NCBI RefSeq assembly: GCF_001895025.1
Contig: NZ_BCXI01000011.1
Span: forward strand, 62,001-126,000
Source of the DNA: Rhodococcus zopfii NBRC 100606 = JCM 9919
GTDB lineage: Bacteria; Actinomycetota; Actinomycetes; Mycobacteriales; Mycobacteriaceae
Length of the DNA: 64,000 nt
Direction: 5' to 3'
The position numbers were made by a program, and so were the translations under genes. Positions 1-64,000 of the stretch are shown here, one piece after another. The notes below the pieces were generated by a model. That model was not told the origin of the DNA, ran no database searches, and saw only the letters and a program-made list of their open reading frames with translations. Position 1 is the stretch's first letter. Every line of letters begins with the position of its first letter.

Positions 1-38
1 TGCTCGCGCGGATCGCCGAACGGGCCGCGGCGAAGTAG
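1..38 (+). CDS. 3' end of an upstream gene (possibly coaD)
   Basis: An open frame enters from the left edge and ends at a TAG at 36-38; the visible residues are LARIAERAAAK. This is too short to identify from sequence. In mycobacteria coaD (phosphopantetheine adenylyltransferase) lies near sepIVA, so a CoaD tail is a guess from gene order only. Confidence 0.4.
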   Translation, partial: LARIAERAAAK

Positions 39-190
39 CGCCGGCCGTCCCGGGCAGGTAACGGTTTCGACAACTCGGGCACCGGTTCGCCGACACGCCC
101 GCGAGCGTTGCGCCGCACCGCTCCGCCTGCGGCAGACTGGCAGCTGGCCGCGGCCGCACCGGCCGGGCCGGACGAGGATTGGGGTTGGGC

Positions 191-949
191 GTGTACCGGG
201 TATTCGAGGCACTCGACGAACTTGTGGCGATCGTCGAGGAAGCACGCGGTGTTCCGATGACCGCCAGCTGCGTGGTGCCGCGCGGGGACGTTCTCGAACT
301 CCTCGATGACGTACGGGACGCGCTGCCCAGCGAGCTGGACGACGCGCAGGATGTCCTCGACCACCGTGACCGCCTGGTCGGCGACGCGCGGGCACTGGCC
401 GACAAGACCGTCGGCGACGCCGACGACGAGGCGCGCGCCTTGCTTGAACGGGCCCGTGCCGATGCGGACCGCATGCTCGCGGATGCGAAGGACCAGGCCG
501 ACCGGATGGTGCAGGAGGCACGGGCGCATGCGGACGAGCTGGTCCGCAACGCGCGGGCCGAGGCCGAGGACACCGTCGCCGAGGGCAAGCGGCAGTACGA
601 GGCCGTCACGGGCCGGGCCCGCGCCGAAGCGGACCGCATGATCGAGTCCGGCAAGGCGTCCTTCGAGCGGGCCGTCGCGGACGGCGAGGCCGAGCAGGCT
701 CGCCTGGTGTCGCAGACCGAGGTCGTGCAGGCGGCTCACGCCGAATCGGCACGGGTGATCGACGGCGCACACGCCGAGTCGGACCGGCTGCGCACCGAAT
801 GCGACGAGTACGTCGACGGCAAACTCGCCGATTTCGAGGAGATCCTCAACACGACGCTTCGCTCGGTGGGGCGAGGTCGGCAGCAGCTGCGGACCGCCGG
901 GGCCCCGGACTATGCGGAGGCGGACTGGCGCGCAGATCGGCGCCGCTGA
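191..949 (+). CDS. sepIVA: SepIVA/DivIVA-like coiled-coil protein
   Basis: 252-residue DivIVA-domain protein matching the mycobacterial Rv2927c/SepIVA family, which acts at the inner membrane in septation and polar growth. The N-terminus YRVFEALDELVAIVEEARGV is the conserved family opening. From about residue 45 it is a long, highly charged coiled coil rich in Ala, Glu, Asp and Arg heptads. I chose the GTG at 191 rather than the upstream TTG at 179 because homologues begin with MYRVFEALDEL and a GAGGA box lies about 12 bases before it. Downstream come DUF177, rpmF and rnc, the usual mycobacterial order. Confidence 0.85.
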   Translation: MYRVFEALDELVAIVEEARGVPMTASCVVPRGDVLELLDDVRDALPSELDDAQDVLDHRDRLVGDARALADKTVGDADDEARALLERARADADRMLADAKDQADRMVQEARAHADELVRNARAEAEDTVAEGKRQYEAVTGRARAEADRMIESGKASFERAVADGEAEQARLVSQTEVVQAAHAESARVIDGAHAESDRLRTECDEYVDGKLADFEEILNTTLRSVGRGRQQLRTAGAPDYAEADWRADRRR

Positions 950-992
950 CGCTCGCCACCGGGCGGATTTCCCCCCAGCACGTCCCGTCGCG

Positions 993-998
993 TACCAT
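993..998 (+). promoter_or_regulatory. Candidate -10 box (TACCAT) before the DUF177-rpmF-rnc-mutM unit
   Basis: TACCAT fits the actinobacterial TANNNT -10 pattern and lies about 60 bases before the DUF177 start. No convincing -35 is seen. Inferred from sequence only. Confidence 0.4.
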
Positions 999-1057
999 CG
1001 GGGGGTTGCCCAGTACAACTGGACGGCTACGTGCCGTCGATCCGAAAGCGAGTTCCA

Positions 1058-1672
1058 GTGTCTTCCCGTCATCGCAGTGCGCCTCGTCCCGCCCGGGACG
1101 AGGGATTCGTGCTGGACGTGATCTCTCTCGGTCGTCGGCCGGGGTCGATGCGTACGGTGAACCGGGTCGTCCCGTCGCCGTCACGCATCGGTCTCGACCT
1201 CGTCGCGATCGAGGAGGGCGCGGATGTGGAACTCGATCTGCGACTCGAGGCTGTGTCGGAGGGGGTGCTCGTGACGGGCACCGTCCGTGCCGGCACCGTC
1301 GGCGAGTGCTCGCGGTGCCTCGAGCCGTTCACCGGCTCGGTGGACCTGTACCTCACGGAGTTGTTCGCCTACCCGAACAGCGTCACGGAACAGACCACCG
1401 ACGAGGACGAGATCTACCGGATGGTGGACGACGAGATCGATCTCGAACCGGTCATCGTCGACGCCGTCGGACTGGAGCTTCCGCTGCAGCCGTTGTGTAA
1501 CGACGACTGCGCGGGACTGTGCCCCGAATGCGGCATTCGCCTGGCGATTGCGGAATCCGGGCACGGGCATGAAATAATCGATCCTCGCTGGGCTGGGTTG
1601 GCAGCTGCCTACGGCGCAGGATCCGAAGAACCCAGCAGTGCACCTGACAGCAAGATCAACGAGGAGAAGTAG
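1058..1672 (+). CDS. yceD: DUF177 (YceD) family protein
   Basis: About 204 residues. DUF177/YceD proteins are regularly encoded just before rpmF (L32), as here, and are linked to 23S rRNA or large-subunit maturation. The core [10 protein letters not shown] and the second cysteine cluster [13 protein letters not shown] (about residues 142-154) resemble a metal-binding site. The N-terminal half carries [20 protein letters not shown], close to Rv2926c. The GTG at 1058 is preferred because a GAAAGCGAG box lies about 6 bases upstream; a GTG at 1031 is the alternative. The next gene starts 3 bases after the stop, so co-translation with L32 is likely. Confidence 0.85.
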
Positions 1673-1674
1673 AC

Positions 1675-1857
1675 GTGGCCGTCCCCAAGCGCAGAATGTC
1701 GCGTTCCAACACCCGGTCGCGGCGCAGCCAGTGGAACACCACTGCGCCGACCCTCGTCACCTGCCCGAACCGTGGCTGTGGCGAGAAGAAGCTGCCTCAC
1801 GTGGCGTGCCCGTCGTGCGGCACGTACAACGGCCGTCAGGTGACCGCTGCCGTCTGA
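1675..1857 (+). CDS. rpmF: 50S ribosomal protein L32
   Basis: 60-residue L32, a large-subunit protein. The N-terminus [20 protein letters not shown] is diagnostic. Four cysteines at residues 30, 35, 45 and 48 form a zinc ribbon, so this is the zinc-binding (C+) form rather than the zinc-independent paralogue many actinobacteria use under zinc limitation. The GTG start is preceded by GAGGAGAAG. It sits between DUF177 and rnc, as in most bacteria. Confidence 0.97.
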
Positions 1858-1870
1858 TCCGGTTGGCATC

Positions 1871-2647
1871 GTGACGAACGAATCGATGAATACATCGTCC
1901 GTGGGCGGCGAGGAGGATCATGCGTCTCTCCTCGCCGCTCTCGGCGTGACTCTGGACCAGGGACTTCTGACGCTGGCGCTCACGCACAGGTCGTACGCCT
2001 ACGAGAACGGCGGGCTACCGACCAACGAGCGCCTCGAGTTCCTCGGCGACGCCGTTCTCGGCCTCACCGTCACGGAGAAGCTGTACCTGACGCACCCGGA
2101 CCGGTCCGAGGGCGAACTTGCCAAGATCCGTGCGAGCGTGGTCAACATGCACGCCCTCGCGGAGGTCGCGCGAGGCCTCGGCGACGGGGGTCTGGGTGTA
2201 CACCTGTTGCTGGGTAAAGGTGAGGAACTGACCGGCGGCCGCGACAAGGCGAGCATCCTCGCCGACGGTATGGAATCGCTGCTCGGCGCCGTCCACCTCG
2301 AACACGGCATCGACGTCGCGCGTGGCGTCGTGCTGCGATTGTTCTCCGAGCTCCTCGAGCGCGGTCCGCGACTCGGAGCCGGACTGGACTGGAAGACCAG
2401 CCTGCAGGAGCTCACCGCAGAACGCGGCGCGGGTGTGCCCGTCTACGAGATCTCCGCGACGGGCCCGGACCACGACAAGGAATTCACGGCGACGGTGCTC
2501 GTTGCCGGTTCCGCGCTCGGAGTCGGTGTCGGCCGCACCAAGAAGGAAGCCGAGCAGAAGGCTGCGTCCACCGCGTGGCAGACGCTGACGGACGGCACGG
2601 CGACCGACCGGACCGCCGCCGACGAGACCGGCACCGAACAGAACTGA
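1871..2647 (+). CDS. rnc: Ribonuclease III
   Basis: 258-residue endonuclease that cuts double-stranded RNA in rRNA precursors and structured mRNAs. The signature [13 protein letters not shown] is at residues 52-64 with the metal-binding Glu and Asp residues, and [10 protein letters not shown] near 130 completes the RNase III domain. A double-stranded RNA-binding domain follows from about residue 165 (DWKTSLQEL to [10 protein letters not shown]). The tail is a Thr/Ala/Asp-rich extension. The GTG at 1871 has only a weak ribosome site; an ATG at 1886 is a possible alternative start. mutM begins 6 bases downstream. Confidence 0.96.
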
Positions 2648-2653
2648 TCCGCG

Positions 2654-3520
2654 GTGCCGGAACTCCCCGAAGTCGAGGTGGTCCGTCGCGGCCTGCACGA
2701 GCACGTGCTCGGTGCGACGATCGAATCCGTGCAGGTGCTGCATCCGCGTGCGGTGCGGCGGCACGAACCCGGCCCGCGCGATCTCGCGCTGCAATTGACC
2801 GGTCAGACGGTCGCGGCCGTGCAGCGGCGCGGCAAATACCTGTGGCTCGTGCTGGAACCGGCCGATGTGGCACTCGTCGTGCACCTGGGTATGAGCGGTC
2901 AGATGCTCGTGCAGCCCCCGTCGGTGCCCGACGAGAAACACCTGCGCATCCGCGCCGTGCTCGACAACGGCGCGGATCTGCGGTTCGTGGACCAGCGGAC
3001 CTTCGGAGGCTGGGCGCTGGCGCCGCTCGTCGAGGTCGACGGCGATCTGCTGCCGGTGCCGGTCTCGCACATCGCCCGCGACCCGATGGATCCCCGATTC
3101 GATGCCGACGCGGTCGTGAACATCCTGCGGGGCAAGCACACCGAGATCAAACGCGCGCTGCTCGACCAGACCGTCGTCTCCGGCGTCGGCAACATCTACG
3201 CCGACGAATCCTTGTGGCGCGCAGAGCTTCACGGCAATCGGATCACCGACACGCTGTCGCGTCCCAAACTGAGGGCGGTGCTCGCGGCGGCGCGGGAGGT
3301 GATGGGGGAGGCGCTCGCCCAGGGCGGCACCTCGTTCGACGCGCTCTACGTGAACGTCAACGGTGAATCCGGCTATTTCGACCGATCCCTCGACGTGTAC
3401 GGCCAGGAGAATCGGCCGTGCTCGCGATGCGGCGCCGCGATCCGCCGTGAGAAGTTCATGAACCGCTCGTCCTACAGTTGCCCGAGGTGCCAGCCGCGAC
3501 CGCGGGTCCGGCGCGCCTGA
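2654..3520 (+). CDS. mutM: Formamidopyrimidine-DNA glycosylase
   Basis: 288-residue base-excision glycosylase/AP lyase that removes 8-oxoguanine and formamidopyrimidines. The mature N-terminus [13 protein letters not shown] supplies the catalytic proline nucleophile and glutamate. [20 protein letters not shown] is the helix-two-turn-helix, and the C-terminal zinc finger has cysteine pairs CSRC and CPRC. Start is the GTG at 2654, which encodes the removed methionine before Pro2. Pairing with rnc is conserved in mycobacteria. Confidence 0.96.
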
Positions 3521-3649
3521 ACGCACCGCGGGCCCGCTCGAGTTGGTCGCCGAGCCGCTCGGCATCGCTGAGGGTGTCCTCCCCGGCACGTGTCGAATCC
3601 ACTGTTCCGATCTTTGCCCGAGTGGAAAGTCCGGTATCTGGATCGGGGG

Positions 3650-3655
3650 CACAAT
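3650..3655 (+). promoter_or_regulatory. Candidate -10 box (CACAAT) for leaderless transcription
   Basis: CACAAT ends 6 bases before the ATG at 3662, and no good Shine-Dalgarno site is present, which suggests a leaderless mRNA. The same GGCACAAT string occurs at 26180-26187 and GGGCACAAT at 45639-45647. Confidence 0.4.
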
Positions 3656-3661
3656 CGACGT

Positions 3662-4399
3662 ATGGCGGTCTCCACCGGAGGCGAAGACCTGGGGAAGCGG
3701 ATGGCCCAGCTCGCCCGAGAATTCGCTGCCCCCGACGAGGTCGACGATGTTCTGCGTCGGGTCACCCACGCCGCGGTCGAGCTGATTCCGGGTGCCGACT
3801 GTGCGGATGTTCTCGTCGTCGGCGGCCGCAGGCAATTCGAATCGAAGGCGGCGACCTCGGATCTGCCCGCCTACCTCGCCGCCGTGCAGATCGCACTCGG
3901 TGAGGGGCCGTGCCTCGACGCCGCCACCCGCGACGCGACGGTACGAGCCGACGACCTGCGCGGCGAAACGCGTTGGCCCCGATACGCGTGCGCCGCAGTC
4001 GAGGTCGGTGTGCTGAGCATGCTGACGGTCCACCTGTACAGCCACAGTTCGACTGTGGGGGCGCTGAACCTGTACAGCTTCCGTGTCGCCGGATTCGACC
4101 GCGGTGACGAAGCCACCGCCGAGATGCTCGGCACCCACGCCGCTCTGGCGACCGCGGCAGCATCCGCCCACCGGCAGATGACCTCCGCCCTGGCCAGCCG
4201 TGACCTGATCGGCCAGGCCAAGGGCATGCTGATGGAACGGTTCCACATCGATGCCATCCGGGCCTTCGAGCTGCTCCGGCGGCTGTCGCAGGAACGCAAC
4301 ACCCCGCTGGTGCGCATCGCCGAGGAACTCGTCGCCACCGGATCCCGCCTCGCTTCGTCCCGATCGGCCGATCGGCCGGCTGCCGACGATCCTCGGTGA
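3662..4399 (+). CDS. GAF-ANTAR domain response regulator (RNA-binding antiterminator)
   Basis: About 245 residues. A GAF sensor domain spans roughly residues 15-155. The C-terminal ANTAR domain spans about 175-235 and carries DLIGQAKGMLMERF, AFELLRRLSQ and the conserved helix ending EELVATG. ANTAR proteins bind tandem RNA hairpins and prevent transcription termination; what the GAF domain senses is not evident. The ATG at 3662 is preferred over a GTG at 3590 because it begins just before the conserved domain and has a -10-like box 6 bases upstream. It lies between mutM and the OsmC gene, which are closer neighbours in M. tuberculosis, so it looks like a lineage-specific insertion. Confidence 0.85.
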   Translation: MAVSTGGEDLGKRMAQLAREFAAPDEVDDVLRRVTHAAVELIPGADCADVLVVGGRRQFESKAATSDLPAYLAAVQIALGEGPCLDAATRDATVRADDLRGETRWPRYACAAVEVGVLSMLTVHLYSHSSTVGALNLYSFRVAGFDRGDEATAEMLGTHAALATAAASAHRQMTSALASRDLIGQAKGMLMERFHIDAIRAFELLRRLSQERNTPLVRIAEELVATGSRLASSRSADRPAADDPR

Positions 4400-4434
4400 C
4401 GGCGTCGTCGGTGTGCCGTGGCAGGATTCGAGCC

Positions 4435-4872
4435 ATGGCTGACCAGACACCCGACACCCCTCCCACCGAACTCTGGGTCGAGCGCACCGGCACCCGCCGC
4501 TACACGGGGCGCAGCTCGCGCGGCGCCGAAGTGCTCATCGGCTCCGATACCGTCGAAGGCGTGTTCACCCCCGGTGAGCTGCTGAAGATCGCTCTTGCCG
4601 CCTGCTCCGGCATGAGCTCGGACTTTCCGCTGTCGCGCCGGCTCGGCGACGACTACGACGCCACCATCAAGGTCTCGGGCGCCGCGGACCGGGAGAACGA
4701 GGTGTACCCGCATCTCGAGGAGGAGCTGATCCTCGACCTGTCCGAACTCGACGCCGACGCGCAGCAGCGCCTGCTCACGCTCGTCGAGCGGTCCGTCGAC
4801 AAGGTGTGCACCGTCGGCCGTACGCTCAAGACCGGCACGAAGGTGAGCCTGACGATCACCTCGGACGCCTGA
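4435..4872 (+). CDS. OsmC/Ohr family protein
   Basis: 145-residue OsmC-like protein, closely matching the Rv2923c family (LWVERTGTRRYTGRSSRGAE, VFTPGELLKIALAACSG). OsmC-fold proteins are usually thiol peroxidases acting on organic hydroperoxides, using two cysteines. Here cysteines occur in LAACSG and VCTVGR, the expected places. The ATG at 4435 matches the start of homologues; an upstream in-frame GTG would add an unlikely N-terminus. Confidence 0.85.
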   Translation: MADQTPDTPPTELWVERTGTRRYTGRSSRGAEVLIGSDTVEGVFTPGELLKIALAACSGMSSDFPLSRRLGDDYDATIKVSGAADRENEVYPHLEEELILDLSELDADAQQRLLTLVERSVDKVCTVGRTLKTGTKVSLTITSDA

Positions 4873-4904
4873 TCGACCGCAGGCAGTAGACCGAAGGGGG
4901 ATCG

Positions 4905-5861
4905 ATGGGGACAGGCACTATTCGGGTCGCAGTCGGGGCCGCGGCCGCGGCCGTGCTGGGGATGGTCGCGGTTCCGTCGGCGCACGCCGGAGCGACGCGG
5001 CCGGCGACCGCCGCACCCACGGCGTGCGCACCGCGCACCGTGACCACGGTGACGTCCGGGCTCGGCGTGCTCGAGAATCTCGAATTCGACGGGCGCGGTG
5101 GGCTGCTCGTCTCCGAAGGCACGCTCGCCGGCGACGGCGCGTTGCGGCGTGTCACACCCGACGGCGCGATCGGCACGGTTCTGGACGACGTCACCGGTCC
5201 GGGTGGCATCGTCGTCGACGGTGACACCGTCTATCTCAACGTTGGTAACACCACCGCGTCCGGCGTGAACAACACGCCGGACGGCACCGTCGACACGATC
5301 GACCTCGACACCGGGGAACGCCGCACCGTCGCGACCGGCATCGTCATGCCGAACGGTCTCGGTGTGCTGCCCGACGGCTCACTGCTCGTCTCCCGCGACG
5401 TCGGCGCCGTCGGCCTGACTCACGCGGCCGGCGACGGGGGTGAGGCCACCGTGCTGCGCACGGATCTCGGCTCCGTCAACGGCATCGAAGTCGACGGCAG
5501 CACCGTCTACACCGTCACCACGTTCGAGCCGGTGAACCGGCTGCACGTGCTCGACGCCGCGGACCTCACCGGGCCCGTCCGCAGCATCGATCTGCCCGGC
5601 CCGGGCCTGCTGCAGGCACCGGACGACCTGACGCTCGGCCCGGACGGCGCGCTCTACGTCGCGCTGAACCCGGCCGGTGCGATCCTGCGCGTCGACCCGG
5701 AGACGGGCGAGACCTGCCGCGTCGCCGAGGGCATTCCGCTCATCTCGTCGGTCGCATTCGGGGCGGGACCGGGCTGGGATCCGAACACGATCTACACCAC
5801 CGGGTTCGACGGCACCGTCCGGGCGGCACATCCGGTGACCGAACAGCAGACGGCCGAATAG
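4905..5861 (+). CDS. Secreted ScyD/ScyE-like beta-propeller protein
   Basis: 318 residues with a clear signal peptide: a short basic N-terminus, a hydrophobic Ala/Val core and a VPSAHA-G cleavage site near residue 29. The mature part consists of repeated blades of the SMP-30/gluconolactonase/NHL type ([47 protein letters not shown]) ending in [21 protein letters not shown]. This matches the ScyD/ScyE family of exported propellers; substrate and role are unknown. RBS GAAGGGGGA precedes the ATG. It is followed after 10 bases by acyP. Confidence 0.75.
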
Positions 5862-5871
5862 AGGAGGCACC

Positions 5872-6165
5872 GTGACCACTCCTGCATCCGGCTCGGTCGA
5901 ACGCCTGACCGCATGGGTCCACGGCCGCGTGCAGGGTGTCGGATTCCGGTGGTTCACCCGCGCCCGGGCGCTCGAACTCGGGCTGGTCGGGCACGCGACC
6001 AACCATCAGGACGGGCGTGTGCTCGTCATCGCGGAAGGCCCGCGCCCCGCGCTCGAACAACTCCTCGCGTGGCTGCGTTCGGAACAAACCCCCGGCGAGG
6101 TGCGATTCGTCGTCGAATCGTGGGATCCGGCGCGCGGAGATCTGACCGGGTTCGTCGAACGGTAG
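5872..6165 (+). CDS. acyP: Acylphosphatase
   Basis: 97-residue acylphosphatase, which hydrolyses carboxyl-phosphate bonds. The signature [18 protein letters not shown] supplies the catalytic arginine, and [11 protein letters not shown] supplies the catalytic asparagine. Length is typical. GTG start with GAGGAGG-like RBS overlapping the preceding stop region. The acyP-smc order matches M. tuberculosis (Rv2922A-Rv2922c). Confidence 0.93.
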
Positions 6166-6173
6166 CGCGCGGG

Positions 6174-6179
6174 TAGGGT
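6174..6179 (+). promoter_or_regulatory. Candidate smc -10 box (TAGGGT), leaderless
   Basis: TAGGGT ends exactly 8 bases before the smc ATG, with no Shine-Dalgarno between. The identical hexamer at identical spacing precedes tex (22814). Confidence 0.5.
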
Positions 6180-6187
6180 TTTTCCTC

Positions 6188-9100
6188 ATGTATTTGAAGA
6201 GTCTGACGCTCAAGGGCTTCAAGTCCTTCGCGTCCGCGACGACTCTGCGTTTCGAACCCGGCATCACCTGCGTCGTCGGCCCCAACGGTTCGGGGAAGTC
6301 GAACGTCGTCGATGCCCTCACCTGGGTGATGGGGGAGCAGGGCGCCAAGGCGCTGCGCGGCGGCAAGATGCAGGATGTCATCTTCGCCGGCACCGCCGGC
6401 CGTCCGCCGCTGGGTCGCGCCGAGGTCACGCTGACCATCGACAACAGCGACGGTGCGCTGCCCATCGAATACTCCGAGGTGTCCGTCACCCGCCGCATGT
6501 TCCGCGACGGTGCCGGCGAGTACGAGATCAACGGCACCTCGTGCCGCCTCATGGACGTGCAGGAACTGCTGTCCGACTCCGGTATCGGCCGGGAGATGCA
6601 CGTCATCGTCGGGCAGGGCCGGCTCTCCGCGATCCTCGAGTCGCGTCCCGAGGACCGTCGCGCGTTCGTCGAGGAGGCCGCCGGAGTTCTCAAGCACCGC
6701 CGCCGCAAGGAGAAGGCGGTCCGCAAGCTCGACGCGATGCAGGCCAACCTCGCGCGCCTGACCGACCTGACCGCTGAACTGCGCCGCCAGCTCAAGCCGC
6801 TCGGACGTCAGGCCGAGGTCGCCAGGCGTGCCCAGACCATCCAGGCCGACCTGCGCGACGCGCGGCTGCGCCTGGCCGCCGACGACCTGGTCTCCCGCCG
6901 CTCCGACTTCGCCGGACAGGACGAGCAGGAACGCATCGTGCGCGAACGCCTCGACCACGTGCTGGCCGCGTTCGACGATGCGAACGCCGAACTCGCCCAG
7001 CACGAACAGGCCGTGGCACGCCTGACACCGGGTGCCGAAGCGGCCTCCCAGACCTGGTTCCGGCTGTCCGCGCTCGCCGAAAGGCTCGGGGCGACCGTGC
7101 GCATCGCGCAGGAACGGGCCCGTCACCTCGACGAGGCACCGGCGGCCCGGCCCGGGCAGGATCCCGACGAGATGGAGGCGCGCGCCGACCGCATCGCGGA
7201 AGAGGAGGCCGAACTCCTCGAGGCCGTCGAGATCGCCCACGGCACCCTCGAGGCCGCGCGGGAACAGCTCGCGATGCAGGAGGACGCGGCGGCCACTGCC
7301 GAACGTGCACACCTGGCCGCGGTGCGGGCCGTCGCCGACCGCCGTGAAGGGCTCGCCCGGCTGTCCGGCCAGGTCGACACGATGCGCACCCGCGCCGAGT
7401 CCATCGACGCCGAGGTCGCGCGGCTCACCGTCGCCATCGAAGAGGCACGGCTGCGCGGCGTCGCGGCGCAGGCCGAGTTCGAGACCGCGCAGGCGCGCAT
7501 CGACGACCTCGACGCCGGGGAAGTCGACGCCGACGCCCAGCACGAACGCGCCCTCGAGGCGCTGCGGATCGCCGACGAACGCGTCAAGGAACTGCAGGAC
7601 GCCGAGCGTGCCGCAGGCAAGGAGGTTGCGTCCCTCGGCGCGCGCATCGAGGCGCTGTCGATGGGACTCGAACGCAAGGACGGCGCCGCCTGGCTCCTCG
7701 AACACCGGCCCGACACGGGTCTGCTCGGTCCGCTCGCGGAGCGCCTGCAGGTCGAACCCGGCTACGAGACCGCGGTCGCCGCGGCGCTCGGTCCCGCCGC
7801 CGACGCGGTCGCCGCCGAGTCGGTGCAGGCGGCGGTCGCCGCGGTCGCCGCCCTCGACGACGCCGACCAGGGCCGCGTCGCGTTCGTCGCGTTCGTCGCG
7901 GCCGGTGCCGGCGGACCGGGGGACGGCGGCGACCTGCCGGCCGGTGCGCGATGGGCCCGCGACGTCGTGCAGTGCGCCGCCGACCTGCGCGGCGGCGTCG
8001 ATGCACTGCTCGCCCGCACCGTCGTCGTCGACGATCTCGCCGCCGCCACCGAACTGTGCGCCCGACGTCCGGAGCTGCGTGCCGTGACCCGCACCGGTGC
8101 GCTCGCCGGTGCCGGCTGGGTGCTCGGCGGCTCCGACCGAGTGCCCAGCACCCTCGAGATCCAGGCCGCGATCGACACCTCCGAACGGGGGCTCGAGCAG
8201 GCGACCCGCCGCTCCGAGGATCTCGCCGCGGCGCTGGCCGGTGCGCTCGCCGAGCAGGCGTCGCGCGCCGAGATCGCCGAACAGACCCTCGCGGCCCTCA
8301 ACGAATCGGACGCCGAGATGTCCGCGGTGTACGAGCAACTCGGCCGGCTCGGCCAGGCCGCGCGCAACGCTCATGCCGAGTCCGACCGGCTCGCCGCGCA
8401 GCGCGCCAAAGCCGAGGAGGAGCGCGACGCGGCGCGGGAGAAGTTCGTCGAGCTCGAGGAGCGCCTGCGCCTGGCGGAGAACGAACGGTCCGGCAGCGGC
8501 GACGACACCGGCACCGACTCCACCGCCGTGGAACGAGAGGTCGCGGCCGCGGCGCTCGCCGAGGTCCGAGCCGTCGAGGTCGAAGCCCGGCTCGCCGCGC
8601 GCACCGCGGAGGAACGCGCGGAGGCGCTGCGCGGCAAGGCCGACTCGATGCGCCGTGCCGCGCAGGCCGAACGTGAAGCCCGTGCCCGCGCCGAACGCGC
8701 GATGCGCGCCCGGCAGCAGGCCGCGGCGGTCGCTGCCGCGGTCGCGGAGGCCGGCGCCCGGGTCGCCGCGCACCTCGACGAGGTCGTCGCCGGGGCGCTC
8801 GAGCACCGCGACACTCTCACCCGGCAGCGCGCCGAGCGCACCGAGCAGCTCGACCGGGTCAAGGAACTGGTCCGCGACCTGACGGCACAGCGCGACCAGC
8901 TCACCGATGCCGTGCACCGTGACGAGGTCGCCCGCGCCCAGGCCGCGTTGCGGATCGAACAGCTCGAGCAGACCATCCTCGAGCAGCACGGCATCGGCCT
9001 CGACGACCTGATCGCCGAGTACGGGCCCGACGTCCCGTTGCCGCCCAGCGCGCTGGAGATCGCCGAGTACGAGCAGGCCCGCGAGCGCGGCGAGCAGGTC

Positions 9101-9862
9101 GTCGCGCCCCAGCCCGTCCCGTACGACCGGCCCACCCAGGAGCGTCGCGCCAAGCGGGCCGAGAAGGACCTGACGACCCTCGGCAAGGTCAATCCGCTCG
9201 CACTCGAGGAGTTCGCGGCGCTCGAGGAACGCTACAACTTCCTGGCCACGCAGCTCGAGGACGTCAAGAACGCCCGCAAGGATCTGCTGTCGGTGGTCGC
9301 GGAGGTCGACGCGCGCATCCTGCAGGTGTTCACCGAGGCGTACGCCGATGTGGAACGCGAGTTCGAGCAGGTCTTCGCGAAACTGTTCCCCGGTGGCGAG
9401 GGCAGGCTCGTGCTCACCGACCCGTCGGACATGCTCACCACCGGCATCGAGGTCGAGGCACGGCCGCCGGGCAAGAAGGTCAAGCGGCTGTCGCTGCTGT
9501 CCGGTGGCGAGAAATCGCTGACCGCGGTCGCGATGCTCGTCGCCATCTTCCGTGCCCGGCCGTCCCCGTTCTATGTGATGGACGAGGTGGAGGCAGCCCT
9601 CGACGACACGAACCTGCGGCGCCTGATCGGCCTGTTCGAACAGTTGCGGGAGAAGTCGCAGCTGATCGTGATCACCCACCAGAAGCCGACGATGGAGGTC
9701 GCCGACGCGCTGTACGGCGTGAGCATGCGCGGCGACGGAATCACCCGGGTGATCTCGCAGCGGCTGCGAGGTCAGGATCTGGGTGGTCAGGACGTGAGCC
9801 GCACGCGGACGGACGCGGTCGAGGAGAACGCCGCCGACGGTGATCTCGTTCCCCGCGCCTGA
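6188..9862 (+). CDS. smc: Chromosome partition protein SMC
   Basis: 1224-residue SMC ATPase, slightly longer than the M. tuberculosis protein. It compacts and segregates chromosomes, normally with ScpA and ScpB (not in this window). The Walker A motif GPNGSGKSN is at residues 31-39. Two long coiled-coil arms rich in Ala/Glu/Arg flank a hinge near residues 505-665. The C-terminal head has the signature [14 protein letters not shown] and the Walker B motif [14 protein letters not shown] short hydrophilic tail follows. ftsY starts 31 bases downstream. Confidence 0.97.
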
Positions 9863-9893
9863 AACCGGCGGTCGGGCCTGACAGTATGGGTGC

Positions 9894-11360
9894 GTGAGTA
9901 CCGCAGCCTGGATAATCATCGCGGCCGTCTTGGCGGTCGTCCTCGTCGCACTCGTCGTCGGCCTGACCCTGTACCGGAGGCGGCAGGTGTCGCTGACGTC
10001 GGCGCCGACCCCGGAGCTCGAGGCCGAACCCAAGGACCGATCCGGTGGGTACAAGGCCCAGAGCGGATTCTCCTTCAGTCAGGGCTCGACCGCGACGGCA
10101 CCGCCACCCGTCGAACGGCCCGCGCCCCGCCCCGAACCTCCGACGGTCAAGCTGCCGCAGGAGGTCACCGAGGCGCCGCCGGCACCGAGGCCGGCGCCGG
10201 CACCGGTGCCCGAGCCTGCGCCGGAAGAGGTCGCCGAGGAGAAGGTCGCCGAGGAGCAGGTCGCGGAGGAGGCACCCGCCGGGGTCGCGCCCGCACCCGA
10301 GGAAGCGCCCACACCCGAGGAAGCACCCGTCGCGGAAGTCTCGCCCGAGGTGGCTGCGCCCGAGCCGGAAGTGCTCGCGCCCGCACCCGAGACGGTGACG
10401 GTTCCCGAAGTCGAGACCGCGCCCGCGATCGAGGAGATCGCGCCGACCGCCGGTCGCCTGGACCGGCTGCGCGGCCGACTCGCCCGATCCCAGTCGGCGA
10501 TGGGCAAGAGCCTGCTCGGCCTGCTCGGCGGCGGCGACCTCGACGAGGATTCGTGGGAGGAGATCGAGGACACCCTCCTCATCGCCGACCTCGGCGCCGC
10601 GACCACCACCAAGATCGTGGAGCGACTGCGACAGGAAATGGCGGCACGAAACGTGCGCACCGAAGCCGACGCGCGCGCGGTGTTGCGCGACGTGCTCGTC
10701 GCTGAACTGCACCCCGAGCTGGACCGGTCCATCCGGGCGTTGCCGCACGACGACCACCCGTCCATCCTGTTGGTCGTCGGTGTGAACGGCACCGGCAAGA
10801 CCACGACGACCGGCAAGCTGGCGCGTGTGCTCGTCGCCGACGGGCGGCGCGTGCTCCTCGGGGCCGCCGACACGTTCCGCGCGGCCGCCGCCGATCAGCT
10901 CCAGACCTGGGCCGAGCGGGTCGGTGCGGAGGTCGTGCGCGGCAAGGAAGCCGGTGACCCCGCCGCCGTCGCGTTCGACGCCGTGTCCCGGGGCATCGAG
11001 AACGGCGTCGACGCCGTCCTCATCGACACGGCGGGCCGGCTCCACACCAAGACCGGCCTGATGGACGAGCTCGGCAAGGTCAAGCGGGTCGTCGAGAAGA
11101 AGGCCGGGGTCGACGAGGTGCTGTTGGTGCTCGACGCGACGATCGGCCAGAACGGGCTCACACAGGCCCGGGTGTTCGCCGAGGTCGTCGACATCACCGG
11201 TGTCGTCCTGACGAAGCTCGACGGGACCGCCAAGGGTGGCATCGTCTTCCAGGTCCAGCACGAACTGGGTGTGCCGGTGAAGCTCGTGGGCCTCGGTGAG
11301 GGCGCCGACGACCTGGCGCCGTTCGAGCCCGGTGCCTTCGTGGACGCTCTGCTCGGCTGA
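9894..11360 (+). CDS. ftsY: Signal recognition particle receptor FtsY
   Basis: 488-residue SRP receptor GTPase that docks ribosome-SRP complexes to the membrane. The N-terminus is a membrane segment (residues about 4-26) followed by RRR. Residues about 40-190 are a Pro/Glu/Ala-rich acidic A domain with repeated EEAP units. The NG domain follows: [15 protein letters not shown] near 296-310, DTAGR, and [13 protein letters not shown] start; CAGTAT 6 bases upstream could be a leaderless -10. Its partner ffh is 4.6 kb downstream. Confidence 0.96.
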
Positions 11361-11408
11361 GAGCGGCGCAGCGCTCGTCGCCGTCGGCGGCGAGGCCCGG
11401 TGGACATG

Positions 11409-11470
11409 CCGCGCGACGACACCCACCGCCCCCGGCCGGGGGCGCGGAACACGTGTCGCGCGCGGCTTTT
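11409..11470 (+). terminator. Intrinsic terminator after ftsY
   Basis: A nested hairpin: the outer arms 11409-11422 and 11453-11465 pair with one bulge, and an inner perfect 9-bp stem lies at 11427-11444. It is followed by CTTTT at 11466-11470. It is one of the few terminators here with a short T tract. Confidence 0.65.
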
Positions 11471-11509
11471 CCCATCTTTCGGACGCTTCGGACGAAGACC
11501 GCAAAGAGT

Positions 11510-11557
11510 GAAACAGAGCCGAAACACGGCGCGTGTTTCCGTTCACTCCACCGAAAC
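11510..11557 (+). promoter_or_regulatory. Candidate GlnR binding sites upstream of amtB
   Basis: Two half-site pairs fit the actinobacterial GlnR pattern GTNAC-N6-GAAAC: GAAAC-AGAGCC-GAAAC at 11510-11525 and TTCAC-TCCACC-GAAAC at 11542-11557, separated by 16 bases. They lie 85-130 bases before amtB, a classic GlnR target in mycobacteria and streptomycetes. Each first half has one mismatch. Confidence 0.55.
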
Positions 11558-11641
11558 AGGACGGCGCTTCCACGGAAACATCTCGGCAGCAAGCTTTCCT
11601 CAACCACGCGCTGACAGGCGCGGTACCTAGGGAGGTTGCAA

Positions 11642-12949
11642 GTGGAGGAAGTGGTGAACACCGGCGACGCGGCATGGATGCTCATGGCGGCATCGCTGGT
11701 GCTGCTGATGACACCCGGCTTGGCGTTCTTCTACGGCGGTATGTCGCGTGCCAAATCGGTCCTGAACATGATGATGATGTCGTTCGGCGCCATGGCGTTG
11801 ATCGGCGTGATCTACGTCCTGTGGGGCTGGTCGATGTCCTACGGCACCGAAAGCGTCGGCGGCATCTTCGCCAACCCGTTCGAGTTCTTCGGTCTGCAGG
11901 GTGCGATCTACGACGAGGAGGGTGGATTCCTCCCCGGCCTGGGCAACTACCCGCAGATCATCGACATCGGCTTCCAGGTCACGTTCGCGATCATCACCAC
12001 CGCGCTGATCAGCGGTGCCCTGGCCGAACGCGTGAAGTTCGGAACGTGGATGGTGTTCGCCGGTCTCTGGGTGACCTTCGCCTACTTCCCGCTCGCCCAC
12101 ATGGTGTGGGGTGGCGGTCTCCTGTCCGGTTCCGAGGACGGCATCGCGGCGAAGCTGTTCGGCACCGTCGACGACGGTGAGGGCGGCCTGACCGCCGCGG
12201 TCGCCCCGATCGACTTCGCCGGTGGCACCGTCGTCCACATCAACGCCGGTATCGCGGCTCTGGTCCTCGCTCTGGTCGTCGGCAAGCGCGCCGGTTTCGG
12301 CACGGTCGCGATGCGTCCGCACAACCTGCCGTTCGTGATGCTCGGTGCCGCGCTCCTGTGGTTCGGCTGGTTCGGCTTCAACGCCGGCTCCGCGTTCGCC
12401 GCCGACGGTATCGCCGGTCTGGCCTGGGTCAACACCACCACTGCTACCGCCGCCGCGATCCTCGGCTGGCTCCTCACCGAGCGCATCCGGGACGGCAAGG
12501 CCACCAGCCTCGGCGCCGCCTCCGGTGCCGTTGCCGGTCTCGTCGCGATCACCCCCGCAGCGGGTGCGCTCAGCCCCGTCGGTTCCATCGCGCTCGGCGC
12601 CGTCGCCGGTGTGCTGTCCGCTCTCGCGGTGGGCCTGAAGTTCAAGTTCGGCTACGACGATTCGCTCGACGTCGTCGGTGTGCACCTGGTGTCGGGCCTC
12701 TGGGGAACCATTGCGATCGGTTTCCTTGCCACCGACACCGGACTTTTCTACGGCGGCGACTACAAGCAGCTGGTCGTTCAGATCGTGATCGCCCTGGTCG
12801 CCCTGGTGTTCACCGCGATCGTCACCACCGTGATCGCATTCGCCCTCAAGCCGCTCGGCTGGCGGGTCTCGCCCGACGAAGAGGCTCGTGGTATCGACGA
12901 GACGGAGCATGCGGAGTCCGCATACGACTTCGTCTCGGCGCTCAGGTGA
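11642..12949 (+). CDS. amtB: Ammonium transporter AmtB
   Basis: About 435 residues with some eleven membrane segments; a trimeric ammonium channel. Family motifs seen: AWMLMAASLVLLMTPGLAFFYGG at the N-terminus, DFAGGTVVHINAGIAALVLAL with the pore histidine, and DDSLDVVGVHLVSGLWGT with the second one. The GTG at 11642 is chosen because GGGAGG lies 6 bases upstream; a TTG six bases earlier and GTGs at 11651 and 11654 are alternatives. glnB follows, so PII probably gates it. Confidence 0.94.
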   Translation: MEEVVNTGDAAWMLMAASLVLLMTPGLAFFYGGMSRAKSVLNMMMMSFGAMALIGVIYVLWGWSMSYGTESVGGIFANPFEFFGLQGAIYDEEGGFLPGLGNYPQIIDIGFQVTFAIITTALISGALAERVKFGTWMVFAGLWVTFAYFPLAHMVWGGGLLSGSEDGIAAKLFGTVDDGEGGLTAAVAPIDFAGGTVVHINAGIAALVLALVVGKRAGFGTVAMRPHNLPFVMLGAALLWFGWFGFNAGSAFAADGIAGLAWVNTTTATAAAILGWLLTERIRDGKATSLGAASGAVAGLVAITPAAGALSPVGSIALGAVAGVLSALAVGLKFKFGYDDSLDVVGVHLVSGLWGTIAIGFLATDTGLFYGGDYKQLVVQIVIALVALVFTAIVTTVIAFALKPLGWRVSPDEEARGIDETEHAESAYDFVSALR

Positions 12950-12966
12950 TAAGAAGACGAACGTAG

Positions 12967-13335
<369 letters not shown>

Positions 13336-13355
13336 CCCCAAGGGGTCCGGAACTC

Positions 13356-13397
13356 GCGGCCCCGATCCCGCTGCTCGTGCAGCGGGATCGGGGCCGC
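13356..13397 (+). terminator. Perfect 19-bp hairpin between glnB and glnD
   Basis: Arms 13356-13374 and 13379-13397 are perfectly complementary, with a TCGT loop. It starts 20 bases after the glnB stop and is not followed by a T tract. This is probably a terminator or attenuator that lowers glnD expression relative to amtB-glnB. Confidence 0.65.
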
Positions 13398-13399
13398 CC

Positions 13400-15847
13400 G
13401 TGTCTTCCGGGCCGGAGACCTCGCCCGCCGCGTGCGGTGCTGCAGCCGACCTGGCCGTCGCGCGCGACCAACTGCTCGCCGGCGGCGTCCGCAACCGCCG
13501 CCTCGATTCCGCCGCGTTGCGGCACGCGCTGGTGGACCTGCACGAATTCTGGCTGACCACGAAGGGCGCCGAGGTCGGGATCGTCCCCGACTGCGGGTTC
13601 GCGATCGTTGCGGTCGGTGGCCTGGGCCGCCGCGAGATGCTGCCCTACTCCGATCTCGACCTCATCCTGCTGCACGACGACATGGAACCGGCTGCGGTCT
13701 CCGCGATCGCCGATCGTCTCTGGTATCCGCTGTGGGACGCGCACATCAAACTCGACCACAGCGTTCGTACGGTCCCACAGGCGTTGCAGGTCGCGGCGTC
13801 GGACGTGACCGCGGCGCTGGGAATGCTCGAGGCCCGGCACATCGCCGGGGACGTCGAGCTGAGCAACCTGCTGATCGGCGGGGTGCGCAGGCAGTGGCGG
13901 ACCGGGATTCGAGGTCGGTTCGACGAACTCATCGAGCTCACCCAGACACGTTGGCAGCGCAGTGGACAGATCGCGCACCGTGCCGAACCGGACCTGAAGA
14001 GCGGCCGAGGAGGGTTGCGGGACGTGCAGTTGCTCAATGCCCTGTCCGTCGCGCAGCTCACCGACGGCATGCCGGGGTTGGGGCCGGAGGTGCCCGGCGG
14101 CGGACTCGCCGCCGCGCATCGGCGGTTGCTCGACGTGCGCACCGAGCTGCACCGTGTCGCGGGCCGCCCCCGGGACCAGCTGCGCGCGCAGGACGCCGAC
14201 GAAATCGGTGCCGCGCTGCGCATCGGCGACCGGTTCGACCTGGCCCGGATGCTCACCGAAGCCGCGCGGACCGTCAGCTACTCCGTCGACGTCGGGATCC
14301 GCACCGCGGGCAACGCCCTGCCACGGCGCGGGTTGTCGCGGCTGCGCCGCGTCCCGGTGCGCCGCCCGCTCGACGAGGGCGTCGTCGAACACGCAGGAGA
14401 GGTTGCGCTCGCCCGGGACGCGCATCCCCGTAAGGACCCGGGCCTGATCACCCGTGTCGCCGCCGCGGCCGCGCAGGCCGGGCTGCCGATGTCGGCGTCG
14501 ACACTGAACCGGCTCGCCGACAACGCCCCCGAACTGCGGGAACCGTGGCCACGGTCGGCGCTCAACGACCTGCTGGTTCTGCTCGGCTCCGGCCGGCGCG
14601 CCGTCGACGTCATCGAGGCACTCGACCGCACCGGGCTGTGGGGCCGGCTCCTGCCGGAATGGGGTGCGGTGCGCGACCTGCCTCCCCGAGACGCGGTGCA
14701 CACCTGGACCGTCGACCGGCACCTGGTGGAAACAGCGGTGTACGCGGGCGGTCTCACGACCCGCGTCGCCCGGCCCGACCTGCTGGTGCTCGGCGCGCTG
14801 CTGCACGACATCGGCAAGGGACGAGGCGGGGACCACAGCGTCGTCGGCGCCGACCTGGCCACGCAGATCGGGCGGCGGATGGGACTGTGGCCGTCGGATC
14901 TCGCGCTCCTCACCGCGATGGTGCGGCACCACCTGCTGCTGCCGCACACCGCGACGCGCCGAGACCTCGACGATCCGGCGACCGTGCAGTCCGTCGTCGA
15001 CGCTCTCGACGGCGACCCGGTGCTGCTGGAACTGCTGCACGCACTCGCCGAGGCGGATTCGCTGGCCACCGGTCCGGGGGTGTGGGGGGACTGGAAGGCG
15101 TCGCTGATCCGGGAACTGGTCCGGCGATGCCGGATGGTGATGGCAGGGGAGGAATTGCCCACCCCGGACGCGATCGATCCGGCACTCGCAGAACTGGCCG
15201 TCGACGGCGGCGTGCACGTGACGCTGCAGGCGGGCGAGGGCCCGCACTCGTACACGGTGTCCGTGGTGGCCCCGGACGAACCGGGGCTGCTCGCCGACGC
15301 CGCCGGTGTGCTGGCCCTGCACGGCTTACGTGTGCTGTCCGCCTCGCTCGGCAGCCACGCCGGCAGTGCCGTCAACACTTTCGTGGTGTCGCCGCGGTTC
15401 GGGACACCGCCCGAGGCCGGTTTGCTGCGACAGGAACTGATCCGTGCGCGAGGCGGCGACCTGGACCTGCCGGCCGCGCTGGACGCGAAGGAACAGGCCG
15501 CGCGGGACGCGCAGCTGCCGGAACAGCCGGAACGGGCCGTGCCGGTCGTGTATGCGCAGGCCCCGCCGCGAGTGATCTGGTTCGACGCCCCCGATCCGGG
15601 GCAGGTGATCCTCGAACTGCGCGCCGAGGACCGTCTCGGGTTGCTGTGCCGCCTCGCCGAGGCCTTCGAGTCCGTCGGCGCCGACGTGCGGTGGGCGCGG
15701 GTCTCGACCCTCGGCGCGTCGGTCGTCGACGCTTTCTGCATCGACCTCACCGGGACCGACACCCGGGCCACGCGGGAGCAGCTCGAGCAGGCCGTGCTCG
15801 CGGTGGTTCCGGGGGTCGAACCGAAGAAACCCGAGGCGACCGCCTGA
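13400..15847 (+). CDS. glnD: PII nucleotidyltransferase/removing enzyme GlnD
   Basis: About 815 residues. It modifies and de-modifies PII in response to nitrogen status. Domains in order: nucleotidyltransferase with [21 protein letters not shown] (about residues 73-93), a helical linker, an HD phosphohydrolase domain with [12 protein letters not shown], and two ACT domains (about 610-680 and 720-800) that sense glutamine. An ATG at 13325 is in frame and overlaps glnB, but translation from it would run through the perfect hairpin. The GTG at 13400 gives an N-terminus of the same length as M. tuberculosis GlnD (about 11 residues before AADLAVARD). No strong ribosome site precedes either start. 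Confidence 0.92.
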
Positions 15848-15889
15848 CCGGGTGCCGCCCGCCGTGACGTGACGGTCGCGGCGAGCGGC

Positions 15890-15895
15890 TACCCT
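15890..15895 (+). promoter_or_regulatory. Candidate ffh -10 box (TACCCT)
   Basis: TACCCT fits TANNNT and lies 47 bases before the ffh start. GTGACG strings upstream could serve as -35, but spacing is not ideal. Confidence 0.4.
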
Positions 15896-15942
15896 GGATC
15901 GCAGCACTGTCCGTCTTTCGTCAGAACCCAGGAGCGCATTCG

Positions 15943-17529
15943 GTGTTCGAATCCCTTTCCGACAGGTTGACCGGGGTCCTGAAGGACCTGCGCGGCAAGG
16001 GGCGCCTCTCCGATGCCGACATCGACGCCACGTGCCGGGAGATCCGGCTCGCCCTGCTCGAGGCGGATGTCGCGTTGCCCGTGGTGCGCGCGTTCATCGC
16101 AAAGATCAAAGAACGCGCCAAGGGCGCCGAGGTGCACGGTGCCCTGAATCCGGCGCAGCAGGTCGTCAAGATCGTCAACGAGGAGCTCGTCGGGATCCTC
16201 GGTGGGGAGACCCGCCGGCTGCGGCTCGCGAAGAACCCGCCGACCGTGATCATGCTCGCCGGTCTGCAGGGTGCCGGTAAGACCACCCTCGCCGGCAAGC
16301 TGGCGGCCTGGCTCAAGGGCCAGGGGCACACCCCGATGCTGGTGGCGTGCGACCTGCAGCGTCCCGGCGCGGTCAGCCAGCTCCAGATCGTCGGTGAACG
16401 CGCCGGCGTCGCGGTTTTCGCACCGCACCCGGGCACGTCGATCGGGGGCGGCGACAACGCACTCGGTGTGTCGGCCGCCGACCCGGTCGCCGTCGCGAAG
16501 TCCGGCATCGAGGAAGCCCGCACGAAGCAGTACGACGTGGTCATCGTCGACACCGCCGGCCGCCTCGGCATCGACGAGGAACTGATGGCGCAGGCCGCGG
16601 GCATCCGCGACGCCGTGCAGCCGGACGAGACCCTGTTCGTGCTCGACGCGATGATCGGCCAGGATGCGGTGAGTACCGCCGAGGCGTTCCGCGCGGGTGT
16701 CGGCTTCACCGGCGTCGTGCTCACCAAGCTCGACGGTGACGCCCGAGGTGGCGCGGCGCTGAGCGTGCGTGAGCTGACCGGGCAGCCGATCCTCTTCGCG
16801 TCCACCGGTGAGAAGCTCGAGGACTTCGACGTCTTCCACCCCGAGCGCATGGCCAGTCGCATCCTCGGCATGGGCGACGTGCTCACCCTCATCGAGCAGG
16901 CCGAGCAGGTCTTCGACGCCGAGCAAGCCGAGCTCACCGCTTCCAAGATCGGTTCGGGTGAGCTCACCCTCGAGGACTTCCTCGAGCAGATGATGGCCGT
17001 GCGTAAGATGGGCCCGATCGCAAACCTGCTGGGTATGCTGCCCGGTGCCGGACAGATGAAGGACGCGCTCGCCAACGTCGACGAGAAGCAACTCGACCGC
17101 ATCCAGGCGATCATCCGCGGCATGACCCCCGCGGAGCGCGCCGATCCGAAGATCATCAACGCGTCGCGGCGTCTCCGCATCGCGAACGGTTCCGGCGTGA
17201 AGGTTTCCGACGTCAACCAGCTCGTCGACCGGTTCTTCGAAGCGCGCAAGATGATGGCGGCGATGGCCGGTCGCATGGGTATGCCCGGTGCCCGCAAGAA
17301 TCAGCGCAGCAACAAGAAGGGCAAGAAGGGCAAGAAGGGCGGTCGCGGACCGACCCCGCCGAAGGTCAAGGGCGGATTCCCCGGCGGACTGCCGGCCGGA
17401 TTCCCCGGCATGGGCGGCGGCATGCCCGCCGGTTTCCCGGATCTGTCCAACATGCCGAAGGGGCTCGACGAACTGCCCCCGGGTCTCGAGGGCTTCGACC
17501 TGTCGAAGTTGAAGCTGCCGAAGAACTGA
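15943..17529 (+). CDS. ffh: Signal recognition particle protein Ffh
   Basis: 528-residue SRP54 GTPase that binds signal sequences and 4.5S RNA and interacts with FtsY. The N domain is followed by G-domain motifs GLQGAGKTTLAGKLA (about residues 107-121), DTAGRLG and TKLDGDARGG. The M domain follows from about 300 (LTLEDFLEQMMAVRKMGP, then GSGVKVSDVNQLV). The C-terminus is a Lys-rich stretch and a Gly/Pro/Met-rich tail, longer than in E. coli but usual in actinobacteria. GTG start with CAGGAGCG upstream. Confidence 0.97.
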   Translation: MFESLSDRLTGVLKDLRGKGRLSDADIDATCREIRLALLEADVALPVVRAFIAKIKERAKGAEVHGALNPAQQVVKIVNEELVGILGGETRRLRLAKNPPTVIMLAGLQGAGKTTLAGKLAAWLKGQGHTPMLVACDLQRPGAVSQLQIVGERAGVAVFAPHPGTSIGGGDNALGVSAADPVAVAKSGIEEARTKQYDVVIVDTAGRLGIDEELMAQAAGIRDAVQPDETLFVLDAMIGQDAVSTAEAFRAGVGFTGVVLTKLDGDARGGAALSVRELTGQPILFASTGEKLEDFDVFHPERMASRILGMGDVLTLIEQAEQVFDAEQAELTASKIGSGELTLEDFLEQMMAVRKMGPIANLLGMLPGAGQMKDALANVDEKQLDRIQAIIRGMTPAERADPKIINASRRLRIANGSGVKVSDVNQLVDRFFEARKMMAAMAGRMGMPGARKNQRSNKKGKKGKKGGRGPTPPKVKGGFPGGLPAGFPGMGGGMPAGFPDLSNMPKGLDELPPGLEGFDLSKLKLPKN

Positions 17530-17537
17530 CCCACCGC

Positions 17538-17566
17538 CTCCGCCGTCACCGTGTGTGACGGCGGAG
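17538..17566. terminator. Bidirectional terminator between ffh and the HxlR gene
   Basis: A perfect 12-bp stem (17538-17549 with 17555-17566) and a 5-base loop lie between two convergent genes; TTT follows shortly on the + strand. Confidence 0.7.
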
Positions 17567-17578
17567 TGCGTTTCGGGG

Positions 17579-18202
17579 TCACGCGTCGTGTTCGAGCTCC
17601 GTCCCGGCGGCTCGCCGCTCGAGGAGCGGGCCGATGTCCGCGGTTCCGCGGGCCAGTTCCACGGCGGTCGAGAGGTCCACGCGCAGTTCCGCATCCGGAG
17701 ACGGTGCGTCGCCGTCCCGGTGGGTGATGCCCGCGGTCGTGACCACGATGTGGAATGCGGGTTCGGTGCCGATGCGAATGTTCACGGTGCGGACGGTCGG
17801 CGGGTCGAGCGCAAGGTGCGCGGCGATCGCACGTCCCAGCGGGAACGCGAGCCAGTGGGCGCGGACGGCATCCGTGTCGGCCCGGCCGTCGAGCCGGTCG
17901 GTGCCCCAGGCGGACAGGGCGTCGAGGACAGGCCGCAGGCGACGGCCCGATTCGGTCAGTTCGTACACCGACGCGCCGGCGCGCGGCCCGATCCTCCTGC
18001 GTTCGACGATCCCGTCCGATTCGAGGTCGCGGAGCCGGGCGGCGAGCATATCGGTGCTGATGCCGGGCAGGTCCGCGAACAGGTCGCTGTAGCGGCGCGG
18101 CCCGCCGCACAGTTCACGGACGACGAGCAGACTCCAGCGGTCGCCGACGCTGTCGAGTGCCTTGCCGACCGTGCAGTAGTGCCCGTAGCTGCGTCGTGTC
18201 AT
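17579..18202 (-). CDS. HxlR-family transcriptional regulator
   Basis: About 207 residues. The N-terminal winged helix (RSYGHYCTVGKALDSVGDRWSLLVVRELCGGPRRYSDLFADLPGIS split over helices 1-3) is typical of HxlR, a MarR-like family whose cysteine or N-terminal region often senses electrophiles; a cysteine is at residue 9. The C-terminal ~100 residues resemble the SCP2-like extension of long HxlR proteins. The second of two close ATGs (18202) is chosen because AGGA lies 8 bases upstream; the other is 18211. It faces an aminotransferase across two palindromes and probably represses it and itself. Confidence 0.85.
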   Translation of the reverse strand: MTRRSYGHYCTVGKALDSVGDRWSLLVVRELCGGPRRYSDLFADLPGISTDMLAARLRDLESDGIVERRRIGPRAGASVYELTESGRRLRPVLDALSAWGTDRLDGRADTDAVRAHWLAFPLGRAIAAHLALDPPTVRTVNIRIGTEPAFHIVVTTAGITHRDGDAPSPDAELRVDLSTAVELARGTADIGPLLERRAAGTELEHDA

Positions 18203-18222
18203 GCTGTGCATCCTAGCGGCTA

Positions 18223-18258
18223 CTTGGAAAATCCAAGGACTTGCTTGGGTGATCCAAG
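18223..18258. promoter_or_regulatory. Tandem palindromic operators of the HxlR regulator
   Basis: Two inverted repeats lie in the 92-base divergent region: CTTGGA-AAA-TCCAAG (18223-18237) and CTTGG-GTGAT-CCAAG (18244-18258). Their centres are 21 bp apart, two helical turns, so two dimers would bind the same face. TAAAGT at 18259-18264 directly abuts the second and could be the -10 of the aminotransferase. Confidence 0.6.
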
Positions 18259-18294
18259 TAAAGTGGTCGCGGACGCACGCGAGAAGGGACGTCG

Positions 18295-19509
18295 ATGCAG
18301 GTCACGCAGTCGAGCAAGCTGGCAGGAGTGTCGTACGAGATCCGTGGACCGGTCGCCGAGCACGCCGCACGCCTCGAGGCCGAGGGGCATCACGTGGTCC
18401 GGCTCAACACCGGCAACCCGCTCGAGTTCGGATTCGACGCGCCGCAGGAGATGTTGTCGGACATCGTGCGGGCGTTGCCCACCTCCACCGGGTACACGAC
18501 GTCGAAGGGGTTGCTCGCATCGCGACGGGCGATCGCGCAGTACTACGAGACCCGCGGCGTGGAGAACGTCGACGTCGAGAACATCTTCCTCGGCAACGGC
18601 GTCTCCGAACTCGTGATGATGGCGATGACGGCGCTGCTCGAGAACGGCGACGAGGTGCTCGTTCCCGCACCCGACTTCCCGCTCTGGACGGCCGCCCCGA
18701 CGCTCAACGGTGGCAAGGCCGTCCACTACCTGTGCGACGAGGAATCCGAGTGGTACCCCGACCTCGACGACATCGCGGCGAAGATCACCGACCGCACCCG
18801 GGCGATCGTTGTCATCAACCCGAACAACCCGACCGGTGCGGTCTATCCGACCGAGGTCCTCGAATCGATCCTCGACCTCGCCCGCAAGCACCGGCTGATC
18901 GTGTTCTCCGACGAGATCTACGACAAGATCACCTACGACGACGTCGTGCACACGAGCACGGCGGCGCTCGCGCCGGACGTGCTGTGTGTGACGTTCTCCG
19001 GCCTGTCGAAGACGTACCGATGCGCGGGCCTGCGCTCGGGATGGATGGTGCTCACCGGCCCGACCTCGGGCGCCGCAAGCTACCTCGAGGGACTCACGAT
19101 GCTCGCCGGCCTGCGATTGTGCGCGAACGTTCCCGCGCAACAGGCGATTCCGGTGGCGCTCGGCGGACGGCAGAGCATCCACGACCTGGTTCTGCCCGGT
19201 GGGCGGCTGCGTGAGCAACGCGACGCCGCGTGGGAGGCGCTCAACGCCATCCCCGGGGTCTCGTGTGTGAAACCGAAGGGCGCGCTCTACGCGTTCCCTC
19301 GCATCGACCTCGAGATGTACCCGATCCACAGCGACGAGAAGCTGGTGCTGGATCTGTTGCTGCAGGAGAAACTGCACATCGTCCAGGGAACCGGGTTCAA
19401 CTGGCCGCGACCCGACCACTTCCGCATCGTCACGCTGCCGCACGCCGACGATCTCGAGGCCATCATCGGTCGGATCGGACGATTCCTGGCCAACTACCGG
19501 CAGCGTTGA
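18295..19509 (+). CDS. alaA: AlaA-type alanine/valine aminotransferase
   Basis: 404-residue class I PLP-dependent aminotransferase, the same length as E. coli AlaA (about 405), which makes alanine from pyruvate and glutamate. Motifs: NTGNPLEFGFDAP near the N-terminus, VINPNNPTGAVYP, DEIYDKITYDD, and the PLP lysine in SGLSKTYRCAGLRSGWM (K239). Divergent from the HxlR regulator and preceded by its probable operators, so expression is likely conditional. AGAAGGGACG precedes the ATG. Confidence 0.88.
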   Translation: MQVTQSSKLAGVSYEIRGPVAEHAARLEAEGHHVVRLNTGNPLEFGFDAPQEMLSDIVRALPTSTGYTTSKGLLASRRAIAQYYETRGVENVDVENIFLGNGVSELVMMAMTALLENGDEVLVPAPDFPLWTAAPTLNGGKAVHYLCDEESEWYPDLDDIAAKITDRTRAIVVINPNNPTGAVYPTEVLESILDLARKHRLIVFSDEIYDKITYDDVVHTSTAALAPDVLCVTFSGLSKTYRCAGLRSGWMVLTGPTSGAASYLEGLTMLAGLRLCANVPAQQAIPVALGGRQSIHDLVLPGGRLREQRDAAWEALNAIPGVSCVKPKGALYAFPRIDLEMYPIHSDEKLVLDLLLQEKLHIVQGTGFNWPRPDHFRIVTLPHADDLEAIIGRIGRFLANYRQR

Positions 19510-19546
19510 GGGCCCCGGTGATTTCCGCCGGACCGGACGCTTCTGG

Positions 19547-19552
19547 CAGAAT
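19547..19552 (+). promoter_or_regulatory. Candidate rpsP-operon -10 box (CAGAAT)
   Basis: CAGAAT lies about 135 bases before rpsP, giving a long leader as is common for ribosomal protein operons. No clear -35 is seen. The leader has no hairpin I can assign. Confidence 0.35.
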
Positions 19553-19686
19553 GGGTCGCTGTCGTCGCATCCGGTTCCGTACCGCGCGGCGGTCACAGGT
19601 TGGAGGCAAAACCGGGCGTGCCAGAAGGGCGCGTCGTCCGAATTGCACGTGACATGCGCGTTCGCGCGCTCGAAGGGAACACAGCA

Positions 19687-20136
19687 GTGGCTGTCAAGAT
19701 CAAGCTCACCCGTCTCGGCAAGATCCGCAACCCCCAGTACCGCATCGTCGTTGCGGACTCGCGCACCCGCCGCAACGGCCGGGCCATCGAGACCATCGGC
19801 AAGTACCACCCGAAGGAAGAGCCCTCGCTGATCGAGGTCGACTCCGAGCGTGCGCAGTACTGGCTGGGTGTCGGCGCGCAGCCGACCGAGCCCGTTCTGA
19901 ACCTCCTCAAGATCACCGGTGACTGGCAGAAGTTCAAGGGCCTGCCGGGCACCGAGGGCACCCTCCGCGTCAAGGAAGCCAAGCCGTCCAAGCTGGAGCT
20001 GTTCCAGGCCGCGCTCGCGCAGGCCGAGAACGAGCCGGCTGCCGAGGCCATCACGCCCAAGAAGAAGAAGGCCGCCAAGGAAGATGCCGCCGAGGCTTCC
20101 GCCGACGCTGCCGAGTCCACCGAGGCTGCCGAGTAA
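19687..20136 (+). CDS. rpsP: 30S ribosomal protein S16
   Basis: 149 residues. The conserved S16 core is [41 protein letters not shown], followed by an actinobacterial C-terminal extension rich in Ala, Glu and Lys ([16 protein letters not shown] to the end). The GTG at 19687 gives the canonical N-terminus and has GAAGGGAA upstream; in-frame upstream codons are not conserved. First gene of the rpsP-khpA-rimM-trmD unit. Confidence 0.96.
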
Positions 20137-20378
20137 TGAGTGCCGTTGTCGCCGATGCCGTCGAGCATCTCGTTCGTGGGATCGTCGCCAACCCCGACGG
20201 CGTGCGGGTCGAGCTGATCACCGGCCGTCGGGGGCGCACCGTCGAGGTGCACGTGCACCCCGACGATCTCGGCAAGGTGATCGGTCGTGGTGGACGTACT
20301 GCGACCGCCCTGCGGACCCTCGTCACCGGCATCGGTGGTCGCGGGATCCGCGTCGACGTCGTCGACACCGACCAGTAG
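20136..20378 (+). CDS. khpA: KH-domain RNA-binding protein
   Basis: 80-residue single KH domain protein of the KhpA/YlqC family (Rv2908c). The RNA-binding loop is [16 protein letters not shown]. KhpA proteins bind RNA with KhpB and affect cell division and translation in Gram-positives. The ATG overlaps the rpsP stop (TAATG), indicating translational coupling, and the rpsP-khpA-rimM-trmD order is conserved. Confidence 0.93.
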
Positions 20379-20388
20379 GCGAGCGGCA

Positions 20389-20973
20389 GTGGAGCTCGTC
20401 GTGGGTCGTGTGGTCAAATCGCACGGCATCAAGGGTGAGGTGGTCGTCGAGGTTCGCACCGACGAACCCGGTGAGCGCTTCGCTGTCGGCGCCGAGCTGC
20501 GTGGACACAAGGCCCGCGAGCAGACCCTGCACACGTACACGGTGGAGGCCGCCCGGGAACACTCCGGGCGGCTTCTGCTGCGTCTGCGTCAGGTCGCCGA
20601 CCGCACCGCCGCCGATGCCCTGCGCGGCACGCTGTTCGTCGTCGACAGCTCCGAGCTGACGCCGAGCGACGATCCCGACGAGTTCTACGACCACGAACTC
20701 GAAGGACTCACCGTCCGTATCGTCGAGGGGCGTCCCGACGCCGGCACCGAGGTCGGTACCGTCCGTGAGGTGCTGCACACCGCCGCGGGCGAACTGCTCG
20801 CGATCCGGCCCGCCGGCTCCGAGCGTGGCGAGCTGCTGATTCCGTTCGTGACGGCGATCGTGCCGACCGTCTCGATCTCCACCGGGATCATCGAGATCGA
20901 CCCGCCGGAGGGGCTGCTCGATCCCGATTTCGGCGAGCCGCCGTCTCGCGGAAAAAGCAAGGGAGACAAGTAG
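20389..20973 (+). CDS. rimM: Ribosome maturation factor RimM
   Basis: About 194 residues. RimM binds S19 and helps mature the 30S head and 16S 3' domain. The N-terminal barrel starts [26 protein letters not shown], and the PRC-barrel part has [19 protein letters not shown] and [11 protein letters not shown]. The GTG at 20389 matches the start of M. tuberculosis RimM; a frame open further upstream overlaps khpA and is not used. trmD follows after 4 bases. Confidence 0.95.
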
Positions 20974-20977
20974 TTCC

Positions 20978-21709
20978 GTGCGACTCGACGTCGTCACCAT
21001 TTTCCCCGAGTACCTCGAGCCGCTGCGCGCGGCACTGCTCGGCAAGGCCATCGACAAGGGCCTGATCTCCGTCGGCGTCCACAATCTGCGCGATTGGACC
21101 CATGACGTCCACAAGGCTGTCGACGACTCCCCGTACGGCGGTGGACCCGGCATGGTCATGAAACCGACCGTGTGGGGACCGGCCCTCGACGACGTCCTCG
21201 CCGGACGTGGTGACGAACCGGGCTCCGGCGGCGAACCCGACCCCGATGTGCTGCTCGTCGTCCCCACCCCGGCCGGGGTGCCGTTCACCCAGGAAACCGC
21301 ACACCGCTGGTCCGGCGAGAAGCGCATCGTGTTCGCGTGCGGCCGCTACGAGGGCATCGACCAGCGGGTGTTCGACGACGCCGCGCGGCGCGTCCGGGTC
21401 GAAGAGGTCAGCATCGGCGACTACGTGCTCATCGGCGGCGAGGTCGCCGTCCTCGTCATGGTCGAGGCGGTCGTCCGGCTGCTGCCGGGCGTGCTCGGCA
21501 ATCAGCAGTCGCACCAAGAGGATTCGTTCTCCGACGGCCTGCTCGAAGGACCCAGCTACACGCGTCCGGCGAGTTGGCGCGGCCTCGATGTCCCGCCCGT
21601 TTTGATGTCCGGTGACCATGCGAAGATCGCGCAGTGGCGGCGCGAGCAGTCCCTGATCCGCACCCGGGAACGTCGTCCCGATCTCCTGCCGGACGACACC
21701 GGGGACTGA
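20978..21709 (+). CDS. trmD: tRNA (guanine-N1-)-methyltransferase TrmD
   Basis: 243-residue SPOUT methyltransferase making m1G37 in tRNA with S-adenosylmethionine, which prevents frameshifting. N-terminal [16 protein letters not shown], then [15 protein letters not shown], the knotted SAM site [13 protein letters not shown] and [20 protein letters not shown] start. Last gene of the operon, converging on the LppW-like gene with a 21-base gap. Confidence 0.97.
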
Positions 21710-21730
21710 ACTCGGCCCCGCCGGTTCCGA

Positions 21731-22720
21731 TCAGTGCGCGGACCGGCCGAACGCCTCGTCGACCACCAGGGTGAGCGTGTCGCGGGCGTGCTCGGCACTC
21801 GTATCGCCGGTCACATCGACGAGCGCGGTGTCCGGCAACGGTGACCACTCGTTCGGTGCCGCGTCACCGTAGTGCACCTTCTCACGGGAGAGCACCGCAA
21901 CGACGTACCGATGGTCCTCGCCGAAGAACCCGGTCGACAGATGGATCCAGCTGCCGTCCACGCAGCACATCCAGCCCTGCTTGACACCCAGTCCGGTCGC
22001 GTCGGGCAGCCCGTCGGGCAACCCGAAACGCTGGTCGTAACCGTCGGTGCCCAGCGATTCGAATTCGAGCAGGTATCCCACGATCGTCGCGGTGCCGCGC
22101 TCGTCCAGCCCCGAAGTGCCGCCCAGCACCCTGTCGTACCAGGTGAGCAGATCGGAGGCGGTGGTGACCGTGTTCCACCAGTTTCCGTCGGCCGGAGCTC
22201 GGGTGGCGGTGAGGCCGTGCCGTTCGACGACCCGATCGACGATATCGGTCTCGCCGTAGCGCGACCACAGATCGCTCGCCGCCGAATCATCCGAGCGCGA
22301 CAACATCGCCGCGATCTCGTCGTACTCGCCCTCGCCGAGCGCGATCTCGCCGATACCCACGCGGAACAGCAGATCGTCGGCGATGAACAGCTTGACGACC
22401 GAAGCCGTTTCGATCGGCTCGTCCGCGCCGGCCACCGTGCGCGTCCCGGTTTCGCGATCGAGCAGCGCGACGGTCACTCGCGCGCCGCGCTCCGTCTCCG
22501 CCCGTGCGGCTGCGGCGACGATCCGCTCCGACAGTGCCTGGACCTTCGCCGCGTCGGACACCGGTTCGGGAAGGGGAAGGAACTGCGCGACCGGGTCCGG
22601 GGCGGTGATGCCTGCCATGACAACACCCGGCTCGGATACCGACGAGCTGCACGCCACCGCGGTCGCTGCCGCGAACAGCAACGAGACGATCGATCGGCGC
22701 GTGCCCCGAGGCCCGGACAT
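21731..22720 (-). CDS. LppW-like lipoprotein with class A beta-lactamase-type fold
   Basis: 329 residues. The signal peptide ends in a lipobox with Cys24 (TAVAC-SSS), so it is a membrane-anchored lipoprotein. The mature part has a serine-hydrolase SxxK motif (ASVVKLF) and SDD in place of the SDN motif, with VKQGW where beta-lactamases have KTG. This matches the M. tuberculosis LppW (Rv2905) position and type. Loss of canonical SDN/KTG residues argues against real beta-lactamase activity; the substrate is unknown. Confidence 0.78.
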   Translation of the reverse strand: MSGPRGTRRSIVSLLFAAATAVACSSSVSEPGVVMAGITAPDPVAQFLPLPEPVSDAAKVQALSERIVAAAARAETERGARVTVALLDRETGTRTVAGADEPIETASVVKLFIADDLLFRVGIGEIALGEGEYDEIAAMLSRSDDSAASDLWSRYGETDIVDRVVERHGLTATRAPADGNWWNTVTTASDLLTWYDRVLGGTSGLDERGTATIVGYLLEFESLGTDGYDQRFGLPDGLPDATGLGVKQGWMCCVDGSWIHLSTGFFGEDHRYVVAVLSREKVHYGDAAPNEWSPLPDTALVDVTGDTSAEHARDTLTLVVDEAFGRSAH

Positions 22721-22813
22721 CAGGTGCTCCTGCTTCCATTGTGCGGCGACACCGACGTCCCCGTATCCAGTTTCATCGCGCGTCGCACGAAGATGACGCG
22801 ATGAGGATAACGG

Positions 22814-22819
22814 TAGGGT
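22814..22819 (+). promoter_or_regulatory. Candidate tex -10 box (TAGGGT), leaderless
   Basis: TAGGGT ends 8 bases before the GTG at 22828, the same hexamer and spacing as for smc. Confidence 0.5.
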
Positions 22820-22827
22820 TCGACGGC

Positions 22828-25227
22828 GTGACGACTGCTCTCAAGACCGTTAACCAGCGCCTCGCCGAGGAACTCGACGTCCGGGAGAATCAGGTGGCCG
22901 CAGCGGTCGACCTGCTCGACGGCGGAGCCACGGTGCCGTTCATCGCGCGGTACCGCAAGGAAGTGACCGGAGCCCTCGACGACGCCCAGCTCCGCCAGCT
23001 CGACGAGCGGCTGCGCTACCTGCGCGAACTCGACGAGCGACGCGACGCGATCCTCGAATCGATCGAGGGACAGGGCAAGCTCGACGACAACCTGCGTGGA
23101 CAGATCATGCTCGCCGACACCAAGGCGCGGCTCGAGGACATCTACCTGCCGTTCAAGCCCAAGCGGCGCACCAAGGCACAGATCGCGCGGGAAGCCGGGC
23201 ACGAACCGGTTGCCGACGCCCTGTTCGACGACCCCAACACCGATCCCGCCGGATACACCGCCGAGCAACTCGACGGTGCCCGGGCGATCCTCGTGGAACG
23301 GTTCGCCGAGGACGCCGACCTCGTCGGGGAACTGCGTGAGGCGATGTGGGCGCGCGGCCGGCTGGTCTCGGCCGTCCGGCCGGGCAAGGAGACCGACGGT
23401 GCCAAGTTCGCCGACTACTTCGAGTTCTCCGAGCCGTTCGCGGACCTGCCGTCGCACCGCATCCTCGCGGTGCTGCGCGGCGAGAAGGAGGAAGTGCTCG
23501 GTCTCACCCTCCAGCCGGACAGCGACGAACCACAGCCGGGGGAGCGTACCTACTTCGAGGGCCGCATCGCCGCGCGTTTCGGCATCGCCGACCAGGGCCG
23601 CCCCGCCGACAAGTGGCTGCTCGACACTGTGCGCTGGGCGTGGCGTACCAAACTGCTCGTCTCGCTCGCCCTCGACACCCGGATGCGGCTGCGGCAGTCC
23701 GCCGAGCAGGACGCCGTCGACGTGTTCGCCGCGAACCTGCGCGACCTGCTGCTGGCCGCACCAGCGGGCACTCGCCCGACGATGGGTCTGGACCCCGGTT
23801 TCCGGACCGGCACGAAGGTCGCGGTCGTCGACGCGACCGGCAAGGTCGTCGACCACACGACGATCTATCCGCACCAGCCGCACAACAAATGGGATCAGGC
23901 GCTCGCGACGATCGCTGGTCTCGTCGCGAAGCACGGTGTCGAACTCATCGCGATCGGCAACGGCACCGCGTCCCGCGAGACGGACGCCCTCGCCACCGAG
24001 CTGATCTCCAAATCCGGTGCGGCGAACCTGACGAAGATCGTCGTGTCGGAGGCCGGTGCTTCCGTGTACTCGGCATCTGCCTACGCCTCGCAGGAGCTGC
24101 CGGACCTGGATGTCTCGATCCGTGGCGCGGTGTCCATCGCCCGACGCCTGCAGGACCCGCTCGCCGAACTCGTGAAGATCGACCCGAAGTCCATCGGCGT
24201 CGGCCAGTACCAGCACGACGTGTCCGAGACCCTGCTGGCCCGTTCACTCGGAGCGGTCGTCGAGGACGCCGTGAACGCGGTCGGTGTGGACGTGAACACC
24301 GCGTCGGTGCCGCTGCTTGCGCGCGTATCGGGTATCGCCGGGTCGCTCGCCGAGAGCATCGTCGCGCACCGCGACAAGAACGGCCCGTTCCGCACCCGCG
24401 CGGCCCTCAAGGACGTGGCGCGGCTCGGCCCGAAGGCGTTCGAGCAGTGCGCGGGCTTCCTGAGAATCCCCAACGGCGACGATCCGCTCGACGGTTCCGC
24501 GGTGCACCCGGAGGCGTATCCGGTGGTGCGGCGCATCGTCGACCGCACCGGCAGCACCGTGCGGGAACTGATCGGCAACACCACCGCGTTGCGGGCGGTG
24601 CGACCCACCGAGTTCGTCGACGACCGGTTCGGTCTGCCGACCGTCACCGACATCATCGCCGAACTCGAGAAGCCGGGCCGCGACCCGCGACCGGAGTTCA
24701 AGACCGCGACGTTCGCGGCCGGCGTCGAGAAGGTCGCCGACCTGAAGCCGGGCATGGTGCTCGAGGGCGTGGTCACCAATGTCGCCGCGTTCGGTGCGTT
24801 CGTCGATGTGGGCGTTCACCAGGACGGACTCGTGCACGTATCGGCGATGTCGCGCAGCTTCGTCAAGGATCCGCACGATGTCGTCAAGTCCGGTGAGGTC
24901 GTCAAGGTCAAGGTGCTCGACGTGGACGTGCCCCGTCAGCGCATCAGCCTGACGCTGCGCCTGGACGACGAGATCGCCGCCGGGGGTGCCGACGACGGAG
25001 CCGCACCGTCCGCGCGCGGGGGAGCCCGGCCCGGTGGTCAGCAGCGCCGTAACCCGAGCCAGGGCGGTGCGAACCAGGGCGGTGCGAGGAATCCGGGCGG
25101 TGCGAACCAGGGCGGCGGCGGCCGGCAGGGCGGGGGACGGCAGGGGTCGCGGGACCGTCGCTCCGATCCTGCTTCCGCCTCGGGGTCGATGGCCGACGCG
25201 CTGCGCCGCGCCGGATTCGGGAAATAG
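22828..25227 (+). CDS. tex: Tex-like RNA-binding transcription accessory protein
   Basis: About 799 residues. Tex proteins bind nucleic acid and associate with transcription. The N-terminal helical part contains DGGATVPFIARYRKEVTGALD. The YqgF-like domain begins GLDPGFRTGTKVAVVD. HhH units follow (VNTASVPLLARVSGIAGSLAESIV). The S1 domain is at about residues 638-710 (LEGVVTNVAAFGAFVDVG). A Gly/Asn/Gln/Arg-rich low-complexity tail of about 60 residues precedes a short terminal helix. The GTG at 22828 gives the conserved start; an ATG at 22801 is upstream of the -10 box. Confidence 0.93.
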   Translation: MTTALKTVNQRLAEELDVRENQVAAAVDLLDGGATVPFIARYRKEVTGALDDAQLRQLDERLRYLRELDERRDAILESIEGQGKLDDNLRGQIMLADTKARLEDIYLPFKPKRRTKAQIAREAGHEPVADALFDDPNTDPAGYTAEQLDGARAILVERFAEDADLVGELREAMWARGRLVSAVRPGKETDGAKFADYFEFSEPFADLPSHRILAVLRGEKEEVLGLTLQPDSDEPQPGERTYFEGRIAARFGIADQGRPADKWLLDTVRWAWRTKLLVSLALDTRMRLRQSAEQDAVDVFAANLRDLLLAAPAGTRPTMGLDPGFRTGTKVAVVDATGKVVDHTTIYPHQPHNKWDQALATIAGLVAKHGVELIAIGNGTASRETDALATELISKSGAANLTKIVVSEAGASVYSASAYASQELPDLDVSIRGAVSIARRLQDPLAELVKIDPKSIGVGQYQHDVSETLLARSLGAVVEDAVNAVGVDVNTASVPLLARVSGIAGSLAESIVAHRDKNGPFRTRAALKDVARLGPKAFEQCAGFLRIPNGDDPLDGSAVHPEAYPVVRRIVDRTGSTVRELIGNTTALRAVRPTEFVDDRFGLPTVTDIIAELEKPGRDPRPEFKTATFAAGVEKVADLKPGMVLEGVVTNVAAFGAFVDVGVHQDGLVHVSAMSRSFVKDPHDVVKSGEVVKVKVLDVDVPRQRISLTLRLDDEIAAGGADDGAAPSARGGARPGGQQRRNPSQGGANQGGARNPGGANQGGGGRQGGGRQGSRDRRSDPASASGSMADALRRAGFGK

Positions 25228-25315
25228 CCGGACAGTCTGCGGGCCGGGTCCGTGTCGGGTCACCGGCGCGGCCCCGGCCTGACATGCTGGGGGACATGCG
25301 GTCGACGGTGGCGCC

Positions 25316-26221
25316 ATGAGCGACTGGCTCCGGCACGAGATCATCGAGAAGGGCCGGCTGCCCCTGCTGTTCTTCCTGCTGGGATTCCTCGCCGCGTTCC
25401 TGTTCATCCGGTTCAGCGTGCGGCTCATCCGCGCCCAGGTGAGCTGGTGGCCGGGGAACGTCACGCCGGGTGGTCAGCACGTGCATCACGTGGTCTTCGG
25501 CGTGGTCACCATGGTGATCTCCGGGGGTGCGCTCATCGCCGTCTACGAGAACGGCGGTCAGATCACCGGCGCCGTGCTGGCGACGTTGTTCGGGATCGGC
25601 GCCGCCCTCACCCTCGATGAATTCGCACTGATCTTCTACCTCAACGACGTCTACTGGGAAGAGGAAGGCCGGGTCTCGGTCGACGCAGTCTTCGTCGCGC
25701 TGGCCGTCACCGGCTTGGTGCTGCTGGGCCTGCAGCCGCTCGAGCTGGCCGATATCACCGATTTCCACGAGAGCACCTCGTGGGGTGTTCGTGCGGGCAT
25801 CATCGCCTCGTCGCTGATCAACCTGGGGCTGGCCGCGATCGTACTGCTCAAGGGCAAGATCTGGACGGGCCTGGTCGGCCTGTTCTTCCTGCCGCTGCTG
25901 CTCGTCGGCGCGATCCGCGTGTCACGTCCGGGAGCTCCGTGGGCGCGGTGGCGCTACCAGGGACGCCCGCGCAAGATGCGCCGCTCCCTTGCCCGCGAAC
26001 GCCGCTACCGGAGACCGGTGATCCGGGCGAAGATCTTCGTGCAGGACCTCGTCGCCGGGCAGCCGACGCTCAGTACTGTGCGGGACAGTGTGGAGCATTC
26101 GAGGGTCGCCGCCGAAGCCGAACTCGATCGCACCGTCCATGCGGCGCCACCACCGATTTCATCGACCGGGGTTGCGTCTGGCACAATTGACGGGTTGCCC
26201 GGATCGGGCACGCCTACCTGA
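25316..26221 (+). CDS. Conserved integral membrane protein
   Basis: 301 residues with about six hydrophobic segments in the first 205 residues (for example [21 protein letters not shown], then segments near 60, 85, 125, 160 and 185). A conserved-looking loop [19 protein letters not shown] has three histidines that could bind a metal. The C-terminal ~95 residues are basic and cytoplasmic ([18 protein letters not shown]) and end in a disordered tail. I do not recognise a named family. Its 3' end overlaps the likely rplS promoter region. Confidence 0.75.
26182..26187 (+). promoter_or_regulatory. Candidate rplS -10 box (CACAAT)
   Basis: CACAAT lies about 120 bases before rplS, inside the end of the preceding gene. 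The same GGCACAAT context recurs at 3648. Confidence 0.3.
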
Positions 26222-26306
26222 CCTGGGTACGAACCAGTCGAGCCCCGCCTCTACGGCGGCCGCCGCTCGGTTCCTCTGCTCGAGCGAACAAGAGGATGAA
26301 CAACCG

Positions 26307-26648
26307 ATGAACACCCTGGACTTTCTGGACGCCAAGTCCCTGCGCGACGACATCCCGGAGTTCCGCGCCGGTGACACGCTGAACGTGCACGTCAAGGTTA
26401 TCGAGGGCTCGAAGGAGCGCGTGCAGGTCTTCAAGGGCGTCGTGATCCGGCGTCAGGGCGGCGGCGTCCGCGAGACCTTCACCGTGCGCAAGGTGTCGTT
26501 CGGCGTCGGCGTCGAGCGGACCTTCCCGGTCCACAGCCCCAACCTCGCCAAGGTCGAGGTCGTCACCCGCGGTGACGTGCGTCGCGCGAAGCTGTACTAC
26601 CTGCGCGACCTGCGCGGCAAGGCCGCCAAGATCAAGGAAAAGCGCTGA
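26307..26648 (+). CDS. rplS: 50S ribosomal protein L19
   Basis: 113-residue L19, at the subunit interface. Motifs: [50 protein letters not shown] and [19 protein letters not shown]. The ATG at 26307 has AAGAGGA 10 bases upstream. It follows trmD by 4.6 kb instead of directly; in many bacteria L19 is in the rpsP operon, but in mycobacteria it is also nearby and separate. Confidence 0.97.
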
Positions 26649-26678
26649 GCGCTCACGCCTGATCTCCACAGGTACACG

Positions 26679-26714
26679 CGAAGCCCGGTCCGGACTTTCC
26701 CGGACCGGGCTTCG
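26679..26714 (+). terminator. Terminator after rplS
   Basis: A perfect 15-bp stem (26679-26693 with 26700-26714) with an ACTTTC loop and no T tract after it. Confidence 0.65.
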
Positions 26715-26756
26715 TGCTGCCTGTGGTGTCCGTGCGGTCGAGCGGATCCCAGACGC

Positions 26757-26762
26757 TAATCT
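26757..26762 (+). promoter_or_regulatory. Candidate lepB -10 box (TAATCT), leaderless
   Basis: TAATCT fits TANNNT and ends 6 bases before the lepB GTG. No Shine-Dalgarno is present. Confidence 0.5.
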
Positions 26763-26768
26763 GATCCG

Positions 26769-27587
26769 GTGGCAGAAACACCGCAGGATCCGGCCGTGCC
26801 GGAGTCTCAGGACCGCCCCGCCCAGCGGGGATCCGGGCACCGACTGAACACCGGTTCCCACGAGCGGAAGGAATCGGGGGACACCAAGAAGCAGAAGTCG
26901 TTCTGGCGCGAACTGCCACTGCTCATCGTCGTCGCGCTCGTCCTGAGCTTCCTTCTCCAGACATTCATCGCACGGGTCTACCTGATCCCCTCGGAGTCGA
27001 TGGAACCGACATTGCACGGATGTCCGGGCTGCACCGGCGACCGCATCGTCGTCGAGAAGATCAGTTACCGATTCCAGGACCCGCAGCCCGGTGACGTCAT
27101 CGTCTTCAAGGGACCCGATTCCTGGTCCACCGGGTACGTGTCGACGCGATCGGACAACGTCGTCATCCGTGGGATCCAGGAGGTCGGTTCGCTGGTCGGC
27201 CTCGTCCCGCCGGACGAGAACGACCTCGTGAAGCGTGTCATCGCGGTCGGCGGGCAGACCGTCGAATGCTGCGACGATCAGGGCCGGGTCCTCGTCGACG
27301 GAAAGCCGCTCGACGAGCCGTACATCAAGATGGACTACCCGTTCACCCCGGGCGTGCTCACCTGCGAGACCGAGATGAAGTCCGGCCGGTGCTTCGGCCC
27401 GGTCACCGTGCCCGAGGGCCACGTGTGGGTGATGGGCGACAACCGCAGCAACTCGGCCGATTCGCGTTATCACGTCGGTGACGAGAACCAGGGCACCATC
27501 CCGTTGGACAATGTGATCGGAAAAGCCCGCATGATCGTGCTGCCGCCCGGTCGCTGGGGCATGATCGACTCGCCGGAGATCCAGTAA
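26769..27587 (+). CDS. lepB: Signal peptidase I
   Basis: 272-residue type I signal peptidase that cleaves Sec and Tat signal peptides outside the membrane. A cytoplasmic, hydrophilic N-terminus of about 48 residues precedes one membrane segment (about 49-66). The catalytic serine is Ser77 in [10 protein letters not shown], and the general-base lysine is in [12 protein letters not shown] (about 156). [14 protein letters not shown] is the box E signature. rnhB starts 2 bases after its stop, so the two are one unit. Confidence 0.96.
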
Positions 27588-27589
27588 CC

Positions 27590-28288
27590 GTGAACCGTTG
27601 GCCACCCCGACCCGTTGTCCGCCGATCCTCGGGCCTCTGGACGATGGAATCGACGCTGATCCGCTGCGGACTCGGACCCGTCGCCGGTGTCGACGAGGCC
27701 GGTCGTGGTGCGTGTGCCGGGCCGCTGGTCATCGCGGCGTGCGTCCTCGGGCCGAAACCGCATCCGTCCCTTGCGCGGCTCGACGACTCGAAGAAGTTGA
27801 CCGAGAAAGCACGCGAGGAGTTGTACCCGATCATCCGGCGCCGCGCGGTCGCGTCCAGCGTCGTCGTGGTTCCCGCCGCGGAGGTCGACGCCATCGGAGT
27901 GCATGTCGCCAACATCGAGGGCATGCGCCGCGCGGTCGCCGGACTGGCTACTCCGCTCGGGTACGTTCTCACCGACGGTTTCCGGGTACCGGGCCTGCCG
28001 GCGGCGTCGCTGCCGGTGATCGGCGGGGATGCCGCTGCCGCCTGTATCGCGGCGGCGAGCGTGCTCGCGAAGGTCACCCGGGACCGGATGATGATCGAAC
28101 TCGACGACGAACTGCCCGGCTACGGATTCGCCGTGCACAAGGGTTACAGCACCGCCTTCCACATGGCTGCGCTGCACGAGCTGGGGCCGAGCCGCGAGCA
28201 CAGGCGGTCCTGGGCGAACGTCGAGTCGGTCGTCGCCGCATGGGAGAACGCACGACGATTCGATTCCGACGAGGCAGATGCGGGATGA
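27590..28288 (+). CDS. rnhB: Ribonuclease HII
   Basis: 232-residue RNase HII, removing ribonucleotides and RNA primers from DNA. Active-site motif [15 protein letters not shown] (Asp-Glu pair), then [42 protein letters not shown] and [12 protein letters not shown]. The N-terminus [13 protein letters not shown] is typical of mycobacterial homologues and supports the GTG at 27590. Confidence 0.95.
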
Positions 28289-28325
28289 TGGCAGGACACA
28301 CCAGAGCGGGAGGACACCGAGACCG

Positions 28326-28640
28326 ATGAGTGCCGAGGATCTCGAGAAGTATGAAACCGAGATGGAACTCTCGCTTTACCGGGAGTACCGGGACATCGTC
28401 GGTCAGTTCGCGTACGTGGTGGAGACCGAGCGTCGCTTCTACCTGGCGAACGCTGTCGAGCTGATCCCGCAGAACGTGGGCGGTGAGGTCTACTTCGAGG
28501 TGCGCATGTCGGACGCGTGGGTGTGGGACATGTACCGGCCCGCACGTTTCGTCAAGCACGTCCGGGTCATCACCTTCAAGGACGTCAACATCGAGGAACT
28601 GGACAAGCCGGAGCTGCGGCTGCCCGACAAGCTGGGCTGA
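28326..28640 (+). CDS. DUF2469 family protein
   Basis: 104-residue protein of the actinobacterial DUF2469 family (Rv2901c): SAEDLEKYETEMELSLYREYRDIV, then WVWDMYRPARFVKHVRVITFKDVNIEEL. Function unknown; the position after rnhB is conserved across Mycobacteriales. ATG with weak GAGACCG upstream. The 230 bases that follow hold no gene I can support. Confidence 0.88.
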   Translation: MSAEDLEKYETEMELSLYREYRDIVGQFAYVVETERRFYLANAVELIPQNVGGEVYFEVRMSDAWVWDMYRPARFVKHVRVITFKDVNIEELDKPELRLPDKLG

Positions 28641-28864
28641 GCCCGGCGTGCTTGCCGGTCCGGGGCGTGGTCCGGCCGGGGTCGACGAATTCGAGTGGGT
28701 CGGTGTTGTAGTGATCCCGGGGCCGGCGAGGGTCTGACCCAGGTGCACCGAGCGATGATGCCCCAACCGGCGTGCATTGTCCCGCGCAAGCAACGCCAGA
28801 TCTCTGGCGACTGTTCCGTCCGCTTCGCCTCATCGGCGTTTCTGTCGGTGGGCCCCGCTATGAT

Positions 28865-28880
28865 TCGAACATGCTTTCGA
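28865..28880. promoter_or_regulatory. LexA/SOS box overlapping a start codon
   Basis: TCGAAC-ATGC-TTTCGA matches the actinobacterial LexA consensus TCGAAC-N4-GTTCGA at 11 of 12 positions. It overlaps the ATG at 28871. A TATGAT -10 box (28859-28864) ends 6 bases before the ATG, so LexA would block transcription initiation of a leaderless mRNA. Confidence 0.6.
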
Positions 28881-30034
28881 ACTGGGTGGGCGGGGACACG
28901 ATCGAGGCGGCTGACCGCCCTCGACGGCCTGCTCGTCGACGGCCTGCTCGGCGACGACCTGTCCGGCCTGTCGAACGACGACATCGTCTAGGTCCTGCAA
29001 CGACTGGAAGCCGCGTTGCGCACGGCCACGGCGGTCGGGCACCGCCTCATCGTGGAATCGCCCGAACGGATGGTCCCGGGTCGTCTCGGCTGCCGGTCGA
29101 CGGGCGACTTCCTCATCGGCACCCCGCGGATCTCCGCCGCCGACGCCGCCCGGCGGGTCACGGGCGCGAAGAAGACCGGCACCTGGCATTCCCTCGACGG
29201 CGAGCAGGTCGACCCGCAACTCCCGGCGACCGCCGCCGCCCAACGCGCCGGGGCGATCGGACCCGATCACGTCGCCGCGGTCGCCCGCCCGATGCGCAAG
29301 GTTCCGTACGGGGCCGGGATCGGCGAGAGCACCGTCGCCGAGAAAATCCTGGCCGACGCCGCCTGCTCCGTCACCCCCGAGGAGGTCACCAAACTCGGCG
29401 CGCATCTGCTCGCCTACCTGAACCCGGACGGGGACATCCCCGACGAGAAGGAACGCCGACGCCGACGCGGCCTGCGGATCGGCAAACAAGGCACCGACCT
29501 CATCACCCCGATCTCCGGGCTCCTCGACCCCGAGACGCGGGCGCTGCTCGAACCGATCCTGGCGAAACCGGCCCGGCCGGGCATGAACAACCCCGACGAC
29601 CCCGACTCCCCGCGCGGGGATGTCGAACCCGCAACCCTGGACCGGGACGCCCTCGCGAAGGCCACGGCCCGCGACACCCGCACCGCGGGGCAACGCAACC
29701 ACGACTGGAAGGACGGCGGCGCCCCACCGACATCACCAACGAGGACCTCGCCTGCGACGCCTGCCACGCACTCGTGTACGAGGGACCCGGCGGCTGGCAA
29801 ACGAGAGTCGCACCAACAGAGTCGGAGTATCCGGGCCGCACCGACTGGATCCCGCCCCCGCACATCGACTCGGACCGGACACCGCGGGTCAACCACCGGC
29901 ACCGCCTCGGGGATCTGCTGGCCGCGGCGTTGGCGCACCACCGCGCCCGCCGCGACACCGAGCTGCGCGAACACCGGCGACGGTGGCTGCGGGACGAGGC
30001 CGGAGAAACCGGTGGTGGCGACGGTCCGTTGTAG
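28871..30034 (+). pseudogene. DUF222/HNH (13E12-repeat type) pseudogene
   Basis: Remains of a DUF222-HNH endonuclease family gene. The N-terminus MLSNWVGGDTIEAAD is in one frame; LDGLLVDGLLGDDLSGLSNDDIV is in another (frameshift near 28915). A TAG at 28989-28991 then stands where homologues read on into VLQRLEAALR. The DUF222 core continues to QRNHD (about 29703), where it is fused straight onto DWKDGG of the HNH end, so the segment with the main HNH residues is deleted. A 1-base shift near 29725 puts the tail (PTDITNEDLACDACHALV, GGWQTRV) in a third frame, ending at 30034. This family is SOS-linked and multi-copy in mycobacteria. Confidence 0.8.
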
Positions 30035-30169
30035 CACGAGGAGAGTGGCGGTCGCGGGGCATTCCTCCGCGCCGATCGACTCGCCACGGGGCGTGACGTG
30101 GGCAACGTCGCTGTGCAGCAGACTATCCGGGATGCAGTTGTCGGCAGCCGCTGGTCCTGCGCATCGCCG

Positions 30170-30553
30170 TCACCTGGCGGTCCCGAATGTTCGGACGAAC
30201 ACCGAGTTCAGTTTCGGCAATGTCGCGAGGCGCTGTCCTACATCGTCTTCGGGTACGAGGTGCGCGGTGCCGGAATGCTACCTGCCGTGATAGCGGGCTC
30301 GTACCCTCGGGTCGGCGACGGGGTTGCGGACGTAATCGGGGCTGGTTCCGGGGTTCGACACAATCCAGAACTCGGAACCGATGATGTAGCCGCCGAACGG
30401 GGTTCGCCGGACCGCGCCACTGCGCCGCCCGATGGTCTCGAGCATCGTCCGGTTGGGGAGGCGAGCCGCGACCGGATTCGTCAGCTACTTGTGCATCCAG
30501 TCGTCACAACGTCGTCTGAAGTCCCGCATCGACCGGCGGAAACCGGCTCTCAT
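30170..30553 (-). pseudogene. Ddn/DUF385-type nitroreductase pseudogene
   Basis: A 127-codon frame on the minus strand that reads as a deazaflavin (F420)-dependent nitroreductase/quinone reductase-type protein. It contains NPVAARLPNRTMLETIGRRSGAVRRTPFGGYIIGSEFWIVSN in sections, DYVRNPVADPRVRARYHGR, then HSGTAHLVPEDDVGQRLATLPKLNSVFVRTFG. Two in-frame TAG codons interrupt it, at 30485-30487 (after WMHK) and 30278-30280 (after YHGR, where homologues have Trp). All parts stay in one frame, so decay looks recent. Confidence 0.7.
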
Positions 30554-30644
30554 CCGTCGATCGTAGGCCGTCCCCCAGGGGTTGCCTGGAGTGCATACAC
30601 GACATGACCGACAGTTTCCGGTCGGCGGCCTTCCTCGAATGGGG

Positions 30645-30733
30645 TTGTCCACAGATGGGTGATCCATCCACAGATTCCGCCGAATCCGGCGTCTCGGCCT
30701 CTGCGGCGCCTCCTGCTTCCGCACAGTGGACAA
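30645..30733. promoter_or_regulatory. Cluster of DnaA-box matches upstream of yraN
   Basis: An exact actinobacterial DnaA box TTGTCCACA lies at 30645-30653. A weaker one (CCATCCACA, 7 of 9 to TTATCCACA) is at 30664-30672, and an 8 of 9 match on the minus strand is at 30725-30733. All are in the 200-base gap before yraN, which holds nothing else I can assign. Confidence 0.4.
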
Positions 30734-30754
30734 CACGCAGGGAGGAGAGTGCGG

Positions 30755-31111
30755 ATGGGACGCAATCAGCAATTGGGGGCGCTCGGGGAAGACCTGGCCG
30801 CCGAGTTTCTCGAATCCATCGGAATGACGGTGCTCGAACGTAATTGGCGGTGCCGCTACGGCGAACTCGATCTGATCGCGCGGGACGGTGCGGTGCTCGT
30901 GTTCGTAGAGGTCAAGACGCGCACGGGTCTCGGCTACGGCAGTCCCGCCGAGGCGGTGACACAGGCAAAGGCCGACCGGATCCGTCGCCTCGCCGGGCTG
31001 TGGCTGGCCGGGCAGGAGACACGATGGCGTCGCATCCGCGTCGATGTCGTCACCGTCCTGGTCGGCGAGTCCAGTGCGCCGATGATCACACATCTGAAGC
31101 AGGTGCTGTGA
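30755..31111 (+). CDS. yraN: UPF0102 (YraN) nuclease-fold protein
   Basis: 118 residues. N-terminus GRNQQLGALGEDLAAEFLE, then NWRCRYGELDLIARDGAVLVFVEVKTRTGLGYGSP with the PD-(D/E)xK-like GELD...EVK active-site pattern. Enzymatic role unproven; widely paired with yifB and dprA, as here. A strong GGAGGAGA site lies 6 bases before the ATG. The stop overlaps the yifB start (TGATG). Confidence 0.93.
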   Translation: MGRNQQLGALGEDLAAEFLESIGMTVLERNWRCRYGELDLIARDGAVLVFVEVKTRTGLGYGSPAEAVTQAKADRIRRLAGLWLAGQETRWRRIRVDVVTVLVGESSAPMITHLKQVL

Positions 31112-32619
31112 TGGCGCTGGGCAGAGCATTTTCGGTCGCCGTCACCGGTGTCGACGGTCAGGTCGTGGAGATCGAAGCCGATATCGGCCGGGGACTGCCC
31201 GGCGTGAAGATGGTTGGCCTGCCTGACACGGCACTGCAGGAATCCCGCGACCGGGTGCGGGCTGCGGTCACGAATTCCGGTGGGGAATGGCCGGATTCGA
31301 AGGTGGTGCTGGCGTTGTCGCCCGCGACATTGCCGAAGGTCGGCAGTGTGTACGACGTTGCTCTCGCGTGCAGCGTGCTCAATGCCGCGAAAGCGCTTCC
31401 GCTGGAGGCTTTGGCGAAGACGATTCTGGTTGGGGAACTCGCGCTCGACGGACGGATCCGCCCGGTCCGCGGGGTGCTTCCGGCGGTGCTCGCGGCGGCT
31501 CGTGCGGGATGGGCGCGCATCGTCGTGCCCACGGCGACGATGGCCGAGGCCGGCCTGGTCGACGGCATCGACGTGTTCGGCGCCGACTCCCTCGCCGAGG
31601 TCGTGCTGTGGCTGCGTGGAGACGGGCCGCTGCACCGGCCCGATGCGAGGCCGGTGCTGAAACGCCCGGTGCGGGCGGATCTGAGTGAGGTGGTCGGGCA
31701 ACTCGAGGCGCGCCGCGCCATCGAGGTCGCCGCCGCCGGAGCACATCACCTGATGCTCACCGGACCGCCCGGAATCGGGAAAACAATGTTGGCTCAACGT
31801 CTTCCGGGAATCCTTCCGACTCTGTCCGAGGAGCACGCACTCGAGGTCACCGCGATCCACTCGGTCGCAGGCACGCTCAGCGCGGATAGGCCCCTGGTCC
31901 TGGATCCGCCGTTCATCGCTCCGCACCACACGGCATCGGTCAGTTCACTCATCGGTGGCGGCACCGGCATGGCGAAACCCGGTGCAGTGAGCCGCGCACA
32001 CCGCGGTGTGCTGTTCCTCGACGAGGTCGCCGAAATGGGTACCAAGACTCTCGAAGCGCTCCGTACTCCGCTCGAGGACGGGGAAGTGCGGATCGCGCGT
32101 CGCGACGGAGTTGCCCGCTATCCGGCGAGGTTCCAGCTGATCCTCGCCGCCAATCCGTGTCCGTGCGCGCCTCCGCGTGACGTGGATTGCGTGTGCGCCC
32201 CGACCGCACGTCGCCGCTACCTCGGCAGGTTGTCAGGGCCCCTGCTCGATCGCGTCGATCTGCGGGTGCGGATGGAATCGGTCGCGACCAGCGCGTTGAT
32301 GGGCGACACGGGGGAGAGCACCGAGGATGTCCGCGCTCGCGTCGCGCAGGCCCGCGCGGCCGCCGCGGACAGATGGTCGGGGTTCGGCTGGTCCACCAAT
32401 GCGGAGGTTCCGGGACCGGCGCTCCGGCAGCGCTTCCGCTTGTCCCCGGCGGCGCTCAAGCCCGTGGAATGGGCGTTGCGGAAGGGTGCGATCACCGCGC
32501 GGGGAGCCGACAGGGCAATCAGGGTGGCCTGGACCGTCGGGGATCTGGCCGGGCTCGACAGGCCAGGGGAGACGGAGGTCGCGGCGGCGCTCGACTTCCG
32601 GGATCGAGGTGTCGCATGA
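31111..32619 (+). CDS. yifB: YifB/ComM-family Mg-chelatase-like AAA+ ATPase
   Basis: 502 residues. An N-terminal Lon-protease-like fold (SVAVTGVDGQVVEIEADIGRGLPGVKMVGLPD) precedes the AAA+ module with Walker A GPPGIGKTMLAQRLPGIL (about residues 217-234) and Walker B VLFLDEVAEM. A cysteine cluster NPCPCAPPRDVDCVCAP follows. ComM homologues are helicases that promote branch migration in natural transformation. Overlaps dprA by 4 bases, consistent with a DNA-uptake or recombination role. Confidence 0.94.
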   Translation: MALGRAFSVAVTGVDGQVVEIEADIGRGLPGVKMVGLPDTALQESRDRVRAAVTNSGGEWPDSKVVLALSPATLPKVGSVYDVALACSVLNAAKALPLEALAKTILVGELALDGRIRPVRGVLPAVLAAARAGWARIVVPTATMAEAGLVDGIDVFGADSLAEVVLWLRGDGPLHRPDARPVLKRPVRADLSEVVGQLEARRAIEVAAAGAHHLMLTGPPGIGKTMLAQRLPGILPTLSEEHALEVTAIHSVAGTLSADRPLVLDPPFIAPHHTASVSSLIGGGTGMAKPGAVSRAHRGVLFLDEVAEMGTKTLEALRTPLEDGEVRIARRDGVARYPARFQLILAANPCPCAPPRDVDCVCAPTARRRYLGRLSGPLLDRVDLRVRMESVATSALMGDTGESTEDVRARVAQARAAAADRWSGFGWSTNAEVPGPALRQRFRLSPAALKPVEWALRKGAITARGADRAIRVAWTVGDLAGLDRPGETEVAAALDFRDRGVA

Positions 32620-33767
32620 GCGCGCCGGACTCGCGTCGCCTCGCGTGGGCGTACCTGTCGACGGTGGCGCAGGGAGCGTCGCGAAGGCTGGCGGACGCGG
32701 TTGCGCAGCACGGACCCGAAGCCATCGCCGAGGCGGTGCGTGACGGAACGCACGGAGCGGAGGTCTCCCGGCGTACCCGGGCGCGGTCGCACCTGGACAC
32801 CGCCGCCGCGGATCTCGAGATGGTTGCCCGGTTGGGTGGACGGCTGGTCACGCCTGATGACGCGGAATGGCCTGCGTGGCATCTCTTGTCGTTCGATTCG
32901 CTCGCCGGTCGCGCCGATTCGGACGCCGGTCCGTTGGCGTTGTGGGTGCTGGGTAGCCGTCCGCTCGACGAATTGTTCGAGCGTGCGGTCGCGGTCGTCG
33001 GCACGCGCGCCGCGAGTGGTTACGGCGAATACGTCACCTCGGAGATCGCCGGTGATCTCGCGGTCGACGGCTGGACCGTGGTGTCGGGCGCGGCATTCGG
33101 GGTCGACGCCGCGGCGCACCGGGCGGCGCTCGGAGTCGGCGGCACCACCGTCGCGGTACTCGCGTGTGGTGTGGACCGGGCGTATCCGTCGGCGCACACG
33201 GTGATGCTGCGCAGGATTGCCGAGCAGGGGGCGGTGATCAGTGAGTATCCACCCGGCACCACGCCGGCCCGATACCGGTTCCTGGCGCGCAACCGGTTGG
33301 TCGCGGGGACGAGCAGCGCGGTCGTGGTCGTCGAGGCCGGTTGGCGCAGCGGTGCACGCAATACCGCGTCGTGGGCCCGGCGGCTCGGGCGTCCGGTGCT
33401 GGCGGTGCCGGGGCCGGTCACGTCGGCGGCGTCGCAGGGATGCCACCGGATGATCCGGGAAGGGGAGGCGACGCTCGTCGGGAACGCCCGCGAAGTGGTC
33501 GAGGCGGCCGGTGCGATCGGCGTCGCCGACGACGAGGACGCGTCGTGGCGCCGGGCACTGGACGGAATGTCCGGCGACATGGAGGTGGTGTACGAGGCGT
33601 TCCCCGCGGTCGGGGCGTGCTCTGTCACGGAGCTGTCCGAGTCGTGCGGCCTTGACGTCGACCGGGTGCGCGCGGCATTGCCGATGCTGGAGATGGCCGG
33701 ATTGGTCTCGCGCGACGACGTGGGGTGGTCGCGCGGCAGTGGGCGGAACGAGGTGGCCGGCATGTAA
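32616..33767 (+). CDS. dprA: DNA processing protein DprA
   Basis: 383 residues. DprA loads RecA onto incoming single-stranded DNA. The Rossmann-like core has VVGTRAASGYGEYVTSEIAGDL, SGAAFGVDAAAHRAAL, CGVDRAYPSAHTVMLRRIAEQGAVISEYPPG and the ARNRLVAG/S motif. A C-terminal winged helix (VTELSESCGLDVDRVRAALPMLEMAGLV) follows. The ATG overlaps the yifB stop. Natural competence has been little studied in these bacteria. Confidence 0.95.
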   Translation: MSAPDSRRLAWAYLSTVAQGASRRLADAVAQHGPEAIAEAVRDGTHGAEVSRRTRARSHLDTAAADLEMVARLGGRLVTPDDAEWPAWHLLSFDSLAGRADSDAGPLALWVLGSRPLDELFERAVAVVGTRAASGYGEYVTSEIAGDLAVDGWTVVSGAAFGVDAAAHRAALGVGGTTVAVLACGVDRAYPSAHTVMLRRIAEQGAVISEYPPGTTPARYRFLARNRLVAGTSSAVVVVEAGWRSGARNTASWARRLGRPVLAVPGPVTSAASQGCHRMIREGEATLVGNAREVVEAAGAIGVADDEDASWRRALDGMSGDMEVVYEAFPAVGACSVTELSESCGLDVDRVRAALPMLEMAGLVSRDDVGWSRGSGRNEVAGM

Positions 33768-33778
33768 TGTCGGTCGAG

Positions 33779-33797
33779 TTAGGTAACCCTGATTAAT
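33779..33797 (+). promoter_or_regulatory. Possible IdeR/DtxR box
   Basis: The left half TTAGGT and spacing resemble the consensus TTAGGTTAGGCTAACCTAA, but only about 11 of 19 positions match and the right half is poor. It lies 11 bases before the start of a siderophore-related gene, which makes iron control plausible. Confidence 0.3.
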
Positions 33798-33808
33798 GGA
33801 GGTGGCAG

Positions 33809-34591
33809 GTGGCCCGAAAGGCACCGAAATCGACGGAACTGACCGTGTTGCGGACCGAACGATTTTCCGACCACCTGACGCGCGTGTACTTCGGGGGTCC
33901 AGGATTCGCACAGTTCGAACCCAGCGTCTTCACCGATTCCTACGTCAAGATCGAACTCGAATCCGCGGGCGAGACCGTCGTGCGCACCTACACGGTGCGC
34001 TTCGTCGACTCCGAGCAACGCGAGATCGCGATCGACTTCGTCGTCCACGGGGATCAGGGCGTCGCCGGTCCCTGGGCCGTGTCGGCACGGCCGGGGGACA
34101 CCGTCGTCGTGCGTGGACCGGGCGGCGCCTACCGACCCGACCCGGATGCCGACTGGCACCTGCTCGCCGGCGACGAGACCGCGATCCCCGCGATCGCGGC
34201 CACACTCGAATCCCTCGCGCCCGACGCGACCGGCCGGGTGTTCCTCGAGGTCGCCGGGGCCGACGACGAGATCGCGTTGACCGCACCGGCCGGTGTCGAG
34301 ATCACCTGGCTGCACCGCGGAACCGATGCGGGATCCGTCGGCGCGGGCTGCTCGGGGGCGAATGCACCGCTGGTTGCCGCGGTGACCGGTGCGCCGTGGC
34401 TGCCCGGTGAGGTGCACGCCTTCGTGCACGGCGAGGCCGAGACCGTGATGCATCACCTGCGCCCGTACATCCGCAGGGAACGTGGCGTACCCGCGGCGCG
34501 CGCGTCGATCTCCGGCTATTGGAAGCGCGGCCGCACCGAGGAGACGTTCCGCGAGTGGAAGCGCGAACTGGCCGCGAACGAAGCCGGCTGA
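33809..34591 (+). CDS. viuB: Siderophore-interacting protein (ViuB-like)
   Basis: 260-residue FAD-binding siderophore reductase-type protein. The barrel part has ERFSDHLTRVYFGGPGFAQF and FTDSYVKIELES. RTYTVRFVDSEQREIAIDFVVHGDQGVAGPWA is the flavin site and GDETAIPAI the NAD(P)H site. SGYWKRGRTEETFREWKREL is the family C-terminus. It releases iron by reducing ferric siderophore in the cytoplasm. Corresponds to Rv2895c (viuB) in position. GGAGGT lies 5 bases before the GTG. Confidence 0.92.
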   Translation: MARKAPKSTELTVLRTERFSDHLTRVYFGGPGFAQFEPSVFTDSYVKIELESAGETVVRTYTVRFVDSEQREIAIDFVVHGDQGVAGPWAVSARPGDTVVVRGPGGAYRPDPDADWHLLAGDETAIPAIAATLESLAPDATGRVFLEVAGADDEIALTAPAGVEITWLHRGTDAGSVGAGCSGANAPLVAAVTGAPWLPGEVHAFVHGEAETVMHHLRPYIRRERGVPAARASISGYWKRGRTEETFREWKRELAANEAG

Positions 34592-34595
34592 GGCG

Positions 34596-35798
34596 TCATT
34601 CTCCGACGGTGCGGTCGCGGGGCTCGCGTGTCAGCGTCAGCAACGAGGTGAGCGCGAGTCCCCCACACACCACGATCGTGAGGGCCATCGGCACGGCGGT
34701 GTCCTCGCCGCCCAACCCGACCAGCGGGGAGACGAGCGCGGCGAGCCCGAACTGGGATGCGCCCATGACGGCCGAGCCGGTGCCGGCGGCCGAAGTAACT
34801 TGGGACTGACCCAGTGCGGTCGCGTTGCCTATGACGAAACCGAGGCTCGAGACGCACGTCCACAGCAGCGGCAGGATCACCCACCGTTCGGTGCCCGCGA
34901 CGATCGCCGCTGTCAGCAGCAGGATCCCGGATGTGCAGAGCAGGGTCACGCCGAACCGCAGGAGTGCGCGCACCTCGATGCGCCCGATCAGTCGCGTGTT
35001 GACGACGTTGGCGCCGACCAGTCCGATCGAGTTGGCCGCGAAGACCATCGAGAACTGGCCCGGTGACAGCCCCAGCAGATCCTGGGTGACGAACGCCGAC
35101 GCCGAGAAGTAGGCGAACATCGCGCCGAAACCCAACGCGAACGTGGCGGCGTAGCCGACGAAGCGGCGATTGCGGACGACATAGCTGAAGTTCCGGGCGA
35201 GCGCGCTCAGCCCGCCGCTGTGGCGCTTCTCCGGGGGCAGCGATTCGGGAACGAAGGCGAGCACGCCGATGGTCATCACCACGGCCACGGCTGCCAGAAC
35301 CCAGAAGATGCCGCGCCACCCGATCGGGCCGAGCAGGACGCCGCCGAGCAGTGGCGCGACGATCGGTGCGGCACCACCGATGATCATCATGATGCCGAAC
35401 AGTTTCGCGGCCGAATTGCCCCGCGCGCGGTCGGCGATGACCGCACGCGCGAGCACTATACCGATGCCGCCACCGAAGCCCTGGACCAGTCGAGCCGCCA
35501 CCAGCACCTCGATCGTCGGCGCCGTCGCGCACAGGACACTGCTCAGTGCGAGTACAACGGTGCCGGACAGCAGCAGGCGCCGGCGTCCCCAGCTGTCGGA
35601 CAACGGTCCGACGATCAACTGTCCTGCGCCGAGCCCGGCCATGAACGTCGTGAGTGTGAGCTGCACTCCGACGGTCGTGGTACCCAGGCTCTCCGACATG
35701 ATCGGCAGGCCGGGCAGATACATATCCGTGGCCAGCGGCGCCGTCGCCGACAACAGCGCCAGCGCGAACAGCATCGGCAGTGGAATTGTTTTACTCAC
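34596..35798 (-). CDS. Bcr/CflA-type MFS drug exporter
   Basis: 400 residues, about 12 membrane segments. [19 protein letters not shown] in helix 1 and the loop motif [16 protein letters not shown] mark the Bcr/CflA (DHA1) multidrug subfamily; [24 protein letters not shown] is the antiporter motif region. Start is GTG with TAGAGT at 35805-35810 ending 6 bases upstream on the minus strand, which suggests leaderless transcription. It converges on viuB with 4 bases between stops. Substrate unknown. Confidence 0.88.
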
Positions 35799-35893
35799 GA
35801 ACTAACTCTAGTGGTCGGTCATCCACGCGCCGCGGTCCCCGTTCCACGGCGCGGGAACTTGCGTGCGCCCGCTCCGCCGAGCACCGTGGCATC

Positions 35894-36817
35894 ATGACCG
35901 AGCTCCCGGCCCCGCTCGCGGTGCACCTCGAGGAATTCGCCGAACATCTCGAATTGCAGGGTGGTCGCTCCGCGAACACGGTCCGCGCCTACACCACGGA
36001 TATCCGCTCCCTGCTCGAACACCTCGAATCGATGCACCCCGGTGCCCGGATCGCCGATCTGACCCTCGACGTGCTGCGGGCGTGGCTTGCCGCACAAGTC
36101 ACCGCCGGCGCCGCCCGCACGACCCTGGCCCGCCGCACCTCGACCGCCCGGACGTTCACCGCGTGGCTCGTGCGGACTTCTCGCCTCGATCACGACCCAG
36201 CGGCGCGGCTCGTCGCGCCGCGCGCACATCGCGTCCTGCCCGCGGTGCTGCGGACCGATCAGGCGCGCGAACTCATGGAGGCCGCGGAATCCGGTGCCGC
36301 CGAACAAGACCCCGTGGCGATCCGCGACCGGCTGATAGTCGAGCTGTTGTACGCGACGGGAATTCGGGTCGGGGAACTGTGCGGACTCGACATCGACGAC
36401 GTCGACGCGGACCGCCGTGTGCTTCGGGTGCTCGGCAAGGGCAACAAGGAAAGAGTTGTGCCCTACGGTGTTCCGGCCGCAGCGGCGATCGAGGAATGGC
36501 TGCTTCGCGGACGGCCCGCACTCGTGCGCCCGACCTCCGGCCCGGCGCTCCTGGTGGGCAAACGTGGCGGCCGGATCGACCAGCGCCAGGTGCGCACCGT
36601 GGTGCACGACGCCGTCACCGCGGTACCCGGGGCCCCGGATCTGGCGCCGCACGGGCTCCGACACAGTGCGGCGACCCACCTGCTCGAAGGTGGTGCCGAC
36701 CTGCGTGTCGTCCAGGAAGTCCTCGGCCATGCGAGTCTGGCAACGACCCAGCTCTACACGCACGTCTCGGTCGCGCGGCTACGTGCCGCCCACGAGCAGG
36801 CGCACCCGCGTGCCTGA
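35894..36817 (+). CDS. xerC: Tyrosine recombinase XerC
   Basis: 307 residues. XerC with XerD resolves chromosome dimers at dif. The N-terminal SAM-like domain is [26 protein letters not shown]. Catalytic residues: Arg in [13 protein letters not shown] (about 157), HGLRH (about 252), [14 protein letters not shown] with the nucleophilic Tyr (about 286). The ATG at 35894 matches homologues; the upstream in-frame start lies in the region of the divergent MFS promoter. Confidence 0.94.
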
Positions 36818-36823
36818 TCCGCC

Positions 36824-36852
36824 CTGACGGCATCGGACGGATTTGGTAGCGT
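36824..36852 (+). promoter_or_regulatory. Candidate promoter of the MinD-like gene
   Basis: CTGACG (36824-36829) and TAGCGT (36847-36852) are 17 bases apart, a good match to actinobacterial housekeeping sigma spacing. The gene starts 29 bases downstream with its own ribosome site. Confidence 0.5.
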
Positions 36853-36880
36853 CCCCGCGTATTCGATCCGGGGGGAATCT

Positions 36881-38509
36881 GTGAAAAGCGACGAGTCGAC
36901 GCATGCTCTTCCGGCCTGGCTTCAGGAGGAGCCGTCGCCGGAACCGGAAGCCACACCTGCCCGACGCGGCTTCCGCCGCTCGGGCCGGTCCGCGGGGCCG
37001 GCCGGCGCGCAGCCTGTTCCGCCCCAGCCTGTTCGGCCCGCCGATGCGGTGCCGCAGACGGCGGATGCGGCACCGAGTACCGAAGCACCGCCGGTCGTTC
37101 CGTCGACCCCGATCGCGTCCGTTCCGTTCGGGGCGCCGCCGGTGATGCCTCTTGCCGCGGCTGCTCCGACTGTCGGCGGTCCGGAGGAACCGGCTCCGAG
37201 TCCGGCAGATCGCGGTGGCTCTCCCGGCCCGGGCGAGGCGGTGCCTGTCGTGGAGTCGGGACCGCCCGTGCCCGCACCGGCTGAGCCGGTGTCGTGTCCG
37301 GTCCCGGATCCGGACCGGGCACCCGAGCCGAGTCCGAAGGGGGCGCGGGACGTTCCACCGGCGGCGCCGCCGATCGATCGGTCGCCGCAACCTTCGCGCC
37401 CACCTGTGGAGCCTCGGATGACGGTTCCGGTGGAACCGCGGGTGACGCCGCAGCCGGCCGGGCGCCGGCCACCGCAGGTCGAGCAGCAGGCACCGCAGGT
37501 CGAGCAGCAGCCGCCGTCGGCCGGGCAACCGCCGCAGCCGCTTGCGCCGGGGTTCGATCATCAGCCGTCGAGCCTCGACCTCGAATCGGGGGTGCTCGTC
37601 AAACGTTCTCGTCGGTCGCCGTCCAGCGGGTGGCGGCGCAGCGTGCACCGGCTGACCGGTGGCATCCTCAGCCCGGGTGAATCCGCCGGCGAATCCCACG
37701 AGCAGGACCTGGTCGATCGGATCCGCCAGCCGATCGGGGGCGACTACCGCATCGCGGTGCTGTCGCTCAAGGGCGGCGTCGGCAAGACCACGACGACCGT
37801 CGGGCTCGGGTCGACGTTCGCGTCGCTGCGCGGGGACTGCGTGATCGCCGTCGATGCCAACCCCGACTTCGGGACGCTGGCGCAGCGGTTGCCGCAGCAG
37901 ACGCGCTCGACGGTTCGGGATCTGCTCGCCGCCGCGCCGAACATCGAACGCTATTCGGACGTGCGTGCCCACACGTCGCAGGCGTCGAGCCGTCTCGAGG
38001 TGTTGGCCAGCGAACGCGATCCCGCGGTGTCGGAGGCGTTCAGCGAGTCCGACTATCGGCAGGTCATCGAGGTCTTGCAGGTCTACTACAACATCATCCT
38101 CACCGACTGCGGGACGGGCATCATGCATTCGGCGATGCGCGGGGTGCTCGACCTGGCGAACGCCCTGGTGCTGGTCAGCTCGCCCGCGATCGACGGTGCC
38201 CGCAGTGCCGCCGCGACCTTGGACTGGCTCCAGCACCACGGTTTCGAGGACCTCGTCGCCCGCACCGTCGTCGTGGTCAGCGCGGCGCGCCCGGGAGCGT
38301 CGAACATCGACATGGAGGCGCTCACCGCGCATTTCCTCGCGCGATGCCGCGCGGTGCAGGTGGTGCCGTTCGACGAGCACCTCGCCGAGGGCGCCGAACT
38401 CGATCTCGAGTTGATGCGTCCGGCGACGCGACGGGCGTTCGCGGAACTCGCGGCGATGGTCGCCGACGACTTTCCGCCCGCGTCCGGTCGTCATGCCGTG
38501 GGGTGGTGA
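36881..38509 (+). CDS. MinD/ParA-like ATPase of the ESX-associated (EspI-like) type
   Basis: 542 residues. The first ~230 are a disordered Pro/Ala/Glu/Gln-rich region. A RRSPSSGWRRSVHRLTGG linker and an ATPase follow: deviant Walker A LSLKGGVGKTTTTVGLG at about 296-311, VDANPDFGTLAQRL, and YNIILTDCGTGI. This architecture is that of MinD-like proteins found with type VII (ESX) secretion loci, such as EspI. No esx, ecc or PE/PPE gene is in the window, so it stands alone between xerC and an M23 peptidase. GTG start with GGGGGGAAT upstream. A role in secretion or positioning is inference. Confidence 0.8.
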   Translation: MKSDESTHALPAWLQEEPSPEPEATPARRGFRRSGRSAGPAGAQPVPPQPVRPADAVPQTADAAPSTEAPPVVPSTPIASVPFGAPPVMPLAAAAPTVGGPEEPAPSPADRGGSPGPGEAVPVVESGPPVPAPAEPVSCPVPDPDRAPEPSPKGARDVPPAAPPIDRSPQPSRPPVEPRMTVPVEPRVTPQPAGRRPPQVEQQAPQVEQQPPSAGQPPQPLAPGFDHQPSSLDLESGVLVKRSRRSPSSGWRRSVHRLTGGILSPGESAGESHEQDLVDRIRQPIGGDYRIAVLSLKGGVGKTTTTVGLGSTFASLRGDCVIAVDANPDFGTLAQRLPQQTRSTVRDLLAAAPNIERYSDVRAHTSQASSRLEVLASERDPAVSEAFSESDYRQVIEVLQVYYNIILTDCGTGIMHSAMRGVLDLANALVLVSSPAIDGARSAAATLDWLQHHGFEDLVARTVVVVSAARPGASNIDMEALTAHFLARCRAVQVVPFDEHLAEGAELDLELMRPATRRAFAELAAMVADDFPPASGRHAVGW

Positions 38510-38522
38510 GCGGATCCCGGCC

Positions 38523-39020
38523 CTACACCGGTTCGAGCCGGATGACGGTGGGCCGGACCAGCGGTAGCGGATCGAGGTAGTCGTCGCGGTCGCGGCGCAG
38601 CCCCCAGTGCAGGCATGCCGCGACCCGACAACCTTCGTGCCCGGGCTCGAGGGTGCCGATCGGGTCTCCGCGTGCGATCCGCCGACCCGGCACCACGCTC
38701 GCGGTCACCGGTTCGTAGGTGGTGCGCAGACCGCCCTCGTGAGCGACCGACACCACCGGTTTGCCGCCGACGACCCCGGCGAACATCACCGTGCCGTCCG
38801 CGGCGGACCGCACCACCTGCCCGATGGATCCCGCCAGATCGACGCCGCGGTGTCCCGGCAGCCAGTCGTGTTCGGGCGGGTCGAACGGGCGGGTCACCGT
38901 CGGCCGCGGGTGCAGCGGCCAGTCGTAGTCGGCCGGTTCGCCGTGCGCGGCCGGGGCGCATGCCGGCGCCGCTGTGAACGCGACGACGAACGAGACGGCG
39001 ACCGCCGGGACGATTCTCAT
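38523..39020 (-). CDS. Secreted M23 family peptidase
   Basis: 165 residues with a signal peptide ([22 protein letters not shown]). The LytM/M23 domain has [38 protein letters not shown] and [10 protein letters not shown]23 enzymes cut peptidoglycan cross-bridges. The usual zinc ligands His (HRGVD) and HWG are present. It matches the Rv2891 position upstream of rpsB. Start ATG at 39020; longer upstream frames run into the rpsB promoter region. Converges with the MinD-like gene, 13 bases apart. Confidence 0.85.
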
Positions 39021-39071
39021 TCGTCGAGCGTGGCCCGGTGGCGGTGGCCGGGACAGCCCGCTTCCCGTGAT

Positions 39072-39080
39072 TGTGGACAA
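39072..39080 (-). promoter_or_regulatory. Isolated DnaA box
   Basis: An exact TTGTCCACA on the minus strand, in the 316-base region between the M23 gene and rpsB. Confidence 0.35.
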
Positions 39081-39130
39081 CGTGTGCCCGGTCCACAGAG
39101 TCACCGCGCGGGAGTCGCTCACCGGCGGGT

Positions 39131-39160
39131 TTACGGTGCGGGCGGTGAAGGCCGTACACT
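39131..39160 (+). promoter_or_regulatory. rpsB promoter
   Basis: TTACGG (39131-39136) and TACACT (39155-39160) are separated by 18 bases. Start would fall near 39167, giving a leader of about 170 bases before rpsB. Confidence 0.5.
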
Positions 39161-39289
39161 TGTCGGGCGGTCTGCGTTCGCGGATCGACTTCGCGCGTCC
39201 GCGCGCCGATCGTGCTGCGAGTTTCGGGCACGTCGGAAGATGGCCATCGGCTGGTCCCGTAAGGGTTCGGTGGGCATGCGGGCGCCAGG

Positions 39290-39306
39290 GCGGGCATCGT
39301 GCCCGC
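39290..39306 (+). promoter_or_regulatory. Hairpin in the rpsB leader
   Basis: A 7-bp perfect stem with a TCG loop, about 30 bases before the rpsB start. It may be part of an S2 autoregulatory structure; no known leader family could be recognised by eye. Confidence 0.3.
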
Positions 39307-39336
39307 AGCAACCGAAACGAAAGAAGAGAAACACCC

Positions 39337-40164
39337 ATGCCTGTAGTGACAATGCGGCAGCTGCTCGACAGCGGCGCCCACTTCGGCCACCAGACCCGTC
39401 GCTGGAACCCGAAGATGAAGCGGTTCATCTTCACCGACCGCAACGGCATCTACATCATCGATCTGCAGCAGACGCTGACCTACATCGACAAGGCCTACGA
39501 GTTCGTCAAGGAGACCGTCGCCCACGGCGGCACGGTCCTGTTCGTCGGCACCAAGAAGCAGGCCCAGGAGTCCATCGCGGAAGAGGCGACCCGAGTCGGG
39601 ATGCCCTACGTGAACCAGCGCTGGCTCGGCGGCATGCTCACCAACTTCTCGACCGTCCACAAGCGCCTGCAGCGCCTGAAGGAGCTGGAGTCGATGGAGC
39701 AGACCGGTGGCTTCGAGGGTCGCACCAAGAAGGAAATCCTCATGCTCACGCGTGAGAAGACCAAGCTGGAGCGCACGCTCGGCGGTATCCGGGACATGGC
39801 CAAGGTTCCGTCGGCCATCTGGGTCGTCGACACCAACAAGGAGCACATCGCCGTCGGTGAGGCTCGCAAGCTGAACATCCCGGTCATTGCGATCCTGGAC
39901 ACCAACTGCGACCCGGACCTCGTCGACTACCCGATCCCGGGCAACGACGATGCGATCCGTTCCGCGGCGCTGCTGACCAAGGTTGTCGCGTCCGCCGTCG
40001 CCGAGGGCGTGCAGGCCCGTGCCGGCCAGAGCGCCGACAAGGACGCCAAGCCCGAGGCCGGCGCCGGTGAGCCGCTCGCCGAGTGGGAGCAGGAGCTGCT
40101 CGCGCAGGCGACCCCGGCCGCCGAGACCGAGGCCCCCGCTGCGGACGCAGCCCCCGAGGCCTGA
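39337..40164 (+). CDS. rpsB: 30S ribosomal protein S2
   Basis: 275 residues. Diagnostic segments: [53 protein letters not shown], and the ALDTNCDP-like [21 protein letters not shown]. The C-terminal ~45 residues are the Ala/Glu-rich actinobacterial extension. The ATG at 39337 has AAGAAGAG upstream and gives the standard N-terminus. tsf follows, as almost universally. Confidence 0.97.
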
Positions 40165-40172
40165 TCCGTTGC

Positions 40173-40214
40173 ACGGCCCCGACCGCTCGATCGCGAGATC
40201 ATGGTCGGGGCCGT
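40173..40214 (+). terminator. Hairpin between rpsB and tsf
   Basis: A perfect 12-bp stem (40173-40184 with 40203-40214) encloses an 18-base loop that has its own CTCG/CGAG pairing. Probably a partial terminator or processing site that adjusts tsf relative to rpsB. Confidence 0.55.
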
Positions 40215-40293
40215 TGCACTGCGGGCGGTCCCGCGCCGGTGCCGCTCGCACCCGATGAACTTTTCCTTCACAGACACAGGAGGCTCGCTCACC

Positions 40294-41118
40294 ATGGCGA
40301 ACTACACCGCCGCCGACGTCAAGCGTCTCCGTGAGCTCACCGGCTCCGGAATGCTGGACTGCAAGAACGCGCTCGCCGACAACGACGGCGACTTCGACAA
40401 GGCTGTCGAGCAGCTGCGCATCAAGGGCGCCAAGGACGTGGGCAAGCGCGCCGAGCGCTCCACGGCCGAGGGCCTGGTCGTCGCCAAGGACGGCGTTCTG
40501 ATCGAGCTCAACTCGGAGACCGACTTCGTCGCGAAGAACGACGAGTTCCAGGCTCTCGCGGACAAGATCGTCACCGCGGCTGCTGCGGCCCGCCCGGCCG
40601 ACCTCGAGGCCCTCAAGGCCGTCGACGTCGACGGCAAGACCGTCGGCACCCTGGTCGAGGAGCTTTCGGCCAAGATCGGCGAGAAGCTCGAGCTGCGCCG
40701 CGTCGCCGTTGTCGACGGCCCGGTCGCTGTCTACCTGCACAAGCGCGCCACCGACCTGCCGCCGGCCGTCGGCGTGCTCGTCGCCTACTCCGGTGAGGGC
40801 GACGCTGCCGCAGAGGCCGCTCGTGCCGCCGCTATGCAGGTCGCGGCCCTCAAGGCCAAGTACACGACCCGCGACGAGGTTCCCGAGGACATCGTCGCCA
40901 ACGAGCGTCGTATCGCCGAGGAGACCGCCAAGGCCGAGGGCAAGCCGGAGGCTGCTCTGCCGAAGATCGTCGAAGGCCGCGTCAACGGCTTCTTCAAGGA
41001 CGTTGTGCTGCTCGAGCAGTCGTCCGTGACGGACTCGAAGAAGACCGTCAAGGCGATCCTCGACGAGGCCGGCGCCACGGTGTCCAGCTTCGTTCGCTTC
41101 GAGGTCGGCGCCAGCTAG
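40294..41118 (+). CDS. tsf: Elongation factor Ts
   Basis: 274 residues. Nucleotide exchange factor for EF-Tu. [27 protein letters not shown] is the family N-terminus, and [21 protein letters not shown] the EF-Tu contact region. The C-terminal part has [27 protein letters not shown] lies 10 bases before the ATG. Preceded by its own hairpin-bounded gap after rpsB. Confidence 0.97.
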
Positions 41119-41129
41119 ATCCACCTGTT

Positions 41130-41166
41130 CCTCGACCCCGCCGGCCCGTGCCGCGCGGGGTCGAGG
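41130..41166 (+). terminator. Terminator after tsf
   Basis: A perfect 12-bp stem (41130-41141 with 41155-41166) and a 13-base loop, without a T tract. Confidence 0.6.
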
Positions 41167-41293
41167 CACGTCACGGCCCGTCTTTGGCCGGTCGTGACCC
41201 TCGCGCCCCGGTCTCGGCCCCACGGCGGTGATGAGGCAGGATGATAGGGCCGATCCTCCGCGATCCGCGATCCGTCCCAACCAGAGGAGAGTC

Positions 41294-42022
41294 ATGTCCG
41301 ACCACGCCCACGACCGGCCCGGTTTCCACCGGGTGCTCCTCAAGCTCGGTGGCGAAATGTTCGGCGGCGGGAAGGTCGGACTCGATCCCGACGTCGTGAC
41401 GACGGTCGCGCAGCAGATCGCAGAGGTTGTCCGCAGCGGCGTCGAGGTCGCGGTCGTGATCGGTGGCGGGAACTTCTTCCGCGGCGCGGAACTGCAGCAG
41501 CGCGGCCTCGAACGTGCCCGCTCCGACTACATGGGCATGCTCGGCACGGTCATGAATTCCCTTGCACTGCAGGACTTCCTGGAGAAGGAAGGCATCGACA
41601 CCCGAGTGCAGACGGCAATCACCATGGGACAGGTGGCCGAGCCGTACCTGCCGCTGCGCGCCCGCCGCCACCTCGAGAAGGGCCGGGTCGTGATCTTCGG
41701 CGCCGGCATGGGTATGCCGTACTTCTCCACCGACACCACCGCCGCACAGCGCGCCCTCGAGATCGGCGCCGAGGTCGTGCTCATGGCCAAGGCCGTCGAC
41801 GGTGTCTACTCCGCCGACCCGCGGGTCGACGCCGACGCGACGATGTTCACCGAGATCACCCATCGCGAGGTCATCGAGAAGGACCTCAAGGTCGCCGACG
41901 CGACCGCCTTCAGCCTGTGCATGGACAACGACATGCCGATCATGGTCTTCAACCTGCTGACGAAGGGCAATATCGCCCGAGCGGTCGCCGGTGAGAAGAT
42001 CGGAACACTCGTACGGTCATGA
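41294..42022 (+). CDS. pyrH: Uridylate kinase
   Basis: 242-residue bacterial UMP kinase of the amino-acid-kinase fold, making UDP from UMP and ATP. Motifs: [58 protein letters not shown], and [13 protein letters not shown]. The ATG at 41294 has AGAGGAGAG upstream. frr follows after 28 bases; the pair pyrH-frr is conserved. Confidence 0.97.
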
Positions 42023-42050
42023 TTGGACAACGGAACATGGAGGAACTGCC

Positions 42051-42608
42051 GTGATCGATGAAGCCCTCTTCGAGGCCGAGGAGAAGATGGAGAAGGCCGT
42101 CACGGTGGCCAAGGACGACCTCGGTGGCATCCGTACCGGTCGGGCCAACCCCGGCATGTTCAATCGTATCGTCGTCGACTACTACGGTTCGCCGACGCCG
42201 GTCACCCAGATCGCCAGCATCAACGTGCCCGAGGCGCGCATGGTGATCGTCAAGCCCTACGAGGCATCGCAGCTGGGCGCGATCGAGACCGCGATCCGCA
42301 ACTCGGATCTCGGCGTCAACCCCACCAACGACGGCAACATCATCCGCATCTCCGTTCCGCAGCTCACGGAGGAGCGCCGTCGCGAACTGGTCAAGCAGGC
42401 CAAGGCGAAGGGCGAGGACGCGAAGGTCGCGGTGCGTAACGTCCGCCGCAAGGCGATGGACGAGCTGAACCGCATCCAGAAGGACGGCGAGGCCGGTGAG
42501 GACGAGGTGAACCGCGCGGAGAAGGATCTCGACAAGACCACCGCAAAGTACGTGGCGCAGATCGACGATTTGGTCAAGCACAAGGAAGCCGAGTTGATGG
42601 AGGTCTGA
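42051..42608 (+). CDS. frr: Ribosome recycling factor
   Basis: 185 residues, the standard length. It splits post-termination ribosomes with EF-G. Sequence: [26 protein letters not shown], then [38 protein letters not shown] start with TGGAGGAACT upstream. cdsA begins 2 bases after its stop. Confidence 0.97.
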
Positions 42609-42610
42609 CA

Positions 42611-43540
42611 GTGGGTCGAGCCGACGGGCCCTCCGGCCCGCAGCTTCCACTCGATTCCGGTGACACCACCGGAGTCACACCCGCTGCTCCGGCCGCGGAA
42701 CACTCACCTGCACCGGAGAAGCCCTCCAAGGCCGGCCGGAACCTCCCGGCCGCGATCGGTGTCGGCGCCGCACTCGGTGCGCTCGTCATCGGCATCCTGC
42801 TGTTCGCGCCGACCGCCTGGCTCGCGGTCGTCGCGTGCGCGATCGCGATCGCCACGTGGGAGGTCACCAAGCGACTGTGCGAGGCCGACGTCCGCGTGCC
42901 GCGGATCCCGCTGCTGGTCGGCGGGCAAGCGATGATCTGGCTCGGCTGGCCGTACGACACCACCGGGGTGCTGGCCGCGTTCGCCGGCACCGTCGTCGTC
43001 TCCATGCTCTGGCGGCTGTTCGAGCGGGGCCTCCACGCGCAGCCGCACAATTTTCTCCGCGACACCGCGGTCACCGTCTTCACGGCCGCGTGGCTGCCGC
43101 TGCTCGCGTCCTTCGCGACGCTGATGGTCCTCGAGGATCAGGGTGCGCAACGCGTGTTCTGTCTCATGCTCGTGTCCGTGTCGTCCGATATCGGTGGCTA
43201 CGCTGCCGGGGTCCTGTTCGGCAAGCATCCGATGGCCCCGGCGATCAGCCCGAAGAAGTCCTGGGAAGGCTTCGCCGGCTCGCTGATCGCGTGCGTCGTC
43301 GCGGGTGTGCTCACCGTGACGTTGATGCTCGATGCAGCGTGGTGGATCGGGGTCCTGCTCGGTTTGCTTCTGGTGCTGTCCGCCACCGCCGGTGACCTCA
43401 TCGAATCGCAGGTCAAACGCGACCTCGGCATCAAGGACATGGGAACCCTGCTGCCCGGCCACGGCGGAATCATGGACCGGCTGGACTCGATCCTGCCGTC
43501 CGCGTTCGTGACGTGGCTGGTCCTCGCGGCGTTCGTGTAG
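42611..43540 (+). CDS. cdsA: Phosphatidate cytidylyltransferase
   Basis: 309 residues, multi-pass membrane enzyme making CDP-diacylglycerol for phospholipid synthesis. A hydrophilic N-terminus of ~45 residues precedes about eight hydrophobic segments. The CDS signature is SPKKSWEGFAGSLIA and the terminal DLIESQVKRDLGIKDMGTLLPGHGGIMDRLDS. Coupled to frr, as in M. tuberculosis. Confidence 0.95.
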   Translation: MGRADGPSGPQLPLDSGDTTGVTPAAPAAEHSPAPEKPSKAGRNLPAAIGVGAALGALVIGILLFAPTAWLAVVACAIAIATWEVTKRLCEADVRVPRIPLLVGGQAMIWLGWPYDTTGVLAAFAGTVVVSMLWRLFERGLHAQPHNFLRDTAVTVFTAAWLPLLASFATLMVLEDQGAQRVFCLMLVSVSSDIGGYAAGVLFGKHPMAPAISPKKSWEGFAGSLIACVVAGVLTVTLMLDAAWWIGVLLGLLLVLSATAGDLIESQVKRDLGIKDMGTLLPGHGGIMDRLDSILPSAFVTWLVLAAFV

Positions 43541-43581
43541 GCGCCGTGCAACGCGCCGGCCGTACTGTGAAGGGGCGCGGG

Positions 43582-44277
43582 GTGATCGCCAGCCCGAACA
43601 TCTGGCATTGGCCCGCGGTGTACGAGGAGGAGAACCGCGCCCAGGACACCCGTGGTGCCGTGTACGCGGCGCTGCGGGAATCCGTCGACTGGTCCGGTGC
43701 CGACGTCGTCGACGTCGGGTGCGGCAGCGGGTTCCACCTGCCGATGTTCGCGCAGGAGGCACGCGCGGTCACCGGTGTGGAACCGCATCCGCCGCTCGTC
43801 GACCTCGCCCGCCGCCGCACCGCAGCCGACGGGACGATCACCGTGCTTCAGGGCGACGCGGAACAACTGCCGCTCCCGGTGAGCAGCGTCGACCTGGTGC
43901 ATGCCCGCACCGCCTACTTCTTCGGACCCGGCTGTGGAGCCGGGATCGCCGAGGCCCTGCGAGTGCTCAGGCCCGGCGGGGCGCTGGCCGTCGTGGACCT
44001 CGACGCGACCGCTCATCCCTACGGTCGGTGGATGCGCGAGGACCTCCCGCACTACGACCCCTGCGCGGTGGAGGCATTCTTCGCGGCGCAGGGCTTCGAC
44101 CTGCGCCGCATCGATACCGAATGGTCCTTCCCCGACCGGGACGGCCTCGAACGCGTCCTCGGCATCGAATTCTCGCCGCGCATCGCCGACCGGGCAGTGC
44201 GCGAAACCCCGGGTACCACCCTCACCGTCCGCTACCGGCTGCAGATCCGCCGCAAACCGCGGGGCCTCGAGCTGTGA
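43582..44277 (+). CDS. Class I SAM-dependent methyltransferase
   Basis: 231 residues. Motif I VVDVGCGSGFHLPMFA (about residues 45-60) binds S-adenosylmethionine; VTGVEPHPPLVDLARRR and LQGDAEQLPLPVSSVDLVHARTAY follow, as in Methyltransf_11 enzymes. The GTG at 43582, reading IASPNIWHW, is the usual start for this subgroup and has GAAGGGG upstream; a GTG at 43567 is an alternative. Substrate unknown. Its stop overlaps the next start. Confidence 0.85.
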   Translation: MIASPNIWHWPAVYEEENRAQDTRGAVYAALRESVDWSGADVVDVGCGSGFHLPMFAQEARAVTGVEPHPPLVDLARRRTAADGTITVLQGDAEQLPLPVSSVDLVHARTAYFFGPGCGAGIAEALRVLRPGGALAVVDLDATAHPYGRWMREDLPHYDPCAVEAFFAAQGFDLRRIDTEWSFPDRDGLERVLGIEFSPRIADRAVRETPGTTLTVRYRLQIRRKPRGLEL

Positions 44278-44777
44278 CGGCGCGACCCGGCGGGCCGACC
44301 TATCCGGAGATCGGTGCGACCGCGGGAATCCTCCCGGACGGCTACGGCCACACGGTGCGCTCCCGCATCCTCGGTGCCGGTGAGGGCACCTTCCAGCGGG
44401 CAGCCGACCGGATTCTCCGATGGGAACTGCATCGTCGCGCCGGCATGGGGGTGCGGGCGGACTCGGCGACGGCGGTGCCCGGGGCCCGGGTGAACGTGCG
44501 GATCGGGTGGGGTCCCGTCGGCATCACGGCACCCTGCGAGGTCGTGTACGTCGTCGACGAGCCGCGACGGCGAGGCTTCGCCTACGGCACCCTGACCGGC
44601 CATCCCGAGCGGGGCGAGGAGTACTTCGGGGTCGAATGGCGGGCGGACGACACCGTCGTCCTCACGATCCGGGCGTTCTCCCGTCCCGCCGCGTGGTGGG
44701 CGCGTGCGGGCGCCCCCGTTGCCCGGCTGGTTCAGCGGCGCATCACCGACCGCTACCTGCGTTCCCTCGACGATTGA
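44274..44777 (+). CDS. DUF1990 family protein
   Basis: 167 residues. YGHTVRSRILGAGEGTFQRAADRILRWELHRRAG followed by VVYVVDEPRRRGFAYGTLTGHPERGEEYFGVEW is the DUF1990 pattern, a family of unknown function in actinobacteria and plants. GTG start overlaps the methyltransferase stop by 4 bases. Its last 35 bases overlap the end of the convergent CitE-like gene. Confidence 0.82.
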   Translation: MTARPGGPTYPEIGATAGILPDGYGHTVRSRILGAGEGTFQRAADRILRWELHRRAGMGVRADSATAVPGARVNVRIGWGPVGITAPCEVVYVVDEPRRRGFAYGTLTGHPERGEEYFGVEWRADDTVVLTIRAFSRPAAWWARAGAPVARLVQRRITDRYLRSLDD

Positions 44778-45597
44778 CCGCGATACCGAATGCCCGCGCC
44801 AACTTCGTGATCTTCTTCGCCTTGGCCAGTTTCGGTAGGTCGCTGCCGTCCTGGACCCCGCTCCCATCCTCGCCGAGCCGGTCGATTACCTCGTGTGCCC
44901 AGGTCACGTCGTCGGGGCTCGGGCTCAGCGCGGCATTCGCGTAGGGGGCGCGCTCCGGCGTCATACACAGCTTCCCGGTCATCCCCATCGATCGAGTCAG
45001 CTCGGCCTCCCGCTCGAGAGCGCCGGGGTCGTCGGTGAGGGACGGGCCGTCGATGGGCCCGGCCAGGCGCGCGGCCCGGCTCGCGATCACCAGCCGCGAA
45101 CGCGGATACGCAAGAGCGAGCGGCGAGTCGCCGACCCCGGTATCCCGGCGGAAGTCGCCGCTGCCGAACACCAGCCGGAACGTGCCGTCGGCACGGGCGA
45201 TCTCCGGGGCCGCCTCGAGGCCCATCGCGGATTCGATCAGCACCAGGATCCGGGTGTCGTCCGGCAGCCGGTCGGCGGTCGCGTCGACCTGTTGCCCGCT
45301 CTCGGTCTTCGCGAGCATCACGCCCTCGAGGCCGGGTAGCCCCGCCACCGCTTCCAGGTCGTCGGCCCAGTAGACGGTGGTGGCATCGTTGATCCGTATC
45401 CACGCCTTGCCGCCGCCACGCATCCAGTCGACGACCCCAGCGCGCGCGCCCGGCTTGTCGGCGGCCGGCACGGCGTCCTCGAGATCGAGCACGACCGCAT
45501 CGGCGGGTGAGGTCACGGCCGCGTCGAATCGGTCCGGTGCGTGCCCGGGCACGAGCAGCCAGGATCGGGCGAGTTCGGGTCGGATTCGGGTGGACAT
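44743..45597 (-). CDS. CitE-like CoA-ester lyase (HpcH/HpaI family)
   Basis: 284 residues. RSWLLVPGHAPDRFDAA, DAVVLDLEDAVPAADK and WIRINDATTVYWADDLEAV are typical of the citrate lyase beta-subunit family; LVLIESAMGLEAAPEIA gives the metal-binding Glu. Such stand-alone proteins act on malyl-CoA, citramalyl-CoA or related esters, so the exact substrate is open. No CitD or CitF partner is nearby. Confidence 0.85.
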   Translation of the reverse strand: MSTRIRPELARSWLLVPGHAPDRFDAAVTSPADAVVLDLEDAVPAADKPGARAGVVDWMRGGGKAWIRINDATTVYWADDLEAVAGLPGLEGVMLAKTESGQQVDATADRLPDDTRILVLIESAMGLEAAPEIARADGTFRLVFGSGDFRRDTGVGDSPLALAYPRSRLVIASRAARLAGPIDGPSLTDDPGALEREAELTRSMGMTGKLCMTPERAPYANAALSPSPDDVTWAHEVIDRLGEDGSGVQDGSDLPKLAKAKKITKLARAFGIAVNRRGNAGSGR

Positions 45598-45641
45598 CCT
45601 TCGATGGTCTCGCGGTTCCGGACGCCGCGCGGCGAACCGGG

Positions 45642-45647
45642 CACAAT
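45642..45647. promoter_or_regulatory. CACAAT string before rlmN
   Basis: Same GGGCACAAT context as at 3648, 56 bases before rlmN. It could be an additional, more distant promoter; the GATAAT box nearer the gene is the better candidate. Confidence 0.2.
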
Positions 45648-45688
45648 CGGGTTACCGATCGCACACCGGGGCACTGCCCGCATCATGG

Positions 45689-45694
45689 GATAAT
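45689..45694 (+). promoter_or_regulatory. Candidate rlmN -10 box (GATAAT), leaderless
   Basis: GATAAT ends 8 bases before the ATG at 45703, with no Shine-Dalgarno between. Confidence 0.5.
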
Positions 45695-45702
45695 CGGTGA
45701 TT

Positions 45703-46812
45703 ATGGCTTCTTCCCTGCCCCTGGTGTTCGACGCGCCCAAGCGCGGCATGCCCCCGCGTCACCTCGCCGACCTCGACTCCGAGCAGCGGCGTGAGGCGGT
45801 GCGCGAACTCGGGCTGCCCGCGTTCCGCGCCGACCAGCTTGCCCGGCAGTACTACGGGCGGCTCGAGGCGGACCCGGAGAAGATGACGGATCTGCCCGCG
45901 GCGATGCGGGACAAGGTCGGTGAGGCGTTGTTCCCGACGCTGCTGACCCCGGTCAAGCACATCGCCTGCGACGGCGGCGAGACCCGTAAGACGCTGTGGC
46001 GGGCCGGCGACGGCACGCTGCTCGAGAGCGTGCTCATGCGCTACCCGGAGCGAGCCACCCTGTGCATCTCCAGCCAGGCCGGCTGCGGCATGGCCTGCCC
46101 GTTCTGCGCGACCGGGCAGGGTGGCCTGAACCGCAACCTGTCCACGGCGGAGATCGTCGACCAGGTCCGGGCCGCGGCGGCTGCCCTGCGCGACGGCGAC
46201 GTGGCCGGAGGGCCGGGCCGGCTGTCCAATGTGGTTTTCATGGGGATGGGGGAGCCGCTCGCGAACTACAAGCGGGTCGTCGCCGCAGTGCGCCGCATCA
46301 CGTCCCCGTCGCCGGAGGGACTCGGATTGTCGCAACGGTCGGTGACCGTGTCGACGGTCGGGCTGGCCCCGGCGATCCGCCGACTCGCCGACGAGGACCT
46401 GCACGTCACGCTCGCCGTCTCGCTGCACACCCCCGACGACGAACTGCGCGATACCCTCGTCCCGGTGAACAACCGCTGGCCGGTCGCCGAGGTGCTCGAC
46501 GCGGCCCGGTACTACGCGGACAAGACCGGTCGTCGCGTGTCGATCGAGTACGCGCTGATCCGCGATATCAACGACCAGCCGTGGCGCGCCGACATGCTCG
46601 GCAAGAAACTGCACAAGGCGCTCGGCCCGCTCGTGCACGTGAACCTCATCCCCCTCAACCCGACCCCGGGCAGCAAGTGGGATGCCAGCCCCAAGGACGT
46701 GGAGCGCGAATTCGTGCGTCGCGTCCAGGCGCAGGGCGTCTCGTGCACCGTGCGCGACACCCGCGGCCAGGAGATCGCGGCAGCCTGCGGTCAGCTCGCC
46801 GCGGAAGGCTGA
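45703..46812 (+). CDS. rlmN: 23S rRNA/tRNA adenine-C2 methyltransferase RlmN
   Basis: 369-residue radical-SAM enzyme methylating A2503 of 23S rRNA and A37 of some tRNAs. The 4Fe-4S cysteines are in [46 protein letters not shown] and [20 protein letters not shown] follow. The C-terminal catalytic cysteine is in [14 protein letters not shown]. The ATG at 45703 is preferred over a GTG six bases earlier because of the -10 box spacing. The last 22 bases overlap the convergent LysR gene. Confidence 0.95.
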
Positions 46813-47723
46813 TCCGCCGGATCCGTTCCCGCCTCGCGGAAAAATTCTGCGGCGCAGTGTAATTCGGCGCTCACCGCGGCAAGGAGCGGATGTGACCGGC
46901 TACCCGCGCGGTACGCGATGCGGGTCCGCCGTCCGATCGGCAGAGCTGTGAGCACGACGCCCTCGGGTACGTCGATCAGTCCGAGCTGCGGAACCAGCGC
47001 TACCCCGGCGCCCGCCGAGACGAGCCTCAGCACGGTGGCGAAGTCGTCGACGTGATGGGCCACCTGCGGTTCGAAACCGTGGTTCAGGCAACTGCGCACC
47101 GCCATGGTGTGGCACAGGGTGCCGGGGTTGCCGACGATCCAGCGACTGGTGGCGTGGCTGCCGATCGCTGTGTCCGCGGGCTCACCCGGAGCGGTCTGCG
47201 AGGCCAGGTACACGGCCTCGTCGAGCAGCGGTTCGAGTTCGATGCCCGCGCCCATCGTGGACGGTACGTTGTCGTATTCGTGCACGAGCGCGATGTCCAG
47301 GTGATCTCCGCGGAGCAGATCCGGCACGTCGGCCGGGTCGACCTCGGTGACCGTCGGCTCCAGGCCCGGCTCGGTGCGTCCCAGCTCGATCAGGGCGGGC
47401 AACACGATCGCCCGCAACGCGGTCGGAAACGCGCCGAGCCGAACCGATCCGGTCAGGCGCGTCTCGCTCGCCGCGAGCGCGGCCAGCGCTCGTTCCAGGT
47501 CGGCCAGGATCACCTCGGTGTGCTCGACGAGGACCGCTCCGGCCACGGTGAGGCGAACGCGGCGTCCCGTGCGGACCAGCAGCGGCTGTCCGGCTTCGCG
47601 TTCGAGAGCCGACAGTTGCTGGGATACCGCCGAGGGCGTGTAGGAAAGCGCGGCCGCGACCGCTGCGATGGTGCCGCGATGGGCGAGTTCGCGCAGCAGC
47701 CGGAGTTTACGGAGGTCGAGCAT
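46791..47723 (-). CDS. LysR-family transcriptional regulator
   Basis: 310 residues. The N-terminal HTH is [42 protein letters not shown]. The periplasmic-binding-like effector domain runs from about residue 90. It is divergent from the DapA-like gene with a 70-base gap, the classical arrangement for a LysR regulator and its target. TAAGCT at 47730-47735 on the minus strand ends 6 bases before the ATG, suggesting leaderless transcription. Confidence 0.9.
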
Positions 47724-47793
47724 CAGTTCAGCTTACGTTCGGCGTCATGAAGAGTAACTGGACCTTTCGGAGGGGCGGCTGAAGGCTGGGGGA

Positions 47794-48693
47794 ATGACCT
47801 TCCGTCCCTCAGGAATCCTCGTTCCGCTCGTCACTCCCTTCGCCGACTCCGGGCACGTCGAGGCCGCAGACCTGCACCGCCTCGCACAGACCGTGATCGA
47901 CGACGGTGCCGCCGGACTCGTCGCGCTGGGCACCACCGCCGAGGCGGCAACCCTGAGCCCGCAGGAACGCCGCGACGTCGTGCGGGTCTGCGCTGCGGTG
48001 TGCCGCGAGCGTCGGGTGCCACTGTTGGTGGGCACCGGAACCAACGACACGGCCGGAACCGTGCGCGCCCTGAACGAAGTGGGGGAGCAGCCCGACGTCG
48101 CGGGTGCCCTGGTGGTGGTCCCGTATTACACGCGCCCGACCGAGGCCGGTGTCGTCGCACACTTCGAGTACGTCGCCGATCGCAGCCCGGTGCCGATCGT
48201 CCTGTACAACGTGCCGTATCGCACCGGCCAACAGCTGGGCTGGGAGTCGGTCGTGCGGCTGTCGGAGCATCCACGGATCGTCGGCGTCAAGCAGGCCGTC
48301 GGCGCGATCGACACCGATACCGCGCGCCTGCTTGCGGAATGCCCCGCAGAATTCTCGGTGCTCGCGGGGGAGGACACGCTGGTCTCGCCGCTGCTCGCGA
48401 TGGGGGCAGCGGGAGCAATCGCGGCGACCGCGAATGTCTGTGCCGCCGAGTTCGCCGGCCTGTTCCGGTCCTGGAGCGCCGGCCGGGTCGAGCAGGCACG
48501 CGACCTGGGTAATCGGCTCGCAGCTCCCGTCTCCGCGCTGATGTCCGGTCCCAACCCGACCGTCATCAAGGCGGTACTTCACGCGCAGGGGAAGATCTCG
48601 TCCTCGAATGTCCGGTTGCCACTGCTTCCGGCCGACGACGCCGCGGCGATCGCCGGGGTACTCGCGCACCTGTCCGCCCAGGTGGGGCGCTGA
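47794..48693 (+). CDS. DapA-family (dihydrodipicolinate synthase-like) aldolase
   Basis: 299-residue TIM-barrel lyase/synthase. GILVPLVTPF, GAAGLVALGTTAEAATLSPQER, and the Schiff-base lysine in RIVGVKQAVGA. PYYTRPTEAGVVAHFEYVAD and YNVPYRTGQQL also fit. The GTTAEA in place of the GTTGES of true lysine-pathway DapA, and the control by a LysR regulator, suggest a catabolic relative such as an N-acetylneuraminate-, KDG- or hydroxyproline-type enzyme. No lysine gene is beside it. Confidence 0.82.
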   Translation: MTFRPSGILVPLVTPFADSGHVEAADLHRLAQTVIDDGAAGLVALGTTAEAATLSPQERRDVVRVCAAVCRERRVPLLVGTGTNDTAGTVRALNEVGEQPDVAGALVVVPYYTRPTEAGVVAHFEYVADRSPVPIVLYNVPYRTGQQLGWESVVRLSEHPRIVGVKQAVGAIDTDTARLLAECPAEFSVLAGEDTLVSPLLAMGAAGAIAATANVCAAEFAGLFRSWSAGRVEQARDLGNRLAAPVSALMSGPNPTVIKAVLHAQGKISSSNVRLPLLPADDAAAIAGVLAHLSAQVGR

Positions 48694-48731
48694 CGGCGCG
48701 TCTCGTGACCCGTGAGTTCCCACCCTGACTT

Positions 48732-48788
48732 GTCGAGCGAATGTATCGTCCGTCTCCTTCAACCGACCGAACGGTACGTTCGCTCGAC
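48732..48788. terminator. Inverted repeat between dapA-like gene and histidine kinase
   Basis: Arms 48732-48745 and 48775-48788 pair over 14 positions with one G-T pair; the 29-base loop contains the kinase stop codon. It sits between convergent genes and probably terminates both. Confidence 0.5.
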
Positions 48789-49961
48789 GTGTCCCCGGGC
48801 GGGGGCTGCACGCGCGCCGGTGCGGGCGGCCGGGGCGGGCAGACGCAGAGTGAACCGGGCCCCGGCCCCTGCTCCGGCGCTCGAGGCGGTCAGGGTGCCA
48901 CCGTGGGCCTCGACGAGGGCACGGGCGATGGTCAGTCCGATGCCGCTGCCGCCCTCCTGGTGGCGGCGGGCGGTGTCGGCGCGGTAGAAGCGATCGAACA
49001 GGTGCCCCAGGTGCTCGGGCGCGATGCCTTCGCCGGTGTCGGTGACGGTGATTCCGGCCCACCCGTCGCCGGCATCGGCGGTGACGGTGACAGCGCCCCC
49101 GGTAGGAGTGTGGCGCAGGGCATTGTCGAGCAGGTTACCCAGCACCTGCCCGATCCGGTCCGGGTCGACGGTGACAGCGGCGGGTAGTTCCACGCGATCG
49201 ATCAGGGCGACATTCTTGGCGGCGTAGCGGTCGCCGGCGGCGCGTATCGCGGTGGCGACCAGTGTCGCGGTGTCGGTGGCAATGGGGTCGATGCTCAGCC
49301 GGCCCTCTTCGGCGCGGGAGACGGCGCCCATGTCCTCGGCCAGTCGTTCGAGTCGGGAGGTACTCGACCGGAGGATCGTCAGCGTTTCGGTGTCGGCGAC
49401 GCGGATGCCGTCTTCGAGGGCTTCGAGGTGGGCGTCCAGGGTTGCCAGCGGGGTGCGCATCTCGTGCGCGAGGTCCGAGAGCATGCGGCGGCGCGTGGTT
49501 TCGATCGAGTCCAGCCGATGGGCGAGCCGGTTGATCGTCTCGGCGAGCTGGTCGAATTCGCGCCCGAGGCCGGGACCGGTCAGCCTGGAGCTGTACCGCC
49601 CTCCGGCGATGTCGGTGGCGGATGTGGCGACGGCTGCGATCGAACGCTGCACCCGGCCGGTGAAATACCAGCTCACGGCCAAGGCCATCAACACCGAGAC
49701 CAGCAGCGCAATAGCCAGCGAGATGATCATCGCCGACGCGAACGCCTCCTCGACGTGCGCCGCCTCGGTCGAGACGTGCTCGATGCCCGCCTGCTGGAGA
49801 TGATTGTGGAACAGCCCGGGGGCGACGGCGGCAGCAACCAGCCAGGCGCTGAGCGCCCCGCCGAGCACGACCAGTGTCTGGGCGGCGAGCAGCCGGCTGC
49901 CGAATCCGAAACCTGTGCGTGGGTGTGCCGGGCCGGTGACCGGTCGGGGCGGTGTGCTCAT
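48759..49961 (-). CDS. Sensor histidine kinase of a metal-linked two-component system
   Basis: About 400 residues. Two membrane segments (about 24-46 and 78-102) flank a short external loop of about 30 residues containing HNHLQQAGIEHVSTEAAHVEE, histidine-rich enough to bind a metal. A HAMP domain follows, then the phospho-acceptor DLAHEMRTPLATLDAH, and the ATPase domain with GNLLDNALRHTP, DTGEGIAPEHLGHLFDRFYR and GGSGIGLTIARALVEAHGG. Start ATG at 49961 overlaps the response-regulator stop by 4 bases. Next to copper-type genes, so Cu sensing is inferred. Confidence 0.9.
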   Translation of the reverse strand: MSTPPRPVTGPAHPRTGFGFGSRLLAAQTLVVLGGALSAWLVAAAVAPGLFHNHLQQAGIEHVSTEAAHVEEAFASAMIISLAIALLVSVLMALAVSWYFTGRVQRSIAAVATSATDIAGGRYSSRLTGPGLGREFDQLAETINRLAHRLDSIETTRRRMLSDLAHEMRTPLATLDAHLEALEDGIRVADTETLTILRSSTSRLERLAEDMGAVSRAEEGRLSIDPIATDTATLVATAIRAAGDRYAAKNVALIDRVELPAAVTVDPDRIGQVLGNLLDNALRHTPTGGAVTVTADAGDGWAGITVTDTGEGIAPEHLGHLFDRFYRADTARRHQEGGSGIGLTIARALVEAHGGTLTASSAGAGAGARFTLRLPAPAARTGARAAPARGHVERTYRSVG

Positions 49962-50728
49962 CGGCCGGCTCCCATCCGGTAGCCGACACCACGCACGGTG
50001 CGCACGAAGATGCCGCGGGTGGCGTCGTCGCCGAGTTTGCGACGTAGATGCCCGATGTGCACATCGACGAGGTGCTCGTCGCCGACCCAGCTCGGCCCCC
50101 ACACCGCGGCGATCAGCCGGGTTCGGGTGAAGACCACGTTCGGGTACTCGGACAGCGCGGCGAGGATGTCGAATTCGGTGCGGGTCAACGAGACCGAAGA
50201 ACCGTCGACCCACACCTCGCGGCCCGCCGGATCGATTGTCAACGGACCGAAGGTGCGGCGCGGGGACAGGTCGGCGGAGTGGGCGTTCCCGCCCCCGGTC
50301 GAGGGCCGGGGGCGGCGCAGCATGGCCTGGATGCGGGCGATGAGTTCACGCGGGCTGAACGGTTTGGTCATGTAGTCGTCGGCCCCGACCGAGAGTCCGA
50401 CCAGAGTGTCGATCTCGTCGGCCCGTGCGGTGAGCATGACGACGTAGGCGTCGGAGAACGTACGCAACTGCCGGCAGACCTCGATCCCGTCCAGGCGCGG
50501 TAGCCCCAGATCCAATACGACGACATCCGGATCGACCTGCCGGGCCCGGGCGACGGAGTCGAGCCCGTCGTGCACGAGTGCGACCTCGAACCCGGCGCGT
50601 TCGAGGTAGGTGCCCACGACCGTGGCCAGCGCCACCTCGTCCTCGACGACGAGCGCGCGCAGACCGGTGGGTGGGGCCACCGGAACGGGGAGAGAGGCAG
50701 GGGTGAGCTGACCGGAATCGTGCGCCAT
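49958..50728 (-). CDS. OmpR-family response regulator
   Basis: About 256 residues. Receiver domain with phospho-acceptor Asp in DVVVLDLGLPRLDG and the conserved TARADEIDTL and KPFSPREL. The OmpR winged-helix domain follows, with SLTRTEFDILAALSEYPNVVFTRTRLIAAVWG and VDVHIGHLRRKLG. I prefer the ATG at 50728 because CACGAT (50735-50740) ends 6 bases before it; a GTG at 50764 would add 12 residues. It probably binds the CTTCA repeats at 50769, 53987 and 54057. Confidence 0.9.
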   Translation of the reverse strand: MAHDSGQLTPASLPVPVAPPTGLRALVVEDEVALATVVGTYLERAGFEVALVHDGLDSVARARQVDPDVVVLDLGLPRLDGIEVCRQLRTFSDAYVVMLTARADEIDTLVGLSVGADDYMTKPFSPRELIARIQAMLRRPRPSTGGGNAHSADLSPRRTFGPLTIDPAGREVWVDGSSVSLTRTEFDILAALSEYPNVVFTRTRLIAAVWGPSWVGDEHLVDVHIGHLRRKLGDDATRGIFVRTVRGVGYRMGAGR

Positions 50729-50768
50729 CTCTCCATCGTGTCCGGTCCCGCGGTGTGGGTCCACTTCT

Positions 50769-50784
50769 CTTCAGAGAACCTTCA
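50769..50784. promoter_or_regulatory. Response-regulator operator 1 (CTTCA-N6-CTTCA)
   Basis: An exact direct repeat of CTTCA with 11-bp period, in the gap between the response regulator and the first SHOCT gene. It lies about 41 bases before the regulator ATG and 75 before the SHOCT gene, so it could serve both. Flanks also match the two other copies (second repeat followed by TCGAAC here, CCGAAT at 54073). Confidence 0.6.
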
Positions 50785-50858
50785 TCGAACACCCATGCCC
50801 GGCCCCGGGTCGCGCACCCACACTCGTATCGGAGCCGGAGGAGGAAGGGACGGTCGTC

Positions 50859-51119
50859 ATGTGGGACGCGATGGGCTGGGCGGGCTGGACGGTCATGTCG
50901 CTGGTCATGGTCGGCTTCTGGGTGCTGGTGGCGGCCGGCATCGCCGCGTTGTTCCGACCCGGCCACCGGACCGAACCACCGGTGCGGCCGAGGTCATCGG
51001 ATCCGTGGGGTGCCCTGGACGAACGGCTGGCTCGAGGGGAAATCGGCATCGACGAATACCGGGCGCAGCGGGGAGGACCGGCATCCGCCCGGCCGACCCG
51101 GGGTGCGGGAGAAGGCTGA
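50859..51119 (+). CDS. Small SHOCT-domain membrane protein
   Basis: 86 residues. A Trp/Met/Gly-rich N-terminus (MWDAMGWAGW) leads into one membrane segment (about 10-33). A C-terminal SHOCT motif follows: DPWGALDERLARGEIGIDEYRAQR. SHOCT modules are short oligomerisation elements on membrane proteins. First gene of a unit with the P-type ATPase, which starts 45 bases downstream. GGAGGAAGGGA lies upstream. It is a paralogue of the gene at 53585-53863. Confidence 0.82.
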   Translation: MWDAMGWAGWTVMSLVMVGFWVLVAAGIAALFRPGHRTEPPVRPRSSDPWGALDERLARGEIGIDEYRAQRGGPASARPTRGAGEG

Positions 51120-51163
51120 CAGCGACGAGGGTCCACGCAGGACCGACGGAGGTTTCCGAGCGT

Positions 51164-53551
51164 ATGGACAACACCACTGTTCTCGAAGTGGGCGGGCTGC
51201 ACTGGGCGACATCGACGGCGACGATCGAATCGGTGCTGCGCCGCCGCCCCGGCGTCGTTTCGGTGCATGCGAACGCGGTCAACCAGACCGCCTCCGTCAC
51301 CTACGATCCGGACCGGACCTCGGTCGCGGAGCTCTCGAAGTGGGTGCGGGAGTGCGGCTATCACTGCGCCGGCCGTTCGGTGCCCCAGCACGTGTGCGAC
51401 CCGATGGCCGAACCGGCGACCGCCACCGCACATCCGATGCCGGCGGTGCACGCCGGGAACGGCATGCCCGCCGGGCACGCACCGCAGGAGACGATGGGCC
51501 ACGGCGGGCACGCCGGGATGTCGATGGACGCGATGGTGCGCGACATGCGCGATCGCTTCCTGGTGGCGCTGGTGCTGTCGATCCCGATCATGCTGTGGTC
51601 GCCGATGGGCCGTGACATGTTCGGGTTCACGGTGCCGGCCCCGTTCGGCCTGCGCGACGACGTGTTCGCGCTGCTGCTGAGCCTGCCGGTGGTCTTCTAC
51701 TCGTCGTGGATCTTCTTCGACGGTGCCTACCGGGCATTGAAGGCCCGCACCCTGGACATGATGGTGCTCGTGGCCGTCGCGATCGGCGCCGGCTGGCTCT
51801 ACAGCGTCGGGGTGACCCTGACCGGCGGTGGCGAGGTGTTCTACGAGGCCGCTTCGGTGCTGGCGACCTTCGTGCTGCTCGGACACTGGTTCGAGATGCG
51901 CGCCCGCGGCGGTGCGAACGACGCGATCCGCACCCTGCTCGAACTCGCTCCACCGAAGGCGGTGGTGCTGCGGGACGGCGAGCCCGTGGAGGTCCCCACC
52001 GCCGAGGTCGTGGTGGGGGATGTGCTGCTGATCCGGCCGGGTGCGAAGGTCCCGGTCGACGGTGTCGTCGCCGACGGCATCTCCGAGGTCGACGAATCGA
52101 TGGTCACCGGGGAATCGCTGCCGGTGTCCAAGGCGGAGGGCTCGGAGGTGATCGGTGCGTCGATCAACACCACCGGCACGCTGCGGGTGCGGGCAACCAA
52201 GGTCGGTTCGGACACCGCCCTCGCGCAGATCGTGGCGATGGTGCAGGAAGCCCAGAATTCCAAGGCGCCGGGCCAGCGTCTGGCCGATCGGGCCGCGTTC
52301 TGGCTGGTGCTGGTCGCCCTGATCGGCGGGGTCGGCACGTTCCTGGTGTGGTGGCTCGTCGGCGGCGACGTGCAGATGGCGCTGTTGTTTGCGATCACCG
52401 TCGTGGTGATCACCTGCCCCGACGCGCTCGGGTTGGCGACCCCGACCGCGATCATGGTCGGCACCGGTCTCGGCGCCAAGCGTGGCGTGCTGTTCAAGAA
52501 CGCGACCGCTCTCGAGACCTCGGCGCGGATCGACACGGTCGTGATGGACAAGACCGGCACCTTGACCAAGGGCGAACCGGAGGTCACCGACGTCGTCGTC
52601 GACGGTCTCGACGAGAACGAGCTGCTGACGTTGGTAGCCGCGGTCGAACGCGAATCCGAGCATCCCCTCGCCGGGGCGATCGTGCGTTACGCCACGACCC
52701 GCGACATCGCCGGGGCGTCGCTCGAGAACTTCCGGAACGTGCCGGGGCACGGCGCGGTCGCCGAGGTGCGGGGGCGTCGGGTAGCGGTGGGCAACCGCAA
52801 GCTGATGGTCGCCGAGAACGTCGACTTCGGGTCGCTGATGGACCGTCGCGATGCGCTCGCCTCCACCGGCCGCACCGCCGTGCTCGTCGCCGTGGACGGC
52901 CGCGGGGTCGGGGTGATTGCCCTGGCGGATGCGGCGCGGGAGACCTCGGCCGAGGCGGTTGCGTCGCTGCACGAGCTCGGCATCGAAGTGGTCATGCTCT
53001 CCGGCGACAACGAGGCCACCGCCCGTCGCATCGCCGGGCAGCTCGGCATCGACGCCGTCATCGCCGAGGTCCTGCCCGGCGACAAGGCCGACAAGGTCGC
53101 CGATCTGCAGCGAGCCGGCAGGACCGTTGCGATGGTCGGCGACGGCGTCAACGATGCGCCGGCGCTCGCGCAGGCGGATCTGGGTATCGCGATCGGCGCG
53201 GGCACCGACGTCGCCATCGAAACCGCCGATCTGGTGCTGATGCGTTCGGACCCGCTGGATGTGCCGATCGCGCTGCGGATCGGTCGCGGCACGCTGCGCA
53301 AGATGCGCCAGAACCTGGGGTGGGCCGTCGGATACAACACCATTGCGTTGCCGATCGCCGCCGGCGTGTTCGAACCGGCCTTCGGGCTGGTGCTGCGTCC
53401 GGAGATCGCGGCGCTGTCGATGTCGGGGTCGAGCCTGATCGTCGCGGTCAACGCGCTCACGCTCAAACGGCTGCACCTGCCGTCCCCACCACAGGAGGAG
53501 CCGGCGGCGCGCCCGGCGCCGGAACCCGTCCCGACCGGCCCACACCGCTGA
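51164..53551 (+). CDS. Heavy-metal P1B-type ATPase (probable copper exporter)
   Basis: 795 residues. Residues about 5-70 have an HMA-like fold, but GLHWATS replaces the metal-binding GMxCxxC. A Met/His-rich linker (about 85-125) follows. Eight membrane segments are predicted; the sixth carries Cys418-Pro419-Asp420 (ITCPDALGLATPTA) where copper pumps have CPC or CPH. Other ATPase motifs are intact: TGES, phosphorylated Asp462 in DKTGTLTKGEP, the ATP-binding HP in ESEHPLAGA, and GDGVNDAPALAQAD. Copper is inferred from family and neighbours; the CPD variant leaves the ion uncertain. Confidence 0.88.
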   Translation: MDNTTVLEVGGLHWATSTATIESVLRRRPGVVSVHANAVNQTASVTYDPDRTSVAELSKWVRECGYHCAGRSVPQHVCDPMAEPATATAHPMPAVHAGNGMPAGHAPQETMGHGGHAGMSMDAMVRDMRDRFLVALVLSIPIMLWSPMGRDMFGFTVPAPFGLRDDVFALLLSLPVVFYSSWIFFDGAYRALKARTLDMMVLVAVAIGAGWLYSVGVTLTGGGEVFYEAASVLATFVLLGHWFEMRARGGANDAIRTLLELAPPKAVVLRDGEPVEVPTAEVVVGDVLLIRPGAKVPVDGVVADGISEVDESMVTGESLPVSKAEGSEVIGASINTTGTLRVRATKVGSDTALAQIVAMVQEAQNSKAPGQRLADRAAFWLVLVALIGGVGTFLVWWLVGGDVQMALLFAITVVVITCPDALGLATPTAIMVGTGLGAKRGVLFKNATALETSARIDTVVMDKTGTLTKGEPEVTDVVVDGLDENELLTLVAAVERESEHPLAGAIVRYATTRDIAGASLENFRNVPGHGAVAEVRGRRVAVGNRKLMVAENVDFGSLMDRRDALASTGRTAVLVAVDGRGVGVIALADAARETSAEAVASLHELGIEVVMLSGDNEATARRIAGQLGIDAVIAEVLPGDKADKVADLQRAGRTVAMVGDGVNDAPALAQADLGIAIGAGTDVAIETADLVLMRSDPLDVPIALRIGRGTLRKMRQNLGWAVGYNTIALPIAAGVFEPAFGLVLRPEIAALSMSGSSLIVAVNALTLKRLHLPSPPQEEPAARPAPEPVPTGPHR

Positions 53552-53584
53552 CACCGCATGCCCTCCGGTGCAGGTCGGCACCGA

Positions 53585-53863
53585 TCACCGCTTCGTGGTG
53601 GGCGGTCCCGGCCGATGCGAGTGCAGGGCCTCGAGGCGACGCCGGAACTCGTCCTCGTCGATCTCGCCGTGCGCGAACCGGGTGGCGAGGATGTCCTCCG
53701 GGGTCGGTCCCGGCGCAGGCGGCGGTCCCGGCTGCGGCCCCGGACTCATCGCTCGCACCAGCATGACCAGACCGACGACCACCAGCGCCCAGAACAACAC
53801 CATCGCGACAGTCATCAGAACATAGCCCCAGCCACCCATGCCGTCGCCGTACCAGAACATCAT
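53585..53863 (-). CDS. Second small SHOCT-domain membrane protein
   Basis: 92 residues. N-terminus MMFWYGDGMGGWGY (Met/Trp/Gly/Tyr-rich, possibly metal-binding), one membrane segment (about 15-38), a Pro-rich linker and a SHOCT motif TPEDILATRFAHGEIDEDEFRRRLEAL. GAGGAG lies about 9 bases before the ATG at 53863. Converges on the ATPase gene (33-base gap) and is divergent from DUF305. Related to the protein at 50859-51119. Confidence 0.82.
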   Translation of the reverse strand: MMFWYGDGMGGWGYVLMTVAMVLFWALVVVGLVMLVRAMSPGPQPGPPPAPGPTPEDILATRFAHGEIDEDEFRRRLEALHSHRPGPPTTKR

Positions 53864-53986
53864 GGAAACCACTCCTCGCGCTCGACGGTGTTCTCCGGGG
53901 CGCCGGCCCGGCAGAGCCGGCCGATAGGCCGATACGTCCCGACTCCACGCTGCCCGTCCTCGATGCACTGTTCTGCGTCGTTTCCG

Positions 53987-54002
53987 TGAAGATCTGGTCG
54001 AG
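53987..54002 (-). promoter_or_regulatory. Response-regulator operator 2 (CTCGA-N6-CTTCA)
   Basis: On the minus strand, CTCGA and CTTCA repeat with 11-bp period, 124 bases before the second SHOCT gene and pointing towards it. The second repeat is followed by CGGAAA, similar to the other copies. Confidence 0.5.
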
Positions 54003-54056
54003 ATCGTCTCGACCCGAGCCTGGACGGAAGTCCTCGATCGGCCACCGCCCGCCGGT

Positions 54057-54072
54057 CTTGACGGAATCTTCA
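54057..54072 (+). promoter_or_regulatory. Response-regulator operator 3 (CTTGA-N6-CTTCA)
   Basis: CTTGA and CTTCA with 11-bp period point towards the DUF305 gene, 145 bases upstream of it. GATAGT (54085-54090) is a possible -10. The rest of the 353-base gap (53864-54216) holds a tandem GGCCGATA pair at 53919-53934 and a small GCCGGC hairpin, neither assigned. Confidence 0.5.
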
Positions 54073-54216
54073 CCGAATGCTCCGGATAGTCCCGAGGTCG
54101 GACTGACACGCTCGGCTCCGGACGAGGCACAAGGGCCGGCGGGCCGACGGAAGTGCCAGGGACCGGCTGGTCCGTACTCGTTCGCCCGCCGCGCACACGA
54201 GGGAAAGGCGTAGACG

Positions 54217-54939
54217 ATGGAGAAGAACATGCTTGCGGGGAAGAAGTCCCTGGCGGCTGGAGCTGTGGCGGTCGCGGCGGCCCTCACCCTGGCGGCCTGT
54301 GGTGACTCCGGCAGCAATCAAACCACCGAAACCAGCACGCCGGCCGCCGTCAGCGCCACCGCCTCCGCCGAAGCCGCCGAGAACCACAACCCGGCCGATG
54401 TGATGTTCGCGCAGCACATGATTCCGCATCACTCCCAGGCCATCGAGATGAGCGACATCGTCCTGGCCAAACAGGACATCGATCCCCGGGTGGCCGAGGT
54501 GGCCCAGCAGATCAAGGCCGCACAGGGACCGGAGATCGAACAGTTGCAGAGCTGGCTGGCGGCCTGGGGGCGACCCGGTATGCCTCCGCGCAGTGGCATG
54601 CCGATGACGAGCCCGGAGATGCCGATGTCCTCACCCGGGATGGGAATGCCCCGGAACGACATGCCGATGCAATCCGGCACCATGCCCGGCGGTGCGATGG
54701 GCGGGATGAGCGGGATGATGTCCGCCGAGGACATGGCCGCGCTGCGCAGCGCCCAGGGCATCGACGCTTCTCGTCTGTTCCTGACCCAGATGATCGAACA
54801 TCACCGCGGTGCGATCGAAATGGCGCAGACCGAGATCGACGCCGGGGAGAACCCCGACGCCGTGGCCATGGCCCGCAACATCGTCGACACCCAGCAGCAG
54901 GAGATCACCACGATGGAGAACATCCTGTCCTCGCTGTAA
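54217..54939 (+). CDS. DUF305 methionine-rich lipoprotein
   Basis: 240 residues. Signal peptide with lipobox LAAC (Cys28). Two DUF305 halves each contain a His-His pair: FAQHMIPHHSQAIEMSD (about residues 65-80) and FLTQMIEHHRGAIEMA (about 188-203). Between them is a Met/Pro/Gly linker (about 120-170) with repeated PGMPP, MPMxS and GMSGMM units, of the type that binds Cu(I). DUF305 proteins are often found with copper efflux genes. AGGGAAAGG precedes the ATG; an ATG at 54229 is an alternative. Confidence 0.88.
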   Translation: MEKNMLAGKKSLAAGAVAVAAALTLAACGDSGSNQTTETSTPAAVSATASAEAAENHNPADVMFAQHMIPHHSQAIEMSDIVLAKQDIDPRVAEVAQQIKAAQGPEIEQLQSWLAAWGRPGMPPRSGMPMTSPEMPMSSPGMGMPRNDMPMQSGTMPGGAMGGMSGMMSAEDMAALRSAQGIDASRLFLTQMIEHHRGAIEMAQTEIDAGENPDAVAMARNIVDTQQQEITTMENILSSL

Positions 54940-54996
54940 CCCGGCGTCGTCGACCGTGCACCTCGGCGTCTTCGACCTGTGGGTGGGGCGGATATG

Positions 54997-55036
54997 CGGC
55001 AGGGCGCGCCCGGAACGTTCCGGGCGCGCCCTGCCG
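54997..55036. terminator. Perfect 40-bp palindrome (bidirectional terminator)
   Basis: Positions 54997-55016 and 55017-55036 are exact reverse complements with no loop, centred on GGAACGTTCC. It lies between the convergent DUF305 and DUF2631 genes and can fold identically in both transcripts. No T tract follows on either side. Confidence 0.7.
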
Positions 55037-55050
55037 AAATCGCTGTGCGA

Positions 55051-55296
55051 CTACCGCGGCCGGCGGCGCTTGACGGCGTCGACCACGATAATGAGCACGA
55101 GGAGCGCGGCGAAGCCGATGAGGTACCAATCCTCGACGCGGCCGTGGTGGTTGCCGATGATCATGAACAGCAGGAAGATCGCGGCGATCACGCCCATGGT
55201 GCGGAACAGCTTGGGAGCTTCGCCGCTCCAACCCCATTCCGCCGACGGCACCTCGGCCGTGTCGACGTGAGTGGACTGCAACTCGGTACCGGCCAC
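55051..55296 (-). CDS. DUF2631 family membrane protein
   Basis: 81 residues, the actinobacterial DUF2631 family (Rv2876). The N-terminal hydrophilic part ends in [13 protein letters not shown], then two membrane segments (about 32-48 and 57-73) with [11 protein letters not shown] between, and a basic RRRPR end. GAGGAGGAAC lies upstream. Function unknown; the position before dxr is conserved. Confidence 0.85.
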
Positions 55297-55431
55297 GGTT
55301 GTTCCTCCTGCTCGAAAGATCGCGCTGTTGGGCTAATCGTGACATACGACCGCCTGTCGTATGAAGCGGGGGCGGCGCCCGCGCGTCGCCGGCTGTCCCG
55401 ACCGATTCAGGAACGGTTCAGGTGCATCAGG

Positions 55432-55437
55432 AACAAT
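55432..55437 (+). promoter_or_regulatory. Candidate dxr -10 box (AACAAT), leaderless
   Basis: AACAAT ends 6 bases before the GTG at 55444, the same layout as CACAAT at 3650. Confidence 0.35.
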
Positions 55438-55443
55438 AGTCGC

Positions 55444-56613
55444 GTGGTCGACACAGAATCCCGCTCTCGTACCCGCGTCCTGCTGCTCGGCAGCACCGGA
55501 TCGATCGGCACCCAGGCACTCGAGGTTATCGACGCCAACCCCGACAAGTTCGAGGTCGTCGGCCTGGCCGCGGGCGGTGGCAACCTTGCCCTGCTCGCCG
55601 AGCAGATCCGCGCGACCGGTGTCACCGACGTCGCCGTCGCGAACCCGGACGCCGCGGCCCGGCTGGAGTTGCCGCACGACGGTGTGACGATCCGCAGCGG
55701 CCCCTCCGCGGTCACCGAACTCGTGCGCGAGACCGAAGCAGACGTCGTCCTCAATGCGCTCGTGGGTTCGCTCGGTCTCGAACCGACCCTCGCGGCCCTT
55801 GCGGCGGGCGCGCGGCTTGCGCTCGCCAACAAGGAATCGCTGGTCGCCGGTGGCGCGCTCGTCACTGCCGCGGCGGCGCCCGGCCAGATCGTGCCTGTCG
55901 ACTCGGAACATTCGGCGCTGGCGCAGTGCCTGCGCGGCGGCACCGCCGGTGAGATCGCTCGACTGGTGCTCACGGCGTCGGGCGGACCGTTCCGCGGGTG
56001 GAGCGCCGAGCAACTCGAGGACGTCACGCCCGAGCAGGCCGGCGCCCATCCGACCTGGTCGATGGGGCCGATGAACACCCTCAACTCGGCGACCCTCGTC
56101 AACAAGGGACTCGAGCTCATCGAGGCGCACCTGCTGTTCGGCATCGGCTACGACCGCATCGACGTCACCGTGCATCCGCAGTCCATCGTGCATTCGATGG
56201 TGACGTTCACGGACGGTTCGACGCTCGCGCAGGCGTCGCCGCCGTCGATGAAGCTGCCGATCGCGCTGGCCCTGGCCTGGCCGGACCGGGTGCCGGAGGC
56301 TGCCCCCGCCCTCGACTTCGCCACGGCCTCGACCTGGGAATTCGCGCCCGTCGACAATGCTGTGTTTCCCGCGATCGAACTTGCCCGCGCGGCCGGACGC
56401 GGTGGCGGCAGCCTCACCGCCGTGTACAACGCGGCCAACGAGATCGCCGCCGAGGCGTTCCTGGCGGGTGCACTGCCGTTCCCCGGGATCGTCCGCACCG
56501 TCGAGACGGTGCTCGACGACGCACACGAGTGGTCCGCGGAACCCGCTACCGTGGATGACGTGCTCGCCGCCGACGGCTGGGCTCGGGACCGAGCCCGCGC
56601 GCTCGTGAAATAG
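55444..56613 (+). CDS. dxr: 1-deoxy-D-xylulose 5-phosphate reductoisomerase
   Basis: 389 residues. Second enzyme of the MEP isoprenoid pathway, NADPH-dependent and the fosmidomycin target. The NADPH site is [37 protein letters not shown] and TASGGPFRG bind metal and substrate, and [22 protein letters not shown] is the flexible-loop region. The GTG at 55444 gives a usual short N-terminal extension. rip1 and ispG follow in the same direction, as in mycobacteria. Confidence 0.96.
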
Positions 56614-56626
56614 GAGGAGCGGCCAG

Positions 56627-57847
56627 ATGATGTTCGTGCTGGGCGTGGTGATCTTCGCCCTCGGCATCACCGCCTCCGTCGCGTTGCACGAGGCCGGTCA
56701 CATGTGGACCGCGCAGAAACTCGGCATGAAGGTGCGGCGGTACTACATCGGCTTCGGCCCGCGGATCTTCTCGTTCCGCCGCGGCGAGACCGAGTACGGT
56801 CTCAAGGCGTTGCCCGCCGGTGGTTTCTGCGACATCGCCGGGATGACCGCACTCGACGAGCTGGCGCCCGACGAGTACGACCGCGCGATGTACAAACAGA
56901 AGACGTGGAAGCGCCTGGTCGTGATGTCCGGCGGCATTGCCATGAACTTCCTGATCGGCATCGTGCTGGTCTACGGCCTCGCCGTGACCTCCGGCCTGCC
57001 CAACACCGAAACCCGCGCCGTGGTCGGCACCGTCGGGTGTGCCGCCCCCACCCAGGCCGGTGCTGAGGGCGGCTACCAGCCCGCCGAATGCGAGGGCATC
57101 GGTCCGGCCGAGGCCGCCGGCATCCAACCGGGCGACATCATCGTCGCGGTCGGCGACACCCGCGTCGAAACCTTCGGTCAACTGGTCCAGGCCACCCAGC
57201 CGCTGTCCGGCACCGTCGATTTCACCGTCGAACGCGGCGACGAGACTCTCACGTTCCCGGTCGCGGTGCAGCAGGTGCAGCGCTGGGTGTACGAGAGCAG
57301 CGACCGCAACGCCGAGCCCGTCTCGCGCGAGGTCGGCGCGATCGGCATCGGGGGGGAGCCCCGCGAACTCGAGTACTCGGCGTTGTCCGCTGTCCCCGCG
57401 ACCTTCGAGTTCACGGGATATCTTGCCGCGCGCACGGCCGAGGCTCTCGTGCAGCTGCCGTCGAAGGTGTCGGACCTGTGGACCGCGGTGACCGGCGGTG
57501 AACGGGCCATCGACACCCCCGTCAGTGTCGTCGGCGCCAGTGTCATCGGCGGCCAGTTCGCCGAGGCCGGTATCTGGCAGTCCTTCGTGCTGCTGCTCGC
57601 CCAGCTGAACTTCTTCCTCGGCGCGTTCAATCTGGTGCCGCTGCTGCCGCTCGACGGCGGGCACATGGCCGTGGCGATCTACGAGCGCCTCCGCAACTGG
57701 GTGCGCAACCTGCGCGGCCTCGCCGACGGCCCACCCGTGGACTACATGAAGCTGCTCCCCATCACCTATGTGGCCGTGGTCGTCGGTGGTGCGTACATGC
57801 TGCTGACGCTCACTGCGGACATCGTCAACCCCATCAAGCTGCTCTGA
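56627..57847 (+). CDS. rip1: Site-2 protease Rip1 (RseP family)
   Basis: 406-residue intramembrane zinc metalloprotease. The HEAGH site is at residues 21-25 in the first membrane segment; the third zinc ligand is in NLVPLLPLDGGH (about 335-346). A PDZ domain lies between (about 115-215, GPAEAAGIQPGDIIVAVGD). In mycobacteria Rip1 cleaves anti-sigma factors and controls envelope lipids. AGGAGGAGCGG precedes the ATG. Placed between dxr and ispG, as in M. tuberculosis. Confidence 0.95.
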   Translation: MMFVLGVVIFALGITASVALHEAGHMWTAQKLGMKVRRYYIGFGPRIFSFRRGETEYGLKALPAGGFCDIAGMTALDELAPDEYDRAMYKQKTWKRLVVMSGGIAMNFLIGIVLVYGLAVTSGLPNTETRAVVGTVGCAAPTQAGAEGGYQPAECEGIGPAEAAGIQPGDIIVAVGDTRVETFGQLVQATQPLSGTVDFTVERGDETLTFPVAVQQVQRWVYESSDRNAEPVSREVGAIGIGGEPRELEYSALSAVPATFEFTGYLAARTAEALVQLPSKVSDLWTAVTGGERAIDTPVSVVGASVIGGQFAEAGIWQSFVLLLAQLNFFLGAFNLVPLLPLDGGHMAVAIYERLRNWVRNLRGLADGPPVDYMKLLPITYVAVVVGGAYMLLTLTADIVNPIKLL

Positions 57848-57857
57848 CCTGCGCCGC

Positions 57858-57863
57858 TAGAAT
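57858..57863 (+). promoter_or_regulatory. Candidate ispG -10 box (TAGAAT)
   Basis: TAGAAT fits TANNNT, 30 bases before the ispG GTG. ispG also has a ribosome site (GAAGGCG), so this would be a leadered mRNA. Confidence 0.4.
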
Positions 57864-57892
57864 CGGCAGGTAGCGACGAAAGAAGGCGAAAC

Positions 57893-59047
57893 GTGACCAG
57901 CCCCATCGGTTTGGGCATGCCCGAAGTACCTGCGGTCCTCGCACCGCGACGCAAGACCCGTCAGCTCATGGTCGGTGATGTCGGGGTCGGCAGCGACTAT
58001 CCGGTGTCGGTGCAGTCGATGTGCACCACCAGGACGCACGACATCAACGCGACCCTCCAGCAGATCGCCGAACTCACCGCCTCCGGCTGCGACATCGTCC
58101 GTGTCGCGTGCCCGCGGCAGGAGGACGCCGACGCGCTCGCGACCATCGCGAAGAAGAGCAAGATCCCGGTCATCGCCGACATCCACTTCCAGCCGCGCTA
58201 CATCTTCGCGGCGATCGACGCCGGTTGCGCCGCGGTGCGCGTCAACCCCGGCAACATCAAGGAGTTCGACGGCCGCGTCAAGGAGGTCGCGAAGGCAGCC
58301 GGGGACGCCGGCATTCCGATCCGCATCGGCGTCAACGCCGGATCCCTCGATCCGCGGCTGCTGAAGAAGTACGGCAAGGCCACGCCGGAGGCGCTCGTCG
58401 AATCCGCGCTGTGGGAGGCGAGCCTGTTCGAGGAACACGGCTTCGGTGACATCAAGATCTCCGTCAAGCACAACGACCCGGTCGTGATGGTCGAGGCGTA
58501 CCGGCAGCTCGCCGCGCAGTGCGACTACCCGCTGCACCTCGGGGTCACCGAGGCCGGCCCGGCGTTCCAGGGCACGATCAAGTCCGCGGTCGCGTTCGGC
58601 GCGCTGCTCTCGGAGGGCATCGGCGACACCATCCGCGTGTCGCTGTCCGCCCCGCCCGCGGAGGAGATCAAGGTCGGCACGCAGATCCTGCAGTCGCTGA
58701 ATCTGCGTCCCCGCAAGCTCGAGATCGTCTCGTGCCCGTCGTGCGGCCGCGCCCAGGTCGACGTCTACACCCTGGCCAACGAGGTCTCCGCCGGCCTCGA
58801 GGGCATGGAGGTGCCGCTGCGCGTTGCCGTGATGGGTTGCGTCGTCAACGGTCCGGGGGAGGCCCGTGAAGCGGACCTCGGTGTCGCGTCCGGCAACGGC
58901 AAGGGGCAGATCTTCGTCAAGGGGCAGGTCATCAAGACCGTTCCCGAGGCGCAGATCGTCGAAACCCTCATCGAGGAAGCGCTGCGCATCGCCGAGGAGA
59001 TGAAGGGCGACGCCGGAAGCGGCGCACCCACCGTGTCCGTGGGGTGA
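57893..59047 (+). CDS. ispG: 4-hydroxy-3-methylbut-2-enyl diphosphate synthase
   Basis: 384 residues. MEP-pathway [4Fe-4S] enzyme making HMBPP. Barrel: [43 protein letters not shown]. The cluster cysteines are in [11 protein letters not shown] (about 281-291) and [10 protein letters not shown] (about 318-327). GTG start. It completes the dxr-rip1-ispG unit, so two MEP enzymes are made here together. Confidence 0.96.
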
Positions 59048-59139
59048 GCCCCCACCCGCCACGAATCGGGACCAGGTTTCCGTAGAGCCGTAGCTCATGG
59101 CAATCTGGTCGGTATCGGCAGTCGACAGGTGGTGGGCAC

Positions 59140-59976
59140 GTGCTCAAGCTTCTGGGGGTCCGGTCGCTCGGTGGACGGGACACCGCCGCGGTGTTGCGTG
59201 TTCTCGCCCGCGACCCGGTGGCATCGTGCATGGTCACCGGACGCGTCGAGGAATACGGCATTGCGAGCCGCTCCGTCGGCGGTGAGATGTGGAGCCGCGG
59301 CGGTCCGGAGACCTCGCTGTGTTTCTCCGGCGCCAATCTGATCCCGCTGCTCGGCGCTCCCGACGATCTGCAGGCATTCGCCGAACGTGCTGCTCGTGGA
59401 CCGCGCTTGTGCTCGTCGGTCGTGGGCCGCGCCGAACTGGCCATGCCCATGTGGGAACTGCTCGAATCCGCGTGGGGACCGGCCCGGGAGGTGCGCGCCG
59501 AACAGCCCCTGCTCGTCCTGGACCGGGAACCGCTCGTGGCGCCGGACCCACTCGTCCGCCGTGTTCGACCCGAGGAACTCGACGCCTACCTGCCTGCCGC
59601 CGTCGCCATGTTCATCGAGGAGGTCGGCATCGACCCGCGGGCCGGGGACGGGGGAGTGAGCTACCGGCGCCGCGTCGCGAGCCTCATCGCGACCGGCCGG
59701 GCCTGGGCGCGGTTCGAGAAGGGCGAGGTCGTCTTCAAAGCCGAGGTGGGATCGCAGTCGTCGGCGGTCGGTCAGATCCAGGGCGTCTGGGTCAGTCCAG
59801 CCATGCGCGACGCCGGGCTCGGATCCGCCGGTACCGCGGCGGTGGCGGTCGCGATCGCCGCGGCGGGCAGGTTGCCGAGCCTGTACGTCAACAGCTTCAA
59901 CGTGCGGGCCCGCGCCGCGTACGCGCGCGTCGGGTTCCGGCAGGTCGCCACGTTCTCCACCGTCCTCCTCGACTGA
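59140..59976 (+). CDS. GNAT acetyltransferase (DUF4081-containing)
   Basis: 278 residues, matching Rv2867c. The N-terminal DUF4081 part (VLRVLARDPVASCMVTGRVEEYG) is followed by a GNAT fold with the acetyl-CoA segment QIQGVWVSPAMRDAGLGSAGTAAV and LYVNSFNVRARAAYARVGFRQV. The GTG at 59140 has CAGGTGG upstream. Target unknown; in mycobacteria it also follows ispG. Confidence 0.88.
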   Translation: MLKLLGVRSLGGRDTAAVLRVLARDPVASCMVTGRVEEYGIASRSVGGEMWSRGGPETSLCFSGANLIPLLGAPDDLQAFAERAARGPRLCSSVVGRAELAMPMWELLESAWGPAREVRAEQPLLVLDREPLVAPDPLVRRVRPEELDAYLPAAVAMFIEEVGIDPRAGDGGVSYRRRVASLIATGRAWARFEKGEVVFKAEVGSQSSAVGQIQGVWVSPAMRDAGLGSAGTAAVAVAIAAAGRLPSLYVNSFNVRARAAYARVGFRQVATFSTVLLD

Positions 59977-60032
59977 ACGGGAGACGCCCGCCACGTCCGT
60001 TGCGCCTCCCCGACGTCCGGGCTTCGGGCTCC

Positions 60033-60038
60033 TACGAT
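60033..60038 (+). promoter_or_regulatory. Candidate pbp -10 box (TACGAT), leaderless
   Basis: TACGAT ends 8 bases before the ATG at 60047; no Shine-Dalgarno lies between. Confidence 0.5.
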
Positions 60039-60046
60039 GACGGGCG

Positions 60047-61885
60047 ATGAAAGCCAGATCAATTCCCGGGGCGACCCGCCCCTTCCGCCGTCACGTCCTC
60101 GTGCGGGTCGTGGCGGCGTCGCTCGTCGCGGTCGCTGTTCTCGGTGGCCTCGTGGCGTGCACCCCGAAACCCGCCGGACCCGAAGCGGCCGCGCAGACGT
60201 TCCTCACGGCGTTCTCCGAGCAGGACTTCGCGGCGGCCGCAGGGGGCACCGACCGGCCCGGCGACGCCGAAGCGGCCCTCGCCGAGGCATGGGACGGCCT
60301 GCAGGCCGAATCGCTGACCGCGGGCACGACCGGCGCGCAGATCCACGGTGACGCCGCGACCGTCACCTACTCCTACGAGTGGCACCTGCCGAAGGACCGG
60401 ATCTGGCAGTACACCGGGACGATGCAGATGGGCCGCAGTGGCGACGACTGGATCGTGCGGTGGACCCGCTCGAACCTGCACCCGCAGCTCGGCGACCGCC
60501 AGACGATGCACCTGCGGACCAAGGCCGCGCCGCGAGCGCGCGTCAACGAGCACTCCGGCGGGGATGTGCTCGTGCCCGGGACCGTGTACTCCGTCGCGTT
60601 CGACGCGTCCGCGAGCAGCGATGTCCTCGGCGCCGCCCGAGCCCTGTCGGCTGCCTTGAGCGGCTTCGACAAGTCCCTCACCGCCCAGTCCATCGCCGAA
60701 TCCGCCACGGCGGCAAGCGGCGCGCTCGCCGTGGTCCGGCTCGTCGAGGACGACTACGCGACCGTCTCCGACGCGCTCGGCGCGATCCCCGGGGTGACAG
60801 TCGTCCAACAGGCGGATCTCGTCGCCACCGACCGGAACTTCGCACCGGACCTGCTCGGCCAGATCAAGAAGACGGTGATCGACGAGGTCGACGGTGTTGC
60901 CGGCTGGAGTGTCGTCGTGACGAACCAGTACGGCGTCGACACCGGTGTTCTCACCGAGACGGCGCCGCAGCCTGCCCCGTCGTTCTCCATCAGCCTGGAC
61001 CGGCCCATCCAGCTGGCGGCGCAGGCCGCCGTCGATGCCCGCGTCGAGCAGGCGATGACGGTTGTGATCGAGGCGTCGACCGGCGCGGTCCTCGCCGTCG
61101 CTCAGAACAAGGCCGCCGACCGGGACGGTCCGGTCGCGATCGCGGGACACTACCCACCCGGATCCACGTTCAAGATCATCACTTCGGGTGCGGCGATCTC
61201 CACAGGTCTGGCCACCCCCGACACGATGGTGCCGTGCCCGGGCCGCATCTCCATCGGCGAACGCAGCGTCCCCAACTACAACGAGTTCGCACTCGGCACC
61301 GTCCCGATGGCGACGGCCTTCGCTCGCTCCTGCAACACCTCGTTCGCGAAGCTGGCGTCCGAGATGCCTGCCGACGCGCTCACGAACGCCGCCGCCGCGT
61401 TCGGTATCGGACCCGAGTACGGGGTTGTCGGGCTGCCGGTGTTCTCCGGATCGGTCCCGCCCGCGGAGAACACGGTGCAGCGAGCCGAGGACGGGTTCGG
61501 GCAGGGCAAGGTCGTCGTCAGCCCGTTCGCGATGGCACTCGCGGCGGCGACCGTCGCGGCCGGGCACACCCCGGTCCCGTACCTGATCCAGGGACGCGAA
61601 ACGACGGTGGACGGGGATCGCCCGGCGATAACCCCGGAGATGGTCGAGGCGCTGCGCGGCATGATGCGGCTGGTGATCACCAGCGGCACCGCCGACCGCA
61701 TCCGGGACCAGGGCGAGGTGTACGGCAAGACCGGTGAGGCCGAGGTCGAGGGCGGATCGCACGCGTGGTTCGTCGGCTATCGCGGCGACCTCGCGTTCGC
61801 CACGCTCGTCGTCCGCGGCGGCAGTTCCGACAACGCCGTCGCCGTCACCCGTGACATGTTCGCGGCTCTGCCGGAGGGTTACTGA
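60047..61885 (+). CDS. pbpB2: Lipoprotein class B penicillin-binding protein (PBP-lipo)
   Basis: 612 residues, matching Rv2864c. Signal peptide with lipobox GLVAC (Cys38). An NTF2-like MecA N-domain (about 45-150) and a dimerisation domain precede the transpeptidase. Active-site Ser is in GSTFK (about 373), SCN in RSCNTSFAK, and KTG in VYGKTGEAEV (about 561). It cross-links septal peptidoglycan outside the membrane. The gene symbol is only suggestive. No partner is adjacent. Confidence 0.9.
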   Translation: MKARSIPGATRPFRRHVLVRVVAASLVAVAVLGGLVACTPKPAGPEAAAQTFLTAFSEQDFAAAAGGTDRPGDAEAALAEAWDGLQAESLTAGTTGAQIHGDAATVTYSYEWHLPKDRIWQYTGTMQMGRSGDDWIVRWTRSNLHPQLGDRQTMHLRTKAAPRARVNEHSGGDVLVPGTVYSVAFDASASSDVLGAARALSAALSGFDKSLTAQSIAESATAASGALAVVRLVEDDYATVSDALGAIPGVTVVQQADLVATDRNFAPDLLGQIKKTVIDEVDGVAGWSVVVTNQYGVDTGVLTETAPQPAPSFSISLDRPIQLAAQAAVDARVEQAMTVVIEASTGAVLAVAQNKAADRDGPVAIAGHYPPGSTFKIITSGAAISTGLATPDTMVPCPGRISIGERSVPNYNEFALGTVPMATAFARSCNTSFAKLASEMPADALTNAAAAFGIGPEYGVVGLPVFSGSVPPAENTVQRAEDGFGQGKVVVSPFAMALAAATVAAGHTPVPYLIQGRETTVDGDRPAITPEMVEALRGMMRLVITSGTADRIRDQGEVYGKTGEAEVEGGSHAWFVGYRGDLAFATLVVRGGSSDNAVAVTRDMFAALPEGY

Positions 61886-61922
61886 CCTGTACCTGCCTGA
61901 TTCGCGGGACGTGCCCGGCGGG

Positions 61923-63302
61923 TCACTTCTGCGCCGGCCGTTCGGGGTCGACGGTGGGCCCTCTGCCACCCCTGCGCTTGGCCGACAACCAGGTGATCAG
62001 CCACAGCACACCCCCGATGCCGAGTAGGACCGCCGCGATCCGGTACTGGGCGGCGGGACGTTCCACCAGCGGGGACACCAGGAAGATGCAGCTCGCCGCG
62101 CCGAGCACGGGAAGGATCGTCGGGGCCCGGAAGTGCTGGTGTTCGGCCGGGCGGCGTCGCAGCACCAGCACCGCGACATTGACGATGGCGAACACGATCA
62201 GCAGCAGCAATGCGGTCGTCCCGCCCAGCTCCGGGACCTCGCCGACGAAGGTGATCAACCCGAACGCCAGCAACGTCGTGAACACGATCGCGACGTAGGG
62301 CGTGCGCCGCGCCGGATGCACCCTCCCGAGAGCCGCGGGCAACACACCTTCGCGGGCCATCCCGTACAGCAGACGGCTGGCCATGAGCATGTTGATCAGC
62401 GCCGTGTTCGCCACCGCGAACATGGTGATGAACGCGAAGATCCCCACCGGAAACGCCGGGGCGCCCGCCTCGACCACCTTCAGCAGCGGAGTGTCACCCG
62501 AGCCCAGGTCACCGGGTGGCACGAGCGCGATCGCGGTGACGGACACCAGCACGTAGATCAGGCCCGTGATGCCCAGCCCCGCGAGCAGCACCTTGGGGAA
62601 GATGCGGCTCGGGTTCTTGCATTCCTCGGCCATGTTCACCGAGTCCTCGAAACCGACCATCGCGAAGAACGCGAGCGCGGTGCCGGCGACGACCGCACCG
62701 AACACCGAGCGGTCGCCGGTGTCGATGTCGAGCACCCGGGAGAAGTCGCCCTGCCCGATCCCGAGTGCCCACATCCCGATCATGATGATGATCAGCAACC
62801 CGGACAGTTCCACGCAGGTGAGGACGACATTCGTCTTCACGCTCTCGCCGACCCCGCGCAGGTTGACCAGCGCCACCGCCAGCATGAACGTCAGGCCCAC
62901 CCCCGTGATGCCGATGCCGTCCCCGAAATCGAGATCGAACGCCTCCACGAGGTTGGCGGAGAACGCCCGCGCCGCCGTCGACGCCGACGTGATGCCCGAC
63001 GACATGACCGTGAAGGTGACCATGTAGGTCAGGACGTGGATCCCGAACGCCTTGTGCGTGTACAACGCGGCGCCCGCGGCCTGCGGATATTTGGTGACCA
63101 GTTCGAGGTAGCTGAACGCCGTGATCACCGCGACAAGGAACGCGAGCAGGAACGGCAGCCACACCGCCCCGCCCACCTCGTTGGCCACCTTGCCGGTCAG
63201 TGCGTAGATGCCGGTCCCGAGGATGTCACCGACGATGAACAGGAGCAGCAGTCCCGGCCCCATCACCCGCTTCAGTTGCGGAGATGAGGCGGTATCCGCC
63301 AC
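61923..63302 (-). CDS. APC-family amino acid permease
   Basis: 459 residues, 12 or so membrane segments. GPGLLLLFIVGDILGTGIYALTG is the family's first helix with its unwound GxGIY, followed by FLLAFLVAVITAFSYLELVTKYPQAAGAALY and FFAMVGFEDSVNMAEECKNPSRIFPK. Related to the cationic/YfnA-like APC transporters; the substrate cannot be read from sequence. GTG start with AGAGAGGA upstream. The regulator gene upstream on the same strand may control it. Confidence 0.88.
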   Translation of the reverse strand: MADTASSPQLKRVMGPGLLLLFIVGDILGTGIYALTGKVANEVGGAVWLPFLLAFLVAVITAFSYLELVTKYPQAAGAALYTHKAFGIHVLTYMVTFTVMSSGITSASTAARAFSANLVEAFDLDFGDGIGITGVGLTFMLAVALVNLRGVGESVKTNVVLTCVELSGLLIIIMIGMWALGIGQGDFSRVLDIDTGDRSVFGAVVAGTALAFFAMVGFEDSVNMAEECKNPSRIFPKVLLAGLGITGLIYVLVSVTAIALVPPGDLGSGDTPLLKVVEAGAPAFPVGIFAFITMFAVANTALINMLMASRLLYGMAREGVLPAALGRVHPARRTPYVAIVFTTLLAFGLITFVGEVPELGGTTALLLLIVFAIVNVAVLVLRRRPAEHQHFRAPTILPVLGAASCIFLVSPLVERPAAQYRIAAVLLGIGGVLWLITWLSAKRRGGRGPTVDPERPAQK

Positions 63303-63335
63303 GTCGAGTCCTCTCTGCCCCGGAATCGGGACGCC

Positions 63336-64000
63336 TCAGGGCAGCAGCGACAGCCGTCGGGCGACGACCACCGCCTCGTGCCGGGTGTGCACGTCGAGTT
63401 TGCCCATCGCGCTGCGCAGATAGCTCTTCACCGTCTCCGGGGTGACCGACAGACGCTGCGCGATCTCGACGTTGGTGCAACCCAGCGCCACGTGCGAGAG
63501 CACATCGGTCTCGCGTGGGGACAGCACGATCGCGGTGGTCGATGCCGGGGTGCCGTCGCAGGCACCGGCGAGCCGGTCCGACAGGGCCCGCAACTGCTGC
63601 TTCAGACCGGTGTCGGTGACCGTCTGGGCGAGGCTGCGCAATTCCGCATGGACTTCCCGGACCTCCGCCGCCGCCATCGGATCACGGTCGGGGGTGCTCT
63701 GCCGCGCGAGCATCGCCAACCGTCGATCGACCTCGTCGCGCACCGCGATCTCGTCGGAGAGACGCCGCGCGGCCTGCACGAACGCGCCCACCGCGCGATC
63801 ACCGAGCGGCGCACATTCGCGGATCGCCCCGTACAGCACAGCACGCGCTGCCCCGCCGACGATCACCGGCACCGCGAGGATCGAGCGCAGACCCTCACCG
63901 AGCACCGGACGGTCGAAGTGGTGCGTGATCGACGACGAGCGCCCGTAGTCCGCGACCGTGAGCGGCCTGGCGCGGTCGACGACGAGTCCGCCGAGACCGG
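63336..64000 (-). CDS. GAF-LuxR transcriptional regulator (5' part outside the window)
   Basis: The C-terminal ~221 residues are visible; the frame is open to the window edge, so the start lies beyond 64000. A GAF-type domain (GLGGLVVDRARPLTVADYG, RSILAVPVIVGG) is followed by a helical linker (about 60 residues) and a LuxR-type HTH: LSPRETDVLSHVALGCTNVEIAQRLSVTPETVKSYL. It ends 33 bases before the permease start on the same strand. Effector unknown. Confidence 0.85.
   Translation of the reverse strand, partial: GLGGLVVDRARPLTVADYGRSSSITHHFDRPVLGEGLRSILAVPVIVGGAARAVLYGAIRECAPLGDRAVGAFVQAARRLSDEIAVRDEVDRRLAMLARQSTPDRDPMAAAEVREVHAELRSLAQTVTDTGLKQQLRALSDRLAGACDGTPASTTAIVLSPRETDVLSHVALGCTNVEIAQRLSVTPETVKSYLRSAMGKLDVHTRHEAVVVARRLSLLP

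Follow-up and report, generated by a model that had tools for sequence, protein, structure and literature searches.

Three direct repeats in a Rhodococcus zopfii gene island that look like sites of a copper-sensing two-component system

Tandem-repeat activators of the PhoB/OmpR class bind 11-bp direct repeats that reach the -35 region. A copper-sensing member of the wider OmpR family is CopR of Corynebacterium glutamicum, which acts together with the sensor kinase CopS. In the available parts of the primary report, the CopR box is given as TGAAGATTTnnTGAAGATTT and is supported by gel shifts and mutated sites, while the CopS sensor residues are listed as H39, H41, H56, M42 and M44 (PMC3140484). 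According to the same source and the accessible text of a review, CopR activates both of the divergent units at its site (PMC3140484; PMC3353115). A copR homologue has also been described in C. crenatum, with no site given in the portion of that paper at hand (PMC11124244).

The three boxes and the genes around them

An earlier note on this DNA had pointed to three 11-bp-period direct repeats within the window, the whole 64-kb stretch that was analysed: CTTCAGAGAACCTTCA at 50769–50784 (+), CTCGACCAGATCTTCA at 53987–54002 (-) and CTTGACGGAATCTTCA at 54057–54072 (+). Their coordinates, letters and strands all proved correct, all three copies in the island are intergenic as claimed, and the flanks said to be alike (cgaac, ggaaa and cgaat) fall, in relatives, within the better-conserved downstream columns. 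Read on the opposite strand, every repeat takes the form TGAAG-N6-TSRAG, and the core TGAAGRTYYNNTSRAGA is present in each of the boxes S1, S2 and S3 (Table 1). All three match 13 of the 18 specified letters of the full C. glutamicum box (TGAAGATTT-N2-TGAAGATTT, 11-bp period), and their second halves are therefore degenerate. The full-length C. glutamicum box was rejected as a scoring string since it is unspecific alone: five window positions reach 13/18, namely S1, S2, S3, one in a shifted register of S3 and one at 47748.

Table 1. Genes, boxes and predicted promoter elements of the island (window positions)
Feature	Position	Strand	Remarks
Sensor histidine kinase (HK), CopS-like	48759..49961	-	Short loop FHNHLQQAGIEHVSTEAAHVEEAF
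OmpR-family response regulator (RR), CopR-like	49958..50728	-	Pfam Response_reg and Trans_reg_C; start set at ATG 50728
CopR-type box S1	50768..50784	-	TGAAGGTTCTCTGAAGA; between divergent RR and SHOCT1-ATPase; TGAAG strand is that of the response regulator
Predicted -10-like CACACT, SHOCT1-ATPase	50819..50824	+	Fixed spacing from box S1
SHOCT1, small membrane-type protein preceding ATPase	50859..51119	+	No Pfam match itself; similar genes at the same place in relatives
P1B-type ATPase, CPD in metal-site motif	51164..53551	+	Above cutoff: TIGR01525, TIGR01511 (copper), also TIGR01512 (cadmium)
SHOCT2, small membrane-type protein	53585..53863	-	Pfam SHOCT, 27.4 bits (cutoff 27)
Predicted -10-like CAGCGT, SHOCT2	53947..53952	-	Fixed spacing from box S2
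CopR-type box S2	53987..54003	+	TGAAGATCTGGTCGAGA; facing SHOCT2 (minus strand)
CopR-type box S3	54056..54072	-	TGAAGATTCCGTCAAGA; facing DUF305 gene (plus strand)
Predicted -10-like CACGCT, DUF305	54107..54112	+	Fixed spacing from box S3
DUF305 protein with CopM-family metallochaperone match	54217..54939	+	Pfam DUF305; NF049983 CopM, 105.6 bits (cutoff 90)

The longest RR reading frame begins at GTG 50764, almost touching the first of the repeats. A start at the ATG is more likely and places the 17-bp box 39 nt upstream of the gene. RR is 54–56% identical to regulators found behind an exact Corynebacterium-type box in other genomes, and its best paralogue within its own genome reaches 50%. 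The recognition helix, GDEHLVDVHIGHLRRKL, resembles the GDERIVDVHIGNLRRKL of regulators behind the exact C. glutamicum-type box and differs from those of all 11 other regulators of its own genome that were compared. When the HK loop (FHNHL...AAH) is aligned with the CopS-type loop (FHDHMLM...FH), the His positions are kept and the Met positions are lost. No named NCBIfam model reached its cutoff among the best 25 of 96 matches for RR and the best 25 of 83 for HK.

The translation of the ATPase carries CPDALGLATPTA, YNTIALP and MSGSS. Group VIc of the P1B ATPases is defined, in the available part of its description, by CPD in TM6, YN(X)4P in TM7 and MSGSS in TM8 (PMC5552934); by motif match alone, the protein would belong to this CPD subgroup.

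Near-restriction of the box to the island and its promoter geometry

Within the window, counting both strands, the pattern CTYSA-N6-CTTCA, which was derived from the three copies themselves, has four matches against a mean of 0.15 expected (sd 0.36, largest 1) from 100 dinucleotide-preserving shuffles, none of which reached four. The fourth match, at 42059–42074 (-), lies within a gene called by a simple script (42051–42608). The earlier note had proposed a genome scan, and its outcome does not refute the shared regulon: with the three-copy pattern, zero-mismatch matches in the 6.3-Mb genome were found only at these three sites. The relatives' pattern TCTTSANCRRAYCTTCA, with at most one mismatch, found S1–S3 and one match in a coding region; its reversed-pattern control gave one match.

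Profile searches were also performed. A full-length PWM derived from 31 relatives scored S1–S3 at 25.5, 21.5 and 20.1, with the next window score at -1.9 and a maximum of 9.8 across 60 simulated 64-kb sequences. A model, R1, built from the promoters of 50 relatives with orthologous promoters included (4 of 54 sites were omitted: L142, L143 and one each of L148 and L149), ranked S1–S3 first to third (E = 1e-4, 0.0025 and 0.029) when the best 150 of 5776 first-look candidates were scored. A second model, R2, was built from 31 sites after removal of the closest orthologues (L123, L135, L136 and L138), and with the best 150 of 4685 candidates scored it recovered only S1 genome-wide (E = 0.0044). 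S2 and S3 were not recovered genome-wide by R2, their window scores of 10.2 and 11.4 bits being below the genome noise (up to 13.7). The genome-wide case for these two boxes thus rests on the patterns, on R1 and on the PWM as applied to the window.

On the resistance-gene side, an AnnnT -10-like element (A52 and T56) stands at a fixed distance past the box in 26 of the 36 relatives' sites kept after thinning, where about 1.07 would be expected, and the spacing learned from relatives recurs at all three window sites. These counts (54 sites, 36 after thinning) exclude the 11 of 65 relatives' sites that have no copper-type neighbours (L137, L146, L152, L159, L160, L162, L164, L166, L167, L169 and L174); with these and the window's three counted in, A52 and T56 are each found in 71% of 68 sites. 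No fixed -10 spacing was found on the RR side of the box. In footprints across relatives the boxes and -10 regions are conserved and the spacer between S2 and S3 varies in length; the S1 footprint is likewise conserved.

Proposed regulon and alternative readings

Across 301 genomes of the family, the strict box was present in 78 of the 106 with a close regulator (28 were without it) versus 52 of the 195 lacking one (Fisher p = 3.6e-15). At 74 regulator genes, which represent the 53 of the 106 regulator-positive genomes with box places listed, a box lies within 200 bp upstream in 50 cases and is missing in 24; all 50 share the strand of the regulator, and for regulators of at least 70% identity the box is within 200 bp in 31 of 36. 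Since relatives share descent, such site counts are not independent. A sample of 20 more loci from other genera had seven matches within genes and five in a copper-type island; from one set of 80 loci, 12 were examined (L009–L020). The idea that the CPD-ATPase always stands under the box was ruled out. In 12 plasmid copies drawn from 75 records, a box was found about 0.7 kb upstream in five (four by pattern, one by PWM score only), all from Rhodococcus, and the 3-kb flanks of the other seven contain none.

Sequence evidence of several kinds supports the earlier note's central claim that the units are controlled by a single local OmpR-family system. The repeat matches the experimentally mapped C. 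glutamicum CopR box (as given in the available text), and good own-genome pattern matches are restricted to the island. In other genomes the box tracks related regulators in its occurrence, position and strand. The footprints are conserved with a fixed spacing to the -10-like element, and the recognition helix is like that of regulators behind the exact Corynebacterium-type box but differs from the 11 compared from its own genome. All three repeats appear to be genuine sites of a two-component system that senses copper, as previously demonstrated in Corynebacterium, and the island is very probably a CopRS-type copper-response regulon, with binding, phosphorylation, copper as the signal and activation as its presumed steps. 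HK would sense excess extracytoplasmic copper through its short His-containing loop and phosphorylate RR, which would then bind TGAAG-N6-TSRAG. On the resistance-gene side the repeat, with a weak third 11-bp unit reaching the -35 region, stands at a fixed distance upstream of an nAnnnT -10-like element, and given this distance the bound RR is proposed to act as an activator at the polymerase. The SHOCT1-ATPase, SHOCT2 and DUF305/CopM units would be switched on together, and S1 read in reverse probably serves autoregulation of RR-HK.

It is unlikely that the local regulator binds these repeats as a repressor, or in response to another metal such as silver. A ligand cannot be told from sequence alone, and the ATPase carries CPD in place of CPC and scores above the family cutoffs for copper as well as cadmium; against this, the His positions known from the CopS-type loop are retained in that of HK and the box lies upstream of the -10-like element, not over it. 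Still less probable is that a different regulator, which also acts elsewhere, binds the repeats and that the neighbouring two-component system is incidental. Such a regulator could account for the strict matches in the 52 genomes without a close regulator and for the variant box that L159, L167 and L169 have close to another OmpR-type regulator. However, 11 loci sampled from regulator-negative genomes comprised six matches within genes and none beside copper-type genes, and the complete strand agreement of regulator-near boxes and the lack of another zero-mismatch site in the own genome also favor the local system. Chance resemblance of three short repeats is scarcely credible: the words are short and the pattern was formed after the copies were seen, but the excess over shuffles, the conserved footprints and the recurrence of the relatives' -10 spacing at all three sites argue otherwise.

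If the CopRS-type reading is extended to Actinobacteria as a whole, the balance tilts towards CopR-type systems running multi-operon copper regulons on one promoter design, namely two strong 11-bp repeats and a weak one, followed at an exact distance by a -10 element and oriented alike towards the resistance unit. The design as used in Rhodococcus would have recruited an uncharacterised CPD-subtype ATPase and DUF305/CopM proteins. Box and spacing alone would then predict the regulon in such genomes, and box orientation with fixed -10 spacing provides a simple testable rule for finding such regulons in relatives such as Rhodococcus, Gordonia, Mycolicibacterium and Nocardioides. Poorly understood genes (SHOCT proteins, DUF305/CopM and the CPD-motif ATPase) would be tied to one copper-sensing switch.

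Comparison with described systems

The box shares with those of the PhoB/OmpR class the 11-bp direct repeats that run to the -35 region and differs from them in half-site sequence and presumed signal. Among the matches listed in the open-access literature, no report of this box in Rhodococcus was found. Related islands occur on Rhodococcus plasmids (for example R. aetherivorans pRaL13f, L123, and R. jostii RHA1 pRHL3, L119), with related RR and HK, SHOCT and DUF305 genes, in part the CPD-ATPase, and boxes in front. They differ in being plasmid-borne, and some of them have additional boxes and a multicopper oxidase; in pRHL3 the regulator-adjacent box is a variant with two mismatches.

The likeness to C. 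glutamicum CopRS, as described in the available parts of the sources, extends to an 11-bp-period repeat with a TGAAGAT core (PMC3140484; PMC3353115), an OmpR-family regulator adjoining its kinase, a box between the divergent regulator and copper genes, a short sensor loop whose His residues correspond, and an ATPase among the targets. In contrast to that prototype, reported in the same texts as a single-site system, three sites here would serve separate units. The C. glutamicum targets include a multicopper oxidase, whose gene is absent from this island, where the candidate targets are DUF305/CopM-like, SHOCT and CPD-type ATPase genes. The box-to--10 spacing is a new detail relative to the published CopR case. 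What the island offers is an extension, and a solid one, of an established control system, not a new system.

Three intergenic repeats and their place in the genome

The three 11-bp-period direct repeats of the copper-type island, described in an earlier note on this DNA, were confirmed letter by letter in position and strand. All are intergenic, one (S1) between the divergent response regulator and SHOCT1-ATPase unit, and two (S2 and S3) in the gap from which SHOCT2 and DUF305 diverge. Read on the opposite strand, they are TGAAGGTTCTCTGAAGA, TGAAGATCTGGTCGAGA and TGAAGATTCCGTCAAGA. The pattern CTYSA-N6-CTTCA, derived from the three copies themselves, matched four times in the 64-kb window versus a mean of 0.15 and a maximum of 1 in 100 dinucleotide-preserving shuffles; the fourth match, at 42059, is within a script-called gene.

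The genome of the window (6.30 Mb, 146 contigs) was scanned with the site-derived pattern TGAAGRTYYNNTSRAGA. The three zero-mismatch matches were precisely S1-S3, an outcome that does not refute the regulon proposal. At one mismatch, five more matches appeared, all within script-called genes (reversed-pattern control: 2). Since TGAAGRTYYNNTSRAGA was derived from the sites themselves, the scan was redone with the relatives' pattern TCTTSANCRRAYCTTCA, from which S1-S3 each deviate by one mismatch. With one mismatch allowed, four matches were obtained: S1-S3 and one intragenic match (control: 1).

A sequence-only model of 50 relatives' promoters (R1; window excluded, orthologous promoters included) placed S1-S3 at ranks 1-3 in the genome (E = 1e-4, 0.0025 and 0.029; 150 of 5776 first-look candidates scored), followed at rank 4 by a match within the regulator gene (E = 0.43). 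A second, covariance model with 31 rows, omitting loci L123, L135, L136 and L138 (R2), recovered only S1 genome-wide (E = 0.0044; 150 of 4685 candidates scored). S2 and S3 were not recovered genome-wide by R2, their window scores of 10.2 and 11.4 bits lying under the genome noise of up to 13.7 and close to that of a coding match at 50086-50133 (10.4 bits). These 31 rows also gave a full-length PWM, which, applied to the window only, scored the three sites at 25.5, 21.5 and 20.1 with a next best of -1.9; the maximum in 60 simulated 64-kb sequences was 9.8.

Box and regulator in other genomes

A strict box was present in 130 of 301 genomes of the family, and a close regulator in 106 (E up to 1e-64). 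The two co-occur: 78 genomes have both and 143 neither, 28 have a regulator but no box, and 52 a box but no regulator (Fisher p = 3.6e-15). Among 74 regulator places in 53 regulator-positive genomes with listed box positions, 50 are preceded by a box at no more than 200 bp, the TGAAG strand being the regulator strand in 50/50. By regulator identity, the proportions are 31/36 (at least 70%), 11/26 (60-69%) and 8/12 (below 60%). Within 20 kb of a close regulator lie 82 of the 108 boxes listed for these genomes. Two regulator-like matches (G263:C55:196138-196884 and G188:C21:78437-79141) each carry a single internal TGA.

Against this link stand twenty further loci from other genera (L155-L174), which comprised seven intragenic matches, five in copper-type islands, three near a different OmpR-type regulator and five otherwise intergenic. 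Eleven came from regulator-negative genomes, where six were intragenic and none adjoined copper-type genes. The matches within genes or away from copper genes indicate that the bare 17-mer has some background; specificity is carried by position and spacing. The box of L159, L167 and L169 is a variant that ends in TGGAGA, and the OmpR-family regulator 46-67 bp away from it is a different one (45-48% identity).

Three loci are larger versions of the window's regulon: L135 (G027:C211) has four strict boxes within ~12 kb, L136 (G186:C140) six within ~9 kb and L138 (G196:C25) five within ~12 kb. Some of these boxes precede ABC-transporter-like genes.

Promoter geometry

When intergenic sites were aligned so that each reads towards its resistance unit, with columns counted from the box start, the strongest columns well past the box were an A at +52 and a T at +56. 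Both occur in 41 of 54 relatives' sites with copper-type neighbours, and in 26 of 36 after thinning to less than 60% identity to each other downstream, where base composition predicts ~1.07. All three window sites have the pair (chance ~3e-5 using the relatives' base frequencies). The actinobacterial -10 element has the consensus TAnnnT, and the predicted -10-like elements are listed below.

Boxes and predicted -10-like elements in the window
Feature	Position	Strand	Unit	Basis
S1 box	50768-50784	-		TGAAG strand
S2 box	53987-54003	+		TGAAG strand
S3 box	54056-54072	-		TGAAG strand
Predicted -10-like CACACT	50819-50824	+	S1 to SHOCT1-ATPase	A52/T56 spacing
Predicted -10-like CAGCGT	53952-53947	-	S2 to SHOCT2	A52/T56 spacing
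Predicted -10-like CACGCT	54107-54112	+	S3 to DUF305	A52/T56 spacing

Boxes and -10 regions stay conserved when the window is footprint-aligned to two to four relatives. The spacer between S2- and S3-type boxes is 52 bp in the window, 36 bp in L138 and 134 bp in L136. A weak third 11-bp unit seems to occupy columns 23-33, where C at 23, A at 27 and A at 32 parallel columns 12, 16 and 21; if present, it would reach the -35 region. No constant -10 spacing toward the regulator side was found in the aligned sites; autoregulation through S1, while likely by analogy, is therefore less certain. Among the open-access papers listed in the literature searches, none was seen to describe the box-plus-spacing promoter rule.

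Island proteins and comparison with CopRS

The island (45652-59100) is placed among apparent chromosomal housekeeping genes, which we take to be rlmN-like before it and dxr, a site-2 protease and ispG-like after it; the islands of the named relatives examined are plasmid-borne. SHOCT2 narrowly reaches the Pfam SHOCT cutoff, SHOCT1 has no Pfam match and the DUF305 protein exceeds the CopM metallochaperone cutoff. The ATPase exceeds the cutoffs of the general heavy-metal, copper and cadmium P1B models, so its metal is not settled by them. In this ATPase (51164-53551) and those of L119-L121, L126, L127 and L214-L225, CPD replaces CPC/CPH, including 12/12 plasmid homologues examined, and the heavy-metal domain of this type is without CxxC. 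The motifs are identical to those of group VIc, described from three rhizobial proteins in PMC5552934. Some plasmid copies are followed by phosphoketolase genes (L215-L218, L223) or a type II glyceraldehyde-3-phosphate dehydrogenase gene (L225), which might bypass copper-sensitive glycolysis.

Pfam matches show a receiver and a DNA-binding domain in the regulator, and HAMP, HisKA and HATPase domains in the kinase. The recognition helix is GDEHLVDVHIGHLRRKL (GDERIVDVHIGNLRRKL in the Corynebacterium-type regulator); those of 11 other regulators of the genome all differ, the closest being GDERVVDVHIRSIRRAL, and the best paralogue has 50% identity. The kinase loop FHNHLQQAGIEHVSTEAAHVEEAF has His positions as in the Corynebacterium-type loop FHDHMLMTG...FHAEQAY but is missing its Met residues. 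The latter loop matches the His and Met residues of CopS published in PMC3140484.

That one local two-component system controls the island units as a regulon, as previously proposed, is supported, and from sequence the most fitting reading of the island is a copper regulon of the CopRS type whose three sites serve different units. We infer that the regulator is phosphorylated, binds the boxes, is specific for copper and activates. According to PMC3140484 and the review PMC3353115, the CopR site of Corynebacterium glutamicum is flanked by copR and a divergently transcribed copper unit, both activated by CopR; gel shifts with mutated sites showed binding to TGAAGATTTnnTGAAGATTT (PMC3140484). The window repeats share its period, core and placement, each being identical at 13 of 18 specified letters. 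Four loci (L142-L145) carry an exact TGAAGATTTGATGAAGA 61-62 bp upstream of a regulator with 54% identity to the window's, not far from the -59 to -78 published for the CopR site (PMC3140484). One site is reported for the Corynebacterium glutamicum prototype in these sources, whereas the window island has three, at separate units.
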